From Klebsiella pneumoniae (lineage in GTDB: Bacteria > Pseudomonadota > Gammaproteobacteria > Pseudomonadales > Pseudohongiellaceae): a stretch of 44,252 bases of DNA. The notes beneath the pieces were generated by a model. The model was not told the origin of the DNA and ran no database searches. It worked only from the letters and a program-made list of their open reading frames with translations. A program made the position numbers and the translations under genes. This document shows positions 1-44,252 of this stretch, piece after piece; within the stretch, counting starts at the first letter, position 1, and every line of letters starts with the position of its first letter. The DNA is taken from the NCBI GenBank assembly GCA_945877175.1, contig CAMCRC010000013.1, forward strand, positions 1 to 44,252, given 5' to 3'.

Positions 1-62
1 AGGACACGCCGTGAACCCATCCCTGGGGGCTCGGCTGCCGCCGTCCTGGCGGCAGACGGTCC
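1..62 (+). repeat. Family A palindromic repeat, copy A1, cut by window edge
   Basis: Conserved core beginning GGACACGCC and reading through CCCTGGGGGCTCGGC, then a hairpin (TGCCGCC / GGCGGCA, positions 36-54), then gaCGGTCC. The order matches copies A2 (38607-38771) and A3 (38885-38998): a GGAC/GGTCC closing helix, a core of about 30 nt, then a GC hairpin. The left outer arm would lie before position 1, so the copy is incomplete here. Not coding. Confidence 0.7.
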
Positions 63-104
63 TGCCAGGCACTGCCCGCCGCGCAGAGGCTGGCACCGCA
101 GTAC

Positions 105-132
105 TCTCCGCGCCTCGATAGAGAGGCGGAGA
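105..132. other. Imperfect hairpin in the glyA upstream region
   Basis: TCTCCG and CCTC on the left pair with GAGG and CGGAGA on the right, with a two-base bulge and a six-base loop. No T-run follows on either side, so it is not a classical terminator. It may be outlying structure of the neighbouring family A copies. The rest of 63-391 holds no gene I can support. Confidence 0.35.
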
Positions 133-202
133 TGGCGCCACAAGTCCGCTTTCTTGCTGAAGTCGCAGGGGCGCAATGTTGCATCGCTGGCAACGAGCCT
201 GA

Positions 203-295
203 GCCTGGCGGGCCGAGTTCGGAGTTTGGCGCGACGAGCCTACAGGGACGTACTTGTGGCGTGTCCCGACGAACTCCGGGCTCGGCCCGCCAGGC
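203..295 (-). repeat. Family A palindromic repeat, copy A4
   Basis: The minus strand carries the core GACACGCCACAAGTACG followed by TCCCTGTAGGCTCG, as in copy A3. The core is enclosed by arms at about 203-229 and 271-295, which pair over GCCTGGCGGGCCGAG-type sequence with a few G.T-compatible mismatches. The small GC hairpin that follows the core in A1-A3 is missing. The copy lies about 100 bp upstream of glyA. Confidence 0.7.
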
Positions 296-391
296 CTGTT
301 TCTGCCCGCAAGCACTTTGTGAGTGCCGCGCGCTCCCGCATGCAGTAAAATGCCGCGCAATTGAAACTTGACCAGCCTAATGGGGAAATGC

Positions 392-1648
392 ATGTTTAGT
401 AGCGAGATGACAATTGCGGAATTTGATCCTGAGCTCAGCGCCGCCATCAAGGCCGAAGCCGAACGTCAGGAACACCACATCGAACTGATTGCCTCCGAGA
501 ATTACGCCAGCCCGCGTGTCATGGAAGCACAGGGTTCCGTGCTGACCAACAAGTACGCCGAAGGATATCCCGGCAAACGCTACTATGGCGGCTGCGAGCA
601 TGTCGATGTCGTGGAAACCCTCGCCATCGAGCGTGCCAAGACCCTGTTCGGCGCCGATTACGCCAACGTCCAGCCCCACTCCGGATCCCAGGCCAATGCG
701 GCCGTGTTCATGGCGCTGCTGAAGCCGGGCGAGACCTTGCTGGGCATGAGCCTGGCAGACGGTGGACACCTTACCCACGGCGCCAGCGTCAGTTTCTCAG
801 GCCGCATCTACAAGGCTGTGCAGTACGGTCTGGACAGCGTGACCGGCGAGATCGACTACGCGCAAGTGGAAGCACTGGCCCTGGAGCACAAGCCCCGCAT
901 GATCATCGCCGGGTTTTCCGCGTATTCCCGCATCATCGACTGGCAGCGCTTCCGTGTGATCGCCGACAAAGTCGGTGCCTGGTTCGTGGTGGACATGGCG
1001 CACATCGCCGGACTGGTGGCCGCCGGGGTATACCCCAGCCCTGTGCAGATCGCTGATGTCACTACCTCCACTACACACAAGACTCTCGGTGGACCGCGCG
1101 GTGGCGTGATCCTGGCCAAAGCCAATCCCGAGCTCGAAAAGAAGCTGAATTTTGCGGTGTTCCCGGAGAGCCAGGGCGGCCCGCTGATGCACGTGATTGC
1201 CGCCAAGGCCGTCTGCTTCAAGGAAGCCATGAGCCCCGAGTTCAAGGCTTATCAGCAGCAGGTAGTGAAGAACGCGCAGGCCATGGCAACCACGTTCATT
1301 GCCCGTGGCTATGAAGTTGTGTCCGGTGGCACGGATGACCACCTGTTCCTCCTCAGTCTGGTCAAGCAGGGCATCACAGGAAAAGATGCGGATGCCGCGC
1401 TTGGTCGCGCCAACATTACCGTCAACAAGAATGCCGTGCCCAAAGATCCACTGCCGCCCTTCGTGACCAGTGGTCTGCGCATCGGTTCTCCGGCGGCTAC
1501 CCGTCGTGGCTTCAAGGAAGCGGAAGTGAGCGCACTGGCAGGCTGGATCTGCGACATTCTGGACAAGATGGGCGATGAAAGCGTAGTGGCTGCCGTGCAG
1601 CAGAAAGTGATCGCTCTGTGCGAGCGTTTCCCGGTCTACGGCAAGTAA
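392..1648 (+). CDS. glyA: Serine hydroxymethyltransferase
   Basis: PLP enzyme that interconverts serine plus tetrahydrofolate with glycine plus methylene-tetrahydrofolate; cytoplasmic, the main source of one-carbon units. The 418-residue product matches E. coli GlyA (417) along its length. [13 protein letters not shown] near residue 31 and the PLP lysine Lys230 in [15 protein letters not shown] are present. ATG 392 was chosen because GGGGA lies just upstream and homologues start at this point; in-frame starts at 368 (TTG) and 380 (ATG) are less likely. It is followed 15 bp later by nrdR, a common gammaproteobacterial order. Two family A repeats lie upstream. Confidence 0.97.
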
Positions 1649-1663
1649 ACGGCGGAGCCTGCG

Positions 1664-2119
1664 ATGCAATGTCCGTTCTGCAATGCGCTGGATACCAAGG
1701 TGATCGACTCGCGGCTGGTCGCCGAAGGCAATCAGGTTCGCCGCCGGCGCGAGTGCATTACCTGCGCCGAGCGTTTCACGACCTATGAGACAGCGGAACT
1801 GGTGATGCCGCGCATCATCAAGCAGAACGGCAATCGCGAGCCTTTTGACGAGAACAAACTGCACTCGGGGCTGCTCAAGGCGCTGGAAAAGCGCCCGGTC
1901 AGCATAGAGCGGGTGGACGAGGCGATGAATCGAATCAAGAATCACCTGCGCGCCACGGGCGAGCGGGAAGTGCCGTCCCGCATCGTCGGCGAGCAGGTCA
2001 TGCAGGAGCTGCGACAGCTGGACGAGGTGGCCTTTGTGCGCTTCGCATCGGTCTATCGCAGCTTCAAGGATCTGAATGAATTCCGCGCCGAGATCGACCG
2101 TCTGGCCAACGACAATTGA
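1664..2119 (+). CDS. nrdR: Transcriptional repressor NrdR
   Basis: Represses ribonucleotide reductase operons by reading ATP/dATP levels. The 151-residue protein has the N-terminal zinc ribbon (Cys3, Cys6, Cys31, Cys34), the RRRRECITC stretch, and an ATP-cone domain from about residue 49 ([14 protein letters not shown] onward). Length is typical for the family. It sits between glyA and ribD and is probably transcribed with the riboflavin genes. I did not find an nrd gene in the window. Confidence 0.97.
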
Positions 2120-2135
2120 GTGTCCGGACCCTGAG

Positions 2136-3257
2136 ATGAACAACAGCGCTGCTTCCTGGATGGACCTTGCCATTGAATCGGCGTCCCGCGTTTTCTCCAC
2201 AACGCCGAACCCACGGGTCGGCTGCGTGCTGGTGCGGGATGGCGAGATCGTGGGCATTGGCCTGCACGAGAAACCCGGCGAGCACCATGCCGAGGTCAAT
2301 GCGCTGCTGGCCGCCGGCGAGCGCGCCATGGGCGCCACAGCCTATGTGTCGCTGGAACCCTGCTGCCATTTTGGCCGCACACCTCCCTGCACCCAGGCGC
2401 TGATAGCCGCTGGTGTGACGGAAGTGGTGTATGCGATGCTGGATCCGAACCCGCTGGTGGCGGGCAAGGGCGTGCAGGCCCTGCGCGACGCCGGCATCAC
2501 GGTCAGCGGACCACTGCATGAAGTCGAGGCGCGCCGGCTCAACCGCGGCTTCATCAAACGCATGAACGAGGGACTGCCCTTCGTGCGCTGCAAGATGGCA
2601 ATGAGTCTGGACGGACGCACGGCCATGGCCTCGGGCGAGAGTCAGTGGATTACCGGGCCCGCTGCCCGCGCCGATGTGCAGCGTTTGCGCGCCGAATCCT
2701 GTGCCATCGTCACCGGCGTCAATACCATCCTGAGCGATGACCCTTCGCTGAACGTGCGTGCCGAACAGTTGCAGGACCCGCGCGCTGCCGTCATGCCGCT
2801 GCGTCAGCCACGCAGGGTCATCATCGACTCCGGGCTGCGCACGCCGCCGCAATCCCGCATTCTCAGCCTCCCCGGTGAGGTGTTGTTTCTGGTGGTCAAT
2901 CCACACCTGCAGCAGCTGCAGCGCTTTTCCGGCAGTGCGGCGCAGATTCGTCAAATCGCGTCGCTGCCGGGCGGCCGGGTCGATCTGCGTGCTGCCATGC
3001 AGTGCCTGGCCCAGGACTACAGCTGCAACGAAGTCATGCTGGAAGCTGGCCCGACGCTGAGCGGGGCAATGATTCAGGCAGGGTTGGTGGACGAAGTGAT
3101 CGTCTACATCGGCGCGAAGTTTCTTGGCAGCGATGCGCTGCCCCTGCTCAATCTGCCCGGCCTGCGTCATATGGCCGATCACATCGGACTGGAAATCGTG
3201 GACGTGGCCGGCATCGCCGGCGACTGCCGCATTACCGCCAGAATCTTCAATCGCTGA
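2136..3257 (+). CDS. ribD: Bifunctional riboflavin deaminase/reductase RibD
   Basis: Performs the second and third steps of riboflavin synthesis: pyrimidine deamination, then NADPH-dependent ribose reduction. The deaminase domain (about 1-150) has zinc ligands His51 in HAEVNAL, Cys76 and Cys85 in the EPCCHFGRTPPC segment. The reductase domain follows, from MAMSLDGRTAMASG. Length is 373 residues against 367 in E. coli. ATG 2136 gives the expected N-terminus; an in-frame ATG at 2076 lies inside nrdR and would add 20 non-homologous residues. The gene starts 16 bp after nrdR. Confidence 0.96.
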   Translation: MNNSAASWMDLAIESASRVFSTTPNPRVGCVLVRDGEIVGIGLHEKPGEHHAEVNALLAAGERAMGATAYVSLEPCCHFGRTPPCTQALIAAGVTEVVYAMLDPNPLVAGKGVQALRDAGITVSGPLHEVEARRLNRGFIKRMNEGLPFVRCKMAMSLDGRTAMASGESQWITGPAARADVQRLRAESCAIVTGVNTILSDDPSLNVRAEQLQDPRAAVMPLRQPRRVIIDSGLRTPPQSRILSLPGEVLFLVVNPHLQQLQRFSGSAAQIRQIASLPGGRVDLRAAMQCLAQDYSCNEVMLEAGPTLSGAMIQAGLVDEVIVYIGAKFLGSDALPLLNLPGLRHMADHIGLEIVDVAGIAGDCRITARIFNR

Positions 3258-3272
3258 CACAAGGAACGGAAT

Positions 3273-3941
3273 ATGTTTACAGGCATCATTGAAGCCCTCG
3301 GCACTGTCGATTCCCTGCAATTGCGTGGCGGCGAATGGCGCCTGAGTGTGCACAGTGCGGCGCTGGATTTCAGCGACGTGGTGCTTGGGGACAGCATCGC
3401 CGTCAATGGCGTCTGTCTGACAGTCACACGCATGGGGCATCAAGTGTTTGATGCCGATGTTTCCAACGAGACCCTGCAGCTGACTACGCTGCACAATCTT
3501 GGCAAAGGCAGCCGCGTGAATCTGGAGAAGGCACTGACGCCCGTCAAACGCCTCGGCGGTCATATCGTCAGCGGCCATGTGGACGGTGTGGGAGAATTGC
3601 TGGATCGTCGCCCTGACGGCGGCAGCATCCGCATGGACTTCCGGGCGCCGGATGCGCTGGCAAAGTACATTGCCCAGAAGGGTTCGATCTGCATCGATGG
3701 CACCAGCCTGACCGTGAACACGGTGAAGGGCGCCACTTTCAGCATCAACGTGATTCCGCACACCCAGGCGCAGACCATCGTTCAGGATTACCGCAGCGGA
3801 CAGAAGGTGAATCTTGAAGTGGACCTCATCAGCCGTTATCTGGAACGTCTGATGCAGGGCGAACACGCCGCGGATGAACAGCACGACAGCAAGGCGGGCA
3901 CATTGACCCGCGCCTTCCTCGCAGACCAGGGATTCCTGTAA
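3273..3941 (+). CDS. ribE: Riboflavin synthase alpha subunit
   Basis: Dismutates two 6,7-dimethyl-8-ribityllumazines into riboflavin and the pyrimidine product. The protein begins with the family signature MFTGIIEALG and has two lumazine-binding repeats; the second opens at GGHIVSGHVDGVG, near residue 96. Its 222 residues are usual for the family. A ribosome site AAGGAACGG lies just upstream. It directly precedes ribBA with no spacer. The same protein is called RibC in E. coli. Confidence 0.96.
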   Translation: MFTGIIEALGTVDSLQLRGGEWRLSVHSAALDFSDVVLGDSIAVNGVCLTVTRMGHQVFDADVSNETLQLTTLHNLGKGSRVNLEKALTPVKRLGGHIVSGHVDGVGELLDRRPDGGSIRMDFRAPDALAKYIAQKGSICIDGTSLTVNTVKGATFSINVIPHTQAQTIVQDYRSGQKVNLEVDLISRYLERLMQGEHAADEQHDSKAGTLTRAFLADQGFL

Positions 3942-5087
3942 ATGAAACTGAATACTGTAGAAGAGATCATCGAAGACATTCGTCAGGGCCGCATGGTCAT
4001 CCTCATGGATGACGAGGACCGCGAAAATGAAGGCGACCTTGTGATTGCTGCCGAGCGCGTGCGCACGGAGGACATCAACTTCATGGCGACCAACGCGCGC
4101 GGGCTGATCTGCCTGACTCTGAGCCGCGAGCGCTGCGACTTCCTGAATCTGCGCCCCATGGTCACCAGGAACAATACCCAGTTTCACACCAATTTCACCG
4201 CCTCCATCGAGGCGGCCACCGGCGTGACCACTGGCATCTCTGCCGCTGATCGTGCGCGCACGATTCAGGTAGCGGTGGCGCGTGACACCAAGCCGGATGA
4301 CATTGTTCAGCCTGGCCATGTGTTTCCCATCATGGCGCAGCCCGGCGGGGTCCTGCAACGTGCCGGCCATACCGAGGCCGGCTGCGACCTGGCACGCCTG
4401 GCAGGGCTCACGCCTGCGGCGGCCATCGTTGAAATCATGAATGAAGACGGCACCATGGCACGTCGGCCAGACCTGGAGATCTTCGCGCAGAGGCACGGCC
4501 TGAAGATCGGTACCATCGTCGATCTGATCCAGTACCGCATCGCCAATGAGCGCACAGTGAGCCGCAAGGACTCGTGGCCGGTGCAGACCGAGCACGGCGA
4601 ATTCGTGCTGCATACTTTCACGGACACCATTCTGGGGGGGCCGCACCTTGCCTTCACCATGGGCACCGTGGACGCGCGCGAGCCGACCCTGGTGCGGGTG
4701 CACATCGCCAATTCCCTGCGGGATGTGTGCGACGTGGTGAATCCGGCCTGGCCCAGCTGGTCCTTCAGCGCGGCGCTGGCAAGAATCGGCCGGGAAGGCC
4801 GGGGAGTGGCTGTGTTACTATCTGGTGACGAATACGCAGAGGACATCAACGAGACGCTGGTGAATGCCTTTGGCGACGAAGCCGGTTCCCCGCGCCGCAA
4901 TCGCAAGGGCAACGATCTGACCATTGGCACGGGCTCGCAGATTCTGCGTGACCTCGGCGTCGGCAAGATGCGCCTGCTGAGTTACCCGGCCCGCTTCCAC
5001 GCCATTTCCGGATTCGATCTGGAAGTGGTGGAGTTCGTGCCCTATGACGAAGATTTTCAACCCGCTGCGAGTGCGGATCCGGCCTGA
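3942..5087 (+). CDS. ribBA: 3,4-dihydroxy-2-butanone 4-phosphate synthase with degenerate GTP cyclohydrolase II domain
   Basis: The N-terminal half (about 1-205) is RibB, which makes the four-carbon unit from ribulose 5-phosphate. It has the acidic loop [10 protein letters not shown] (23-32) and [13 protein letters not shown]. The C-terminal half aligns with GTP cyclohydrolase II but has lost its core motif: where RibA carries SECLTGD and RCDCG, this protein reads [17 protein letters not shown] and has no CDC. The second domain is therefore probably catalytically dead, as in some Pseudomonas-type RibBA proteins. An intact ribA lies at 7692. The start abuts the ribE stop codon. Confidence 0.93.
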
Positions 5088-5139
5088 GTTGCGCCGCGCA
5101 CTCCGAGCACACGCCCATTGCTGAAAAGGTGAGAAACAC

Positions 5140-5619
5140 ATGAGCTCTATCAAGACCATCGAAGGAGATTTCCAGGGCGGCTCCGCACGCTATGCCCTGG
5201 TCGTGGCCCGCTTCAACAGCTTTGTCGTCGACAAGCTGGTGGAAGGTGCTCTGGACACACTGCGACGTCATGGCGTGAACGACGCCGACATCACCATCGT
5301 CCGCGCCCCGGGCGCCTGGGAGCTGCCCGTGCTGACGCGACATGTTCTGGCGGCCGGCACCTGTGACGCCGTGATTGCACTGGGTGCCGTGATTCGTGGT
5401 GGCACGCCGCATTTCGAGTATGTGGCCGGTGAGTGTGTAAAGGGACTGAGTGTCGTGAGTCTGGACAGCAATGTTCCAGTGGCGTTCGGCGTACTGACCG
5501 TTGACACCATCGAGCAGGCCATCGAGCGCGCGGGTACCAAGGCCGGCAACAAAGGCGCAGAAGCCGCACTGAGTGCGCTGGAAATGGTCAGTGTCATCCG
5601 CAAACTGGGCGCCAAATGA
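5140..5619 (+). CDS. ribH: 6,7-dimethyl-8-ribityllumazine synthase
   Basis: Condenses the RibB and RibD-pathway products into lumazine, the substrate of RibE; forms icosahedral or pentameric assemblies in the cytoplasm. At 159 residues it shows the family landmarks [10 protein letters not shown] and [10 protein letters not shown], with the catalytic His91. A ribosome site AGGTGAG precedes ATG 5140. The stop codon overlaps the nusB start (ATGA), suggesting translational coupling. The 52-bp gap after ribBA shows no distinct element. Confidence 0.97.
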
Positions 5620-6107
5620 AGACAGCCACTCTCCTCCCTCTGTCCGGTCAGACGACGCCCGAGCCTGTTCTGCCACAGAACAGCGCGAAGAAAAAGCTGT
5701 CCGACAGGCAGAAGGCGCGACGCATGGTGCTGCAGGCGCTTTACCAGTGGCAGCTTGCTGGTGCGCCGGTCACCGATATTCAGGCCGAATTCCGCGGCTA
5801 CTATCAGGGAAAAATCGACTGGGCTTACTTCAATGAAGTGTTTCCTGCCATTCCGCCCCGTGTGACCGAGCTGGACGCCGCGCTGACGCCGCTGCTTGAC
5901 CGGGAGATGTCGGCGCTGGACCCCGTTGAACTGTCAGTGTTGCGATTTGGCATGTATGAACTGCTGCACCGCATCGACGTGCCATACAAAGTTGTCATCA
6001 ACGAATGTGTGGAGCTCGCAAAAGTGTTCGGCGCTACCGACGGACACAAGTACATCAATGGCATTCTGGACCGGGCTGCCCGCACGATCCGCACTCTCGA
6101 AGTGTGA
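5616..6107 (+). CDS. nusB: Transcription antitermination protein NusB
   Basis: RNA-binding antitermination factor that works with NusE (S10) on rRNA operons. The protein has 163 residues, against 139 in E. coli. The extra length is a polar, low-complexity N-terminus of about 25 residues before the conserved [19 protein letters not shown]. Later conserved segments include LRFGMYELL and [15 protein letters not shown]. The ATG overlaps the ribH stop by 4 bp. A later start would remove the N-terminal extension, but no better ribosome site was seen. Confidence 0.95.
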
Positions 6108-6177
6108 GAGCGCGTCTGCCACTGCCGGCCAACTTCACTGCTACACACACTGACCTTAGGCACTGAGGCCTGCCACC

Positions 6178-7209
6178 TTGGCATCTGACGAATTCGAGAT
6201 AATCCGTCGCCACTTCAATCGGAGTGGTCTGGCGTTCGCAGTGCCCGAAGTGCCGCTGGCGATTGGCGATGATTGCGCGCTGCTCGCATTGCGCCCAGGC
6301 ACTCAGCTGGCCGTGTCGATGGACATGCTGCAGGAAGGGGTGCACTTTCTGCCGGACTCAGATCCGTTTTTGTTGGGACAGCGTACTTTGCTTGTGAATT
6401 TGAGTGATCTGGCTGCCATGGGTGCTCGGCCCGTGTGCTTCACGCTGGCGCTGAGTCTGCCGCGTCACGACGTTGCCTGGCTGAGTCAGTTCAGCGCCGG
6501 TCTGGCAGCTGTTGCAGCTGCGCATCACTGTCCTCTTGTGGGCGGGGATCTCACGGCAAGCGCAGCCGACAGTGCTGGCAGGCCCGGCGCACTGACGCTC
6601 TGTGTGCAGGTGCACGGCGAGGTGCCGGCCGGGTCGGGTCTGCGACGCAGTGGCGCGCAGGTGGGTGATGGCATCTACGTGACCGGCACGCTCGGCAACG
6701 CCGCCGCAGGACTGCGCGTATTGCGCGACGGGGCATGGCCCGCGCTTGATCCTGTACTGCGAGGGACGCTCGTACGGGCATTTCACGTGCCGGAGTCCCG
6801 AGTCGAGGCCGGGCTGGCGTTGCGAGATGTCGCCACGGCGGCAATTGACCTGTCTGATGGTCTTGCCTCGGACCTTGTGCATGTGCTGACCGCGAGCGGT
6901 GTCGCTGCCCGCATCGATCTCGATACACTGCCGCTGTCCGCCGCGCTCTGCGCCGCCGCAGGCTTTGACGAACGAACGCAGCTTGCCCTGGGTGGCGGCG
7001 ATGACTACGAATTGTGTTTTACCGTGCCGTCGGAACGAGAGATCTCCATGCGTGCACGAATGGCAGACCTGCGGACACCGGTGTGCCGCGTTGGCGAGGT
7101 GTTGGCGGGCAGTGGTGTGCAATGGTGGCGCGGTGGCGCACAGCAGACCCTGAGCGTAAAGGGCTACAATCATTTCGCCCATAAGGACCAGGAGCAGAAT
7201 CTTGATTGA
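6178..7209 (+). CDS. thiL: Thiamine-monophosphate kinase
   Basis: Phosphorylates thiamine monophosphate to the cofactor thiamine diphosphate. AIGDDCALLAL, VNLSDLAAMGARP and LVGGDLTAS are the Mg-ATP and fold motifs of the AIRS/ThiL family; AIDLSDGLASDL lies further on. Length is 343 residues (E. coli 325). The start is TTG 6178: it gives ASDEFEIIRRHF, aligning with E. coli ACGEFSLIARYF, and TGAGG lies about 9 nt upstream. The 70-bp gap after nusB holds no clear element. The 3' end overlaps pgpA. Confidence 0.94.
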   Translation: MASDEFEIIRRHFNRSGLAFAVPEVPLAIGDDCALLALRPGTQLAVSMDMLQEGVHFLPDSDPFLLGQRTLLVNLSDLAAMGARPVCFTLALSLPRHDVAWLSQFSAGLAAVAAAHHCPLVGGDLTASAADSAGRPGALTLCVQVHGEVPAGSGLRRSGAQVGDGIYVTGTLGNAAAGLRVLRDGAWPALDPVLRGTLVRAFHVPESRVEAGLALRDVATAAIDLSDGLASDLVHVLTASGVAARIDLDTLPLSAALCAAAGFDERTQLALGGGDDYELCFTVPSEREISMRARMADLRTPVCRVGEVLAGSGVQWWRGGAQQTLSVKGYNHFAHKDQEQNLD

Positions 7210-7690
7210 GTCACGCAGCGCCACGCCAGCGTCTGTCTGGCGCAACCCAGTCCATTTCGCTGCCTTTGGTTTCGGCAGTGGTGCTGCACCTGTCGCGCCA
7301 GGCACGTTCGGAACGGCCATGGCGGTGGTGCTGTATTTGTTGTTGCCAGCCATGAGTCCGTGGATCTACGCGACTTTCGTGCTGCTGAGCTTTGTTGCAG
7401 GCGTCTGGCTGTGTGGCACTACCGCACGCGATATCGGCGTGGAGGACCACGGCGGGATTGTGTGGGATGAGTTTGTTGGTTACTGGATCACGATGTTCAT
7501 GGCTCCCGCGGGCTGGTGGTGGATCGTGATTGGATTTTTGTTGTTTCGCCTGTTCGACATTGTGAAGCCCTGGCCGATACGCTGGCTGGATCGCAACGTG
7601 GCTGGCGGATTCGGTGTCATGATTGACGATGTGCTGGCAGGCTTGATGGCTTTGCTGTGCCTGCAGCTGATCGCCAGGGTTTCAATTTGA
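7202..7690 (+). CDS. pgpA: Phosphatidylglycerophosphatase A
   Basis: Membrane phosphatase that converts phosphatidylglycerophosphate to phosphatidylglycerol. The product has 162 residues and about four hydrophobic segments. It carries [16 protein letters not shown] near the N-terminus and the catalytic-region motif [17 protein letters not shown] 7202 overlaps the thiL end by 8 bp and has CAGGAG upstream. The nusB-thiL-pgpA order is usual in gammaproteobacteria. Confidence 0.93.
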
Positions 7691-7691
7691 A

Positions 7692-8303
7692 ATGAGGATG
7701 GACGCAGTGCTTGTAAAATTTGTGGCTGGGGCAAAACTGCCGACGGAATGGGGCGAGTTTACAATTCATGGTTTCGAAGATCCGCGGACTGGCAAGGAGC
7801 ACATCGTGCTTGCCATGGGCGATCTCGACAACGGCGAGCCGGCGCTGTGCCGCATTCATTCGGAGTGTCTGACCGGCGATGCCCTGTTCAGTCTGCGCTG
7901 TGACTGCGGGCCGCAACTTCAGTATGCCATGCAGCATATTGCCCGGGAGGGCCGTGGCCTGATTCTGTATCTGCGCCAGGAAGGGCGTGGCATAGGCCTG
8001 CTCAACAAGATCAAAGCCTATTCCCTGCAGGACGCTGGCGCCGACACGGTGGAAGCCAACGAGCAACTGGGGTTTCTGGCCGATGGCCGGGAATACTCGA
8101 TCTGCCGGCCCATGCTGGAGCACTTCGGAGTCCGCACGCTGAAACTGCTGACCAACAACCCGCGCAAGGTGCTTGCAGTAGAGTCCCTTGGGTTTACCGT
8201 CACTGAGCGCATGCCCATTCACACAGGCTACAACTCGCACAACCAGGGCTATCTGGCAGTCAAGGCCAGCAAACTGGGGCATATGCCCCGGCTGGATGAC
8301 TGA
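7692..8303 (+). CDS. ribA: GTP cyclohydrolase II
   Basis: Opens riboflavin synthesis by converting GTP to the diaminopyrimidinone phosphate. The protein has 203 residues with the zinc cysteines Cys59, Cys70 and Cys72 in [17 protein letters not shown], plus [12 protein letters not shown] and LLTNNPRKV. This is an intact enzyme, unlike the second half of RibBA in the same region. It begins 1 bp after pgpA. An in-frame ATG at 7698 is an equally good start; the homologous part begins near residue 8. Confidence 0.95.
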
Positions 8304-8319
8304 GCTTCAGGCAGGGACA

Positions 8320-9252
8320 TCAGTACGCGAGTGCCGATTTCCCACCGCCATTTTCCGCCGTAGCGCCTGCCTGCAATTTCCGCAGTACGTCTTCCATCTC
8401 GGTCAATGAAATCGGCAGGCCCAGGAAATACCCCTGAATGTAGTCACAGTCGAAGGTGCTGAGCAGGTCGATGTCGGCTTGTGATTCGGCGCCTTCCATG
8501 GTCACGAGCAAGCCGTTGGAGTGGCACAGCTCCACCAGCGGCTTGAGAATCTGCCGGTTGCCGCGCTTGAGTGTCTGCTCGATGAAGCGCTTGTCGAACT
8601 TCACCATTTTGATCGGGTACTCCACGATGCGCAGCAGCGAAGTGAATCCGGCCCCGAAATCATCCAGTGCCAGCATGTAACCCGCGTCAGACAGTCGGTT
8701 CAGAAATGCGCTGGCATGGCTGGTGAACTCGATGTTCACGGTTTCGGTAATCTCCAGCTGGATGTTGCACGGAGCAATCTCGAAGCGCCGGGCATAGCGG
8801 TCTAGTACTTCGGTGATGTTGCTCAGTTGCAACTGTGCGGACGAAATGTTCAGCGACAGTTTGAAGTCGCGGCCCAGCAGGTTGCGGATTGCCGGGTAGC
8901 TGGACAGCCCGGTGCGTATCACCCACTCATCAATCATCGCGAACACGCCGCATGACTCGGCAATTGGCACGAACTCGTCCGGCTCCACGTTGCCCAGCAG
9001 GCGGGCGCGCATCTTCCACAGCAGCGCGGGCTCCAGCTCCAGACCCACCAGGAACAACATCATCACCACGCCGAACTCGGCGAAGTGCTGCAGCGAGACC
9101 ACGTCCACCGAGAACACGCCGAGCAGGGGGCTGATGGCGATACCGGCAATGAGATAGCCGAGCACCGAGCCCAGTTTGAAGCGCGAGGCCAGGGGCACGG
9201 CGATGACGCCGGCGCACAGGAAGACGAAGGTGAGGAAGAGGTAGTCAGTCAT
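8320..9252 (-). CDS. Chimeric protein: Kef-type antiporter N-terminus fused to a truncated EAL domain
   Basis: Residues 1 to about 87 look like the first membrane segments of a KefB/KefC-type cation/proton antiporter: [19 protein letters not shown], then [19 protein letters not shown]. The reading frame then passes without a break into the middle of an EAL (c-di-GMP phosphodiesterase) domain, at [17 protein letters not shown]. Later EAL landmarks are present ([37 protein letters not shown]). The beginning of the EAL domain, including the EALLR motif with its catalytic glutamate, is missing. Neither half is complete, so this is probably the product of a deletion. It may be a pseudogene or a new protein. 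The junction is near 8990. Confidence 0.8.
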
Positions 9253-9287
9253 GATGGGCTAAAGCCTACCCGATTCGGGGGGGGTGG

Positions 9288-9347
9288 GAGCGAGCCCTGC
9301 CTGTTGCGGCCGAGCTTTGCCCGTAGGAGCGAGCCCTGCTCGCGAAC
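9288..9347 (+). repeat. REP-like repeats left of family B copy B1
   Basis: A partial unit GTGGGAGCGAGCCCTGCC at 9288 is followed by a full unit at 9323-9347 (GTAGGAGCGAGCCCTGC then TCGCGAAC). The full unit is the inverted partner of the REP at 9539-9562 and shares its GCGAG/CTCGC subtype. The pair encloses copy B1. Pseudomonas-type REPs have this general form. Confidence 0.8.
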
Positions 9348-9370
9348 AGCCGCGGTGAGGTTAGTGCCCC

Positions 9371-9516
9371 CAGGCTCCGGGCAGGGGGCACCCCGTTCTG
9401 CGACTGACCCGCACTCATCCTGAGTGCCCTCGCATCACAAAAAGCCCAAGGTCTTTTTGCTCACTCGGTGCGGGTCTTTCATGTCGCTGAACGGGCTGCC
9501 CCCCGCCCGGAGCCTT
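9371..9516 (-). repeat. Family B structured repeat, copy B1
   Basis: Reverse-oriented copy. Outer arms 9372-9398 and 9489-9515 are complementary with about two mismatches. Inside, the GCGAC/GTCGC helix, the ACCCGCAC/GTGCGGGT helix and the inner hairpin CAAAAAG/CTTTTTG (9438-9444 with 9453-9459) appear in the shared order. The conserved single strands ACCCGCACCGAGTGAGC and GATGCGAGGGCA are intact on the minus strand. It lies between divergent genes (8320-9252 and 9695-11203). The surrounding 9253-9694 contains no gene. Confidence 0.8.
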
Positions 9517-9538
9517 CGTTAGGCACAGTGCGGCGGCT

Positions 9539-9562
9539 GTTCGCGAGCAGGGCTCGCTCCCA
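9539..9562 (-). repeat. REP-like repeat, inverted partner right of B1
   Basis: The plus strand reads GTTCGCGAGCAGGGCTCGC then TCCCAC, the reverse complement of the REP at 9323-9347 apart from one base. It closes the REP-B1-REP composite. Confidence 0.8.
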
Positions 9563-9619
9563 CGGGATTGCCAGCTGGTGCTCAGCTGGACACTATGGCC
9601 GCGCCAACCCTGTGAAAAA

Positions 9620-9643
9620 GTTCGCGGGCAAGCCCGCTCCCAC
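9620..9643 (-). repeat. Single REP-like repeat upstream of the NhaC-type gene
   Basis: The plus strand reads GTTCGCGGGCAAGCCCGC then TCCCAC. This is the GCGGG/CCCGC subtype, about 50 bp before the gene at 9695. No partner of the same subtype is nearby. Confidence 0.75.
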
Positions 9644-9694
9644 CACCACACCGGGTTATGATGCGGCACGCTCCTCACTCATTGCGGAACACCC

Positions 9695-11203
9695 ATGCCA
9701 GCCATTGCTCCGGATATCTTCAGCCTTGTGCCCGTCCTGCTCGCCCTCGTCATCTCCATCAGTCTGCGCAATGTCATCGTCGGGCTCTTCACCGGGCTGT
9801 TCGCCGGCGTGCTGATGATCGAGGGGCCGGCGCTGCTCGACGGGGTGAGCGTGATGGTGCGTGACTATCTGGTGCCCCAGGTCACAGACAGCTACAACGC
9901 CGGCGTGCTGGTGCTGCTGGTGTTCATCGGGGGCTTCGTGGCGCTGATGGAACGCTCGGGCGGTGGCGGGGCATTCGCGGCGAAAGTGGCGCGCTTCATC
10001 ACCACGAAGGCACGTCTGCAGATCTCGGCCTGGATTGGCGGCGTCATGATCTTCTTTTCCGATCTGGGTACGCCGCTGATTGTAGGCCCTACCTTCCGTC
10101 CTATGGCCGACCACCTGCGGGTGTCCCGCGCCAAGCTGGCATGGATCATCGATTCCACCGCGTCGCCAGTAGCGATTCTGGTGCCCTTCATTGGCTGGGG
10201 CGTTTACATCATGAGCTTGCTGGAACAGCAGTTCACCGCGCTGGGTATCGAACAGTCCGACTTTCAGGCGCTGGTTGCCGCGCTGCCGTTCCAGTTCTAT
10301 GCCTGGCTGGCGGTGCTGTCTGTGCCTTTGATGGCATTGACCGGCGTGGAGTTCGGCCCGATGGCGCGTTCGGAGCGCCGTGCCGCAGAGTCGGGTCTGA
10401 CGCCGGAGGAGGCCGCAAACGCGACACTGAATGCGCCGCCGCAGGGTGCTACCGACAAGGCGCGGGCGTCCTTCATCTGGCTGCCGCTGCTGGTGCTGTT
10501 CATCGTGCTGCTGTGGACCCTGGTCCCGCTGGGATTTCCCTTCGGGCGGGTGAGTGGCGCCGACTTCCGTGCCGGGTTGTCGACGGCTTATCTGAGCGCG
10601 GCGGTCGCGCTGATTCTGCTGATGGCGTTCGCAGGGGCGCAGCGCGTGATGGCCAGTGTGCAGGTGTATCTGGAAGGCATGAGCCGCATGATGCTGGTGG
10701 CGGTCATGCTCTTGCTGGCCTGGGCCATGGGCGACATGACCACGGCGCTGGGCGGCGATGTTTACGTGGCCACGCTGGCGGCCGAGAACGCAGCCCCGTG
10801 GGCGCTGCCGGTGATGATCTTTCTGGTGTGCTGCAGCATCTCCTTCGCCACGGGCTCGTCATGGGGCACCTTCGCCATCATGCTGCCCCTGGCGCTGCCG
10901 GCCACTGTCGCCGTCGATGCACCGCTGTATGTGTGCATCGGCGCGGTGCTGTCGGGCGGACTGTTTGGTGACCACTGCTCGCCGGTCTCCGAGACCACGA
11001 TCCTGTCATCCACCGGTGCCGGCTGTGATGCCTTTGAACACTTCCAGACCCAGCTGCCCTATGCGCTGGCCAATGGCGTGCTGTGCATCGGTGGCTATGT
11101 GCTGGCGGGCTTCACTGGTTCAGCCTGGACGCTGATGCTGCTGATCCCGCTGCAGGTGGGGGGGCTGCTGTTGTACGGCAGACTGCGAAAGGTCACCGAG
11201 TAG
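9695..11203 (+). CDS. Na+/H+ antiporter, NhaC family
   Basis: Inner-membrane antiporter of 502 residues with about a dozen hydrophobic segments. Landmarks are FSDLGTPLIVGPTFRPMAD in the first half and ATGSSWGTFAIMLPLALP followed by GGLFGDHCSPVSETTILSS in the second; the last is the NhaC-type signature. It probably exchanges Na+ for H+, but amino acid or other antiport cannot be excluded from sequence. ATG 9695 precedes the first membrane segment. There is no operon partner: noncoding DNA with REP and family B repeats lies on both sides. Confidence 0.85.
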   Translation: MPAIAPDIFSLVPVLLALVISISLRNVIVGLFTGLFAGVLMIEGPALLDGVSVMVRDYLVPQVTDSYNAGVLVLLVFIGGFVALMERSGGGGAFAAKVARFITTKARLQISAWIGGVMIFFSDLGTPLIVGPTFRPMADHLRVSRAKLAWIIDSTASPVAILVPFIGWGVYIMSLLEQQFTALGIEQSDFQALVAALPFQFYAWLAVLSVPLMALTGVEFGPMARSERRAAESGLTPEEAANATLNAPPQGATDKARASFIWLPLLVLFIVLLWTLVPLGFPFGRVSGADFRAGLSTAYLSAAVALILLMAFAGAQRVMASVQVYLEGMSRMMLVAVMLLLAWAMGDMTTALGGDVYVATLAAENAAPWALPVMIFLVCCSISFATGSSWGTFAIMLPLALPATVAVDAPLYVCIGAVLSGGLFGDHCSPVSETTILSSTGAGCDAFEHFQTQLPYALANGVLCIGGYVLAGFTGSAWTLMLLIPLQVGGLLLYGRLRKVTE

Positions 11204-11252
11204 ACTGGATTTTGAAGGAGCGGGCCCTGCCTGTGGGGGGTGCTTGTCAGTG

Positions 11253-11274
11253 AGAGCGGGCTTGCCCGCGGAAC
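11253..11274 (+). repeat. REP-like repeat left of family B copy B2
   Basis: Reads GAGCGGGCTTGCCCGCGGAAC. It is the inverted partner, of the same GCGGG/CCCGC subtype, of the REP at 11466-11490; together they enclose B2. A weaker unit (GGAGCGGGCCCTGCC) lies just upstream, near 11217. Confidence 0.75.
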
Positions 11275-11290
11275 GTGGCACAGAGATCAA

Positions 11291-11450
11291 GCGCGGCCAG
11301 CGCGTTCGGGTGGGCGGGTCTGCGAAGCGGCATAAGAGACCCGCACCGAGTGAGCAAAGAGACCGAGGCTCTTTGCGATGCGAGGGCACCCGGGAGGGGT
11401 GCGGGTCAGCCGCAGAGCGGAGCCCGCCCACCCGGACGTGCTGGCCGCGC
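11291..11450 (+). repeat. Family B structured repeat, copy B2
   Basis: Forward copy. Outer arms 11291-11318 and 11423-11450 (28 nt each) are complementary with two mismatches. The inner hairpin is CAAAGAG/CTCTTTG (11355-11361 with 11369-11375). AGCGGC pairs with GCCGC and ACCCGCACC with GGTGCGGGT. It lies between the convergent ends of the NhaC-type gene (11203) and the phosphatase (11539), so it could act on transcript ends from both sides. No T-run follows. The intergenic 11204-11538 holds no gene. Confidence 0.82.
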
Positions 11451-11465
11451 CACCAATGAGAAAAA

Positions 11466-11536
11466 GTTCGCGGGCAAGCCCGCTCCCACAGGCTCGCTCC
11501 CACCGGCAAGTTCGCGAGCAGGGCTCGCTCCTACAG
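11466..11536 (-). repeat. REP-like repeats right of B2, next to the phosphatase stop
   Basis: Two full units read on the minus strand, 11466-11490 (GCGGG subtype, partner of 11253-11274) and 11510-11536 (GCGAG subtype), with a partial unit between them. The last ends 3 bp before the alkaline phosphatase stop codon. Confidence 0.8.
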
Positions 11537-11538
11537 GT

Positions 11539-13074
11539 TCAGCGCAATTCCAGCGCATCCGCCATGATGTGGAAAATCACGTTCTGCTCCAGCGTCCCGC
11601 TGAAGTAGTGCGCCTTGGGACCCGAGGCATAGATGGCCACGTCTTCCCCCGCGTGGGTCTCGCTCATCATTGGCACGGCACTTTCCTGCATATAGTCCGG
11701 GGCAGTCGTGGCCACGGCACTAAGGTCGGGCCGCGACTTGTCGCCCGTGAAATCTGCTTCACGGCTCTGGCCTTCCTCGCCCGTGAATTCATGGCGATCG
11801 CCGTCGGCCACATAGCCCGGGCCGTTCGCATAGCCCAGCGTGGTGTAAGGCAGGCCAAGCGCGTCCTTCATGGGGCCATTCGCAGTGGCAGCCAGTCCCA
11901 GAATCGGATTGCCGCGCATGGGGTAACCCGCCAGCGTGAATACGTGACTGTGGTCGGCGGTGACGATGATGAGGGTATCCTCGTCGCTGCTCATCTCCCT
12001 GGCTACGGCCACGGCTTCCGACAGCGCGATGGTGTCGGTCAGCGCGCGGTAGGCATTGCCGGCGTGGTGGGCGTGGTCGATGCGGCCGGCTTCCACCATC
12101 AGGTAGTAGCCGTTCTCGTTGCCCTGCAGCAGGCCGATGGCAGTGCGGGTCATCTCAGCCAGGCTGGGTTCACCGGCCTCGTCCTGCGCACGGTCGGCTT
12201 CGTATTTCATGTGGGACGGTTCAAACAGGCCGAGCACCGGGCCGGCTGTGTCAGTGTCCAGTGCCTCGAACTGCGCCTGGTTCCATACATAGGTCGCGCC
12301 TGGTTTTTCCAGCCACTCCTGCGTCAGGTCGCGGCCGTCGGTGCGCCTGCCGGACATGGCGGGGTACTCGGGGTCCGGCGTCTGTTCCGGGAGGAAGAAG
12401 CCGCGGCCGCCACCCAGTACCACGTCGATGCCGTCGCCATGGCTGAACTCCAGCAGCTGGCGGGCGATGTCCTTGACGGTGGCGCCAGCGGGCAGTGCTG
12501 CGTTGCCTTCCCAGTCGCGGTTGCCGATGTGGGCATAGTTCGACGCGGGGGTTGCATGGGTGATGCGGGCCGTCGACACGATGCCCGTGGCCATGCCGCG
12601 TTGTTCCGCGAGTTCCAGAATCGTCGTGACACTGTTCGCTGCGATGACGCTGGCGTCGGCTTCGTCCTGCGCGACCACCTGGGCGACGGACAGTGCGCCG
12701 TCATTGGCCTTGATGCCGGTCACCATGGCGGTGGCAGTGGGGGCCGAGTCAGAAGTCTGCTGGTTGGCGCTGGCAGTGACCGAGTGCGCCAGCCAGGGCA
12801 GGGTCTCGAAACTCAGTCGGTTGCTTTCGCCATCCACCTGGCGCTGCTGGCCTTCAAGAATGCGCGCGGCCGTGACCGTCGACACGCCCATGCCATCGCC
12901 CACGAAAAGAATGACATTGCGCGCCTTGCCCGTGTTCGGCGTGCGGGCGCGGGCAGCTTCCAGCGCCTGCTGGCCCTGGGCGTACCATCCGGCGGCATCG
13001 GCCGGCTGCGCGAACGCGGGGGTGCAACAGACGAGGAGCATTGGCAAGGCAAAGCAGGAAAGGACGCGGAACAT
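11539..13074 (-). CDS. Secreted alkaline phosphatase
   Basis: PhoA-family metalloenzyme that releases phosphate from monoesters in the periplasm. A signal peptide (MFRVLSCFALPMLLVCC ... AFA|Q) is followed by VILFVGDGMG (metal ligand Asp60), the nucleophile Ser110 in TSDSAPTATAMVTG, MVEAGRIDHAHHAG and IVTADHSHVFTLAG. Length is 511 residues. ATG 13074 was chosen because it begins the signal peptide; the frame stays open upstream, but that part is translated REP sequence. No pho box was identified. Confidence 0.92.
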   Translation of the reverse strand: MFRVLSCFALPMLLVCCTPAFAQPADAAGWYAQGQQALEAARARTPNTGKARNVILFVGDGMGVSTVTAARILEGQQRQVDGESNRLSFETLPWLAHSVTASANQQTSDSAPTATAMVTGIKANDGALSVAQVVAQDEADASVIAANSVTTILELAEQRGMATGIVSTARITHATPASNYAHIGNRDWEGNAALPAGATVKDIARQLLEFSHGDGIDVVLGGGRGFFLPEQTPDPEYPAMSGRRTDGRDLTQEWLEKPGATYVWNQAQFEALDTDTAGPVLGLFEPSHMKYEADRAQDEAGEPSLAEMTRTAIGLLQGNENGYYLMVEAGRIDHAHHAGNAYRALTDTIALSEAVAVAREMSSDEDTLIIVTADHSHVFTLAGYPMRGNPILGLAATANGPMKDALGLPYTTLGYANGPGYVADGDRHEFTGEEGQSREADFTGDKSRPDLSAVATTAPDYMQESAVPMMSETHAGEDVAIYASGPKAHYFSGTLEQNVIFHIMADALELR

Positions 13075-13143
13075 TGGTGACACCCGGAGGCAGTGAATGG
13101 AAACCTGCACTATAGCCGAGGTGTGTGACAGGGTTGTGAAGGG

Positions 13144-13219
13144 GTTCGCGGGCAAGCCCGCTCCCACAGGCAAGCCCGCTCCCACGAACAGGTCTGTGGG
13201 AGCTTGCTTGCAAGCGAAC
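13144..13219. repeat. REP-like repeats between the phosphatase start and copy B3
   Basis: A minus-oriented unit (13144-13167, GCGGG subtype) and a partial copy (about 13171-13185) are followed by a plus-oriented unit of a different subtype, GTGGGAGCTTGCTTGC then AAGCGAAC (13195-13219). The last is the matched inverted partner of 13406-13432, and the pair encloses B3. Confidence 0.8.
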
Positions 13220-13245
13220 CTGGCCAATCGAATGGCACAAAAAGA

Positions 13246-13386
13246 GGCCCCGGGCGGCGGGCGCCGCGTTCAGCGACATAAGAGACCCGCACCGAGTGAG
13301 CCAGGAGACCTAGGCTCCTGGCGATGCGAGGGCATCCGGGAGGGATGCGGGTCAGTCGCAGAACGCGGTGCCCGCCGGCCGGGGCC
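13246..13386 (+). repeat. Family B structured repeat, copy B3
   Basis: Forward copy. Arms 13246-13271 and 13361-13386 are complementary with two mismatches. The inner hairpin is CCAGGAG/CTCCTGG (13301-13307 with 13315-13321). GCGAC pairs with GTCGC (as in B1, where the other copies have GCGGC/GCCGC) and ACCCGCA with TGCGGGT. The small hairpin GCATCC/GGATGC replaces GCACCC/GGGTGC of B2. It lies between two minus-strand genes; 13075-13433 holds no gene. Confidence 0.82.
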
Positions 13387-13405
13387 GGGTCGGAGCACCA
13401 TCGCT

Positions 13406-13432
13406 GTTCGCTTGCAAGCAAGCTCCTACAGG
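13406..13432 (-). repeat. REP-like repeat, inverted partner right of B3
   Basis: The plus strand reads GTTCGCTTGCAAGCAAGC then TCCTACAGG, the GCTTGC subtype also used at 13195-13219. It ends 1 bp before the stop codon of the next gene. Confidence 0.8.
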
Positions 13433-13433
13433 G

Positions 13434-15716
13434 TCAGGGCTGGAACATGTACGAGAACTTCACGAAGATCTGGTCGCCATCGCGCTTCAGATCATTGGTC
13501 ACCACCACTTCGCGCTCGTCTTCCACTTCGATGATCTCGAAATTGCTCTGATTGCTGTTGTAGCCCACATACAGCGCCGACCACGGGTTGATTACATAGC
13601 GCAGCAGAATGTCGAAGTTCAGGTTCTCGTCATCCACCAGACGCGTGTTGGGGCCGGCGTCTGTCTTCTCGTATTGGGTGATGAAACGCAGAGACATCTC
13701 GCGGGTGAACTGGTAGTTCCAGCTGCTGCGGAAGATCTCGTTGGTGAACACCTTGCCACCGCGGCCGTCCAGTTCGGACGTCACGTAGGAGTTGTCCACG
13801 CGCAGACGCTCGATGGGGCGCCACAGCACGCTGATATCCAGACGCTGGGTGTCGGCCACCGAGGGCATCACACCACGGCGCGGCACCAGGTTCAGTGCGG
13901 TGCCCTTGCGGAAGCTGGTGTCGAACGTCAGCGTGGACAGCGCTGTGTTGCGATAGCGGGCGGACATGTTGTTGTAACCATAGGCCTCGGGGCGTCTCAG
14001 GCCGGCGAAGTCCATCGGGCGCAGCACTTCGGTGATGTCCTGCGCGCTCAGAGTGATGCGGCTGGTGGCGAATACCCAGTTGACGCTGGGCGACACTTCG
14101 GAATACACCTTGATGCCGTCCTTGTCGTCCTGATACACGAACATCACCCCGGGTGCCCAGTTGTTCAGGGTCGAATTCTCGGGGTAGAACTGGTAGTCGT
14201 TGCGCCAGTGAATGCCGGAGATGTCAGACTTGAAGAAGCGGTTCTGGAAGCCCAGTTGCGCACGGAAGTCGGCGTCGGTGTCCACGAAATGGAAGTGGGT
14301 GTTGAAGCCGCGGCCCACGCGATCGACTCGGATATTGCGCTGCATGCCGGTCAGCTCGGCGCCGCCGAAGGTCGGTTCGGTGTCGGTGCCGATGAACTCG
14401 AGGTTGGTCACCCAGTTGGTGTTGATGCGGAACTTGCCGTCCACACTCAGCACGCGGTTGTAGCCATCGACCAGCTCACGGTCTGTGAACAGCATGCCCA
14501 CGCGGTCCTGCCCTTCCAGGTCACGGTAGGCGCGGAACACGCCAATGGTGGCTTTCTCGCCCTTGAGCGGGTCAGTGGCCGCGCGGTTCAGGCCGGGCGC
14601 CTCGTCGTTCATCATGATGGTGCCGAAGCCCCACTGTCCGGCGCGGCCGGTAAAGCGCAGACCCGCTTCCGGGTCGACGATGCGCCGGGTGAACAGCAGG
14701 ATCGAGTCAGTGGCGAAGAAGTCGGCGTTTTCGACGAAGAACGGGCGTCGCTCGGGATACTGCACTTCGAAGCGCTCGTTGACGGTGACCTGAGGCTCGT
14801 CCGACTCGACCTGCGAGAAGTCCGGATTCAGTGTCAGGTCCAGCACCCAGGCGTCATTGAACACAAATTTGGCATCGACACCGACGTCGTATTCCTTGTC
14901 GCTTTCCATCAGGGGTCCGCCCGCTGCGCGGGGGTTGATCGCCTCGACGTCACGTGCGAACAGGAAGGGCACGATCTGCGTGTTGCTGCCCGGGGAGACG
15001 TTGCGGATGCCGGTCATCAGGGCGGTCTGATTCAGGCGCCCGTCCACGTTGATGGAGAAGGGCGGCCAGAAGCTCTCCTCGCTCAGGCGCGGGATCTGGC
15101 GGCTGGCCTGCACGCGCCACACCTGGTCCTGTGTATCGGGGAAGCGCAGACCGCGCAGTGGCACGCGGATGCTGACCATGTAACCCTGTTCGTTCACTTC
15201 GCCGTCGCTGTCCCACACGGCTTCCCACGTGGTGTCGAAACCGGCACGGTTGGAGAAGCCTTCCGTCCAGCGGGCATCCCACTGCACGCCCAGCGGCGTG
15301 ACGCGGAAGGTGTAGGCGGTGCGCTGGTCATTGAAAGTGTCGATGGTCAGCTCAACGGTGTCGTCGCCGCTGATGTTCTCGCGGGACGCGAGGTTGGCGC
15401 GGATCTGCGACGGGTCGGTGTCGAAGGCCAGGAACACGGCGTACAGCGCGCGTTCGTCATAGCCCAGGTAGACCTCGGTGCGCTGCGACGCCGGGGCGCC
15501 GTCGGTAGGTTCTCGCTGGATAAAATTTTCCATCTTCGACATCTGCCGCGCCAGGGCGGTCGCAGGCGTCATGCCGGCGAAGTCGCTGAGCGAGGGTTCC
15601 TGCGCGATGAGGGGGATGGAAATGCTGGGGGCGGCGTCTGCTGCGTAGGTCGCGGCGGGCAGGCCAAGAGCGAGCGCGCATACGAACAGACCGGACATGA
15701 ATCTGGAAACAGGCAT
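13434..15716 (-). CDS. DUF5916 outer-membrane protein with CBM9-like N-terminal domain
   Basis: Large envelope protein of 760 residues. A signal peptide (ending ATYAA) is followed by a carbohydrate-binding family 9-like domain (about 55-220; TEVYLGYDERALYAVFLAFD, then DDTVELTIDTF). A long C-terminal part follows with alternating beta strands, consistent with the DUF5916 beta barrel, ending in the aromatic KFSYMFQP. The function is not established; the family is often found near peptidases in marine bacteria. A good ribosome site (GGAGAGAA) precedes ATG 15716. No partner gene is adjacent in an operon. Confidence 0.85.
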   Translation of the reverse strand: MPVSRFMSGLFVCALALGLPAATYAADAAPSISIPLIAQEPSLSDFAGMTPATALARQMSKMENFIQREPTDGAPASQRTEVYLGYDERALYAVFLAFDTDPSQIRANLASRENISGDDTVELTIDTFNDQRTAYTFRVTPLGVQWDARWTEGFSNRAGFDTTWEAVWDSDGEVNEQGYMVSIRVPLRGLRFPDTQDQVWRVQASRQIPRLSEESFWPPFSINVDGRLNQTALMTGIRNVSPGSNTQIVPFLFARDVEAINPRAAGGPLMESDKEYDVGVDAKFVFNDAWVLDLTLNPDFSQVESDEPQVTVNERFEVQYPERRPFFVENADFFATDSILLFTRRIVDPEAGLRFTGRAGQWGFGTIMMNDEAPGLNRAATDPLKGEKATIGVFRAYRDLEGQDRVGMLFTDRELVDGYNRVLSVDGKFRINTNWVTNLEFIGTDTEPTFGGAELTGMQRNIRVDRVGRGFNTHFHFVDTDADFRAQLGFQNRFFKSDISGIHWRNDYQFYPENSTLNNWAPGVMFVYQDDKDGIKVYSEVSPSVNWVFATSRITLSAQDITEVLRPMDFAGLRRPEAYGYNNMSARYRNTALSTLTFDTSFRKGTALNLVPRRGVMPSVADTQRLDISVLWRPIERLRVDNSYVTSELDGRGGKVFTNEIFRSSWNYQFTREMSLRFITQYEKTDAGPNTRLVDDENLNFDILLRYVINPWSALYVGYNSNQSNFEIIEVEDEREVVVTNDLKRDGDQIFVKFSYMFQP

Positions 15717-15858
15717 TGTGTTCTCTCCACCGGGATTGCTTATTGTTTTGTGTCTACTTGATGTAGCCGGGGGCTTGTTTGCCCCTCTGAATGACCGGGT
15801 CGGAAGTTAGCACGAAAAGAGCTCTCAATCAGTCACTTTTTGTCACGCCCGCACCGCT

Positions 15859-17811
15859 TCAGGGCGTCAGCAGCGGGTTGCCGAAGCGCTCGCGGTAGCG
15901 CTGGCCGATGAGTGTGGCGCCCACGTTGTTGAGATGACTTTCATCCCGGTACAGCGGTGTGCCGTCGAGCACGGTCTGGCAGCGCTGCGCATCGCAGAGC
16001 ACGGCGCTCGGGTCGATCCACTGCAATTGGGGGTGGCGTGCCTGCGCCAGCGCCTTGAAATGCGCAAACGCCGCCCCCCGCTCGCGCACCCGGGCGGCGT
16101 CGATCGAGCAGTCTGGCATGTTCTTCAACAGGCAGTGGGCATAGCTGGCAGAGGGCAGCTCGGGCACGTCTTCCAGCACCACCACGCGGTGGCCACGCGC
16201 CACCAGCCAGTCCAGAGCATCGAGGAAGTATGTCTCGAAGGCGGGGTTCTGCAGATAGGCATTCCACCATGCACCCACAAAGACGGTCATGGGGCGCTGG
16301 CTCAACCAGGCCTCCAGGGCAGTGTTGCGGTCAATTTTTTCCTGATTGCCGTCGAAGGCTGTGCTGCTCTGGTCGGCACGCACGAAGGGGTTGGAGGCCC
16401 GCGTCACCATCAGCATCGACAGGTCGGCCTCCTCGAGGAAAGCGTCCATGAAGCCGATGAGTGCGGTGGCGTGGGAATCACCAATCAGCACGCTGTCGGG
16501 CACGCCATTGGTCGCGGGCGCGCCGAACAGGCAGGCCTCGCTCTGGTCGAACGCGTACTCCTCGCCCTTGAAGCACTCTTCGTAGAGGTCGGCGGCATTG
16601 TGCTGCGAAATGATCTGGTACAGCTCGCGGCGCTCGGGCGAGATGCGGAAGCTGATGTCGTCGGCGAGGCGGATGGTGGACTGGATGGCCCAGATCAGCA
16701 GCGCGGGCGCCAGCAAGAGCAGCAGAGCGGACTTCTTCAGGCTCCAGGGCCGATAGCGGAAGCGGTTCTCCACGAACCGGTAACTGAGCCACGACAAGCC
16801 CAGCACGCCGGCCAGCATCACCAGGCGCAGTGGCCAGGTCAGCTCGATGAGCTGATAGTGCAGCAGCGCGACGGGCGGCCAGTGCCACAGATAGACGGAG
16901 TAGGAGATGCCCCCCAGAAACACCATGGCGCGCAGGCTCAGCAAGCGGGCCACCAAGGTGTCACCGTGGTGCTGCCCGGCACACAGAATCAGGGCGGCGC
17001 CCGCCGTTGGCCACAGCGCGTTGTAGCCAGGGAAATGGGCGCTGCTGTCCAGCAGCAGGGCCTTGGCGATGATCAGCAGGAAACCTGTGCCTGCCAGTGC
17101 CTGAGCCTGTCCGTGGGACATGCCCTGCAGGCGCGCGCCGAACAGGGCCACGCCGGCACCCAGCAACAGTTCGAAGGCCCGGGCAGGCAACAGGTAGTAG
17201 GCCGCTTCCTGCTGGGTGGCGGCCAGCCAGATGGAGAGCGCCAGCGCCGCCACCCACAACAGGGCGAAGGGCCAGAACACCAGGCGCCCCTTGCTCAGTC
17301 GCCACGCCCCCAGCAGCAGGGCCGGCCACAGCAGATAGAACTGCTCCTCCACCGCCAGCGACCAGGTGTGCAGCAGCGTCAGCGCCTGGGCCTCGGGCGC
17401 GAAGTACTGACTAAGCTCGCCGTAGTAATACACATTGCTGAGCCCCAGCAGCGAGGCCAGCCAGCTCTTGGCAAACAGGTAGTAGTCGTCGTCCAGATAG
17501 AACGGCGAAATCATCAGGAAGCTGACGGTGGATACCAGCAGGAACACCGGCACCAGGCGGCGCAGGCGCCGGGCATAGAACTCACTGAAGCGGAACGTGC
17601 CGGCGCTCATGGCGCGCACCAGCAGCTGGGTGATCACGAAGCCGGAAATGACGAAGAACACATCCACGCCAACGAAACCGCCCGTGAGCCACGGAAACTG
17701 ATAGTGATAGGCCACCACCAGCAGCACGGCCAGTGCGCGCAGCCCTTCGATATCGGGGCGCAGTGTGTGGCCCGGAGTTGGGGAAGGGGAGGTGGAAGCG
17801 ACGGTGTTCAT
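15859..17811 (-). CDS. Membrane acyltransferase, OafA/YrhL type with SGNH domain
   Basis: 650 residues. The N-terminal part (about 1-375) is an acyltransferase-3 membrane domain: IEGLRALAVLLVVAYHYQF carries the catalytic histidine, followed by VGVDVFFVISGFVITQLL and about ten membrane segments. The C-terminal extracytoplasmic part is SGNH-like: VLIGDSHATAL has the serine, and DESHLNNVGA near the end has the Asp/His pair. Such proteins O-acetylate surface polysaccharides or peptidoglycan; the substrate here is unknown. No polysaccharide cluster is adjacent. It is divergent from the M20 peptidase gene. Confidence 0.88.
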   Translation of the reverse strand: MNTVASTSPSPTPGHTLRPDIEGLRALAVLLVVAYHYQFPWLTGGFVGVDVFFVISGFVITQLLVRAMSAGTFRFSEFYARRLRRLVPVFLLVSTVSFLMISPFYLDDDYYLFAKSWLASLLGLSNVYYYGELSQYFAPEAQALTLLHTWSLAVEEQFYLLWPALLLGAWRLSKGRLVFWPFALLWVAALALSIWLAATQQEAAYYLLPARAFELLLGAGVALFGARLQGMSHGQAQALAGTGFLLIIAKALLLDSSAHFPGYNALWPTAGAALILCAGQHHGDTLVARLLSLRAMVFLGGISYSVYLWHWPPVALLHYQLIELTWPLRLVMLAGVLGLSWLSYRFVENRFRYRPWSLKKSALLLLLAPALLIWAIQSTIRLADDISFRISPERRELYQIISQHNAADLYEECFKGEEYAFDQSEACLFGAPATNGVPDSVLIGDSHATALIGFMDAFLEEADLSMLMVTRASNPFVRADQSSTAFDGNQEKIDRNTALEAWLSQRPMTVFVGAWWNAYLQNPAFETYFLDALDWLVARGHRVVVLEDVPELPSASYAHCLLKNMPDCSIDAARVRERGAAFAHFKALAQARHPQLQWIDPSAVLCDAQRCQTVLDGTPLYRDESHLNNVGATLIGQRYRERFGNPLLTP

Positions 17812-17888
17812 GCAGCGTGTTCAGCCATCCGGCGGCGGTCAGAGGAGCGGCAAGGGTAGCAGGAAACCCCGGCGCGGCAAGTCTGGCA

Positions 17889-17919
17889 TTGCCCCGGGCG
17901 ACGGGCTGTGGGTTACAAT
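17889..17919 (+). promoter_or_regulatory. Possible sigma-70 promoter for the M20 peptidase gene
   Basis: TTGCCC (17889-17894) and TACAAT (17914-17919) are separated by 19 bp, slightly long. The -10 lies 35 bp before ATG 17955. This rests on pattern only. Confidence 0.45.
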
Positions 17920-17954
17920 CCTGGCAAATCCGTCTTCTTTACAAGGAAATCCCC

Positions 17955-19325
17955 ATGCCTTCCGCATTGCCACTCCGTCTTCACCGTGTGCCCCGAATGG
18001 CTGTCTGCTGTGCACTGAAACGGGCGCTGATGCAGGCGCTGGGCGTGCTGGCCGTCGTCGGCAGTGCACCACTGCTGGCCCAGCCGGCCGGGCCGGTCAC
18101 CGTGGCCGCTGAGGTCGCTGCCCAGTTTGCGCTGGTGGCCGCAGATCCGCGGGTGCAGACGAGTCTGCAGGAGATAGCCGCCGCCGAGCCGGAAACGCTG
18201 GCCGAGCAGGTGCGCATCACCGAGATTCCGGCCCCGCCGTTCCAGGAACAGCGCCGTGCCGAATACTATCTGGAGCAGATGCGCCAGCGCGGCCTGACCG
18301 ACGCCTACATCGACACCGAGGGCAATGTCATCGGCGTGCGTCCCGGCACGGGGGACGGACCCCTGTTCGTGATCGCCGCCCATCTGGACACGGTGTTCCC
18401 GCTGGAGACAGACGTGTCGGTGGAAATGCGCGACGGCCGCTACTACGCGCCCGGCATCAGTGATGACGGCCGTGGCCTGACTGCCCTGCTGACCCTGATC
18501 GATGCCATCACCCGCAGCAATATCCAGACGGTGGGCGACATCATGTTCGTCGGCAATGTGGGGGAGGAGGGACAGGGCGACCTGCGGGGCATCAAGGCCA
18601 TCTTCCGCGACCACCCTGACATCGACGGCTTCGTGTCCATCGACGGCTCGGGCCTGACGCGCATGACCACGGGCGGCACCGGCAGCCGCCGTTTTGCCGT
18701 GGAATTCACTGGCCCGGGCGGACATTCCTTCAGTGCCTTCGGCATGGTCAGTGCCATTCACGCCATGGGCCGGGCCATCACCAGGATCGGCGACCTGCAG
18801 GTGCCCGAAACGCCCCGCACCACCTTCACGGTGGGCACGGTGACCGGGGGCACCTCGGTAAACTCCATCGCAGCGGATGCCATGTTCGAGCTGGACATGC
18901 GTTCCAACGACGCCGCCGAACTGGCGCGGCTGGAGGCGCAGGTGCGGGAGGTGACGCAGGCTGCTGTGGAAGAAGAAAACGCGCGCTGGAACAACAATGG
19001 CGAGATCACGGTGAACTTCCGGCTGATCGGGGATCGTCCTACTGGCGGCACGGCCTCGGAGCAGCCGCTGGTACAGGTGGCGGCGCTGGCCTTCGAGGCG
19101 GTGGGTTCGCCGCTGGAGGCGCTGCGTACCTCGAGCACGGACTCCAATATTCCAATGTCGCTGGGCATTCCTGCGATTACCATCGGGGGTGGCGGGGCGA
19201 GCGGCGGCGAGCATGCGCCGGAAGAGTGGTATGACCCGACCAATTCGCACCTGGGGCCGCAGCTGGCGTTTCTGCTGACGCTGGGCCTGGTGGGCATCGA
19301 AGGCGTCAGCCTGCCGCAGTTGTGA
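17955..19325 (+). CDS. Exported M20-family metallopeptidase
   Basis: 456 residues, a zinc-dependent peptidase of the M20/PepT-like type. An N-terminal export signal (ending LLAQPAG) is followed by the metal-site motifs VIAAHLDTVFPLE, APGISDDGRGLTALL and VGNVGEEGQGDL, a dimerization domain around FTGPGGHSFSAFG, and a last metal histidine probably in GGEHAPEEWY. The start at 17955 has AGGAAAT upstream; the frame is open 74 codons further but without homology. It probably hydrolyses peptides outside the cytoplasm; the substrate is unknown. The gene is monocistronic. Confidence 0.9.
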   Translation: MPSALPLRLHRVPRMAVCCALKRALMQALGVLAVVGSAPLLAQPAGPVTVAAEVAAQFALVAADPRVQTSLQEIAAAEPETLAEQVRITEIPAPPFQEQRRAEYYLEQMRQRGLTDAYIDTEGNVIGVRPGTGDGPLFVIAAHLDTVFPLETDVSVEMRDGRYYAPGISDDGRGLTALLTLIDAITRSNIQTVGDIMFVGNVGEEGQGDLRGIKAIFRDHPDIDGFVSIDGSGLTRMTTGGTGSRRFAVEFTGPGGHSFSAFGMVSAIHAMGRAITRIGDLQVPETPRTTFTVGTVTGGTSVNSIAADAMFELDMRSNDAAELARLEAQVREVTQAAVEEENARWNNNGEITVNFRLIGDRPTGGTASEQPLVQVAALAFEAVGSPLEALRTSSTDSNIPMSLGIPAITIGGGGASGGEHAPEEWYDPTNSHLGPQLAFLLTLGLVGIEGVSLPQL

Positions 19326-19329
19326 TGTG

Positions 19330-19424
19330 GTGGGAGCGGGCTTGCCCGCGAACTGTAGTTGGGATTTGTAGGATTTGCGGAACTGTGGGAGCGAGCCCTG
19401 TGGGAGCGAGCCCTGCTCGCGAAC
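19330..19424 (+). repeat. REP-like repeats after the M20 gene, left of B4
   Basis: A GCGGG-subtype unit (19330-19353) starts 5 bp after the stop codon. A second block at 19385-19424 has a duplicated GTGGGAGCGAGCCCTG start and one full GCGAG-subtype unit. That unit is the inverted partner of 19632-19658 across B4. Confidence 0.8.
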
Positions 19425-19457
19425 TGCCAGTGCAGGATTTTGCACGCAGCCTCGATC

Positions 19458-19598
19458 GGCGCCGCCTCCCCGGGGGCTGGTTCTGCGGCTGACCCGCACT
19501 CATCCTGAGTCCCCTCGCATCGCAGGGAGCCACGGTCTCCCTGCTCACTCGGTGCGGGTCTCTTATGCCGCTGAACCAGCCCCCGGAGAGGCGCCGCC
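19458..19598 (-). repeat. Family B structured repeat, copy B4
   Basis: Reverse copy. Arms 19458-19483 and 19573-19598 are complementary with about three mismatches. The inner hairpin is CAGGGAG/CTCCCTG (19523-19529 with 19537-19543). GCGGC pairs with GCCGC and ACCCGCAC with GTGCGGGT. It faces B5 in the 631-bp gap between the convergent M20 and rpoD genes, and no gene is seen in that gap. Confidence 0.82.
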
Positions 19599-19631
19599 TG
19601 AATTAGTGCCAGCGAATTGTCTGGGCGGGCA

Positions 19632-19658
19632 GTTCGCGAGCAGGGCTCGCTCCCACAG
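19632..19658 (-). repeat. REP-like repeat, inverted partner right of B4
   Basis: The plus strand reads GTTCGCGAGCAGGGCTCGC then TCCCACAG, matching the subtype of the unit ending at 19424. Confidence 0.8.
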
Positions 19659-19678
19659 TTCCAAAGGTCCACAGTTCT

Positions 19679-19718
19679 ACAGTCCCACAGGTCCCACAGG
19701 TCCACAGGTCCCACAAAT
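19679..19718. repeat. Short imperfect tandem repeat of GGTCCCACA
   Basis: About four degenerate copies of a 9-10 nt unit (TCCCACAGG, TCCACAGG and similar) follow the REP at 19632. Probably slippage expansion of a REP end; not coding. Confidence 0.5.
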
Positions 19719-19787
19719 CCCGCTCACACGGCAGTTCCTCTCCCCACTTCTGGGCGAAGAGGGGGCTTCTCGTCTGGCAGTGAGGGA

Positions 19788-19930
19788 GGCGTTGGGGGGT
19801 GGTCAGGCTGTTCAGCGGCATTAAAGACCCGCGCCGAACGCAGAAAAATGACCTTGGGCATTTTTCGGAGAGAGGGGACCCGGGAGGGGCGCGGGTCAGC
19901 CGCAGAACAGCCTGACCACCCCCCAGCGCC
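19788..19930 (+). repeat. Family B structured repeat, divergent copy B5
   Basis: Forward copy with the same architecture but the most changed sequence. Arms 19788-19813 and 19905-19930 are complementary with one mismatch. The inner hairpin is GAAAAATG/CATTTTTC (19843-19850 with 19859-19866). ACCCGCGCC pairs with GGCGCGGGT, a compensated change from the other copies, and GCGGC with GCCGC. The usual ACCGAGTGAGC and GATGCGAGG strands are altered. It has no REP pair of its own and ends 27 bp from the rpoD stop. Confidence 0.8.
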
Positions 19931-19956
19931 GGGATCACGCCACTACGCGCGCACTA

Positions 19957-21819
<1,863 letters not shown>

Positions 21820-21878
21820 GGCTTCCCGTGAGTGGTCATAGTCGACCAAAATGAGCGTGGACTGGAAAAGAGCTGGGC

Positions 21879-21907
21879 ATTATGCCTCAACGAGGCAAGC
21901 ATGCCAA
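21879..21907 (-). promoter_or_regulatory. Probable sigma-70 promoter for rpoD
   Basis: On the minus strand, TTGGCA (-35, 21902-21907) and CATAAT (-10, 21879-21884) are exactly 17 bp apart. An exact inverted repeat TGCCTC/GAGGCA with a 3-base loop (21883-21897) fills much of the spacer and touches the -10; it could be an operator. The expected start is about 50 bp before the rpoD ATG. Confidence 0.6.
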
Positions 21908-21927
21908 CGACCGGTTTTTTGCATATT

Positions 21928-23742
21928 TCATGTGCCTGGAGTACGCACACGGGGTTTCAATTGTTCAAGCAGCTGCTTCTTGAATTGCTTCTTGCGGGCA
22001 TCTGCAAGCAGGGTGTCGATCAGGTACTGAAACTCACTGGCCACTCCTTCCATCGGCGTGATCTTTTCGTTCTTGAGCAGTTGCGTAAGCTGATTGCCGA
22101 GCGGTGTACCGTAGCAGTGCCCCAGCATCGTGTAGGTGTTGATAGTGGGGTTGTGTTCTACCAATTCAACCAGCTCCAGCAACAGATCTGTGTATTGGTC
22201 GCCATTTTCGCGCAATAGTTCCAGATCTCTGTCCAATGCGCTTGCCACGGCCGGCTTGTACAACAGCAGTTCGATGGCCTTGAGCCCCGGACTGCGTGGA
22301 ATCTGCTTCGCGCGCACGGCTTTGGTCGCCACGGGCGTCGGCGCATTCGGGCGGCGCGGGGCGTAGTCCTCGTCCGGGGGCATGGGATAATCATCGGGCA
22401 TGGCGTCGGGCGGCGGCGCGGGTGGCGGACTGGACTTGCTGACCAGCGCCTCCATGGAGCGGCTTTCCACGCCGGCCATGCTGGCGAGGCGGTCGATCAT
22501 CAGTTGCCGGTAGAGCCCGCTGGGCATCTGCCGCAGCAGCGGCGCGGCCAGACTGCTCAGGCGCGCCTTGCCTTCGATGCTCTGCACGTCCAGTCCTTCC
22601 GAGAGATGGTCGAAGAAGAAGTCCGCCAGCGGCGTGGCCGCGTCAATCATGCCTGTGAATCGATCCTTGCCGATCTTGCGCACCAGGGTGTCGGGGTCCT
22701 CGCCTTCGGGAAGGAACAGGAAGCGCACCTGACGGCCGTCTTCCAGCACTGGCAGCGTTGCCTGCATGCCGCGCCAGGCGGCGGTGCGTCCGGCCGCGTC
22801 GCCGTCAAAACAGTAGATCACCTCAGAGACCAGCCTGAACAAGCGGTTCAGATGCGTCACGTTGGTGGCGGTGCCCAGTGTGGCAACGGCATAGTCAATG
22901 CCGTGCTGTGCCAGGGCCACCACGTCCATATAGCCTTCCACGATCATGAAACGTGTCAGCTTCGGATTGGTTCTGCGAGCTTCATAAAGTCCGTAAAGTT
23001 CATTGGCCTTGTGGTAGACGGGCGTTTCCGGCGAGTTCAGATACTTGGGCTTTTCGTCGGTCAGCACCCGGCCGCCGAAACCGATCACGCGGCCACGGGT
23101 GTCGCGGATGGGGAACATGATGCGGTCGCGGAAACGGTCGTACTGGCCGTCTTTCTCGGCATCGTGCTCACGCTTGATGACCAGGCCCGAGATGATCATG
23201 TGCTCAATGGTCTGGGGTGTGGAGCCCAGTGCGCGCAGCAGATTGTCCCAGCCGGGCGGGGCGAAGCCGATACCGAAGAGCTTGGCAATCTCGCCGGTCA
23301 GCCCGCGTCCCTTCAGATAGTTCACTGCCCGCGCCTTTTGCGGGTGCACGCGCAATTGCTGCTGGTAGAACAGGCTGGCGTCGTGCAGCACGGCCAGCAG
23401 TGGCTTGTTTTCGCTCTGGCGCCTGTCGTCCTTGCGGCCCTCTTCGTGCGGTACTTCCAGGCCGTAGTCTCCCGCCAGCGCCTCAACGGCCTGGGGGAAA
23501 TCCATGCGCTCGTAGTCCATCACGAAGCCCAGCGCATTGCCGCCGGCGCCACAGCCGAAGCAGTAGTAGAACTGCTTGTCAGGCTCGACGCTGAAGGACG
23601 GGGATTTTTCGGTGTGGAAAGGGCAGAGCGCGGAGTAGTTCTTGCCGGTCTTGCGCAGCTTGATGCGCTTGTCGATCACGTCGACGATCTCGACACGACT
23701 CAGCAGATCATCAATGAATGCTTGCGGAATCAGACCGGCCAT
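21928..23742 (-). CDS. dnaG: DNA primase
   Basis: Makes RNA primers for replication. 604 residues. The N-terminal zinc-binding domain has Cys40, His43, Cys61 and Cys64 (ALCPFHTEKSPSF, then CFGCG). The Toprim core follows with FMIVEGYMDVVALAQHG and IYCFDGDAAGRTAAW. A proline-rich linker (PPPAPPPDAMPDDYPMPPDE) leads to the C-terminal helicase-binding domain. The ribosome site is weak. It sits 57 bp after yqeY within the rpsU-rpoD operon. Confidence 0.97.
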   Translation of the reverse strand: MAGLIPQAFIDDLLSRVEIVDVIDKRIKLRKTGKNYSALCPFHTEKSPSFSVEPDKQFYYCFGCGAGGNALGFVMDYERMDFPQAVEALAGDYGLEVPHEEGRKDDRRQSENKPLLAVLHDASLFYQQQLRVHPQKARAVNYLKGRGLTGEIAKLFGIGFAPPGWDNLLRALGSTPQTIEHMIISGLVIKREHDAEKDGQYDRFRDRIMFPIRDTRGRVIGFGGRVLTDEKPKYLNSPETPVYHKANELYGLYEARRTNPKLTRFMIVEGYMDVVALAQHGIDYAVATLGTATNVTHLNRLFRLVSEVIYCFDGDAAGRTAAWRGMQATLPVLEDGRQVRFLFLPEGEDPDTLVRKIGKDRFTGMIDAATPLADFFFDHLSEGLDVQSIEGKARLSSLAAPLLRQMPSGLYRQLMIDRLASMAGVESRSMEALVSKSSPPPAPPPDAMPDDYPMPPDEDYAPRRPNAPTPVATKAVRAKQIPRSPGLKAIELLLYKPAVASALDRDLELLRENGDQYTDLLLELVELVEHNPTINTYTMLGHCYGTPLGNQLTQLLKNEKITPMEGVASEFQYLIDTLLADARKKQFKKQLLEQLKPRVRTPGT

Positions 23743-23799
23743 GAGTCAGGGGTCCAGAGCGTACAACGGGCTTGGGGATGGCGCAGTTTGCCAGCAGTT

Positions 23800-24258
23800 T
23801 CAGCGTTCGGAAAGCTGCTGTTTGATCAGTTGACTCACGGCGGCCATGTCGGCGCGTCCGATCACAAGAGGACGTACGAGGTTCATGACCTTGCCCATGT
23901 CCTGAACACTGGCGGCGCCACTGTCGCTCATGGCCTTGCTGATGATGGCAGCAAGTTCTTCTGCAGACAGCGCCTGCGGCATGAATTCCTGGATAACGGC
24001 GATTTCAGCGGTTTCGATGTCAGCCAGATCCTGGCGGGCGCCGGCCTCATACTGCTTCACGGATTCACGGCGCTGCTTGATCATCTTGTCGAGCACAGCG
24101 GTGACGCGCACGTCATCGAGTTCGATGCGTTCGTCGACTTCAATCTTCTTGATTTCTGACAACGCAAGGCGAACGGTGCCGAGGCGGACCTTGTCTTTGG
24201 CCCGCATGGCATCTTTCATTGCCTCGGTGATTCTCTGCTTGAGCGCGCTGTCTGCCAT
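23800..24258 (-). CDS. yqeY: GatB/YqeY-domain protein
   Basis: 152-residue helical protein of the YqeY family, related to the tail domain of the GatB amidotransferase subunit. Typical segments are AMKDAMRAKDKVRLGTVR near the start and AAVSQLIKQQL at the end. The function is not settled; a role in tRNA-linked amidation is only suggested by homology. Its place between rpsU and dnaG is common in many proteobacteria. It starts 12 bp after rpsU. Confidence 0.93.
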   Translation of the reverse strand: MADSALKQRITEAMKDAMRAKDKVRLGTVRLALSEIKKIEVDERIELDDVRVTAVLDKMIKQRRESVKQYEAGARQDLADIETAEIAVIQEFMPQALSAEELAAIISKAMSDSGAASVQDMGKVMNLVRPLVIGRADMAAVSQLIKQQLSER

Positions 24259-24270
24259 GGTGGCTGCTTG

Positions 24271-24486
24271 TCAGTAGAAGCGTTTGGTCTTCTTGTTTTC
24301 GCGCTGGAGTTTCTTGAGGTGGCGCTTCACGGCGGCCGCTGCTTTGCGCTTGCGGGCTGCTGTGGGCTTCTCATAGAACTCTTTGCGACGGACTTCGGCG
24401 AGGACGCCGGCCTTCTCGCAGGAACGCTTGAATCTTCTCAGAGCGACGTCAAACGGCTCGTTTTCTTTCAGTTTTACCATCGGCAT
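24271..24486 (-). CDS. rpsU: 30S ribosomal protein S21
   Basis: 71-residue basic protein of the small subunit, involved in initiation. [16 protein letters not shown] and [16 protein letters not shown] are nearly identical to E. coli S21. ATG 24486 gives [12 protein letters not shown], matching the E. coli MPVIKVRENEPF start; an upstream in-frame start at 24519 would add 11 extra residues. GGGAAGG lies upstream at a long spacing. First gene of the macromolecular synthesis operon. Confidence 0.97.
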
Positions 24487-24630
24487 AAAATGCACACCTT
24501 CCCGGAAATTTCGATGCAAGGTTAATTCAAAGGGGGCACATGGTAATGCGGCAAAATACCAAATGCAAAGAAATCATCCACAGTGACGGAAGATTGTGCC
24601 TGTACGGGTAGTCCGGCCTGGTGAGTTGTC

Positions 24631-24660
24631 TGGTCAATCACTGTCGGACTGGCATATGAT
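24631..24660 (+). promoter_or_regulatory. Possible sigma-70 promoter for tsaD
   Basis: TGGTCA (24631-24636) and TATGAT (24655-24660) are separated by 18 bp, about 65 bp before the tsaD ATG, in the 240-bp divergent region between rpsU and tsaD. I could not settle on an rpsU promoter on the other strand. Confidence 0.45.
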
Positions 24661-24726
24661 AGCCGCCCGCAGCCGCCCCTGATCCCGGGGCACGCGGCTG
24701 ATGATTTTCATAAAGGTTTCAACAAG

Positions 24727-25806
24727 ATGCGTGTACTGGGTATCGAGACATCCTGCGACGAGACAGGCATTGCACTGTATGACAGCGAGCGCGGCCTGCT
24801 GGCCGACAGTCTTTACAGTCAGGTGGCTCTGCACGAGCGTTTCGGTGGCGTCATTCCTGAACTGGCGTCCCGTGACCACATCCGCAAGACGCTGCCCCTG
24901 ATCCAGGAGGTGCTGGACAAGGCTGGCGCTACGCTGGCCGACATTGACGGCATTGCCTATACCGCCGGCCCGGGCCTGGTTGGCGCGCTGCTGGTGGGCG
25001 CGAGCCTTGGGCGCGCTCTGGGCATGGCGCTCGAGGTGCCAACCATAGGCGTGCATCACATGGAGGGCCATTTGCTGGCGCCGATGCTGGAAGACACGCC
25101 CCCCGAATTTCCGTTTGTGGCCCTGCTGGTTTCTGGTGGCCATACCCAACTGGTGCGCGTGGATGGCATTGGACGTTACAAGCTGCTCGGCGAATCCCTC
25201 GATGATGCCGCCGGAGAAGCCTTCGACAAGGTAGGCAAGATGCTGGGACTGGCCTATCCGGGCGGCCCACGCGTGGCTGCCCTGGCCGAGAAGGGCACGC
25301 CAGGCCGCTTTGAATTTCCCCGGCCCATGACCAACCGGCCCGGGCTGGAGTTCAGTTTCAGCGGGCTCAAGACTGCCGTGCGCAACACCCTGGTGGAAGA
25401 GCGCGCGCGTCAGAACGCTGACCATGGCGCCGGGAATATGGGCGAGCAGGACATCGACGAGCAAACACGTGCCGATATTGCCCGCGCCTTCGAGGATGCC
25501 GTGGTGCAGACCTTCGTGATCAAGTGCCGCCGGGCGCTGCAGGCAACCGGGCTGAAGTCGCTGATCATTGCCGGTGGCGTCAGCGCCAATCTGCGTCTGC
25601 GGGAAGGCCTGCAGGGCATGGTCGAAAAGGAGCGCAGCCGTCTGTTCTATGCCAAGCCTCGGTTCTGCACGGACAACGGCGCCATGATTGCCTATGCGGG
25701 ATGTCAGCGTCTGCTGGCGGGTGAAACAGAGGGTTTGGCGCTGGATGTGCGCCCGCGCTGGCCACTGGAAAGTCTGTCTCCACTGGGGCAGGGAGGGACT
25801 TGCTGA
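24727..25806 (+). CDS. tsaD: tRNA N6-threonylcarbamoyladenosine transferase TsaD
   Basis: Transfers the threonylcarbamoyl group to A37 of ANN-decoding tRNAs, together with TsaB and TsaE (not in this window). 359 residues; [14 protein letters not shown] start, metal ligands His111 and His115 in HHMEGH, and [11 protein letters not shown]. The segment from about 216 to 248 ([18 protein letters not shown]) is longer than in E. coli (337). Divergent from rpsU, the classical arrangement. The stop shares a base with the folB start. Confidence 0.96.
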
Positions 25807-26195
25807 TGGATATCGTCTACATACACGGCTTGCGCATCTATACCATCATCGGCATCCACGACTGGGAGCGCACGCGACCGCAGCCCGTGGTGCTGGACAT
25901 CGAAATGGGCACCGACATCCGTCCGGCGGCCCAGACCGAAGACATCACCCGGGCGCTGGACTACGACGCGGTGAGCAAGCGCCTGATTTCATTCGTCAAA
26001 GCCAGTGAGTACCAGTTGCTGGAAACCCTTGCCGAGCAGATTGCACAACTGCTGATGGCGGAGTACTCCGTGCCCTGGTTGCGCCTGCGGCTCGGCAAGC
26101 CCGACGCTGTGCCCGAGGCACGGGATGTGGGACTGGTGATCGAGCGTGGCGTAAAGCCGGACATGGCCAGTGCGCTCGTGTCCGGAGTGTGGTGA
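25806..26195 (+). CDS. folB: Dihydroneopterin aldolase
   Basis: Folate-pathway enzyme that cleaves dihydroneopterin to hydroxymethyl-dihydropterin. 129 residues: [20 protein letters not shown] start, the family glutamate region RPQPVVLDIEM, catalytic-site LDYDAVSKR, and LETLAEQIAQLL. ATG 25806 overlaps the tsaD TGA by one base; a TTG two codons upstream is possible. The next gene, folK, acts on its product. Confidence 0.94.
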   Translation: MDIVYIHGLRIYTIIGIHDWERTRPQPVVLDIEMGTDIRPAAQTEDITRALDYDAVSKRLISFVKASEYQLLETLAEQIAQLLMAEYSVPWLRLRLGKPDAVPEARDVGLVIERGVKPDMASALVSGVW

Positions 26196-26198
26196 CCG

Positions 26199-26702
26199 GT
26201 GCCCCTCGTCAGCCTGAGTCTGGGCAGCAACAGTGATTCTCAGCGCGTGCTGCGTCTGGCGCTGGACGCCCTTGAGCAGCATTTCGGGGAGTTGCAGCTG
26301 TCGCCGGTGTTCGAGAGCGAGCCCGTCGGCTTCGTCGGGCCCAATTTCCTCAATCTGGTGGTGTGTTTTGACACGGCAGTGCCGCTGAGGGACCTGGCTG
26401 CCAGCCTCAAGGCGCTGGAAGAAGCCCACGGCCGCCTCCCCAGCGCGCCGCGCTACAGTGGCCGCACCCTCGACATCGACATCCTGTGTTATGGCGACCT
26501 GCTCGGCGTCCACGAGGGCATCCTCCTGCCCCGCGCCGAGATTCTGCACAACGCCTATGTGTTGTGGCCGCTGTCGCTGCTGCTGCCCGAGCACCGGCAC
26601 CCGCTCAACCAGCAGACCTTCGCACAGCTGTGGCGCGACTATGACAAGGGCAGACAGGCCCTGTGGCCTGCGGACTTCACTCGATGCGTCCCCCCGGCAT
26701 GA
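26199..26702 (+). CDS. folK: Hydroxymethyldihydropterin pyrophosphokinase
   Basis: Adds pyrophosphate to 6-hydroxymethyl-dihydropterin, the step after FolB. 167 residues with SLSLGSNSDSQRVL at the start, FVGPNFLNLVVCFDT and the metal/ATP motif GRTLDIDILCYGDL. The start is GTG 26199, 3 bp after the folB stop. The last 26 bp overlap the 3' end of the opposite-strand antiporter gene. Confidence 0.94.
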   Translation: MPLVSLSLGSNSDSQRVLRLALDALEQHFGELQLSPVFESEPVGFVGPNFLNLVVCFDTAVPLRDLAASLKALEEAHGRLPSAPRYSGRTLDIDILCYGDLLGVHEGILLPRAEILHNAYVLWPLSLLLPEHRHPLNQQTFAQLWRDYDKGRQALWPADFTRCVPPA

Positions 26703-28233
26703 TGCGCTGACGCACGTGTTCGGCAAGTCCGACACCGGCCTCGGACATGGTGAGATAGGTCTGGTCGGCGCCGGCCGCGATGATCTCCCGCGCCTCATCT
26801 TCATGCATGCTGTGGGACACGATCACGCCGCTGAAGCCCGCCTTGCGCAGCTTCTTTGTGGCGATGCGTTTTGCCTCGGCCTCGTTCAGGCTCAGGATCA
26901 CGGCGCGCACGTTGCCGAAGTCCAGGTTCTCCCAGAAGATCTGGTCCTCGGCGTCGGCGAAGAAAATGTTGTGCCCCAGGCCCTGATGCTGAAGCACCCG
27001 CGCCGGGTCTGAATCCAGCGCCACCAGTCTGCACTTGTCATTCAGGTATTCGTAAGCCGCCGTGCCGGTGCGGCCCATGCCCATGATCAGCACATCGGCA
27101 TCGCCCAGGGACACTGGCTGTTCGTCCGGGTGGTGCAGGTCGCGCTCCATGGGAATCAGGCGGCGGGCGAGGCGCTCGTAGAGCGGATGTGCCAGACGAT
27201 TGAGCGGCGCCGACACCACGAATGACAGCGCTACGGTCAAGGCCAGCGGCACGAGCCATTCCTGCAGCGCGACACTCGCCACAATCAGGCCGAACTCGCT
27301 GTAATTGGCCAGGCTCAGCCCTGCCAGAAATGCGCTGCGGGCGCGCAGCTTGAAGAACACCAGCAGCAGGAAGAACAGCATGGCCTTGATCGGCAGCATC
27401 GCCGTCATGATCAGCGCGAAGATCCAGGCATCGGCACCGGGCAGACCACCAATGCCGATCTGCAGAAAGAATCCCACCAGAAAGAATTCCTTGATGCTCC
27501 ACAGCGACTTGGACAGTTCACCCGCGCGAGGGTGTCGGGCCAGCAAGGCGCCGAATACCAGCGCACCCAGTTCAGAACTCAGGCCTACTTGTTCGAAGCC
27601 GAAGCCGCCGATCACCAGCGCCAGCATCAGGCCGAACAGTACCAGCAGGTCTTCGCGCCCACTGGCATCGAGGAGACGAAACAGGAGTGGGCGCAACAGT
27701 GGCAAGGTGAAAACCAGCAGCGCCCATGGCGAAGGCGTGCTGCCGGCGGCCAGGCTCATGACCACCAGCGCGAACACGTCCTGCATCACCAGAATGCCGA
27801 TGGCCACCCGTCCGTGGAACGCGCGCAGTTCGCGCTTGGTTTCCAGCACCTTGGCCGCCAGCACTGTACTGGAGAACGACAGCGCGATGGCCAGCAGCAC
27901 GGCGTTGTAGAGCGCTATCTCCAGCAACAGCAGGAAGACGGGTGTGTACAGCAGAATGGACACCAGAAAATGCAGCATGCTCCCGCCCACGACTTCGGAC
28001 TTGGCGATGTTGCGCACGTTCAGCTTCAGCCCCACGGAGAAGAGCAGCAGCAAGACCCCGAGATGAGACACATGCTGCAGTATCTCCCCACTGGCAGGAG
28101 GCATTCCGAGTTGCTGCGAACCGGCGGCAATCAGGAAGCCGGCGGCGAGATAGCCCACCAGTGGCGGCAGGCCGAAGAGCCGCATCAGCAGCCCCAGACT
28201 GAACGCCATGCCGATCCAGACTGCTTCAAGCAT
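26677..28233 (-). CDS. Kef/YbaL-type cation/proton antiporter with TrkA-N domain
   Basis: 518-residue inner-membrane protein. The first 380 or so residues form a Na+/H+-exchanger domain of about 12 membrane segments ([39 protein letters not shown]). A cytoplasmic nucleotide-binding RCK/TrkA-N domain follows ([18 protein letters not shown]; later [16 protein letters not shown]). It probably mediates K+ efflux in exchange for H+. ATG 28233 has AGGAGAA at ideal spacing and overlaps the end of cca by 8 bp; the open frame continues 67 codons upstream inside cca without homology. Last gene of the lptD-to-kef series. Confidence 0.9.
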
Positions 28234-29467
28234 CCGGTTCTCCTGTCGCTGCAATCGCTTCGATGCGAGCGCTGGCGATGCGTCGCTTGATCGTCGCGGG
28301 GTCGCTGACTGGCGCACCCCCGGAGCCCTGCAGCAAGGCAGGAATGTCGATGGCACTGGCGGCGGCAAAGGCGGCGCGCACGCGATCGGCCTGGGGATAG
28401 GGGCGCTCTTCAAACCCCGTGCGGCCGCGGGCATCCGCCTCGCAGGCCAGCAGAAACTGCGTCAGCTGCAGCGGCCGGCGGAACGCATCCAGCGCCTCGA
28501 GCAACTTCAAAAGCGTGTCTGCCCGCAATTGCCCTGCACGGTGGCAGTGGGTGTGATACTGGCTGACCAGTCTGCCGATGGCTGCGAAGCGGGTGGGCAC
28601 CCGCAGGCGCTCGCTCAGGGCTGCGATCAGGGCGACGCCGCGCTCCTCGTGGCCATGGTGACTGGGCCAGTACGCGGGCAGCGTAGTGCCCTTGCCAAGA
28701 TCATGTACCAGGGTTGCAAAGCGCACCACGGGGTCAGCACTCAGGCGGGCGGCCTGTTCCAGGCACATCAGCACATGCACGCCGGTGTCGATCTCGGGGT
28801 GATGCAGCGCCGGTTGTGGTACGCCAAACAGGGCATCGACTTCGGGCAGAATCACCTGCAGCGCGCCGCACTCACGCAGCACCCGAAAGAATTCCGCCGG
28901 GGCTGGCTCGCCCAGGGCTTTTTCCATTTCCTGCCAGACCCGCTCGGCCACCAGATGCTGCAACTCGCCGCTGGAACTCAGTTGCCGCATCAGGGTCAAG
29001 GTTTCCGGTGCCACACGAAAGCCCAGCGGCGCGAAGCGGGCGGCAAAGCGGGCCACGCGCAGCACGCGCAGCGGGTCTTCGGCGAAGGCGGGGGATACAT
29101 GGCGCAGCACGCGGGCTTCAAGATCGCGAACACCACCCCAGGGGTCGATGATCTGCCCGTCTTCCGTGCGAGCGATGGCATTGATGGTGAGGTCGCGGCG
29201 CTGCAGGTCCTCCTCCAGCGTCACGGCCGGATCGGCATTGAACACAAAGCCCTTGTAGCCATGTCCGCTCTTGCGCTCCGTGCGGGCAAGGGCGTATTCC
29301 TCCTTGCTGTGCGGATGCAGGAACACCGGGAAATCCTTGCCGACCGGGCGATAGCCCAGTGCCTGCATCTGTGCGGGCGTGGCGCCGGTCACGACCCAGT
29401 CGCGGTCGGACGTGGACAGGCCCAGCAGCGCGTCGCGGACAGCGCCGCCGACAAGATGGATCTTCAT
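28226..29467 (-). CDS. cca: Multifunctional CCA-adding tRNA nucleotidyltransferase
   Basis: Adds or repairs the 3' CCA of tRNAs. 413 residues (E. coli 412). Nucleotidyltransferase motifs [12 protein letters not shown] and SDRDWVV (metal carboxylates), then [13 protein letters not shown]. The C-terminal HD phosphohydrolase domain has [14 protein letters not shown] and [10 protein letters not shown], typical of the gammaproteobacterial type. It starts 46 bp after apaH. Its 3' end carries the ribosome site of the antiporter gene. Confidence 0.96.
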
Positions 29468-29513
29468 GGGGGTGTGACTCGATGGGAACGACGCAGTCAG
29501 TGTAACGCCCGCG

Positions 29514-30329
29514 TCAGACGCTGAACAGCTGGTGGTCTTCCAGACGCATCATGCTCAGCTCGCGGCCCCACACGCAGCCGGTGTCCATGGCATAGACGTG
29601 GGCGCGATTGGTTTGACCCTCCAGCGCGGCCCAATGGCCAAACAGGATGGTAGTCTCCGGCGTCAGGCGCTCGAATTCGAACCAGGGATGAAAGCCCTCG
29701 GGAGCGGCGATGAGGCCTTCCTTGACCTGCAGATCAAGGTTGCCGCGCTCGTCGCAGAAGCGCATGCGGGTCAGGTAGTTGGTGATGCAGCGCAGGCGTT
29801 CGTAGCCCACGAGTTTATCCTTCCAGCGTTTGGGTGTGTCACCGTACATCTGGTCCAGAAACTCGCGAAAATTCGGCCCTTGCAGTGTGAACTCGACTTC
29901 GGCCGCCAGCTCCAGCGTTTTCTCCAGTGTCCACTTGGGCGCCACGCCGGCGTGAATCATCAGGTAATTCTGATGTCCTTCGCGGTGCTCAACGCAGTCG
30001 AAATGGGCCAGGGGCTGGTGGCGCAACCAGTCACTGAGCTCCTCGCAATCGGGGGCATCCAGCAGCTCCTGCAAGGTATCCTTGCCACGGTAGAGGCCGC
30101 TGCCGTAATAGATCGCCAGGAAGTGCAGATCGTGATTGCCCAGCACAACTGTCACGGAACTGCCGAGGTCGCGCAGATAGCGCAGGGTGTCGAGGGACTT
30201 GGGGCCGCGGTTGATCAGGTCGCCCACGCACCACAGGCGATCCCGCAGCGGATGGAAATCCACCGTCGTGAGCAGTCTGCGCAAGGGCTTGTAGCATCCC
30301 TGAATGTCGCCTATGACATACGTTGACAT
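29514..30329 (-). CDS. apaH: Symmetrical diadenosine tetraphosphatase
   Basis: Hydrolyses Ap4A to two ADP; in E. coli it also removes Np4 caps from RNA. 271 residues with the metallophosphatase motifs [26 protein letters not shown] and [11 protein letters not shown]. 15 bp after apaG, as in E. coli and Pseudomonas. Confidence 0.97.
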
Positions 30330-30344
30330 AAAGCCCTGTTGCTT

Positions 30345-30734
30345 TCAGTGCACCGACAATGGTCTGGACAGAAGAAACGCCGGGATCGGCGCGGCAAAGG
30401 TTTCGCCGTCGGCACTGAGCATCTCGTAGCTGCCCTGCATGGTGCCAAAGCCAGTGGTCAGCACCGCGCCGCTGGTGTAGTGGAAGACCTGGCCCGGCGC
30501 AATCATGGGCTGTTGACCCAGCACGCCAGAGCCACGCACTTCTTCCACCTTGTCGTTGTCATCAGTAATGATCCAATGTCGTGACAGCAGTTTGACAGGC
30601 TGCTCGCGCTTGTTCTCGATGCCGATGGTATAGGCGAATACATAACGGTTGTTCTCGGGGTCGGACTGTTCCTGCAGATACTGCGTCGTGACGGATATGT
30701 CGATGCCCTTGGGGTGACGCTCACTCTTGAACAT
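30345..30734 (-). CDS. apaG: ApaG protein
   Basis: 129-residue fibronectin-III-like protein of the ApaG family (formerly CorD), whose biochemical role is unclear; YVFAYTIGIENKREQPVKLL and HYTSGAVLTTGFGTMQG are typical. ATG 30734 has GGAGGAG upstream and overlaps the 3' end of rsmA by 14 bp. The frame stays open 28 codons upstream inside rsmA without homology. Confidence 0.95.
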   Translation of the reverse strand: MFKSERHPKGIDISVTTQYLQEQSDPENNRYVFAYTIGIENKREQPVKLLSRHWIITDDNDKVEEVRGSGVLGQQPMIAPGQVFHYTSGAVLTTGFGTMQGSYEMLSADGETFAAPIPAFLLSRPLSVH

Positions 30735-31650
30735 GGGACTCCTCCGCGCTTGTGGATGACGGGGCTGCCGCTGGGGCCGCCGCGTGTGCCGTGGTCCTGC
30801 TGCGACTGATGCAGTCACTGATCATGGCGTAATCCGCCAGGCTCAGGTTCTCAGGTCGCAGTCCGGTGTCGATCGGCAGTGTATTCAACTGAGCCTCAGA
30901 TATCAGGGTGCGCAGACTGTTCTTCAAGGTCTTGCGCCGCTGGGTGAAGGCCACCCGCACCACTTCCTGCAGGCACTGCACATCCTCGACCTGCACGGGA
31001 GGGCGGCGGTGGGGCACCAGTCTGACGATGGCAGAGCATACCTTGGGTTGCGGGATAAAAGCAGTGCCCGGGACATCGAACAGGTGCTCCACCGTGCAGT
31101 AATACTGCATCATCAGGCCCAGACGGCCATAATGCTCGTCTCCTGGCACCGCCGCCAGGCGCTGCACCACTTCCAGTTGCAGCATGAAGGTCATGTCGGC
31201 AATCCATTGCTGGAACTGCAGCAGGTGAAACATGCAGGGCGTGGAAATGTTGTAGGGCAGGTTGCCAACGATCCGCAGTGAGTGCCGCGCAGCCTCGTCG
31301 CGGGTGGGCAGCACGCTGCTGAGATCGAACTTGAGCACATCGCCCTGGTGCAGGGCAAAGCGCGGGTCGGTACCCAGCGTGTCCTGCAGATAGGCGGCCA
31401 GATCACGGTCCAGCTCCACTGCGTCCAGGCGTCCGCAGTCTTTCAGCAAGTGGCGTGTCAGAGCCCCCTGGCCAGGGCCGATCTCCACCAGATGGTCACT
31501 GGACTTTGGCGCAATGGCGCGAATGATGCGCGCGATGATGTTCTGATCGTGCAGAAAGTTCTGCCCGAAGCGCTTGCGGGCCTGATGGTGAAAACCGTCC
31601 TTCTGCAGGTCGGGGCCACGGGGGCGGGTTGGTCGGTGCGCCTCACTCAT
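30721..31650 (-). CDS. rsmA: 16S rRNA (adenine1518/1519-N6)-dimethyltransferase
   Basis: KsgA; dimethylates two adjacent adenosines in the 3' hairpin of 16S rRNA late in 30S assembly. 309 residues: [13 protein letters not shown], the SAM loop [11 protein letters not shown], and [12 protein letters not shown] 31650 has AAGGAGAAC upstream, so the in-frame start at 31680, inside REP sequence, is rejected. The C-terminus (about 290 onward) is an alanine-rich tail. A REP repeat lies directly upstream of the ribosome site, which itself lies inside the pdxA frame. Confidence 0.96.
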
Positions 31651-32755
31651 GAAGTTCTCCTTGTGGGAGCTTGCTTGCAAGCGACGCTATCGCGGGCGAG
31701 CCCGCTCCCACAGAATCAGCACCCGCAGGCCGGGACACAGTGGGAGCGGGCTTGCCCGCGAACCCCACCATCACCCTTGCCACGGCAATCGCCTCCACCA
31801 GCGAACCCACCTGCGCCTTGCCCGTTCCCGCCAGATCCAGCGCTGTGCCATGGTCCACCGAGGTGCGAATGATCGGCAGCCCCAGCGTGATGTTGCTGGC
31901 CTGCCCAAAGCCCTTGTACTTCAGAACAGGAAGACCCTGGTCGTGATACATGGACAGCACGGCATCGGCATGTGCCAGATATTTCGCCGTGAACAGCGTG
32001 TCAGCCGGCAGCGGGCCCAGCAGGTGAATGCCTTCGGTGCGCAGCTCTTCGAGCACCGGTTCGATGATGTCCCGCTCCTCGGTGCCCAGATGTCCGCCTT
32101 CGCCCGCATGGGGGTTCAGCCCGCAGACCAGAATCGTGGGCCGGGCGATGCCGAAGCGCGCTCGCAGGTCACTGTCAAGAATGCGGATGATGCTGCGCAG
32201 CAAGGGCGCGGTGATGGCGGCCGCGACTTGCGAAAGCGGCAGATGCGTGGTGGCCAGGGCGACGCGCAGGCCTTCGGTGGCCAGCATCATGACGGTGAGG
32301 CTCACCTTGCACTCGTCCGCCAGAAATTCGGTGTGCCCCGTGAAGGGGATGCCCGCATCATTGATCACGCCCTTGTGCACTGGCGCTGTCACCATTGCCG
32401 CCACATCGCCTTGCAGACAGGACTGCACGGCACAACGCAGCGTGTCGAGCACATAGGCTGCGTTGGCAGGGTTCAAGGTGCCGGCCTTGACCGGAGCACG
32501 CAAGGCTACGGGCAGCACGCGCAGTGTGCCGGCGGCCGAGACTCTGGCGGGAAGGGTGGGGTCGAAGGGCAGAATCTGCAGCGGCAGCCCCAGCAGGGCG
32601 GCGCGCTCGAGCAGCAGCTGCGGGTCTGCAATCACCACCCGATCAATATGCTGATCGGCGCTCTGTGCCAGCTGTATGCAAAGGTCCGGACCAATGCCGG
32701 CAGGTTCGCCGGCAGTTATCGCGATGCGTTCAATCACGGGGTTCTCGCCGCTCAC
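31643..32755 (-). CDS. pdxA: 4-hydroxythreonine-4-phosphate dehydrogenase with REP-encoded tail
   Basis: Pyridoxal phosphate synthesis enzyme. Family landmarks are [31 protein letters not shown], the metal region [14 protein letters not shown] and [18 protein letters not shown]. The conserved part ends near residue 327 ([12 protein letters not shown]). The remaining 40-odd residues (FAGKPAPTV..., then [13 protein letters not shown]) are translated REP repeats, so the product is 370 rather than about 330 residues. The start is GTG 32755, overlapping the surA stop (GTGA); GTG 32737 is an alternative. The stop overlaps the rsmA start. Confidence 0.93.
31662..31763. repeat. Three REP-like units inside the 3' end of pdxA
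   Basis: A GCTTGC-subtype unit (31662-31683, plus), a GCGGGCGAGCCCGC unit (about 31689-31713, minus) and a GCGGG-subtype unit (31740-31763, plus). All lie in frame within pdxA and just before the rsmA ribosome site. Confidence 0.85.
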
Positions 32756-34062
32756 TGAGGGCTGATCTTGACGTAAGCCTGTTCGCGGATCTCTACCAGC
32801 CAGTTCTGCAATTCCACTTCGAATTTGCGGTTGCGCAGAGTGTTTTCTGCTTGTTGACGGCTGAACTCGCGACTCATGTCTTCCACCCGGCGCTCCATGA
32901 CTTCCGCCACGTGCCAGCCGAAGCTGGTCCGGAACGGCTCGCTCAGCGTGCCAATCTCGAGGTCCTGGATCTGTGCTTCGAAATCCGGAGGCATTCCCCC
33001 TTCACTGGCCCAGCCCATGTCGCCACCGGCCACCACGGAGGCGGCATCGTCAGAGTTCTGCCGGGCGATCTCCGCGAAATCTTCGCCGGCCTTGATGCGG
33101 GCATGCAGGGAACGAATGAGGGTCTCGGCCTGTTCTTCCGTGCGAATCTCGTTGGGGGTGATCAGGATGTGACGGGCGAGCGTCTGATTCACCAGATTCT
33201 CCAAATCGCCCTGCACAGCAACCAGCTTGACGAGGTGGAAGCCACTCGGGCTGCGGATCGGGCCGCGAATCTCGTTGGCCTCCATGGTGGGCACCAGGTC
33301 CACGAACAGGGTAGGCAGCCCGTCGGCCTTGCGCCAGCCCAGCTCGCCGCCGGACACCAGGAACGCTGTGGGAGGTGACGCCACTGCGCCGCGCTGGGCA
33401 ATGGCGCGCGCCTCGGCGAAATCAGTGCCCGCCAGCACGGCTTCCAGCATCTGCTGCGCAAAGGCTTCCTTGGCGGCGATCAGCTCGGGGGCATCATCTT
33501 CGCCGATCGGAATCAGCGTCTGATCGACGAGGTAATCCGGCGCCATGGTGACGCGGCCCATCTCGGAATTCAGGAAGTTCTCGATCTCCTGATCCGTGAT
33601 GTTGATGCGGCGGTTGACCATGCCGCGCTGGAGGTCGCGCAGCGACAGTTCCTTGCGGATCTGTTCACGGGTAATGATGTAGCGGCCCACGGATTCCAGC
33701 GCTGACACATACTGGTCAAACGTCATGTTGTTCTGCTCGGCCAGGGTCTGCATGACGCCATTGACCGTGTCGTCGTCATAGCGGATGCCCATGCGCTCCG
33801 CCAGCTGCATCTGCAGGTTTTCCACCACCAGGGATTCCAGCGCCTGTTCGCGCAGCTGCGCGGCGGGTGGCACGGGCTGGCCAGCCCCCGTCATCTGCTC
33901 GCGGGCTTCGGTGAGACGGGTGTCCAGTTCGCTCTGCAGGACGACCCCTTCGTCGACAATGGCGACGACCTTGTCCAGCACCTGTCGCTGTGCCAGGGCA
34001 TTGCCGGCAGTGAGTCCCAGCACAAGGATGACCAGCAGACGCACGCAAAAAGCCTTATTCAT
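32752..34062 (-). CDS. surA: Periplasmic chaperone/peptidyl-prolyl isomerase SurA
   Basis: Folds outer-membrane proteins, including LptD, in the periplasm. 436 residues (E. coli 428). A signal peptide ([17 protein letters not shown] ... NALAQ) is followed by an N-terminal chaperone domain and two parvulin domains: [17 protein letters not shown] and [17 protein letters not shown] mark their ends. ATG 34062 lies about 10 nt after AAGGAG; ATG 34071 would be too close to that site. It overlaps the lptD stop by 8 bp. Confidence 0.96.
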
Positions 34063-36727
34063 TCGTTCCATACTCCTTGAAGCCCAGGATCCCGTCACTG
34101 AGCATTCTGCTGATGCCGCCGCCGCTGACATTGCCGAGGCCATTGAGGGTCAGCTGGAAAAAGACGCCGGTGTTGGTGTCGTCCTGCAAGAGGAAGAATT
34201 CGTCATCGTCGATCCACTCACGGGCGACCAGGCGGATTGTCGCGCAGCAATTGCTGTATTCGACACCTGCAAAGGTGTCCAGGTTGCGGCTGTTGCTGTG
34301 ATCATAGTGCCATCGACCCAGCAAACGCCAATTATTGTTCAGGGGCCAGACGCCCGATACATCGCTCTGTTTGATGCGTGGATCGAGCCCTGCCGGTACC
34401 GGTCCATAGAGGTCCACCACGCGGCGGAAACGGTAGCCGACATTGAAGATATGGTTCTCGTCACCCTGATAACGCAGGGACATACTGCTCTCGTCAACGT
34501 GCTGCTGATCCTCGTTCCACTGCAGGTCGCTGTTCAGGCGCCATTGCTCGCTGAGCAGGTAGAACGCCTCGCCCACCAGTGCGGAGCGGTCGGTGTTGCG
34601 CGGCTGCAGCGTCAGCCAGTTCTGCAGGGGGCTGTCCAGCGCGACGATGCGATCTTCAAAGTGGATGATCTGGCCGATACTCAGGCGTGCGCGCTCTTCG
34701 CCACTGCCGCTGATGAAACGGGTGCTCAGGGCCAGGCTCAGCTGATCGGCATCGCCGATGCGGTCATGGCCACTGAAGCGGTCGCTGCGGAACAGCTGTC
34801 CGTAATTGAAGTTGATCTGTGCGCTGTCGAAAGTGGGCAGCAGCGACTGGTCTTCCTGCTCGCTGTACAGATAGAACAGGCGCGGCTCCAGTGTCTGAAC
34901 GAAGCCATTGCCCCGGGCCATGGGGCGCTCGAACACCAGCCCGGAGTCGAGGCTGAACAGGCCGAGACCCCGGTCAGGGTCCTGCAGCGTGCCCACGGCC
35001 TGCTGGTCGAGACTCCACTGCGTGTAGCGGTAGCCGGCGGTTGGCACAATGAAACCTGCGTCGCCACGGATGGGCCAGCTGATTTCGGGCTCCACATGCA
35101 GCCGATCGCCCTGCACCAGAGCGCCGGCGGCCATCTGCGCGGGCGTCAGACCGGCCCGATTGAGAGAGCGGTCGAAGCGCACATGACTGCCATCCACTTT
35201 CAACTGCAATCCCCCCAGGGATTCAGTAGCGCCGAAAGTGAATTCGGGCAGGCGATCATAGGGAATGTTCAGGTCACTGGCTGACACATAGGGATCAATG
35301 ATGTCGATGCGCTGCACGCGGGTGCCCGCATACCAGTTCGGCGCGCGGTAGTTCAACTGGCCATTGCGCTGCAGATGCGTGCGGCTGGAGACGGTCAGGC
35401 CACTGGAGCCCAGGTCGCGGAAGTAGCGGTCGTCACTCACGGCTTCGTAATTGATGGCGGTGGACCAGCGCTCGCCCAACTGGCCGGCGTGCTGCACCCC
35501 CACGAACCAGCGGTCTTCACGGGCCGGGGAGTCCGAACCCGGCACGCTGGCAGTGGCGGCATCGAAGCGCTTGTCGCCCGGCAGCAGGGACGTGCTGACG
35601 GTGTTCATGGACCAGTCAGCCAGATAGCGGAACTCGCCGCTTACCATGGCGCCACGGTCGCCGATCAGGCGTGGCGTGAGCGTGGCGTCGTAGTGCGGCG
35701 CCAGATTCAGGTAATAGGGCAGCGCGACATCCACGCCACCGTCACTGGTCGAGCCGACGCTGGGTGCGAGGAATCCGGAGACGCGCTGATCCCCCAGCGG
35801 AAAAGGTACTGTGAACGGATAGTGGAACACCGGCACATCCTTGATGCGCAGCGTCACGCCCTCGGCCGTGCCAATGCCTGCGGCAGTGTCCAGGCGCATG
35901 CGGCGCGATTGCAGTGTCCAGAATTCATTGCCTGGTTCGCAGCGGCTGAACTCGCCGTTCTCGATGGCGAGCACTTCGCCCTCGCTGTCATAAACGATCA
36001 CACTGGCCGCGCCATGCACGCCGTACTGGTGCAGCACGTACGAGGCATTGTCGATGCGGTTCTGGCTGTTGGCCTGGTCGACAAAGGCGCCGCTGCCGGT
36101 CAGCAGCACGCCGGGTTCGCGGAACTCCACATTGCCGGACAGGGTGATGGTGTCGGCCTGCTGGTCGATCTGCGTGGAATCGGAATTGCGGATGGTGCGG
36201 TTGCCCTGCTGGATGCTGACCGCGCCGGCGATGCTGACGCGTTCGTCAGTGCCCTGCTCAATGGCGCCGGGGGTCGTGAAGAGGGTAGGGGCTCCGGCAG
36301 GGTCGGCGGCTGGATCGAGCACCTGACCGTCCAGCCCTGTGCGGCTTGGTTCGATGAAGGCTCCGCAACAATTGGCAGGCACATTGGCGCGTTGTTCCGG
36401 GGTCATCTGCTCGACCGGCACCCAGTCATTGACGGCGCCGGCGCTGCCAGTTGTGTTGGCCTGTACGGCGGCGGAACTGCCTGAGCGAGCCGTCGATACG
36501 TCCCGTGCGGCCCGCGTTACGACGACACCGGCACTGACAGTGCTGCGCGCAGCGGTGGGATTCTCGCCACATTGCCACGCGCCCGAGGCGTCGGCGCGGC
36601 AGGTCCATTGTCCGCTGTCCGAAGCGCTCTGCTGCGAGAGGGCCGTGTTCGCGAGCGAACTCAGCAATGCACCGGTGGCCAGGATCAGGGAAATGCGGGA
36701 GCACAAAAGGCTTTTTCGAAACTGCAT
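34055..36727 (-). CDS. lptD: LPS-assembly protein LptD
   Basis: Outer-membrane barrel that inserts lipopolysaccharide, with LptE. 890 residues (E. coli 784). A signal peptide ending ALSQQ is followed by a long variable N-terminal part (about 28-150), the OstA/LptA-like region (GNRTIRNSDSTQIDQQAD) and the C-terminal barrel. Cysteine pairs include NCCGAF near residue 120 and SNCCATIRL near the C-terminus; the latter matches the family's conserved disulfide pair. ATG 36727 begins the signal peptide. No strong ribosome site was seen. Divergent from amgK, as in Pseudomonas. Confidence 0.95.
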   Translation of the reverse strand: MQFRKSLLCSRISLILATGALLSSLANTALSQQSASDSGQWTCRADASGAWQCGENPTAARSTVSAGVVVTRAARDVSTARSGSSAAVQANTTGSAGAVNDWVPVEQMTPEQRANVPANCCGAFIEPSRTGLDGQVLDPAADPAGAPTLFTTPGAIEQGTDERVSIAGAVSIQQGNRTIRNSDSTQIDQQADTITLSGNVEFREPGVLLTGSGAFVDQANSQNRIDNASYVLHQYGVHGAASVIVYDSEGEVLAIENGEFSRCEPGNEFWTLQSRRMRLDTAAGIGTAEGVTLRIKDVPVFHYPFTVPFPLGDQRVSGFLAPSVGSTSDGGVDVALPYYLNLAPHYDATLTPRLIGDRGAMVSGEFRYLADWSMNTVSTSLLPGDKRFDAATASVPGSDSPAREDRWFVGVQHAGQLGERWSTAINYEAVSDDRYFRDLGSSGLTVSSRTHLQRNGQLNYRAPNWYAGTRVQRIDIIDPYVSASDLNIPYDRLPEFTFGATESLGGLQLKVDGSHVRFDRSLNRAGLTPAQMAAGALVQGDRLHVEPEISWPIRGDAGFIVPTAGYRYTQWSLDQQAVGTLQDPDRGLGLFSLDSGLVFERPMARGNGFVQTLEPRLFYLYSEQEDQSLLPTFDSAQINFNYGQLFRSDRFSGHDRIGDADQLSLALSTRFISGSGEERARLSIGQIIHFEDRIVALDSPLQNWLTLQPRNTDRSALVGEAFYLLSEQWRLNSDLQWNEDQQHVDESSMSLRYQGDENHIFNVGYRFRRVVDLYGPVPAGLDPRIKQSDVSGVWPLNNNWRLLGRWHYDHSNSRNLDTFAGVEYSNCCATIRLVAREWIDDDEFFLLQDDTNTGVFFQLTLNGLGNVSGGGISRMLSDGILGFKEYGTNE

Positions 36728-36819
36728 TGTTGCAGGCAATCCAATAGAATGGCTCGGAAATCAGACCGGCATGGTAATTCATTGGGCACAGGATAGAAAT
36801 ACTGCGGAACGGACAGGCA

Positions 36820-37926
36820 ATGGATCAGAGAAAGGACGCATTGACCGCCTGGGCGCGGCAATGTCTGCGCGAAATGGCGGGTGGTTTGCCACTCGAGGGC
36901 AGCATTCATACGGTGTCGGGCGACGCGAGTTTCCGGCGCTATTTTCGCATTGTGCTGCCCGCGGCGCCGGGCAGTGAGGACCCCCTGTGGCAGGAGTTGC
37001 TGCAGGCCACGCGCTACATTCTGGTGGACGCGCCGCCTGCTCATGAAGACTGCCGGCGCTTCGTGCGCGTGGCCCGGCTTTTCCGCGCTGCCGGCATGCT
37101 GACGCCGCGCGTGCTGCGCGTCGATTTCGAACAGGGCTTCATGCTGCTGGAAGACTTCGGAGATGCGCTGTATCTGCCTGCGTTGCAGACCGCCTCCGGT
37201 GCGGACGCGCTGTACACGGCGGCGATGAATGCCCTGATCGAACTGCAGGCGCGCGGCAATGGCAGCGAACTGGCCCCTTACAACCGGCAACTGCTGCGCA
37301 CCGAGATGTCGCTGTTCGATCACTGGTTCTGCGAGCGCTTCCTCGAGATCACGCTGAACGATGACGAGCGCGCATTGCTCGAGCGCACCTGGACCTTTCT
37401 GGAAGACGCTGCACTGGCCCAGCCGCAGGTGTGTGTGCATCGCGACTATCACTCCCGCAATCTGATGGTACTCGAGGGCGATGTGCATCACGCGCCGGGG
37501 GTGATCGATTTTCAGGACGCCGTGTTCGGCGCCTGCACCTACGACCTCGTGTCTTTGTTGCGTGATTGTTACATCGTCTGGCCGGATGCGCGGGTGCGCG
37601 CGTGGGCCCTGCAGTACCGTGCCGGTGCGGTGGCGCGCGGCGTGCTCGCCGGCACCGGGCCAGCGGCGGAGGCAGCTTTCCTGAGGGACTTAGACCTGAT
37701 GGGGCTGCAGCGTCACATCAAGGTGATCGGCATCTTCTGCCGGCTCAATCTGCGCGATGGCAAGCCCCGCTACATGGCCGATGTGCCGCTGGTCATCGAC
37801 TATGTGCTGCGCGTGGCAGCAGTGAATCCCGAAATGGCTGAATTCAATCACTGGTTCCAGAACCGGGTGCTGCCAGTGGCATATCCCCGTCTGCAGGCCT
37901 TCTCGCTGCCCGAGGGCATTGCGTGA
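36820..37926 (+). CDS. amgK: N-acetylmuramate/N-acetylglucosamine kinase
   Basis: Anomeric sugar kinase of the aminoglycoside-phosphotransferase fold, which in Pseudomonas phosphorylates recycled MurNAc at C1. 368 residues; TVSGDASFRRYFRI (nucleotide region), VCVHRDYHSRNLMVL with the catalytic aspartate, and VIDFQDAVFG with the metal aspartate. The lptD-amgK-murU neighbourhood supports this over a drug-resistance role. The stop overlaps murU by 4 bp. Confidence 0.92.
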   Translation: MDQRKDALTAWARQCLREMAGGLPLEGSIHTVSGDASFRRYFRIVLPAAPGSEDPLWQELLQATRYILVDAPPAHEDCRRFVRVARLFRAAGMLTPRVLRVDFEQGFMLLEDFGDALYLPALQTASGADALYTAAMNALIELQARGNGSELAPYNRQLLRTEMSLFDHWFCERFLEITLNDDERALLERTWTFLEDAALAQPQVCVHRDYHSRNLMVLEGDVHHAPGVIDFQDAVFGACTYDLVSLLRDCYIVWPDARVRAWALQYRAGAVARGVLAGTGPAAEAAFLRDLDLMGLQRHIKVIGIFCRLNLRDGKPRYMADVPLVIDYVLRVAAVNPEMAEFNHWFQNRVLPVAYPRLQAFSLPEGIA

Positions 37927-38603
37927 AAGCCATCATTCTTGCCGCAGGGCTTGGCACCCGCATGCGCCCGTTGACCGACCATCTTCCCAAGCCCTTGCTG
38001 CAGGCTGGTGGCAGCGCGCTCATTGAATACCATCTGCGCAATCTCGCGGCGGCGGGTATCCGCGAGATCGTCATCAACCACTTTCATCTGGGTGACAAAC
38101 TCGAGGCCGCACTGGGCGATGGCAGCCGCTATGGTGTGCAGATTCAGTATTCCCGCGAGACGGTGCGTCTGGAAACCGCCGGCGGCATCGTCAAGGCGCT
38201 GCCGCTGCTGGGCAGCGAGGCGTTTGCTGTCGTCAGCGGAGACATCTGGACGGACTATGACTTCCGCCGTCTGCAGCCCGTTGACGGGCGCACCACACTG
38301 GCGCGGCTGGTGATGGTGGACAATCCGCCGCACCACCCCCAGGGCGATTTCGTACTCGACTACGCCGGGCGTCTGCGACTGCGCGTAGCTCACGAGGCCG
38401 TGCGTGGCTGCACCTACAGTGGCATCAGCGTCATGCATCCGGCGCTGTTCGCAGGGCTGACCGAGGAACCCCTGCCACTGCGCCCGGTGCTGGACAAGGC
38501 CATCGCGGTGGGGCAGGTGGCTGGCGAACAGTTCGGGGGGAGGTGGTTCGATATAGGGACGCCGGAGCGTCTGCAGGAACTGGATGCGTTGTTGCGGTCG
38601 TAG
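37923..38603 (+). CDS. murU: N-acetylmuramate 1-phosphate uridylyltransferase
   Basis: Makes UDP-MurNAc from MurNAc 1-phosphate, completing the recycling bypass begun by AmgK; loss of this route raises fosfomycin sensitivity in Pseudomonas. 226 residues; ILAAGLGTRMRPLTDHLPKP is the nucleotidyltransferase signature, with VVSGDIWTDYDF and GRWFDIGTPERL later. The start is GTG 37923, overlapping the amgK stop (GTGA). Family A copy A2 begins 3 bp after the stop codon. Confidence 0.93.
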   Translation: MKAIILAAGLGTRMRPLTDHLPKPLLQAGGSALIEYHLRNLAAAGIREIVINHFHLGDKLEAALGDGSRYGVQIQYSRETVRLETAGGIVKALPLLGSEAFAVVSGDIWTDYDFRRLQPVDGRTTLARLVMVDNPPHHPQGDFVLDYAGRLRLRVAHEAVRGCTYSGISVMHPALFAGLTEEPLPLRPVLDKAIAVGQVAGEQFGGRWFDIGTPERLQELDALLRS

Positions 38604-38606
38604 AGG

Positions 38607-38771
38607 GGTCAGTGGTTGGGGTGGGGCCGCGCTGGACACGCCGCGAGTACGTCCCTGTAGGCTCGGCGCCCGCCATCCGACCGCCATGGATGGCGGAAGT
38701 GCCGGTTTTGCAGGAGCAAAAACCGGCCTGGCGGGCGACGGTCCAGCGCGGCCCCACCCCAGCCACTGACC
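38607..38771 (+). repeat. Family A palindromic repeat, copy A2
   Basis: Outer arms 38607-38637 and 38741-38771 are complementary over 31 bp with one mismatch (G.T-compatible). Inside are GGACACGCCGCGAGTACG and TCCCTGTAGGCTCGGC, then GCCCGCC (38668-38674) pairing with GGCGGGC (38730-38736). That pair encloses two more hairpins, CCGCCATGGATGGCGG (38681-38696) and GCCGGTTTTGC/GCAAAAACCGGC. The copy starts 3 bp after murU. It could end transcription or protect a 3' end, but has no terminal T-run. Confidence 0.8.
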
Positions 38772-38850
38772 TCGCACCATCATCGCAACGCATTCAGTTC
38801 CTGCAGGGCAAAGTGGAAAGGTGGGCGCAGCGCCACCGCGAACCCCCAGC

Positions 38851-39031
38851 GCCATGGGCCGCTCGCGGACGCACCACTGCACCAGGTCGTCAGGGCGGGG
38901 GCGGGGTTTTGGACCGTCGCCCGCCAGGGAAGGCGGGCGCCGAGCCTACAGGGACGTACTTGTGGCGTGTCCAAAACCCCGCCCCCGCCCTGACGACCGG
39001 ATACCAGCGTGCACCGCAAGCGGCCCATGGC
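38851..39031 (-). repeat. Family A palindromic repeat, copy A3, with extended arms
   Basis: The inner element 38885-38998 has perfect 30-bp arms (38885-38914 with 38969-38998). It encloses, on the minus strand, GACACGCCACAAGTACG and TCCCTGTAGGCTCGGC and a GCCCGCC/GGCGGGC hairpin. Imperfect complementarity continues outward to GCCATGGGCC (38851-38860) and GGCCCATGGC (39022-39031), for a total palindrome of about 181 bp. It ends about 80 bp before rpe. 38604-39108 contains no gene; 38772-38850 holds nothing I recognise. Confidence 0.8.
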
Positions 39032-39108
39032 CCCCCAAACATTTACATGCAGAGCGCCTCTTTCCCTGTAAAATGCCCCCCAAAATTGCCTTCCGACAGG
39101 TCTGTCCC

Positions 39109-39789
39109 ATGATGAAATACCTGCTTGCTCCCTCGATTCTGTCCGCTGATTTCGCGCGTCTCGGAGAAGAAGTGGACGCCGTACTCGCCGCCGGCGCCGA
39201 TGTCATCCACTTCGATGTGATGGACAATCACTACGTCCCCAACCTCACCATCGGGCCCATGGTGTGCAAGGCCTTGCGCGATTACGGTGTGAAGGCGCCC
39301 ATCGACGTGCACCTCATGGTGTCTCCGGTGGACCAGATGATTCAGGACTTTGCCAAGGCCGGCGCCAGCATCATCACGTTTCACCCCGAGGCCACGAATC
39401 ACGTCGACCGCTCCCTGCAACTGATCCGTGATCTGGGCTGTCAGGCCGGGCTGGTGTTCAATCCCGCCAGCTCCCTGGACTGCCTGCAGTATCTTATGGA
39501 CAAGCTGGACGTGATTTTGCTGATGTCGGTGAACCCCGGTTTCGGTGGGCAGAAGTTCATCCCCTCGACCCTGAAGAAGCTGGCCCAGGTGCGCAAGCTG
39601 ATTGACGACAGTCACTACCCGATCCGCCTGGAAGTGGACGGAGGGGTGACCGTGAAGAACATCGGGGAGATTGCCCGCGCGGGTGCCGACATGTTCGTGG
39701 CTGGCTCTGCCATCTTCAATACCGATGACTATGCTGCCACCATTGCCGCCATGCGTACCGAACTCGGCCACGCCCCCATCAACCACTGA
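39109..39789 (+). CDS. rpe: Ribulose-phosphate 3-epimerase
   Basis: Interconverts ribulose 5-phosphate and xylulose 5-phosphate. 226 residues (E. coli 225). TIM-barrel landmarks are [60 protein letters not shown] and [12 protein letters not shown]. The initial Met-Met leaves 39109 or 39112 as start; CAGG lies upstream. A TAAAAT hexamer at 39069 may be a -10 box. trpE follows after 16 bp; the gph gene usual at this place is absent. Confidence 0.96.
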
Positions 39790-39805
39790 AGCAGTGCACA
39801 ACGTC

Positions 39806-41284
39806 ATGACATTACAAGAATTCGCCGCGCTTGCCGCGCAGGGCTACAACCGCATTCCTCTGGTCCGGCAGGTGCTCGCCGATCTCGAGACTCCGCTCAG
39901 CACCTATCTGAAGCTGGGGCGCGGCCTGCATACCTATTTCTTCGAGTCCGTGCAGGGCGGCGAGAAGTGGGGGCGGTATTCCATCATCGGCCTGCCATGC
40001 CGCACCGTGCTGCGCGTGGTCGGGCAGAAGATCACCGTGGAGACGGACGGACAGGTGGTCGAGAGTCTGGAGTGCGACGACCCTTTCGTGTTCATCGCGG
40101 ATTTCAAGTCGCGCTACAAAGTGGCGCCTCTGCAGGGCGCGCAGCGTTTCTGTGGTGGACTGGTCGGTTACTTTGCCTACGACACCGTGCGGTATGTCGA
40201 GCCGAGCCTGGGCGCGGCGCCGGGAGAGGATGACATCGGCACGCCCGACATTCTGCTAATGGTGTCTGAGGAAGTGGTGGTGTTCGACAATCTGCGCGGC
40301 ACCTTGTCGCTGATCGTCAATGCCGACCCGGCAGATCCCGAGGCATTTGCTGATGCCCAGAAGCGCCTTGACGCACTCGAAAAGGGCCTGGCCCGGGAAG
40401 TGCCGCTGCCGCTGCAGTCGCCGGTGCGAATGGTGCAGGAGTCTGACTTCGCCTGCCGCTTCCAGCAGCCGGATTTCGAGAACGCCGTCGAGCGCATCAA
40501 GGATTATATTCTCGCTGGCGATGTCATGCAGGTCGTGATTGCCCAGCGCATGTCGGTACCCTACGCAGGCGACCCGATGAATGTCTACCGCGCGTTGCGC
40601 TACACGAACCCTTCACCTTACATGGTGTTCTTCAACATGGGCGATCATCACATCGTCAGCGCGTCGCCGGAAATTCTGGCACGGGTGGAAGACCGCAAGA
40701 TCACCGTGCGCCCGCTGGCCGGCACCCGCAAGCGTGGCAAGACGGAAGAGGAAGATGTGGCACTGGAGCAGGAACTGCTGGCCGATGCCAAGGAGATTGC
40801 CGAGCACCTGATGCTGATCGACCTGAGCCGCAATGACTCGGGCCGCGTGTCCGAGACCGGCAGCGTCACCGTGCCGCGCAAGATGTTTGTGGAGCGCTAC
40901 TCTCACGTGATGCACATCGCTTCCATCGTCGAGAGTGAAATGCGCGCCGACAAGACGGCACTTGATGTGCTCAAGGCCACCCTGCCGGTCGGCACGCTCA
41001 GCGGTGCGCCGAAGGTGCGGGCCATGGAGATCATCGACGAGCTGGAGCCGGTCAAACGCGGCATCTATGGGGGCGCCATGGGCTATCTGGGCTGGAACGG
41101 CAACATGGACATGGCCATCGCCATCCGCACGGCCGTGATCAAGAATGAGCGTCTGTTCGTGCAGGCCGGGGCTGGCGTCGTGGCCGATTCCGTGCCGCGT
41201 CTGGAATGGGAAGAAACCATCAACAAGGCGCGGGCCATCTTCCGGGCCGTGGAGCTGGCGGGCAAGGGGCTGCAGGACCTGTAG
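39806..41284 (+). CDS. trpE: Anthranilate synthase component I
   Basis: First enzyme of tryptophan synthesis: chorismate plus ammonia (from TrpG) to anthranilate. 492 residues. The N-terminal regulatory part contains the [15 protein letters not shown] region of the tryptophan-binding site. The chorismate-binding domain has [41 protein letters not shown] and [15 protein letters not shown] 39806 gives [18 protein letters not shown], the expected start; an open frame upstream runs inside rpe. No trpG or leader-peptide attenuator lies within the window. Confidence 0.95.
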
Positions 41285-41304
41285 AGCCTTGCAGCCGTCC
41301 GCTG

Positions 41305-42729
41305 TCACAACTCCTTGAAAGCGGCCAGCGCACGTTCCCGCGACACCTTCAGATCCACCACCGGATGCGGGTAATGCAGACCCAGGGTCACGCCCGCAGC
41401 ACTCAGCACACTGGCCGGCGCTGCAGCCGGATCGTGCAGATACTTGTCCGGCAGTCTCGCCAGTTCTGGAACGTAGCGGCGGATATACACGCCCTCGGGG
41501 TCGAAGCGCTCGCTCTGCGTTACCGGATTGAAAACGCGGAAGTAGGGCGCCGCATCGGCCCCGCAGCCCGCAATCCACTGCCAGCTGGCGCTGTTGGCCG
41601 CCAGGTCGGCATCCACCAGACAATCCCAGAACCATTCCTCGCCCCGGTGCCAGTGGGTCAGCAGATTCTTCACCAGGAACGAACCCACCACCATGCGCAC
41701 GCGGTTGTGCATGTAGCCCGTCTGCCACAGCTCGCGCATGCCGGCGTCCACCAGCGGGTAACCCGTCTGGCCGTGTTGCCAGGCGCGCAACAGGGCAGGC
41801 TCGTCCAGCCAGGGGAAACGTTCGAACTTGCTCTGCAGCGGCAGGCGGCTGAGAGTGGGCTTGTGATAGAGCAGTGAATAGGAGAATTCCCGCCAGCCCA
41901 GTTCGGACTGGAAGCAGTCCAGATCGGCCTCCACGCCCTGTTCCAGTCCCTGGCGCTGAGCCTCGTACCACACCTGGTTCGGCGACAGCTCGCCATAGTG
42001 AAGATGTGGTGACAGGCGCGAGACATTCGGGCGTTGCGGGAAGTTGCGCCCTTCCTTGTAGCCGTTCAGTCCAGCGGACAGAAATTCCTCCAGCCGGGCG
42101 GTCGCGACCTTCTCGCCCACCTGCCAGGTTGTGTTCATGGTGGCGTCCCAGGCGATGCGGGGCAGCAGGGCCAGGGCGTCTATGCCTGCCTGACCTGCTC
42201 CCGGCATGGCGTGCAGCTGCAGCGCGGCAGGCGCAGGCAAAGGCATGCGCGGCGCCGTGGCGGGCAGACAGCCGCGGCGGTAGAAGGGGGTGAAGACCTG
42301 GTAAGGCGTGCCGTCGCTCTTGAGCACCTGCCAGGGCTCCCACAACAGCGAGCCGTTGTGGCTGTGCACGGCGCTGCCCTGTGCCAGCAGCAGCTCCTTG
42401 AGCTTCTTGTCGCGGGCGATGCGCCAGGGCTCGTAGCAACGGTTCCAGTGCACGGCAGTCGCTTTGCTCTGCTGCACAAGGGCCGGCAGCAGTTGCAGTG
42501 GGTCGCCGCGCAGCACCAGCAGGCGACCGCCGAGGCTGGCGTTCAGTCGCGTCAGCGAGTAGTGCAGCCACCAGCGGCTCGCGCCTCCCATGGCCCACTC
42601 GCCGCTGTGGAGGTCATCCAGAATGTAGACCGGCAGCACCTCTCCCGACAGCGCGGCGGCATGCAGGGCGGGATTGTCGGCGAGGCGAAGGTCCTGGCGG
42701 AACCAGTGAATGGCGACGGGGGCGGTGAT
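41305..42729 (-). CDS. phrB: Deoxyribodipyrimidine photolyase, start codon unclear
   Basis: Light-driven repair of pyrimidine dimers; antenna domain about 1-130 and FAD domain with MHNRVRMVVGSFLVKNLL, SASWQWIAGCGADAAPYFR and FNPVTQSERFDPEGVYIR. The first in-frame ATG, GTG or TTG is GTG 42639, but the conserved N-terminus HWFRQDLRLADNPALHAAA is encoded in frame upstream of it. No standard start codon precedes that segment. AGGAG (42737-42741) stands upstream of two ATC codons, so ATC 42729 is taken as a provisional start (474 residues). A sequence error or a rare ATC/ATT start are both possible. Confidence 0.85.
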   Translation of the reverse strand: MTAPVAIHWFRQDLRLADNPALHAAALSGEVLPVYILDDLHSGEWAMGGASRWWLHYSLTRLNASLGGRLLVLRGDPLQLLPALVQQSKATAVHWNRCYEPWRIARDKKLKELLLAQGSAVHSHNGSLLWEPWQVLKSDGTPYQVFTPFYRRGCLPATAPRMPLPAPAALQLHAMPGAGQAGIDALALLPRIAWDATMNTTWQVGEKVATARLEEFLSAGLNGYKEGRNFPQRPNVSRLSPHLHYGELSPNQVWYEAQRQGLEQGVEADLDCFQSELGWREFSYSLLYHKPTLSRLPLQSKFERFPWLDEPALLRAWQHGQTGYPLVDAGMRELWQTGYMHNRVRMVVGSFLVKNLLTHWHRGEEWFWDCLVDADLAANSASWQWIAGCGADAAPYFRVFNPVTQSERFDPEGVYIRRYVPELARLPDKYLHDPAAAPASVLSAAGVTLGLHYPHPVVDLKVSRERALAAFKEL

Positions 42730-42805
42730 GATGGAGCTCCTGGGGGGGTGGTCGGTGTGGCAGCAGTATACGACGGGAGAAGGGGGGCGGATGTGGGCGA
42801 CGGCA

Positions 42806-42885
42806 GTTCGCGGGCAAGCCCGCTCCCACGTTGCTGCCGAGCTATGGGAGCGGACAGTGCTGTGGGAGCGGGCTTGCCCGCGAAC
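42806..42885. repeat. Inverted pair of REP-like repeats upstream of the photolyase gene
   Basis: A minus-oriented unit (42806-42829) and a plus-oriented unit (42862-42885), both of the GCGGG/CCCGC subtype. A partial unit near 42845 lies between them and a partial CCCGCGAAC lies after. No family B core is enclosed. They lie between the starts and ends of two minus-strand genes. Confidence 0.8.
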
Positions 42886-42902
42886 TGCCCGCGAACCGCC
42901 CG

Positions 42903-44045
42903 CTATGGAGCGAACGGATCGCCGTGCGCCGGGTTCTGCAAAAACAGATCGTCCGTCAGGCTGTTCAGGAAGGCCAGCATGTCGGCAATTTCCTCGTCGG
43001 TGAACTGAAAGCCCACGATGAAGGCGCTGCGATTGGGATTGGGTGGCTGGCCTGCAAACACGGCCCGGCCCTGGCGGGCATAGTGTTCGGTGAGCACCTG
43101 CTCCAGCGTGGGGATCGAGCCGTCGTGCATGTACGGCGCTGTCAGTGCGATATTGAGCAGGGTCGGGGTGCGGAACTTGCCCTCGTCCGCCGGGTTGTCA
43201 GTCACCTCGCGAATGCCCGGGTTCGCCATCGGGTAAGCCCCCTGGCCGTCCAGGTTGTACAGCCCGGTGTTGTGATAGCCCAGCTCCTCGAAGGGCAGCC
43301 GGGAGTGCACCAGATTGTCGGTGAAGCTCAGCCCGCCGTGGCAGTGATAGCACTCGAACTTTTCTCCGAAGAACAGCTCCTCGCCCCGCAGCGCGGATTC
43401 AGTCATGGCGTCACGCTCGCCCTCGTACTTGAAGCGGTAGTAGGGCGCCCGGAACGCCAGCAGGCTGCGTTCGAAACTGGCGATGGCCTTGGTGACAGTG
43501 TCCAGCGTGATGGCGCCGTTCTGGTCAGGAAACGCCGCGCGGAACATCGTCACGTACCGGGCATCGTCGACCAGTCGCGACAACAGCAGGGTTTCCTGAC
43601 CTTCCATTCCCATTTCCACGGGATGCGAGCCGAAGATTGGCACCAGCGCCTGCGTCTCCAGTGCATTCATCAGCGGGTTGGCCCAGGTCAGGGATGGTAG
43701 ATAGGCCACGTTGACCAGCGCCATGGCACTGCGTGCACCGCGCACGCCGTTGATGCCGGGAGAGGTCGCCTGCCCGTCGGTGAAGCCCTTCTCCTGCACA
43801 TGGCAGGTGCTGCAGGACATCGAGTTGTCCAGGGACAGGCGTGTGTCGTAGAACAGATGCCGGCCGAGGCTGACCTTGGCCTGGCTCATGGGATTGTCGG
43901 TCGGTACGCGGGGTGGAGGCACCCAGGCGGGCAGTCCCCAATCGTAGGCGGCCGGGTCGGCGCCCGGCGCAGGGGTGGTCCCTGGCTCGGCGGCGCTGCC
44001 CTGTTGCAGCAACGCGGCTCCGCCAGCCAGCAGCAGACGTTTCAT
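42903..44045 (-). CDS. mbnH: MbnH-type di-heme cytochrome c peroxidase/MauG family enzyme
   Basis: Periplasmic di-heme protein, 380 residues, with heme sites CSTCH (78-82) and CYHCH (232-236). DWGLPAWVPPPRVPTDNPMS and LGRHLFYDTRLSLDNSMSC fit the MbnH subfamily more closely than classical cytochrome c peroxidase. In studied systems MbnH oxidises a tryptophan of its partner MbnP to kynurenine, forming part of a copper site. The ATG overlaps the stop of the upstream partner (ATGA), whose C-terminus has the MbnP Cys motif. Subfamily assignment is from memory of the motifs. Confidence 0.82.
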   Translation of the reverse strand: MKRLLLAGGAALLQQGSAAEPGTTPAPGADPAAYDWGLPAWVPPPRVPTDNPMSQAKVSLGRHLFYDTRLSLDNSMSCSTCHVQEKGFTDGQATSPGINGVRGARSAMALVNVAYLPSLTWANPLMNALETQALVPIFGSHPVEMGMEGQETLLLSRLVDDARYVTMFRAAFPDQNGAITLDTVTKAIASFERSLLAFRAPYYRFKYEGERDAMTESALRGEELFFGEKFECYHCHGGLSFTDNLVHSRLPFEELGYHNTGLYNLDGQGAYPMANPGIREVTDNPADEGKFRTPTLLNIALTAPYMHDGSIPTLEQVLTEHYARQGRAVFAGQPPNPNRSAFIVGFQFTDEEIADMLAFLNSLTDDLFLQNPAHGDPFAP

Positions 44046-44252
44046 CGGGCGTGGAAGAACTGCTGGGCCAGAGGGGCCGTGTCGCCCACGGCAAAACCGA
44101 AGGCACGCAGCACTTCACTACACTCCGGATCGCGCAGGCCTGACATGCAGCCTGGCGCAGTATCCGGCGTGTTCACATCCACGTTGGCATTGGCCAGCAC
44201 CTTGCCGATGTCAGCCACTACCACACCGCTGGCGATGTCGAAATTGTCCAGG
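44042..44252 (-). CDS. mbnP: C-terminal part of an MbnP-family (four-Cys metallo-mystery pair) protein, cut by window edge
   Basis: About 69 residues visible, running off the right edge: LDNFDIASG, then VVVADIGKVLANANVDV, then the cysteine-containing GCMSGLRDPECSEVLRAFG. This Cys-Met-Ser-Gly...Pro-Glu-Cys end is characteristic of the copper-binding MbnP family. It is joined to the MbnH gene by a 4-bp overlap. The N-terminal half, with the other cysteines and the modified tryptophan, lies outside the window. Confidence 0.72.
   Translation of the reverse strand, partial: LDNFDIASGVVVADIGKVLANANVDVNTPDTAPGCMSGLRDPECSEVLRAFGFAVGDTAPLAQQFFHAR

Follow-up and report, generated by a model that had tools for sequence, protein, structure and literature searches.

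Introduction

The ends of IS200/IS605 elements and attC sites act as folded single strands, and in one strand only. Among the dispersed repeats of bacterial genomes, REP, BIME and REPIN sequences are described as multicopy, intergenic, hairpin-forming and arranged in inverted pairs, with compensatory changes reported for REPIN spacers and strand-specific recognition of single-stranded DNA reported for REP (PMC8266576, PMC3116915). The R0, R2, R6 and similar repeats of Pseudomonas fluorescens lie between genes, form stem-loops, measure 50-352 bp and show a tail-repeat-tail bias (PMC2718517), and the stem-loop sequence families of bacterial genomes are likewise dispersed, structured and intergenic (PMC2267715).

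Here we analyze the window, a stretch of 44,252 nucleotides in which an initial annotation had drawn five copies of a structured element, family B (Table 1). As far as these sources describe REP, BIME and REPIN sequences with RAYT (TnpA-REP), B is like them in being multicopy, intergenic and hairpin-forming (PMC8266576, PMC3116915), and it shares their inverted intergenic pairs. The build is different: B has about 145 nt, with several helices meeting at a junction and internal loops whose letters are fixed, whereas REP is defined as a palindrome of 20-50 nt after GTAG (PMC8266576); the 5′ box of B reads TTCGCTGGCAC-N6. B resembles R0, R2 and R6 in its intergenic position, its stem-loops and its biased pair orientation, but those repeats are presented as inverted repeats with a variable core as the loop, whereas B has a conserved interior and a variable outer stem (PMC2718517). 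From the stem-loop sequence families B is set apart by description only, as a covarying multi-helix fold does not figure in the account given of them (PMC2267715). B is further unlike REP/RAYT in that its core spans several families of the order and no linkage to RAYT was found. Short repeats between genes are widespread, but to our knowledge few combine a conserved multi-helix fold with compensatory changes in the hundreds, a measurable strand preference and a distribution across several families of one order. Family B appears to be a mobile element, structured RNA or single-stranded DNA, of a kind not yet described. It offers a compact case for studying how non-coding sequences spread and establish themselves, and a clear lead to a putative new enzyme or RNA-binding protein.

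Results

All five copies were recovered by covariance-model search, alignment and fold, and the wider outer pairing of B2 in Table 1 is the one originally annotated. The alignment also bears out the inner-hairpin variants of the five copies and the alternations GCGAC/GTCGC, GCGGC/GCCGC and ACCCGCACC/ACCCGCGCC. The arms of 26-28 bp are complementary, as had been described, but their sequences are partly related: B1 and B3 have left arms with 78% identity across 23 columns, and lineages of arms occur repeatedly within the host genome. The unit also exceeds the one first drawn and takes in a 5′ box and a 3′ box.

B occurs as intergenic copies of about 145 bases. In the fold of one strand, a long outer stem and a short stem are followed by an A-rich internal loop, then a third stem and a two-hairpin junction, with a nearly invariant GGA triloop in one of the two junction hairpins. 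The fold of B2 reaches −123.7 kcal/mol, compared with −76.2 (sd 4.0) when shuffled. By eye, many copies share the 5′ box, TTCGCTGGCAC, followed by six free bases and then the arm, and a 3′ box, approximately GNAGAATCTG, after the arm.

Table 1. Coordinates of the B copies and associated features in the window
Feature	Coordinates	Strand	Remarks
B1	9371..9515	-	cmsearch 152.9 bits
B2	11299..11443	+	cmsearch 133.8 bits; pairing extends to 11291-11450
B3	13245..13388	+	cmsearch 147.1 bits
B4	19456..19599	-	cmsearch 149.4 bits; left member of head-to-head pair
B5	19787..19932	+	cmsearch 142.2 bits; right member of head-to-head pair
Spacer between 5′ ends of B4 and B5	19600..19786		187 bp
5′ box of B3, ATCGAATGGCAC (family consensus TTCGCTGGCAC)	13227..13238	+	consensus by eye
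5′ box of B4, TTCGCTGGCAC	19606..19616	-	consensus by eye
5′ box of B5, TCGTCTGGCAG	19770..19780	+	read in sequence
REP, one side of B1	9320..9353	+	97% complementary to 9533-9566; distances 25/25 bp
Inverted REP, other side of B1	9533..9566	-	partner of 9320-9353
REP, one side of B4	19398..19435	+	distances 34/33 bp
Inverted REP, other side of B4	19621..19658	-	partner of 19398-19435
REP upstream of B3	13196..13217	+	distances 27/12 bp, among less symmetric cases
Inverted REP downstream of B3	13405..13429	-	partner of 13196-13217

Further copies are present beyond the window. The host genome (2.64 Mb) holds 40 strong-strand B places, the window's five among them. Of the 14 genomes in the genus 10 carry B, with 0 to 26 matches in each of the 13 other congeners. 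Diverged forms were found in 13 other genomes among 390 sampled in the order and in 1 of 369 sampled in the class, and several of the order's families share the core. Neither phages nor plasmids gave a blastn match to a 115-base piece of B3, and viral contigs gave none to one exact B pattern. The initial view that B belongs to no described family held against Rfam 15 and the open-licence literature, where no description of the element was found. Rfam 15 gave no match above the gathering threshold in the window. In 9200-20000 a cutoff of E 10 admitted seven weak matches, none of which reached gathering, and at 17 loci of relatives only a neighboring 6S RNA was matched. None of the three outcomes named at first as grounds for rejection was thus observed: further copies exist, the helices covary, and the comparison with Rfam yielded no known Rfam or insertion-element family.

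In the larger alignment all helices covary, with 264 double-changed cells against 73 in shuffles, and outside the genus the figures are 1133 and 368; covariation is also far above slid controls, and the letters of the junction and loops meanwhile remain fixed. Because of this and the 40 strong-strand places, the five copies are not a product of chance. Mismatches in the arms were scored in 98 genus copies, taken from 150 aligned rows (the best 150 of 179 matches) after dropping 42 on the wrong strand or without core motifs, 2 duplicates and 8 with short or poorly paired arms. Among their 2324 arm pairs, GT/TG occurred 111 times and AC/CA 15 times, the remainder being GA/AG (51), GG (26), TC/CT (6), AA (4) and CC (1). 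When each of 32 arm clusters was represented by a single copy, the counts were 26 and 3, and in the arms of 61 copies outside the genus 99 and 15, with only 20 and 9 in the inner hairpin outside the genus. Before filtering, when strands were mixed, 131 rows gave 126 GT and 40 AC in the arms.

As GT lies far above AC, it is the fold of one strand, as RNA or single-stranded DNA, that is selected, rather than a symmetric cruciform of duplex DNA; as both RNA and single-stranded DNA would tolerate G-T more than A-C, these two cannot be told apart in this way. Selection on structure, as first proposed, is strongly supported by covariation and by the strand-asymmetric mismatches. Of the mechanisms put forward with it, RNA (or one-strand DNA) fits, the symmetric duplex-DNA cruciform does not, and an unusual copying mechanism is superfluous, because in close orthologues most changes are confined to one side or leave a mismatch, and double changes predominate only at greater divergence. 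Five orthologue pairs between G000 and G002 had 11 changed arm pairs, 1 of them two-sided, 4 one-sided and still paired and 6 unpaired in one species, and at one orthologous locus (L016 and L098) 12 of 27 arm pairs had changed on both sides, so that nearly the whole arms differ. The arms of B are inherited and compensate step by step.

Filled and empty sites were compared between species. The gap holding B2 measures 351 bp between aligned gene ends in the window and 13 bp in G004, that of B3 258 bp and 15 bp in G004, and the B2 site in G006 is only 6 bp long, without a hairpin there or in G004. Another copy of the host genome (C71:9649) is absent in G004. Many copies were inherited along with their locus, and almost identical arms and boxes occur at non-orthologous loci of one genome. 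Because orthologous sites in relatives are without a copy and different loci hold almost identical ones, we conclude that the family spreads, on presence and absence that are unpolarised as to gain or loss. No target-site duplication, such as would accompany terminal inverted repeats in a DNA-transposon MITE, was found, the empty sites being too diverged or too embedded in REP for base-level joints. Close B neighbors are head-to-head (-/+) in 38 of 44 cases and in the same orientation in 6, counted over 162 B places in 16 genomes typed without wrong-strand duplicates, in which related copies are not independent, so that the p-value serves as an indication only. Two +/- neighbors in G159 (L269 and L279) lie outside the table behind this count. 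Capture of the arms from a target hairpin is unsupported, as arms and boxes move together in recent bursts. Autonomous copies with a transposase between the hairpins were sought in -/+ intervals of 3.4 kb (G395 C9) and 1.2 kb (G081 C82), whose ORFs look ordinary by eye.

REP and inverted REP flank 32 B copies at matching distances in four close species (G000, G002, G004 and G006). The distances on the two sides correlate (r 0.90, n=32), 25 of the 32 lying within 5 bp of each other, and r is 0.83 for the 19 copies with an upstream distance over 24; it falls to 0.69 once one G005 outlier is added and to 0.45 when that outlier is kept and the short-distance group removed. In G000, a REP pair surrounds 20 of 34 copies by a looser pattern and 18 by a stricter one. 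The pair is absent from 63 of 96 scored genus copies and from 33 of 34 outside the four species; REP and inverted REP flanking a hairpin-forming spacer, as in a REPIN acting as carrier, were found in these species only. Since many copies there lie inside such cassettes, recent spread in the four closest species may partly use the REP machinery.

No enzyme could be linked to B. Of the 14 congeners, 13 carry Y1 transposase genes (PF01797), all four without B among them, and none was found in G002, which has 26 B matches (genome 86% complete). No B lay within about 1.5 kb on each side of 20 of the 30 Y1 loci (best match 16.7 bits, E 0.11), nor did we find a cognate RAYT gene flanked by B; RAYT was rejected as B's own enzyme on these grounds. 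The PF00078 reverse transcriptase is present in 5 of 14 congeners and was not found in G000, G002, G004 or G006 (90, 86, 90 and 76% complete), a distribution unsuited to reverse transcription as the carrier.

Discussion

We tentatively favor, at slightly short of even confidence, reading B as a mobile element of the BIME/REPIN type, non-autonomous and about 145-190 bp long, which a putative trans-acting enzyme recognizes as a folded single strand. The folded form would be single-stranded DNA of the conserved strand, a transposase-like enzyme would recognize it in trans, and stem letters would drift while pairing is kept, those contacted by the enzyme staying fixed. Its lifestyle would be that of a BIME or REPIN, although its fold is much larger and more intricate than theirs.

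The main rival, which we consider unlikely though serious, is a structured RNA, either a 3′-UTR element or a processed small RNA, that has multiplied in the genome, with the RNA fold being selected and perhaps binding protein through the GGA triloop and the purine-rich junction. An excess of G-T (G-U) over A-C of about 7:1 agrees with it, as do junction and triloop letters that stay constant across the order, and an upstream gene pointing towards B in 54 of 82 copies (genes called by a codon-bias heuristic, with 6 copies overlapped by a called ORF and 4 without a 3′-side gene). However, no sigma-70-like promoter was found in 9250-19990 (1.2 expected in shuffles) or around one G005 pair, T4 lies within 20 nt of the 3′ end in only 1 of 34 host-genome copies, and there is no Rfam match. 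Two G306 copies (L241 and L253) start 16-18 bp past a gene, leaving little promoter space, which also argues against RNA.

It is improbable that B is a two-way transcription barrier at convergent gene ends, with head-to-head pairs insulating both genes and hairpins freely exchanged. Although convergent genes flank 42 of 82 copies, a plain count with no genome-wide background, and the B-less gap of a relative can hold another hairpin (A-type or a simple perfect stem), a G+C-rich hairpin followed by a T-tract, as in an intrinsic terminator, was found in only 1 of 34 copies on one strand and 2 on the other, and the region shows no enrichment of terminator-like sites (8 against 6.4 expected). The B2 site of G004 and G006 is hairpin-free, a terminator has no need of fixed loop letters, and the conserved strand is antisense to the gene beyond the 3′ end in 56 of 78 copies.

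We give very little credence to fold-back (template-switch) copying that would keep the arms complementary in the absence of selection, or to a duplex cruciform: both would account for arms that pair despite differing letters and for the two-sided changes between L016 and L098, but both are blind to strand, in conflict with the GT excess, and only one changed pair between G000 and G002 is two-sided. A folded single-stranded recombination site like attC, on which a tyrosine recombinase would act, is scarcely probable either; it would share the strand-specific fold, variable stems and conserved unpaired positions, but attC sites, like IS200/IS605 ends, are smaller than B and have other landmarks, and those of attC were not noticed by eye in B.

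Returning to the mobile element, we regard it as possible, with more reserve, that a superfamily of mobile structured RNAs or folded single-stranded DNAs, moving as head-to-head pairs, extends across the order and that B is its first member to be seen. The purine-rich junction and GGA triloop, fixed in each unit, would be read by a putative dedicated enzyme or protein, and the 27-bp stem would be free to evolve under pairing alone.

Results and discussion

The best-supported part of our reading is a conserved, strand-specific fold in family B, a dispersing intergenic element of ~145 bases. The five window copies named in the initial annotation are all present at their positions, and a DNA search found 44 matches in the own genome that holds the window (2,638,866 bases, 126 contigs, 90% complete). 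The covariance model R1, built on 28 of its copies, gave 62 matches there, 40 being strong-strand places and most of the rest these hairpins read from the reverse strand; a contig end cuts off 4 of the 40, and loci L029 and L038 are by eye two halves of a single copy.

Read on the strand 5'-GTTCAGCGGCATAARAGACC, the element opens with the box TTCGCTGGCAC and six free bases, followed by a 27-bp outer stem whose sides we call arms. Inside it come one A per side, GCGRC/GYCGC, an internal loop of ATAARA opposite a single A, the 8-bp stem GACCCGCA/TGCGGGTC and a junction (by eye, CCGARYGMR ... GAGNGAGGGNA) carrying two hairpins, one variable and built around GACC..GG, the other small and with a GGA triloop, in which GG is found in 28/28 copies and A in 27/28. 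The second arm and a box close to GNAGAATCTG end the 3' side. Three own-genome copies share a ~75-nt insert in the GGA hairpin, with small hairpins of its own; L116, the G002 orthologue of one of them (L037), is without it.

Among the 28 copies, standard pairs make up 94.0% of pair cells against 73.7% after shuffling, both-side changes are present at 37 of the 51 pairs (264 cells against 73 shuffled), and the paired share drops to 38-45% in slid controls. Outside the genus, double changes occur somewhere in all 51 model pairs (1133 cells against 368 shuffled) in an alignment of 61 distinct copies that was fitted to the model's structure and therefore leans towards it.

Strand asymmetry and change of the arms

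A G-T mismatch read from the opposite strand is an A-C mismatch, and vice versa, so both should occur equally often if the arms were kept complementary by duplex DNA or fold-back copying. GT/TG outnumbered AC/CA by 111 to 15 in the arms of 98 genus copies, by 26 to 3 with one copy per arm cluster (binomial p 8e-6) and by 99 to 15 outside the genus; in the inner hairpin the counts were 17 and 1 within the genus and, more weakly, 20 and 9 outside, all from copies aligned with a model itself built on the favoured strand. We read this excess as selection on the folded single strand of B in the orientation 5'-GTTCAGCGGCATAARAGACC; mutation biased by strand could contribute to the excess. We propose that B would spread through recognition of this folded strand in trans. 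An RNA function is the main rival, and the asymmetry, which fits RNA and single-stranded DNA alike, does not tell the two apart.

Comparing five orthologous pairs between G000 (the own genome) and the close species G002, with flank matches 83-96% identical, 11 of 135 arm pairs differ: one on both sides, four on one side and still paired, and six unpaired in one species. For the window copy at 19787, 10 of 27 arm pairs differ between G000 and G004 or G006, two further close species, eight of them on both sides. Together the two patterns amount to stepwise compensation in the arms. At some loci the arms are almost wholly different (L016 against L098; by eye also L025, L118 and L094), and L021 and L091 have identical arms with unlike inner parts, which points to exchange between copies. 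L025 and L108 are chimeric, with arms from different lineages; either copies have recombined or the repeats were misassembled. Arms that are nearly identical at unlike loci reveal lineages particular to one genome, as in G000 and G004.

Presence and absence were compared site by site, without a direction of gain or loss. Between aligned gene ends, the site of window copy B2 measures 351 bp with the element, 13 bp in G004 and 6 bp in G006, and that of B3 258 bp in the window and 15 bp in G004; in G006 the B3 site is, by eye, occupied by an A-type hairpin together with a remnant that keeps the B boxes but lacks the core. A-type hairpins, a separate family, combine a fixed GAGCC..CA.GGA.G......GGCGTGTCC with copy-specific arms. 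By eye, they also stand in G004 where the own genome has B, at the B4 site and the L019 locus; at the latter (L301, G004:C24, ~3090-3400) the hairpin is followed by TCTTTTTTGT, which resembles an intrinsic terminator.

Coordinates of B copies and associated features
Feature	Location	Remark
Chimeric B copy	L025 1500-1594	arms from different lineages
Chimeric B copy	L108 598-741	arms from different lineages
A-type hairpin	window 203-295	
A-type hairpin	window 38607-38771	
A-type hairpin	window 38885-38998	
B with ~75-nt insert	L006 1892-2107	own genome
B with ~75-nt insert	L021 1474-1688	own genome
B with ~75-nt insert	L037 1474-1688	own genome
REP and inverted REP around B	window 9320-9566	matching distances; also at other copies, four close species
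REP and inverted REP around B	window 19398-19658	as above
B pattern, Hydrogenophaga sp. bin	L226 130-156	short contig

Association with REPs

With a looser pattern, 33 of 96 scored genus copies lie between two short palindromic repeats (REPs), one upstream and an inverted one downstream, both within 120 bp; 32 of the 33 are in the four close species G000, G002, G004 and G006. The REP distances on the two sides agree in these 32 copies (r 0.90, 25 within 5 bp); 0 of 20,000 shuffles reached this correlation, which is 0.88 over 26 distinct distance pairs. Under a stricter pattern, 32 of the 985 110-bp tiles cut from the same loci contain a sense REP. Given these matching distances, B often takes the place of a hairpin spacer between paired REPs. 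This is the layout of a REPIN, whose spacer is said in one account to need length and hairpin capacity, compensatory changes being common (PMC3116915). That B is itself a REP was ruled out, as elsewhere it mostly occurs without them (both REPs around just 1 of 34 scored copies in other species). B differs from REPs and REPINs in size, leader tetranucleotide and linkage to the REP-associated transposase (RAYT), yet its lifestyle is alike, and we therefore file it among small intergenic mobile repeats as a variant not described before.

Arrangement and distribution

Across 16 genomes, 44 pairs of neighbours lie no more than 600 bp apart. Of these, 38 are -/+, with 5' ends facing and a median gap of 157 bp, four are --, two ++ and none +/-; two +/- neighbours in G159 fall outside this count. 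Convergent genes flank 42 of 82 copies, and the gene past the 3' end aims at the copy in 56 of 78, both raw counts from our own gene caller without a background rate. A tail-to-tail bias is among the features described for P. fluorescens repeats (PMC2718517). Within window 9250-19990, no sigma-70-like promoter was found, and terminator-like sites were at shuffle level (8 against 6.4).

Within the genus, family B occurs in 10 of 14 genomes, own included, and under stricter filters the other four gave no match. Order-wide, at least 14 of 390 sampled genomes match, own included (families f1, f4, f40, f41 and f47), a lower bound with eight candidates scored per genome. Class-wide, the own genome and one other (G503), whose copy has by eye the same-looking fold, match among 369 sampled. 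Scanning named genomes for the B pattern yielded 47 stretches; apart from one titled Hydrogenophaga, for which contamination of the bin is a likely reason, they come from metagenome-assembled genomes titled Gammaproteobacteria or Pseudomonadales. In one genome, G264, a copy lies 85 bp before a 6S RNA gene (L246 1501-1917).
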